Below are positions 1-10,189 of a DNA stretch of 10,189 bases, piece after piece. Made by a program: the position numbers and the translations under genes. Below the pieces are notes generated by a model. The model worked only from the letters and a program-made list of their open reading frames with translations. It was not told the origin of the DNA and searched no databases. The DNA is taken from the NCBI GenBank assembly GCA_026002265.1, contig BOBG01000073.1:1-10189 (forward strand), written 5' to 3'. Each line of letters begins with the position of its first letter. Position 1 is the first letter of the stretch. The stretch is from Spirochaetia bacterium. Lineage in GTDB: Bacteria; Spirochaetota; Spirochaetia; Treponematales; Breznakiellaceae.

Positions 1-48
1 ACAATCTGCCAATAGAGTTCTCTTTTATATTTTTATCCTCAACAGCGA

Positions 49-225
49 TTACATATCCCTCTCCTTGATCTGTTCAGGAACCACATTTACCCATTCGGTA
101 GCGCTGGCGCCTGGGAATAATGCAACCACAGAGGGAAAAAAGGTACTCGAAGGGAAGAGTCGAGTCTTTCTCTTATAAACCGGTCGAAGGGCAATGGCCA
201 ACATTTCGGCATATTTAGCTGTCAT
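49..225 (-). other. doubtful reverse-strand small ORF, possibly a frameshifted gene remnant
   Basis: A reverse-strand reading frame begins with ATG at 225-223 and ends at TAA 51-49, giving 58 residues that start MTAKYAEMLAIALRP and end EQIKERDM. No family is recognised and no Shine-Dalgarno sequence precedes the ATG. Just before its stop, a neighbouring reverse frame stays open to the left edge and reads GYVIAVEDKNIKENS, so the two could be parts of one gene broken by a frameshift. Against this, a forward frame is also open from position 2 to 175, so random open frames occur here. The rest of 1-263 holds no other gene I can support. Confidence 0.2.
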
Positions 226-231
226 AAACAG

Positions 232-257
232 TATAAATATAATTTTTGCTTTAGGAG
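232..257 (+). promoter_or_regulatory. possible -10 element and ribosome-binding site of the lipoprotein operon
   Basis: An AT-rich stretch contains TATAAA (232-237) and TATAAT (238-243), either of which could be a -10 box. No good -35 box lies at the right distance; TTTAGC at 214-219 is the nearest. AGGAG at 253-257 is a clear ribosome-binding site 6 nt before the ATG at 264. The ribosome site is secure and the promoter is tentative. Confidence 0.35.
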
Positions 258-263
258 CATTGT

Positions 264-1208
264 ATGAAAAAGAAGTCGTGGCAGTACCAGAGTGCTATTC
301 TGGTAATCGTTGTGTCGCTTTTTATGAGCGGATGTCCGGATCCGGGTAACGGACACGGTAATGGGGGTAATAATGGATCGGGTAACGGGAATACCGGTGT
401 AACGACACCCACATTGCAGCAAGTTGCTATACCGACTGCAAGTCCTGCCGCCGGTACGGTTGCTTCCGGCACCGGGATTACGCTTTCCACCACTACGGCA
501 GGGGCAACAATCTACTATACAACTAATGGTTCTACACCCACTACCTCAAGCACTCAGTATACGGCACCAATTTCAATAACCGCGGATACGACCATTAAGG
601 CAATAGCGGTTAAAAGCGGCATGGACAATAGTAGTGTATTAACGGCTGTGTATACCATCATATTGCAGTCAGTTGCTACACCGACAGCAAGTCCTGCCGC
701 CGGTACGGTTGCTTCCGGCACCGGGATTACGCTTTCCACCACTACGGCAGGGGCAACAATCTACTATACAACTGATGGTTCTACACCCACTACCGCAAGT
801 ACTCAGTATACATCACCAATTTCAATAACCGCGGATACGACCATTAAGGCAATAGCGGTTAAAAGCGGCATGGACAATAGCGGTATATTAACAGCTGCGT
901 ATACCATAGCCACCGGTACCGCCAAGGTTATTTACACATGGGTGAATGAAAATGACCAGATCGTCACTTCCGGCGCTTCGGCAACACTTTCACGCGGCGC
1001 AGGCCAAACCCTCACTATTAGTACCACAGGCAGCGGCTACTCAAACTTCCAGTGGTCATATAATGGTAGTGTTGTTACAGGGGCAACCACCGGCTCTTAT
1101 ACCTTTAACAGCGCGGGGAAAACTAATGGCATCTACAATATTGGGCTCCAGGTAAAAAAAGACAATGCCTGGTATTCGACACTTATTGCCATAACGCTAA
1201 CAAACTAA
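264..1208 (+). CDS. lipoprotein with two chitobiase C-terminal-type beta-sandwich repeats
   Basis: A 314-residue predicted lipoprotein. The first 23 residues are a signal peptide (basic MKKK, then a hydrophobic run) ending in a relaxed spirochaetal lipobox, MSG before Cys24. A flexible Gly/Asn-rich linker covers about residues 25-45. Two nearly identical domains follow (about 51-132 and 134-215), each with the features of the chitobiase/beta-hexosaminidase C-terminal repeat family: [14 protein letters not shown], then a [12 protein letters not shown] strand. The last ~98 residues resemble an Ig-like or PKD-like fold ([15 protein letters not shown]). I see no catalytic domain, so it is probably a surface binding or structural protein anchored by lipid. 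It lies 10 bp upstream of the next lipoprotein gene, whose ribosome site overlaps this stop, so the two are probably co-transcribed and co-exported. The sugar-binding suggestion comes only from the family name. Confidence 0.85.
414..907 (+). repeat. two-copy 249-bp tandem duplication inside the lipoprotein gene
   Basis: The segment beginning TTGCAG at 414 repeats at 663 with a period of 249 bp (83 codons) and ends around 658 and 907. The copies differ at only scattered bases. For example, the run through AGTCCTGCCGCCGGTACGG is identical in both (441 and 690). High nucleotide identity, not just protein similarity, points to a recent in-frame duplication or to gene conversion between copies. 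Confidence 0.9.
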
Positions 1209-1218
1209 GGAGTGGAAC

Positions 1219-3729
1219 ATGAAAAAGTTTCTATACGGATTGGTTATTGGAACAGTGATTTTGTATGCCGCTTGTGAACACGCGGGCCTTGAAACGGATA
1301 GTTCGGCAGTGCAAACTCCTCCGGGAATGGGCATGGTTCGAGTGAGCTTTTCAGATGGCGCTGCGCGGACAATTTACCCTGACAAGACCTTTGATCATTA
1401 TGTGTATACCTTTACCAAGGTTGGTGAATCAACAGGGCAAGTAAAGACTCCGGCTGCAAATGGTGTATTTACCTTGGAAACCGGAAGCTGGAACCTTTCG
1501 GTACAGGCCTACGCTAACGCATCTAATACTTCTCTTGCGGCTATGGGTAGCACAACTACTGCCTTTACGGTCAGCCAAAATACCGTGACCGATAACATTG
1601 TGATAACGTTAAGCCCGGCGGTGAGTACTGGGGAGGGAACGCTAAACTATAGCATCACGTATCCTGCCGCCGGTGTTATTCAAACCCTTAGCTTTGTACA
1701 AGTCGGCGGAGGGACTTCAACCAATTTACAAACAGACGCAAGCATTTCCTCTACCGGCGGTCTTAGTACCCTTACAGGAACAAAGACCGCGATAAGTGCC
1801 GGGTACTACCTGATTAGGGTAATACTGAAGGACGGCTCAGAGCTGACTGCGGGTAAAAGTGAAGTAGTACACATCTATAATAATTTGACCACCACGCTAA
1901 ACTTTAACTTTAGCGCCAGTGAGTTCACCGCGGCTATTAATGCTAATGCTGCAACACCAGTCATCACCTCAGTGCCTGTAGGCACGAGTTACATTCAACA
2001 TGCCTCCGCATTCCCCATTGATGTTGGGGCCTCTGTAAATGATGGAGGAACTCTTAGTTTTCAGTGGTATAGTAATGCGTCCAATAGCACCACTGGCGGC
2101 ACTGCTATTTACGGTGAAACCGGCGCAAGCTACACACCTTCTACTGCGGCAGTGGGAACTGTCTATTACTACGTGGTGCTTAGCAATACCAATAACACTG
2201 TGAACGGAAACACAACGGCTACGGTAACGAGCTCTGTCGCAGCGATTACAGTAATAACACCAGAAGATGTAATAGTTATTACAGTGGCTAATATAGATCA
2301 GATGAAATCACTTGTTGCAGCAGCGGCGGCCGCAGGCGGTGGAACGAGCAAAACTAATCCCATCGTAGTCGCAATAACAATCTCAGATGCAAGCTTGCTT
2401 TCGGGAACCAATAGCGAGGGTACCGATCTTCTGCACAAGCTTTTTGACGCGATTCCCAGCAGTAAATATGTTAGCTACGACCTGAGCGGTAGTACCTTCA
2501 CTAGTTTTGGAGATATAACGTATGATACTGCATATGCCAGAACGAATAAAAGCTATCTTGCGTCCATTAGCCTACCCGAAACACTGACCACTATCGGCTC
2601 CAATACGTTCTCTAACTGTAGTGGGCTGACAGATATTACCATTCCTAATAGTGTGACCACTATCGGCGGAATGGCGTTCCGGAGCTGTAGTGGGCTGAGA
2701 TCAATTAGCATCGGCAACAGTGTGATCTCTATCGGCTCCTATGCGTTCTCTTACTGTAGCGGGCTGACATCGGTTAGCATCGGCAACAGTGTGATCTCTA
2801 TCGGCTCCTATGCGTTCTCTTACTGTAGCGGGCTGACATCGGTTAGCATCGGCAACAGTGTTACTTCTATCGGCGAGGCTGCGTTCCGGAGCTGTAGCGA
2901 GCTGACATCGGTTAGCATCGGCAACCGTGTGACCACTATCGGCGATCTTGCGTTCTCTTACTGTAGTGGGCTGACAGAGATTACCATTCCTAATAGTGTG
3001 ACCACTATCGGCGGAATGGCGTTCCGGAGCTGTAGTGGGCTGAGATCAATTAGCATTCCCAACAGTGTGACCTCTATCGACTACTCTACGTTCTCTGGCT
3101 GTAGCAGGCTGGCATCGGTTAGCATTCCCAACAGTGTGATCTCTATCGGCGACAATGCGTTCTCTGGCTGTAGCAGGCTGGCATCGGTTAGCATTCCCAA
3201 CAGTGTGATCTCTATCGGCGACAATGCGTTCTCTGGCTGTAGCAGTCTAACATCAATTGAAGTAAATACAAGCAATCCATTCTATAAATCTATTGAGGGA
3301 GTTTTATTTAATCAAGTAGGTACGGAATTAGTAGCATATCCAAACGGGAAAGGGGCTACTACATACACAATCCCCAACAGTGTGACCACTATCGGCAACT
3401 CTGCGTTCTCTGACTGTAGCAGGCTGGCATCGGTTAGCATTCCCAACAGTGTGGAGTCTATCGGCTCCTCTGCGTTCTGGGGCTGTAGTGGGTTGACAGA
3501 GATTACCATCCCCAACAGTGTGACCACTATCGGCAACTCTGCGTTCAGGGGCTGTTACAGCCTGACATCGGTATATGTACAGCGGGACACCGAGCCACTG
3601 ACGACACTGGGGATTTATGCGTTTGACGATACGCATTCTTCCCTACAAATCTATGTACCCGCAAGCAAAGTGATAGACTATCGGACGGCGTGGACTAGCT
3701 ACGCGGACGAGATAGAGGCAGCGCCCTAA
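1219..3729 (+). CDS. BspA-like leucine-rich-repeat lipoprotein (LRR_5 type)
   Basis: An 836-residue predicted surface lipoprotein. The signal peptide MKKFLYGLVIGTVILYAA ends at a lipobox with Cys19. Residues ~35-240 form one or two all-beta domains of no recognised family. Residues ~245-348 look Ig-like (LSFQWYSNAS, YYYVVLSNTN). A spacer precedes an array of 13 BspA/TpLRR repeats of 23 residues (about 449-783), with the pattern IPNSVTTIGxxAFxxCSGLT. The array is interrupted at ~679-714 by the non-repeat island typical of these proteins, and closes with a C-terminal cap (YVPASKVIDYRTAW). BspA family proteins in oral and gut bacteria are implicated in adhesion to host proteins and to other bacteria, so that role is inferred here. 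The start is fixed by AGGAG at 1208-1212, 6 nt before ATG. The terminator at 3838 closes the operon. Confidence 0.9.
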   Translation: MKKFLYGLVIGTVILYAACEHAGLETDSSAVQTPPGMGMVRVSFSDGAARTIYPDKTFDHYVYTFTKVGESTGQVKTPAANGVFTLETGSWNLSVQAYANASNTSLAAMGSTTTAFTVSQNTVTDNIVITLSPAVSTGEGTLNYSITYPAAGVIQTLSFVQVGGGTSTNLQTDASISSTGGLSTLTGTKTAISAGYYLIRVILKDGSELTAGKSEVVHIYNNLTTTLNFNFSASEFTAAINANAATPVITSVPVGTSYIQHASAFPIDVGASVNDGGTLSFQWYSNASNSTTGGTAIYGETGASYTPSTAAVGTVYYYVVLSNTNNTVNGNTTATVTSSVAAITVITPEDVIVITVANIDQMKSLVAAAAAAGGGTSKTNPIVVAITISDASLLSGTNSEGTDLLHKLFDAIPSSKYVSYDLSGSTFTSFGDITYDTAYARTNKSYLASISLPETLTTIGSNTFSNCSGLTDITIPNSVTTIGGMAFRSCSGLRSISIGNSVISIGSYAFSYCSGLTSVSIGNSVISIGSYAFSYCSGLTSVSIGNSVTSIGEAAFRSCSELTSVSIGNRVTTIGDLAFSYCSGLTEITIPNSVTTIGGMAFRSCSGLRSISIPNSVTSIDYSTFSGCSRLASVSIPNSVISIGDNAFSGCSRLASVSIPNSVISIGDNAFSGCSSLTSIEVNTSNPFYKSIEGVLFNQVGTELVAYPNGKGATTYTIPNSVTTIGNSAFSDCSRLASVSIPNSVESIGSSAFWGCSGLTEITIPNSVTTIGNSAFRGCYSLTSVYVQRDTEPLTTLGIYAFDDTHSSLQIYVPASKVIDYRTAWTSYADEIEAAP
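2563..3567 (+). repeat. 69-bp repeat array encoding thirteen 23-residue LRR units
   Basis: Ten contiguous 69-bp units run from 2563 to 3252. A 108-bp non-repeat island covers 3253-3360, and three more units run from 3361 to 3567. Several units are almost identical at the DNA level. Units 3 and 4 (2701 and 2770) form a near-perfect tandem pair. Units 9 and 10 (3115 and 3184) form another. Unit 2 (2632) recurs as unit 7 (2977), shifted by exactly five units (345 bp). This implies recent expansion by slippage or recombination. Confidence 0.95.
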
Positions 3730-3751
3730 GTGTAAAGAGTTTGCAACCATA

Positions 3752-3837
3752 AAGGTCATTTCGACAGGCTCAATGACCAGTTATTGAGCCACAATGACCG
3801 GAGCCGGTAATGCCGGCTGATCTTTGCACGAGACCTT
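3752..3837. repeat. structured intergenic element, REP-like, with nested inverted repeats
   Basis: Outer arms AAGGTC (3752-3757) and GACCTT (3832-3837) enclose several smaller hairpins. GGTCATT (3754-3760) pairs with AATGACC (3772-3778). GGCTCAAT (3767-3774) pairs with ATTGAGCC (3783-3790). AGCCGG (3802-3807) pairs with CCGGCT (3813-3818). AATGACC recurs at 3793-3799. Some pairings are mutually exclusive. The core TTTCGACAGGCTCAATGACC resembles palindromic intergenic repeats I recall from other bacterial genomes, though I cannot confirm this by search. It could be a dispersed REP element or a structured 3' untranslated region. Confidence 0.5.
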
Positions 3838-3863
3838 AGCCTCCGGGAAACCGGGGGCTTTTT
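3838..3863 (+). terminator. rho-independent terminator of the lipoprotein operon
   Basis: A nine-base-pair stem (AGCCTCCGG against CCGGGGGCT, one T-G wobble) is closed by a GAAA tetraloop and followed by a T run. It is well placed to end transcription of the two lipoprotein genes. Its core TCCGGGAAACCGGGGGC is repeated exactly in the next terminator at 4391. Confidence 0.9.
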
Positions 3864-3864
3864 A

Positions 3865-3905
3865 TTGCTATAAAGATGTAGATCCGGTATAGTGAAAAGA
3901 GGAGG
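3865..3905 (+). promoter_or_regulatory. promoter and ribosome-binding site of the aspartic protease gene
   Basis: TTGCTA (3865-3870) and TATAGT (3888-3893) are separated by exactly 17 bp. A start site near 3900 would fall at the edge of the ribosome-binding site GGAGG (3901-3905), which lies 7 nt before the ATG at 3913. The predicted leader is therefore only about 13 nt. Confidence 0.55.
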
Positions 3906-3912
3906 TTGCAAA

Positions 3913-4326
3913 ATGGGAACAACGTATGACGAGATTACATTGAAGAATACAGGTGATGTAGAAATGAAAGCTCGTGGGCTTATCAAGGAGTCGGAAGTCC
4001 GGCAAACAACGATACAGGTTGTGGCGGATACTGGTGCTGATACGCTTATCATCAACGAAGCGGTCCGAGCAGCCCTGGGACTGCGGGTTGTGGGCCTAGC
4101 GGAGGCGTGGCTGGCGGACGGTGCTAATCCGGACTGTAAAGTGACTGAGCCGGTAGATGTACACTGGAAGGAGCGTTCCATGACATGCCGTCCATGGTTA
4201 ATAGCAAATGCGCCGGAAGTGCTTCTTGGAGCAATCCCGTTGGAAGATATGGATATAACAGTGGACTGCAAACGGCAGCAACTAGTTGGCAAACACGGCG
4301 ATAAACAGGTACGGTACATCCGGTAA
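3913..4326 (+). CDS. clan AA (retropepsin-like) aspartic protease
   Basis: A small soluble protein of 137 residues with the hallmarks of a single-domain retroviral-type aspartic protease. The active-site triad is in VVADTGADTLIINE (Asp-Thr-Gly at 39-41). A second conserved hydrophobic-Gly motif, LLGAIPLEDMDITVD, begins at about 104. These enzymes act as homodimers, each chain giving one catalytic Asp. The substrate is unknown. I chose ATG 3913 over an in-frame GTG at 3892 because GGAGG at 3901-3905 lies correctly before the ATG and inside the longer version. No signal peptide is seen, so it is probably cytoplasmic. It is flanked by its own promoter and terminators, so it is probably monocistronic. 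Small bacterial clan AA proteases are often found in accessory regions, but no partner gene is evident here. Confidence 0.8.
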   Translation: MGTTYDEITLKNTGDVEMKARGLIKESEVRQTTIQVVADTGADTLIINEAVRAALGLRVVGLAEAWLADGANPDCKVTEPVDVHWKERSMTCRPWLIANAPEVLLGAIPLEDMDITVDCKRQQLVGKHGDKQVRYIR

Positions 4327-4384
4327 GGAGCCAGCGGTTGGAAAGAGTGTAACCACAGAATGAAGTTTAAAGAGTAAAGAAGGA

Positions 4385-4417
4385 GTCGTCTCCGGGAAAC
4401 CGGGGGCGGCTTTTTTT
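4385..4417 (+). terminator. rho-independent terminator after the aspartic protease
   Basis: An eleven-pair stem, GTCGTCTCCGG against CCGGGGGCGGC with three T-G wobbles, has a GAAA loop and a seven-T tail (4411-4417). The loop and upper stem match the terminator at 3838 base for base. Confidence 0.9.
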
Positions 4418-4423
4418 ATCCCT

Positions 4424-4450
4424 CCACGTGTACATTCGTGCAATTCGTGG
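4424..4450. repeat. ATTCGTG-type short repeat with flanking inverted arms
   Basis: CCACG (4424-4428) and CGTGG (4446-4450) frame ATTCGTGCAATTCGTGG, in which ATTCGTG is repeated. TGTACATTCGT at 4429-4439 recurs at 4500-4510, just before the 42-bp repeats. Similar ATTCGTG-rich intergenic sequences occur in many genomes from general knowledge; none was searched. Function unknown. Confidence 0.35.
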
Positions 4451-4520
4451 ACTCTATTCATTTTTCATTATGACAGCGCCCAAACCCCAAACCCCTTCAT
4501 GTACATTCGTTTTCTTCAAG

Positions 4521-4730
4521 AATGCGGGGGATTCTCCGGCAGTCATGGAGGATTCGCTCACAAATGCGGGGGACTCTCTGGAACTCCGGGAGAGTTCACC
4601 CACAAGTGTGGGGGATTCTCCGGCAGTCATGGAAGATTCATTCAAAAGTGTGTGGGACTCTCTAGAAGTCCTAGAGGATTCATTCATGAGTGCGAGGGAC
4701 TCCCCGGCAGTCATGGAGAATTCACCGTCA
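4521..4730. repeat. five 42-bp tandem repeats with an 84-bp alternating pattern
   Basis: Five units start at 4521, 4563, 4605, 4647 and 4689. Units 1, 3 and 5 share CCGGCAGTCATGGA. Units 2 and 4 instead carry CTCTCTGGAACTCC or CTCTCTAGAAGTCC, so the true period is an alternating 84 bp. Because 42 is a multiple of three, several frames stay open. A forward frame 4428-4739 gives 14-residue repeats such as NAGDSPAVMEDSLT. A second forward frame gives KCGGFSGSHG-like repeats and runs on into the DUF554 frame. A reverse frame 4714-4454 gives SSMTAGESPA repeats. None has a convincing ribosome-binding site, so coding status is undecided. Unit 4 holds a clean hairpin, CTCTAG-AAGTC-CTAGAG. Confidence 0.85.
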
Positions 4731-4773
4731 GTCCGGTAAGTACCGATAAGAAAAGCATATACCTTTTGAATTA

Positions 4774-4814
4774 CCCTTACCCTAAGGGGTTCGCTTCTTC
4801 TAGCAACCTTGCTA
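4774..4814. promoter_or_regulatory. two short inverted repeats upstream of the DUF554 promoter
   Basis: CCCTTA (4774-4779) and TAAGGG (4783-4788) form a hairpin with a 3-nt loop. TAGCAA (4801-4806) and TTGCTA (4809-4814) form a perfect inverted repeat with a 2-nt centre, ending 19 nt before the TTGACA box. The second could be an operator site. There is no direct evidence of function. Confidence 0.3.
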
Positions 4815-4832
4815 CTGAGCCGAAAATACTAC

Positions 4833-4871
4833 TTGACAAGATTGTTAGATATATCCATACTATAATTGAGG
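4833..4871 (+). promoter_or_regulatory. promoter and ribosome-binding site of the DUF554 gene
   Basis: A perfect TTGACA (4833-4838) is followed after 17 bp by CATACT (4856-4861). A perfect TATAAT also lies at 4861-4866, but with a 22-bp gap. GAGG at 4868-4871 is the ribosome site, 5 nt before ATG 4877. Transcription would begin at or just before this site, giving a very short leader. Confidence 0.55.
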
Positions 4872-4876
4872 AAAAA

Positions 4877-5578
4877 ATGTTAGGAGTCATAGTAAACGCG
4901 GGAGCTATCATCATCTGTTCGCTTCTCGGCTGTTTTGCAGTAAGAGGCATTCCGGAACGTTTTGAGGAAACGATAAAAAAAGCCATTGGTCTCTCGATTG
5001 TTTATGTAGGAATCCGGGGTGCATTAGAGAATCAGCATATACTCCTTTTGATCATGAGCATGGTCGGCGGTGCAATCATCGGAGAATTGATCAACATCGA
5101 CAGACTCATGAACCGGTTCGGACTATGGGCTGAAAAGAAATTGGGTATGTCCGGCGGAACCTTTGCCAAAGGTTTTGTGGCCGCATCTATTCTTTTTTGT
5201 TCTGGATCCATGGCCATTGTAGGTTCCATGCAATCCGGACTCAGCGGCAACCATGAAACACTTTTTGCAAAATCAATTCTTGACGGTGCAATCTCTCTCG
5301 TTTTTGCCGCATCAATGGGAATCGGAGTTGCATGTTCAGCCATACCGGTATTTTTATATCAAGGTACAATCGTAGTAGTATCATGGATATTACGTGATTT
5401 TTTATCACCGGATACTATCCGTGAAATGGGTGCTGTCGGGAATCTCCTCGTGGCAGCAATTGGTTTTAATTTTTTAGGTACCAAAGAAATCCGTGTAGCA
5501 AATTTAATTCCGGCCATCTTTATCCCATGGATTTATTTAACAATTACCGGCATTGTTTTATCAACGCCCTACCATTAG
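4877..5578 (+). CDS. DUF554 family integral membrane protein (YdfK-like)
   Basis: A hydrophobic protein of 233 residues, close to the usual family length of about 230. It matches the DUF554/YdfK pattern along its whole length: an N-terminal GVIVNAGAIIICSLLG membrane segment, SMVGGAIIGE (61-70), then FAKGFVAASILFCSGSMAIV (96-115), KSILDGAISLVFAASMGIGV (132-151) and VFLYQG (158-163). About six or seven membrane helices are expected. The family's function is not established; transport is often guessed. The reading frame extends upstream through the 42-bp repeats to 4499, but ATG 4877 is chosen because GAGG precedes it, the homologous core starts there and the longer version would add 126 non-family residues. 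A dedicated TTGACA promoter lies just upstream, and no partner gene overlaps. Confidence 0.9.
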   Translation: MLGVIVNAGAIIICSLLGCFAVRGIPERFEETIKKAIGLSIVYVGIRGALENQHILLLIMSMVGGAIIGELINIDRLMNRFGLWAEKKLGMSGGTFAKGFVAASILFCSGSMAIVGSMQSGLSGNHETLFAKSILDGAISLVFAASMGIGVACSAIPVFLYQGTIVVVSWILRDFLSPDTIREMGAVGNLLVAAIGFNFLGTKEIRVANLIPAIFIPWIYLTITGIVLSTPYH

Positions 5579-5723
5579 TTATCCAAACTGATTGCTGTTT
5601 CACTCCCTTTTTGGTTCCGGAATATAAAGAGTGGAATCCGGAAACTTTATCTTCCCATCTATAGCAGTTGAATTTTTTTCTATAATTATGCTTTACTGAA
5701 GGTGGCCTAAAGCCCAATCCTAG
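5579..5723. other. intergenic segment with inverted repeats, no gene seen
   Basis: Between DUF554 and the decayed zinc-ribbon copy there is no supported gene. TTCCGGA pairs with TCCGGAA about 15 nt later, nested with ATAAAG and CTTTAT arms. This could be a weak terminator for DUF554, but it lacks a T run next to it. A perfect TATAAT at 5681-5686 has no matching -35 box. Confidence 0.4.
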
Positions 5724-5853
5724 TTGGTGAATCAGTCGAACCATAGGTTTGAATGTTGCGAATATTATAGTACGGGCGGCTCGCCCAAAGTCCGCCGTTG
5801 GCGGAAAGACTGCGGATATACAAGCATCGGCAGATAAAAGAAGCAGTAAGTAA
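5724..5853 (+). pseudogene. decayed, shortened copy of the small zinc-ribbon gene at 8799
   Basis: Starting with TTGGTG, as the intact gene does, a frame reads MVNQSNHRFECCEYYS (TTG 5724 onward), which parallels the intact HRVYRCPKCGYYKS. Around 5770-5787 an extra GGGCG-GCT-CGCCC hairpin sequence intervenes. The homologous frame then shifts and reads KSAVGGKTADIQA (from 5788), stopping at TAA 5851-5853. The intact gene reads KSAVGGKTVDIQA. The first zinc ligands are missing and the frame is broken, so no functional protein is expected. The similarity is strong from 5788 on and weak before that. Confidence 0.5.
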
Positions 5854-5868
5854 GTTTTATAAGGCAGA
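5788..5868 (+). repeat. copy A of a duplicated leader cassette, ending at the atpC ribosome site
   Basis: Three blocks match 8925-9081 in the same order. Block 1, 5788-5825, matches 8925-8962 at 37 of 38 bases and includes the hairpin TCCGCC-GTT-GGCGGA. Block 2, 5822-5853, matches 8994-9025 at 30 of 32. Block 3, AAGTTTTATAAGGCAGA at 5852-5868, matches 9065-9081 exactly. This copy lacks about 35 and 41 nt relative to the other. The first missing segment is bounded by AAGC repeats, as expected for a deletion. AAGG in block 3 serves as the atpC ribosome site. Confidence 0.9.
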
Positions 5869-5872
5869 AAAA

Positions 5873-6289
5873 ATGACTTATCCTTTTCAAGTTCATACTC
5901 CGCACCGGCCCTTTTATGCGGATAAAGTTGAGGTCATCATTTTGACGCTCATTGATGGAGAAATTGCTGTTTATGCGAATCATTCCTTTTTTATTGCACC
6001 GGTTCAAACTGGTATTTTAAAAATAAAGGATAAAACCGGAACATGGCGGACCGCATTTATTTCAGAAGGTATGCTGGAAGTAAAAGGTCACAACACGATT
6101 CTCTTGGTTGATGCTGCGGAATGGCCCGAGGAAATTGATCTTGAGAGGAGTGAAGCAGCAAAGAAAAGTGCTGAAGCACGTATCAAGGATTCTTCTCTCC
6201 GGTTTGAAACCGATCTGGCCCGCGCCGCGTTGAAACGTGCAGAATTCCGGATAAAAGTTAAAAAAATGGAGAACACAAGTAGATATTGA
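5873..6289 (+). CDS. atpC: F-type ATP synthase epsilon subunit
   Basis: A protein of 138 residues, the normal length for the epsilon subunit of the F1 part of ATP synthase, a peripheral cytoplasmic protein that couples rotation and inhibits ATP hydrolysis. The N-terminal beta-sandwich domain (about 1-84) shows family features: PFYADKVEVIILTLIDGEIA, a following His-rich turn, FISEGMLEVKGHN and ILLVDAAEWPEEID. Residues ~88-135 form the charged two-helix C-terminal domain (ERSEAAKKSAEARI, LARAALKRAEFR). ATG 5873 is chosen over an in-frame TTG at 5798 because the family begins there and AAGG lies 8 nt upstream. The upstream extension is translated cassette sequence. No other ATP synthase gene is in the window, which is unusual because atpC normally follows atpD. 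It converges on the tRNA operon. Confidence 0.85.
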   Translation: MTYPFQVHTPHRPFYADKVEVIILTLIDGEIAVYANHSFFIAPVQTGILKIKDKTGTWRTAFISEGMLEVKGHNTILLVDAAEWPEEIDLERSEAAKKSAEARIKDSSLRFETDLARAALKRAEFRIKVKKMENTSRY

Positions 6290-6326
6290 TATTTGGTACA
6301 CTGCAACTGAGTGGGTTTGTGGCAGC

Positions 6327-6355
6327 AAAAAAAATAGCGTCCACTTGGACGCTAT
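6327..6355 (-). terminator. rho-independent terminator of the tRNA operon
   Basis: On the reverse strand a near-perfect palindrome (ATAGCGTCCA and TGGACGCTAT around a 2-nt centre, 6334-6355) is followed by a run of T (6333-6327). It sits directly after tRNA-Gly. On the forward strand there is no T run, so it would not obviously terminate atpC. Confidence 0.9.
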
Positions 6356-6357
6356 CG

Positions 6358-6429
6358 AGCGGGAAACGGGAGTCGGACCCGCGACATCGACCTTGGCAAG
6401 GTCGCGCTCTACCACTGAGCTATTCCCGC
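6358..6429 (-). tRNA. tRNA-Gly (anticodon GCC)
   Basis: The reverse complement folds as a cloverleaf with acceptor GCGGGAA/TTCCCGC, anticodon stem CGACC/GGTCG, and loop TTGCCAA giving GCC. The discriminator base is T, and CCA is not encoded. It is the last gene of the four-tRNA operon. Confidence 0.95.
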
Positions 6430-6438
6430 ATAAAAACA

Positions 6439-6511
6439 TGAGCCGCCCGAGGATCGAACTCAGGACCCGCAGATTAAGAGTCTGCTGCTCTACCAGCTGA
6501 GCTAGCGGCCC
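6439..6511 (-). tRNA. tRNA-Lys (anticodon CTT)
   Basis: Reverse-strand cloverleaf with acceptor GGGCCGC/GCGGCTC (one G-T pair), anticodon arm GCAGA-CTCTTAA-TCTGC giving CTT, and discriminator A. CCA is not encoded. Third gene of the operon. Confidence 0.95.
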
Positions 6512-6533
6512 GCTACATAAAAAGGACCGCTTC

Positions 6534-6607
6534 TGCGTCCGACAGGACTCGAACCTGCGGCCTACGGATTCGAAGTCCGTCGCTCTATCCAGCTGAGCTA
6601 CGAACGC
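6534..6607 (-). tRNA. tRNA-Arg (anticodon TCG)
   Basis: Reverse-strand cloverleaf with acceptor GCGTTCG/CGGACGC, anticodon arm ACGGA-CTTCGAA-TCCGT giving TCG, and discriminator A. CCA is not encoded. Second gene of the operon. Confidence 0.95.
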
Positions 6608-6616
6608 ACAAAAATG

Positions 6617-6689
6617 GGTGGATGACGGGGTTTGAACCCGCGACGGCCAGATCCACAATCTGGAACTCTACCGCTGAGCTACATCCACC
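6617..6689 (-). tRNA. tRNA-His (anticodon GTG)
   Basis: Reverse-strand cloverleaf with acceptor GTGGATG/CATCCAC and anticodon arm CCAGA-TTGTGGA-TCTGG giving GTG. The extra G at position -1 opposite C73, the identity mark of tRNA-His, is encoded. Full CCA is not. It is the first gene of the operon, about 11 nt after the -10 box. Confidence 0.95.
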
Positions 6690-6700
6690 ATACACAGATG

Positions 6701-6729
6701 ACAATAGCACAGCCGGAATTTTTTGTCAA
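6701..6729 (-). promoter_or_regulatory. promoter of the tRNA operon
   Basis: On the reverse strand TTGACA (6729-6724) and TATTGT (6706-6701) are separated by exactly 17 bp. The predicted start lies a few nt before the tRNA-His 5' end. This is the strongest promoter match in the window. Confidence 0.85.
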
Positions 6730-6732
6730 GCC

Positions 6733-6808
6733 GGTAGCTACCATTTCACTTTGTCAACCGGCTATAACGTACAATTTTAGTTTACTGATACCAGAATTTT
6801 TTGTCAAG
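6733..6808 (-). promoter_or_regulatory. extra TTGACA boxes and a palindrome upstream of the tRNA promoter
   Basis: Two further reverse-strand TTGACA boxes lie at 6757-6752 and 6807-6802. The outer one has TAAACT 17 bp downstream, so it could be a second promoter. GAATTTTTTGTCAAG occurs at both 6716-6730 and 6794-6808. Between the boxes lies the perfect palindrome GGTAGCTACC (6733-6742), and AGCCGG (6729-6734) pairs with CCGGCT (6758-6763). These may be upstream control sites for the tRNA operon. Confidence 0.4.
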
Positions 6809-6890
6809 TATTTTTTGAAAAAACAGCTCCTACTTTTTTCCATACCTATTCTACGGCATCTGGAAAACCGGAAAAAATGTCTAAAAGTGA

Positions 6891-6919
6891 TTGACAAATT
6901 TTTCTATCATTCATAGGAT
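6891..6919 (+). promoter_or_regulatory. promoter of the aminotransferase gene
   Basis: TTGACA (6891-6896) and TAGGAT (6914-6919) are separated by exactly 17 bp. A start near 6926 gives a leader of about 30 nt containing GGAGG at 6945-6949. It is divergent from the tRNA promoter. Confidence 0.75.
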
Positions 6920-6955
6920 ATTTTTGGTTTGGTATTATTCCGGTGGAGGCTTGCT

Positions 6956-8128
6956 GTGCCAGTTGCAACTAGTATTAAGGAATCGCTTAGGTCTTCATCT
7001 CTGATCCGGAAAATGTTTGAAGAGGGCAATCGGCTCAAAAAATTGTACGGTGCGGAGAATGTGTTTGATTTTTCTTTGGGGAATCCTGATGTAGAACCGC
7101 CGCCGGCCTTTCATGCGGTTTTTTTGAAATGTGCTCAGGAGGATCCAAAGGGTTCTCATAGCTATATGCAAAACGCCGGGTATCCGGCTGTCCGTGAGGC
7201 TTTAGCGTGCAAAGCCGGTAGAGAGCACAACGTTACGCTGGATGCCGATCATATTATAATGTCAGTCGGGGCGGCTGGCGGACTCAATGTGGTTTTTAAA
7301 TCTATTTTGAATCCGGGTGATGAAATCATCGTTTCCCGGCCCTATTTTGTGGAATACCGGTCCTATGTGGAAAACCATGGCGGAACACTCGTTCCGGTTG
7401 ATACATTGCCGGATTTTAACCTTGATGTTCAAGCCATTCAGTCCCGCCTTTCTCCAAAAACAGCCGGGGTTTTGATCAATTCTCCGCACAACCCAACCGG
7501 TAGAGTCTATCCGGCTGCTACACTTGCCGCACTTGCCGATTGTCTGTGCAACCACGGAAAACAGTGCGGACGCTATCCGTATCTTATTGCAGATGAACCG
7601 TACCGGGAGATTGTGTACAATGGAGTTGTACCGCCGGTTCTTGCTGTGTACGATGAATCGATTGTGATAAATTCTTATTCCAAAAATCTGTCGCTTCCGG
7701 GTGAACGGATCGGGTATATTGCGGTGTCGCCGACAATTGCTGACAAAGAAACTGTGGTAAATGCGCTCATTCATTCGACCCGAGTACTCGGTTTTACCAA
7801 CGCGCCGGCACTCATGCAGAGGATTGTCGCAGAATTAACCGAAGCCCGAGTTGATACTAGCGTTTATGCGCGCCGGCTCGCCGCGTTCAAAAAGGTGTTA
7901 GATGCGGCCGGAATCGAATATGCACAGCCGGATGGTGCCTTTTATCTTTTCTGTAAAGCGCCGGATGCTGACGATAAAGCTTTTGTGGAACGGTTAAAGC
8001 AGAATCTGATCTTGGGAGTGCCCGGAACCGGTTTTGGAAGTCCTGGGTGGGTCAGGTTTGCCTACTGTGTTGACGAAACAATTATCGAACATTCTAAAAA
8101 TGCGTTTTTAAAAACTATGGGAAAATGA
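6956..8128 (+). CDS. PLP-dependent aminotransferase, class I/II (aspartate aminotransferase fold)
   Basis: A cytoplasmic enzyme of 390 residues that should transfer an amino group between an amino acid and a 2-oxo acid using pyridoxal phosphate. Family residues are all present: FDFSLGNPD near the N terminus, GYPAVREAL, NSPHNPTG (Asn179), IADEPYR (Asp213, Tyr216), the cofactor-binding lysine in SYSKNLSLPGERIGY (Lys243, Arg251) and the substrate-carboxylate Arg367 in GWVRFAY. The substrate cannot be read from sequence; aspartate, alanine or aromatic amino acids are all possible. GTG 6956 is chosen because GGAGG lies 6 nt before it. A TTG at 6929 would add nine residues and include the ribosome site in the coding region. 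Its promoter has a perfect -35 box. CCGG occurs about two dozen times by hand count, far above expectation. Confidence 0.9.
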   Translation: MPVATSIKESLRSSSLIRKMFEEGNRLKKLYGAENVFDFSLGNPDVEPPPAFHAVFLKCAQEDPKGSHSYMQNAGYPAVREALACKAGREHNVTLDADHIIMSVGAAGGLNVVFKSILNPGDEIIVSRPYFVEYRSYVENHGGTLVPVDTLPDFNLDVQAIQSRLSPKTAGVLINSPHNPTGRVYPAATLAALADCLCNHGKQCGRYPYLIADEPYREIVYNGVVPPVLAVYDESIVINSYSKNLSLPGERIGYIAVSPTIADKETVVNALIHSTRVLGFTNAPALMQRIVAELTEARVDTSVYARRLAAFKKVLDAAGIEYAQPDGAFYLFCKAPDADDKAFVERLKQNLILGVPGTGFGSPGWVRFAYCVDETIIEHSKNAFLKTMGK

Positions 8129-8135
8129 TTAACAT

Positions 8136-8164
8136 TTGACAAAAATGCAACAAACACATACACT
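8136..8164 (+). promoter_or_regulatory. promoter of the STAS gene, predicting a leaderless transcript
   Basis: TTGACA (8136-8141) and TACACT (8159-8164) are exactly 17 bp apart. The expected start, about 7 nt after the -10 box, coincides with the GTG at 8171. No Shine-Dalgarno sequence lies before that GTG. Confidence 0.65.
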
Positions 8165-8170
8165 TTCCAT

Positions 8171-8725
8171 GTGACTACAAATGATGCATTGGTGCCGGAA
8201 TTTGATGATAACTATGATGAAAATCTTCACATCGAATTACGGGTCATCCGGGAAGTTGAACATGGGCTGTACATTTCACTTTCCGGTTATATTGATACTG
8301 ATAACTCTGAACTCTTGCAAAAACGCCTCACTAAAATTGTTAAAGCCGGCTATGTCCGGCTCATTGTGCAGTGTGCACAGCTTCAATCCGTTTCTTCAAC
8401 CGGCGTAAGTGCATTTGCTCAACTCCTTAAATCGATTAAAACCCGGAAAGGCCAGTTGGTTTTTGTTAATGTACAGCAAAAGGTCCGGCAGGTATTTCAA
8501 CTTTTAGGATTTTCTACTACCTTTCAGTTTGAGGATAGTTTTGACCGGGCAATTCATGTGATCAACGCCGGTACCGATAGACAGGAACCGGCCCTATTTC
8601 CGGTGATCATCATCTGTCCCCGGTGTGTGCAAAAAGTGCGGATCCATAAACCCGGAGACTTCCGGTGCTCATGGTGTAAAGCAGCGTTGACTCTTGAGCC
8701 GACCGGACGGGTACGGCTCTGTTGA
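8171..8725 (+). CDS. STAS-domain protein with C-terminal zinc ribbon
   Basis: A protein of 184 residues. Residues ~20-130 match the STAS fold of anti-sigma-factor antagonists (SpoIIAA type): GLYISLSGYIDTDNSELLQK, then the phospho-acceptor loop LQSVSSTGVSAFAQLL (Ser75 or Ser76), and LVFVNVQQKVRQVFQLLGF. In that family a kinase phosphorylates the serine to switch partner binding. Here no kinase or sigma factor is adjacent. The tail carries a four-cysteine zinc ribbon, CPRC at 149-152 and CSWC at 166-169, so the protein is a STAS-zinc-ribbon fusion. The GTG start lies at the predicted transcription start and has no ribosome site, so leaderless translation is likely. The gene begins 42 bp after the aminotransferase stop but has its own promoter. 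A hairpin with a T run overlaps its end. Confidence 0.8.
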   Translation: MTTNDALVPEFDDNYDENLHIELRVIREVEHGLYISLSGYIDTDNSELLQKRLTKIVKAGYVRLIVQCAQLQSVSSTGVSAFAQLLKSIKTRKGQLVFVNVQQKVRQVFQLLGFSTTFQFEDSFDRAIHVINAGTDRQEPALFPVIIICPRCVQKVRIHKPGDFRCSWCKAALTLEPTGRVRLC

Positions 8726-8734
8726 ATTTTTTTT
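8696..8734 (+). terminator. probable terminator overlapping the end of the STAS gene
   Basis: GAGCCG (8696-8701) pairs with CGGCTC (8714-8719), with inner ACC/GGT pairs. Eight T follow at 8727-8734, seven bases after the stem. The stem lies in the last codons. The gap before the T run makes it weaker than the other terminators in the window. Confidence 0.5.
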
Positions 8735-8735
8735 G

Positions 8736-8744
8736 AGGAGGTGA
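8736..8744 (+). promoter_or_regulatory. strong ribosome-binding site with no ordinary start codon after it
   Basis: AGGAGGTGA (8736-8744) is a near-perfect Shine-Dalgarno sequence. The nearest downstream codons in the frame of the zinc-ribbon gene are ATA 8745 and ATT 8754, with no ATG, GTG or TTG at usable distance in that frame. A TTG at 8755 in another frame opens a 13-codon peptide (ending TAA 8794-8796) with a long 13-nt spacing. The site may be relic, may serve a leader peptide, or may support a rare ATT/ATA start. Confidence 0.5.
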
Positions 8745-8798
8745 ATATTAAGTATTGATTTTTTATTCAAGTATATCAATTTACCAAAAAAGTTAAGT

Positions 8799-9053
8799 TT
8801 GGTGGAAAATAGTTGTAGCAATGACGGCTGCAATCATGCTATAACCGAGAGTTTCCCTCACATATCAAGCGGCAGTGCGAAGATGATACATCGGGTTTAT
8901 CGGTGTCCAAAATGCGGGTACTATAAGTCCGCCGTTGGCGGAAAGACTGTGGATATACAAGCGCTAATAGTTATTAGTGAAACTAGTATAGAAAAGCATC
9001 GGCAGATGAAGGAAGCAGTAAGTAAACTTCAAACCATTACTCTGCAACAGTGA
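8799..9053 (+). CDS. small four-cysteine zinc-ribbon protein, function unknown
   Basis: A predicted protein of 84 residues from a TTG at 8799 (a GTG follows at 8802). Four cysteines in pairs, Cys6 and Cys11 then Cys36 and Cys39 (YRCPKCGYY), suggest one zinc-binding site. No family is recognised. The frame stays open upstream to about 8745, just after the strong AGGAGG, so translation could begin earlier at ATT 8754 or ATA 8745 and add 15-18 residues. No good ribosome site precedes TTG 8799. Its stop TGA overlaps a GTG (9050) that opens the next frame, so it is probably co-transcribed with the YbjN-like and PspA genes. Its 3' half is duplicated upstream of atpC in broken form. It could be a nucleic-acid-binding adaptor or a fragment of a mobile-element protein; neither is shown. 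Confidence 0.5.
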   Translation: MVENSCSNDGCNHAITESFPHISSGSAKMIHRVYRCPKCGYYKSAVGGKTVDIQALIVISETSIEKHRQMKEAVSKLQTITLQQ

Positions 9054-9081
9054 GTAGGTTTGTTAAGTTTTATAAGGCAGA
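8925..9081 (+). repeat. copy B of the duplicated leader cassette, ending at the YbjN-like gene's ribosome site
   Basis: This longer copy contains the three blocks found upstream of atpC (8925-8962, 8994-9025, 9065-9081) plus two intervening segments of about 35 and 41 nt. It runs from inside the zinc-ribbon gene to AAGG at 9074-9077. The last block ends 5 nt before ATG 9086, exactly as the other copy ends 5 nt before ATG 5873. Confidence 0.9.
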
Positions 9082-9085
9082 CTAT

Positions 9086-9469
9086 ATGGCTGATAATAAG
9101 ATCGAGCAGTATCTCATAGATCTTACTTTGAGTTACCGGAAAGATGAAGGTCACGATGTGTGGCTTGTTGATGACGAGGAACATGAGATTCGTGATGTGG
9201 CTATTGCTTTTGTGAGTTCCCTTGTCATTGTCCGGACAGTTGTTATGAAAGCTCCGGCCGAAAACCGGTTGGAATTATTTACGAAGCTGCTTGAGCTGAA
9301 CGCCACCGATGTTGTACATGGTGCGTATGCGTTGGAAGGCGATCAAATTGTACTGATTGACACGCTCGAATATGAAACGATGGATTGTTCAGAATTTAGG
9401 GCAACATTAGATGCGTTCAGTTTGGCACTCGCCCAGCATTATCCGGTACTTTCAAAGTACCGGCAGTAG
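9086..9469 (+). CDS. YbjN-like protein (type III secretion chaperone-like fold)
   Basis: A protein of 127 residues with no signal peptide. Its pattern, with an N-terminal helix (IEQYLIDLTLSYR), alternating strands (VAIAFVSSLVIVRTVV), then LLELNATDVVHGAYALEGD, IVLIDTLEYETMD and a final helix (FRATLDAFSLALAQHYPVL), fits the YbjN and type III secretion chaperone-like fold. Such proteins are often found next to PspA-family genes and are thought to be partners or regulators; that role is inferred here. ATG 9086 is chosen because AAGG lies 8 nt upstream. An in-frame GTG at 9050 overlaps the previous stop and would add 12 residues of cassette sequence. PspA begins 15 bp after its stop. An alternative placement is the DUF2170/YjfI group, which also neighbours a PspA paralogue. 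Confidence 0.65.
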   Translation: MADNKIEQYLIDLTLSYRKDEGHDVWLVDDEEHEIRDVAIAFVSSLVIVRTVVMKAPAENRLELFTKLLELNATDVVHGAYALEGDQIVLIDTLEYETMDCSEFRATLDAFSLALAQHYPVLSKYRQ

Positions 9470-9484
9470 GAATGGGAGGAAATC

Positions 9485-10180
9485 ATGGGAATTTTTTCAA
9501 AATTTAAAACTCTCGTTGCGTCCAATGTAAATGATGCTATCGGTAAAGCGGAAAATCCGGAGAAAATGCTCAACCAACTCATCGTTGAAATGAGTGAACA
9601 GCTTGTCGAGGCAAAAAAATCAGTTGCAATGGCCATCGCGGACGAAAAAAAGCTGGAACGTGCGGCTGACGATCAGGCGACTCAGGCCAAAGAATGGGAG
9701 CGCAAGGCGATGCTTGCGGTTCAAGGCGGCCGGGACGATCTTGCAAAAGAAGCGCTGCTCCGGAAACAGAGTTTTGACAGCGCCTACACTGAGTACAAAA
9801 AACAATGGGATGCACAAAAAGCCTCAGTTGATAAGTTGAAAGACGCACTCCGCGGACTCCAGAATAAAATTGAAGAAGCCCAGCGTAAAAAGAATCTCCT
9901 TATCGCCCGGGCAAAACGTGCAGAGGCACAGCAAAAGATTCAGACAACTGTTTCTTCGCTGGCCGGAAGCCGGACCGCGTTTGAGGCATTCGACCGGATG
10001 GCAGCTAAAGTGGATCAGCTCGAAGCCGAAGCTGACGCTACTGCGGAACTCGAAAATTCGTCCACAACAACGCTCGACCGGCAATTTGCCGAGCTTGAAT
10101 CGTCCAATTCTTCAGCAGATATTATGCTTTTGGAACTGAAACAGAAAATGAAAGCTCTTCCTGATAATGTGTCGCAGTAA
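9485..10180 (+). CDS. PspA/IM30 (Vipp1) family membrane-remodelling protein
   Basis: A protein of 231 residues, close to the usual PspA length. It begins MGIFSKFKTLVASNVNDAIG, the amphipathic membrane-binding helix. A fully conserved-looking NPEKMLNQLIVEM segment (about 24-36) follows, then long charged coiled coil through about residue 145 (KKLERAADDQATQAKEWERK, LKDALRGLQNKIEEAQRKKN) and a further helical part with AFEAFDRMAAKVDQLEAEA. PspA proteins belong to the ESCRT-III superfamily and protect or reshape the inner membrane under envelope stress. GGAGG lies 5 nt before ATG. It is translated from the same likely operon as the YbjN-like gene. The classical PspF/PspB/PspC partners are absent from the window, so control differs from the enterobacterial system. 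The window ends 9 bp after its stop, with an ATG directly after TAA. Confidence 0.9.
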   Translation: MGIFSKFKTLVASNVNDAIGKAENPEKMLNQLIVEMSEQLVEAKKSVAMAIADEKKLERAADDQATQAKEWERKAMLAVQGGRDDLAKEALLRKQSFDSAYTEYKKQWDAQKASVDKLKDALRGLQNKIEEAQRKKNLLIARAKRAEAQQKIQTTVSSLAGSRTAFEAFDRMAAKVDQLEAEADATAELENSSTTTLDRQFAELESSNSSADIMLLELKQKMKALPDNVSQ

Positions 10181-10189
10181 ATGAAAGAG

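What the first reader, a model, noticed from the sequence alone, without database searches (positions are those of the whole stretch)
5788..9081. The same three-block cassette precedes two unrelated genes, each copy ending 5 nt before a start codon
Blocks of 38, 32 and 17 nt occur in the same order at 5788-5868 and 8925-9081. They match 37/38, 30/32 and 17/17. The last block carries the ribosome site and stops exactly 5 nt before ATG of atpC and of the YbjN-like gene, whose coding sequences are unrelated. Copy A lacks two internal segments, one bounded by AAGC repeats. The cassette may be a mobile or recombining leader that brings a 5' end to new genes, or an ancient duplication. It also contains the hairpin TCCGCC-GTT-GGCGGA.
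Basis: seen in the sequence. Interest (0 to 1): 0.75.

Follow-up and report, generated by a model that had tools for sequence, protein, structure and literature searches.

The report
Fossil transposon ends at ribosome-binding sites
The repeated stretch in front of two genes is the worn-down right end of an IS607-like jumping element that seems to have landed on the ribosome-binding site of a gene and brought a replacement site with it, so that the gene could still be translated.

Summary
The repeat is real: 37/38, 30/32 and 17/17 identities, each copy ending 5 nt before ATG. It is one of about eight copies in this genome, with more in related Treponema genomes. It is the right end of an IS607-like tnpB element: the tail of tnpB, the guide-RNA (reRNA) scaffold and a terminal TTTTATAAGGCAG. 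A covariance model built only from these leaders matches 12 of 17 tnpB loci from plasmids, a phage and a viral contig, best E 2.5e-11. Of 30 copies with the tail motif, 19 have an ATG 3-9 nt downstream opening at least 100 codons, against 2.0% of random positions and 0 of 24 other tnpB ends in the genus. The left flank is GGAG in 3 of 5 copies with a comparable left end. Relatives show sites without the element. AGGAG is a published target-adjacent motif of IS607 TnpB (PMC11061315) and is a Shine-Dalgarno (SD) core. So 'mobile leader' is partly right: a transposon end, probably inserted at the SD and replacing it. Targeting versus selective survival, and translation from the tail, remain untested.

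The parts
8171..8725 (+). STAS-domain gene, upstream neighbour of copy B
   Evidence: Pfam PF01740 1.8e-19; adjacent to ybjN without a cassette in 5 of 5 fetched relatives
8732..8740 (+). Left flank TTTGAGGAG: SD-like, taken as the original SD and target of the insertion of copy B
   Evidence: Position; same layout as C8 (TTTGGAG) and L132 (CGAGGAG)
8741..9080 (+). Copy B: internally deleted IS607-like element, left end to right end
   Evidence: 77% identity over its length with the copy on C8; R1 match 8905-9083, 142.2 bits (this copy was in the model's training set)
8753..8780 (+). Left-end segment, promoter-like (TTGATT...TATATC), shared with C8; resembles TTGACT...TTATAT in L132/L135
   Evidence: Read by eye
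8799..8924 (+). Decayed zinc-ribbon end of tnpB (CSNDGCNH...YRCPKCGYY)
   Evidence: PF07282 only at E 0.052, below cut-off; stronger in sister copies
8928..8942 (+). Hairpin TCCGCC-GTT-GGCGGA of the reRNA scaffold, copy B
   Evidence: Pairs with changes on both sides; position
8946..9019 (+). RAGATH-18-like core: basal helix 8946-8950 with 9015-9019 around a variable stem and GTGAAAC
   Evidence: Best Rfam match RF03064 at 8946-9021, 15.5 bits, far under the gathering score 44.9, E 2.5
9027..9062 (+). 3' hairpin of the scaffold (missing in copy A)
   Evidence: Helices 4 and 5
9064..9080 (+). Right-end tail TAAGTTTTATAAGGCAG, proposed replacement SD of the YbjN-like gene
   Evidence: Same tail in copy A, 17/17; tail in sister copies
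9086..9469 (+). YbjN/CesT-like gene
   Evidence: PF22550 9.2e-26, PF10722 9e-9
5768..5867 (+). Copy A: right end only, with inner stem and 3' hairpin deleted; left end not recognised
   Evidence: R1 match 5768-5870, 93.8 bits (in the training set); hairpin 1 at 5774-5786, hairpin 2 at 5791-5805, basal helix 5809-5813 with 5843-5847, tail 5851-5867
5873..6289 (+). atpC (ATP synthase epsilon)
   Evidence: PF02823 1.3e-17

Best explanation
The cassette is the right end of a decayed IS607-like transposon: the last codons of tnpB, the overlapping reRNA (omega-RNA) scaffold and the terminal tail. The living element recognised a GGAG/AGGAG core, which is also the heart of a Shine-Dalgarno sequence, and inserted directly 3' of it in the sense direction. 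Its tail TTTTATAAGGCAG then stood a few nt before the start codon and acted as the new SD, so that even essential genes tolerated it. The tail keeps AAGG for the ribosome but reads GGCAG and not AGGAG, which could spare the element from its own TnpB. Shown: the repeat family, tnpB remnants, reRNA homology, position at start codons, cassette-free orthologous sites, GGAG left flanks in 3 of 5 copies. Inferred: that the motif directed insertion rather than selection alone, that the tail is the working SD, and that GGCAG is TAM avoidance.
For: TnpB ends upstream of many copies; L135 frame with PF07282 9.4e-17 and PF01385 9.5e-16 and guided_TnpB 173.8 bits over its cut-off of 100; R1 matches 12 of 17 tnpB loci, E 2.5e-11 to 0.0059; covariation; 19 of 30 tail copies with ATG at 3-9 nt against 2.0% (7896 of 391020 positions) and 0 of 24 IS605-type ends; looser count 38 of 53 against 15.5%; left flanks; trkHA site without the element in G160 (AAGGGAG-ACTTTTGTG) and G027 (AAGGGG-ACTTTTGTATG) against the 597-nt insertion in G161; STAS-ybjN without it in 5 of 5 fetched genomes. 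IS607 TnpB TAM AGGAG in 18 of 22 strains, GAGGG in 4 of 22, beside the left end (PMC11061315, passages); IS607 target (G)GG (PMC6188088, passages).
Against: No full IS607 TnpA was found: 0 of 195 family genomes over the cut-off; the MerR-like start is below its cut-off (E 0.0089). NCBIfam scores the L135 TnpB slightly higher with the IS200 model (175.8 bits) than with the IS607 one (147.2), both under their cut-offs. Rfam RAGATH-18 is far below threshold and absent in L021, L135 and whole-locus scans. Window copy B and C8 fold alone only weakly (z -1.56, -1.51). One left flank is GGAA and one degenerate. The occupied trkHA site has 14 extra nt on its left, so the junction is not base-exact. 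G006 has TTTAAGGCAGG before ybjN with no element. Only 2 of 16 fetched plasmid/phage tnpB loci have an annotated start within 10 nt of the right end (by eye).
Confidence: 0.75

Rival explanations
1. Survivor bias: the element inserted with little preference beyond G-rich sites, and only copies that left a usable SD before a gene were kept by selection.
For: All copies read are relics; IS607 is reported to need only (G)GG; most fetched plasmid copies are not at start codons; some tails have drifted to AGGAGG-like SDs (L017, L122, L126, L027), so the tail may be under selection.
Against: The flank GGAG at the left edge in 3 of 5 copies and the trkHA sites with an SD at the junction show that an SD was already there; IS605-type relics in the same genus show no such bias, 0 of 24.
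Confidence: 0.3
2. A cis-regulatory leader RNA (riboswitch-like) that controls a regulon.
For: Structured RNA with compensatory changes before many genes.
Against: Absent before orthologues of ybjN (5 of 5) and atpC (3 of 3); downstream genes have no common theme; tnpB ends lie upstream; the same RNA ends tnpB genes elsewhere; copy A lost two helices.
Confidence: 0.04
3. An IS200/IS605 element rather than IS607.
For: R1 also matches the RNA cores of IS605-type tnpB copies (L100, L101); the IS200 TnpB model scores slightly higher on L135.
Against: Right end GGCAG/AGCAG, not GTAGCTCAC, GTAGCTGAC or AGTTGAA as in the IS605-type copies; MerR-like start in L135 and L132; RNA matches loci with annotated IS607 transposases (L280, L283, L289, L294); AGGAG is an IS607 TAM.
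Confidence: 0.12
4. An old duplication of one 5' region, without transposition.
For: Two copies 3.1 kb apart in one contig.
Against: Many copies on other contigs and in other genera; tnpB remnants; cassette-free orthologous sites.
Confidence: 0.02

Closest known systems
IS607 elements whose TnpB uses RAGATH-18-derived reRNA (e.g. ISFba1; PMC11061315, one section and passages read)
   Same: tnpB end overlapping the reRNA scaffold, same order of hairpins, basal helix CCTGTGGA/GAAGCAGGAA, AGGAG beside the left end
   Different: Copies here are relics; right end reads like an SD (AAGGCAG) where the plasmid IS607 copies mostly end in ACGG; copies crowd at start codons; Spirochaetota are not among the seven phyla listed in the section read
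Rfam RF03064 RAGATH-18
   Same: Best Rfam match in copy B and in L112, aligning the basal helix
   Different: 15.5 and 22.0 bits against a gathering score of 44.9; not found in L021 and L135
Non-autonomous IS derivatives (MITE-like)
   Same: Copy B and C8 keep both ends with the middle deleted, about 340-400 nt
   Different: No terminal inverted repeats were noticed; the repeat search listed none pairing the two ends; insertions read here are all in the sense direction of the next gene where one follows

Membership tests
IS607 family | TnpA: serine recombinase with N-terminal MerR-like domain | tested here: inconclusive
   MerR-like start only, in L135 (E 0.0089, below cut-off) and by eye in L132, L130; no full TnpA in 195 family genomes
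IS607 family | TnpB | tested here: met
   L135: PF07282, PF01385 over cut-offs, guided_TnpB over cut-off. In the window only a remnant, E 0.052
IS607 family | reRNA scaffold at the end of tnpB | tested here: met
   R1 matches 12 of 17 tnpB loci, 4 of the 7 with an annotated IS607 transposase
IS607 family | GG at the ends and in the target | tested here: inconclusive
   GG in the left flank in 4 of 5 copies (GGAG 3, GGAA 1); right junction GCAG followed by G in only part of the copies
IS607 family | No target duplication | tested here: inconclusive
   None visible at trkHA, but 14 extra nt on the left blur the junction
IS607 TnpB with AGGAG TAM | AGGAG next to the left end | tested here: inconclusive
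   AGGAG in copy B and L132, TGGAG in C8, AGGAA in L135, degenerate in L130
Rfam RAGATH-18 | Score over the gathering threshold of 44.9 | tested here: not met
   15.5 bits, 22.0 bits, none
IS200/IS605 family | Right end like the IS605-type copies of the same genus | tested here: not met
   GTAGCT[CG]AC or AGTTGAA there, GGCAG here
IS200/IS605 family | Y1 transposase TnpA | not tested
   No search for Y1 TnpA was made; none was seen in the frames read of L130-L135
Riboswitch or other cis-regulatory leader | Same RNA before orthologous genes in relatives | tested here: not met
   Absent before ybjN (5 of 5) and atpC (3 of 3)

The most novel reading that the evidence does not exclude
A class of IS607 transposons uses the Shine-Dalgarno sequence itself as target and TAM, and carries on its right end a replacement SD (AAGGCAG) that the ribosome reads but its own TnpB does not cut: a translation-sparing transposon able to enter essential genes, whose relics have become the permanent ribosome-binding leaders of housekeeping genes.
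Probability: 0.5. Interest if true: 0.78.

Novelty: new variant of a known kind. Interest (0 to 1): 0.6.

Why it matters
It would give a biological meaning to the published AGGAG TAM of IS607 TnpB: AGGAG is a Shine-Dalgarno core, so the guide set by such an insertion would be the start of a gene. It would show how a transposon can settle in front of essential genes without killing the host, and that the ribosome-binding sites of genes such as groES, tsf and htpG can be of transposon origin. In the held library I found no paper that says this (searches; listings seen, passages of four papers read); subscription papers are largely not held.

Tried and rejected
Rejected: a new cis-regulatory RNA (my first idea), because orthologues lack it and tnpB ends lie upstream; a promoter-leader cassette, because the conserved stretch upstream of the G002/G003/G071 copies is codons for the DRDENAAINR motif of TnpB (the motif's name is recalled); IS200/IS605, mainly by the right end, with a counter-hint; simple duplication.

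Led nowhere: Rfam at gathering score (only four tRNAs; none) and on 12 whole loci up to E 5 (none); a 30-nt pattern in genome contigs (0); strict RAGATH-18 patterns in viral contigs (0; 17 stretches, of which I read one, L265, as a real element); a full IS607 TnpA (23 of 195 genomes at E 1e-5, 0 over the cut-off); L135 TnpB in genome contigs (2 loci). One search was fetched and not used.

Dropped before counts: one search left 23 of 53 R1 matches without the tail motif out of the start-codon count (IS605-type copies, and degenerate ones some of which still precede ATG, e.g. L016 tsf, L017, L121). The 11 tail copies that fail include groES (91 aa) and ptsH (87 aa), which miss only the 100-aa limit, and GTG or TTG starts. 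The IS605-type control took 28 of the 30 loci (L153 and L167, contig ends, left out; 30 loci for the 42 matches), and 4 of the 28 had no recognised right end. Copies used to build R1 are among those counted. ybjN: 5 fetched of 8 other genomes with a match in the ybjN-pspA region.
Full report
The observation. The three blocks, their order, their identities (37/38, 30/32, 17/17) and the 5-nt gaps to the ATG of atpC and of the YbjN/CesT-like gene are as described. Copy A differs from copy B by two deletions, one between AAGC repeats and one between TAA repeats. A search of the own genome finds the same sequence on contigs C8, C33, C75 and C140 as well, then on C21 and C63. With the two window copies that makes eight. 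The further R1 matches on C143 and C91 are IS605-type tnpB copies, and the one on C77 is weak (E 0.96).

Who has it. By BLAST 3 of 58 genomes, the own one included, match, all in the window's genus. A covariance model R1, built from 11 copies, finds at E up to 1 eleven matches in the own genome, 16 in G002, 2 in G003 and 6 weak ones in G001 (best E 0.017), and at E up to 0.01 matches in 25 of 195 family genomes, 12 of 56 genera, G071 having 12. Some of these are IS605-type RNA cores and not this family. That such bins come from termite guts is recalled, not a tool result.

What it is. Upstream of many copies the DNA encodes the end of TnpB: CPDC...DRDLNAAIN in G160/G161, DRDENAAINR or its decay in G002, G003 and G071. 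The best preserved copy, L135, has an open frame with PF07282 (9.4e-17) and PF01385 (9.5e-16), preceded by a MerR-type helix-turn-helix remnant (E 0.0089, below cut-off) like the start of an IS607 TnpA (the likeness is recalled). NCBIfam's general guided_TnpB model is over its cut-off; the IS200 model scores a little above the IS607 model, both under theirs. In the window, frame 8799-9053 is a decayed zinc ribbon (E 0.052).

The RNA. The repeat is the RNA scaffold: hairpin 1, hairpin TCCGCC-GTT-GGCGGA, a basal helix xCTGT/GCAGx around an inner stem and GTGAAAC, and a 3' hairpin. Pairs change together: 89.6% of cells paired against 82.8% shuffled and 36-45% slid on a plain MAFFT alignment of 11 copies, 91.1% against 81.5% with 17 of 27 pairs changing on both sides in 30 sequences (that alignment was fitted to the model). 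Folded alone, L021 and L025 are more stable than shuffles (z -3.9, -3.0), the window copy B and C8 only weakly (z -1.6, -1.5). Rfam's nearest family in copy B and L112 is RAGATH-18, well below threshold (15.5 and 22.0 bits); it was not found in L021 or L135. [quoted passage not shown] R1 finds the same RNA at the end of tnpB in 12 of 17 plasmid, phage and viral loci, fetched because their TnpB resembles that of L265. Seven of them have an annotated IS607 transposase, and R1 matches four of those seven. This cross-match is the strongest link.

Where it sits. The tail TTTTATAAGGCAG is followed within a few nt by the start codon of groES, tsf, smpB, fliW, flgD, htpG, ptsH, hisD, maf and others; gene names are my reading of the translations. 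Of 53 R1 matches 30 carry the tail motif, and 19 of these 30 have ATG at 3-9 nt opening at least 100 codons. All positions on both strands of the same loci give 2.0% (7896 of 391020), and IS605-type tnpB ends of the same genus 0 of 24. With looser limits it is 38 of 53 against 15.5%. In five copies the left end can be compared: the flank is GGAG in C8, copy B and L132, GGAA in L135, degenerate in L130.

Sites without the element. trkH-trkA in G161 reads ...CGAGGAG, 597 nt, TTTGTGATATG; G160 reads AAGGGAG-ACTTTTGTG and G027 AAGGGG-ACTTTTGTATG. The occupied site has 14 further nt on its left that the others lack, so the junction is near the SD but not base-exact. STAS and ybjN are close neighbours without a cassette in five of five fetched relatives, and atpC follows atpD without it in three of three (atpD named by me). 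One of the five, G006, reads TTTAAGGCAGG before ybjN with no element, so such an SD can also be native, or be a trace.

Mechanism. IS607 prefers (G)GG targets (PMC6188088, passages). IS607 TnpB cuts next to AGGAG (18 of 22 strains) or GAGGG (4 of 22), and AG-rich motifs were found beside the left end (PMC11061315, passages). AGGAG is a Shine-Dalgarno core; searching that paper's main text for 'ribosom', 'Shine', 'start codon' and 'RBS' gave 0 each. The simplest account is that the element inserts just 3' of the SD in sense orientation and that its tail serves as the new SD. A right end reading GGCAG and not AGGAG would keep the occupied site from being cut by TnpB. In four relics the tail reads AGGAGG or GGAGG (L017, L122, L126, L027), which fits relaxed TAM avoidance with selection for translation, but these are few and two are weak matches. 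Targeting and survivor bias cannot be fully separated with relics. Among 16 fetched plasmid and phage tnpB loci only two, B. longum L281 (left flank GAAAGGG) and Acidiphilium L280, have an annotated start within 10 nt of the right end (right ends read by eye), so the habit is not general.

Verdict. It is a relic of a known kind of transposon with an unusual, possibly SD-directed way of living. Interest 0.6.

Noticed in passing
window 5578-5873: In the window atpC follows a different membrane-protein gene and not atpD, whereas in G001, G002 and G003 atpC directly follows atpD. Recombination between element copies could have caused this.
   Followed up: partly
window 6358-6688, minus strand: Cluster of four tRNA genes between atpC and the aminotransferase gene.
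   Followed up: no
window 2572-3638: Twelve 69-nt-spaced repeats in a long secreted leucine-rich-repeat-like protein, with two further 249-nt repeats at 410-907 in the gene before it.
   Followed up: no
window 4523-4732: 42-nt repeats, in a stretch between genes, encoding DS-rich repeats in either strand.
   Followed up: no
window 3841-3858 and 4390-4407: Identical 18-nt CTCCGGGAAACCGGGGGC followed by T runs: two terminator-like copies 549 nt apart.
   Followed up: no
window 3892-4326 and L131 1248-1670: Two similar small proteins with a DTGA motif (retropepsin-like by eye), each in a stretch with an IS607-like relic nearby.
   Followed up: no
G001: The same-genus genome without clear IS607-like relics has 23 PF07282 matches, mostly short frames with another type of right end (AGTTGAA): a different burst of tnpB relics.
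   Followed up: no
L021, upstream of the copy: Tandem AGTAAGGAGTGAAGG-type repeats just upstream of a G002 copy.
   Followed up: no
L295/L018 (contig C140) 399-540: One own-genome copy, C140, has no start codon after its tail within the limits; nothing in Rfam lies there.
   Followed up: partly
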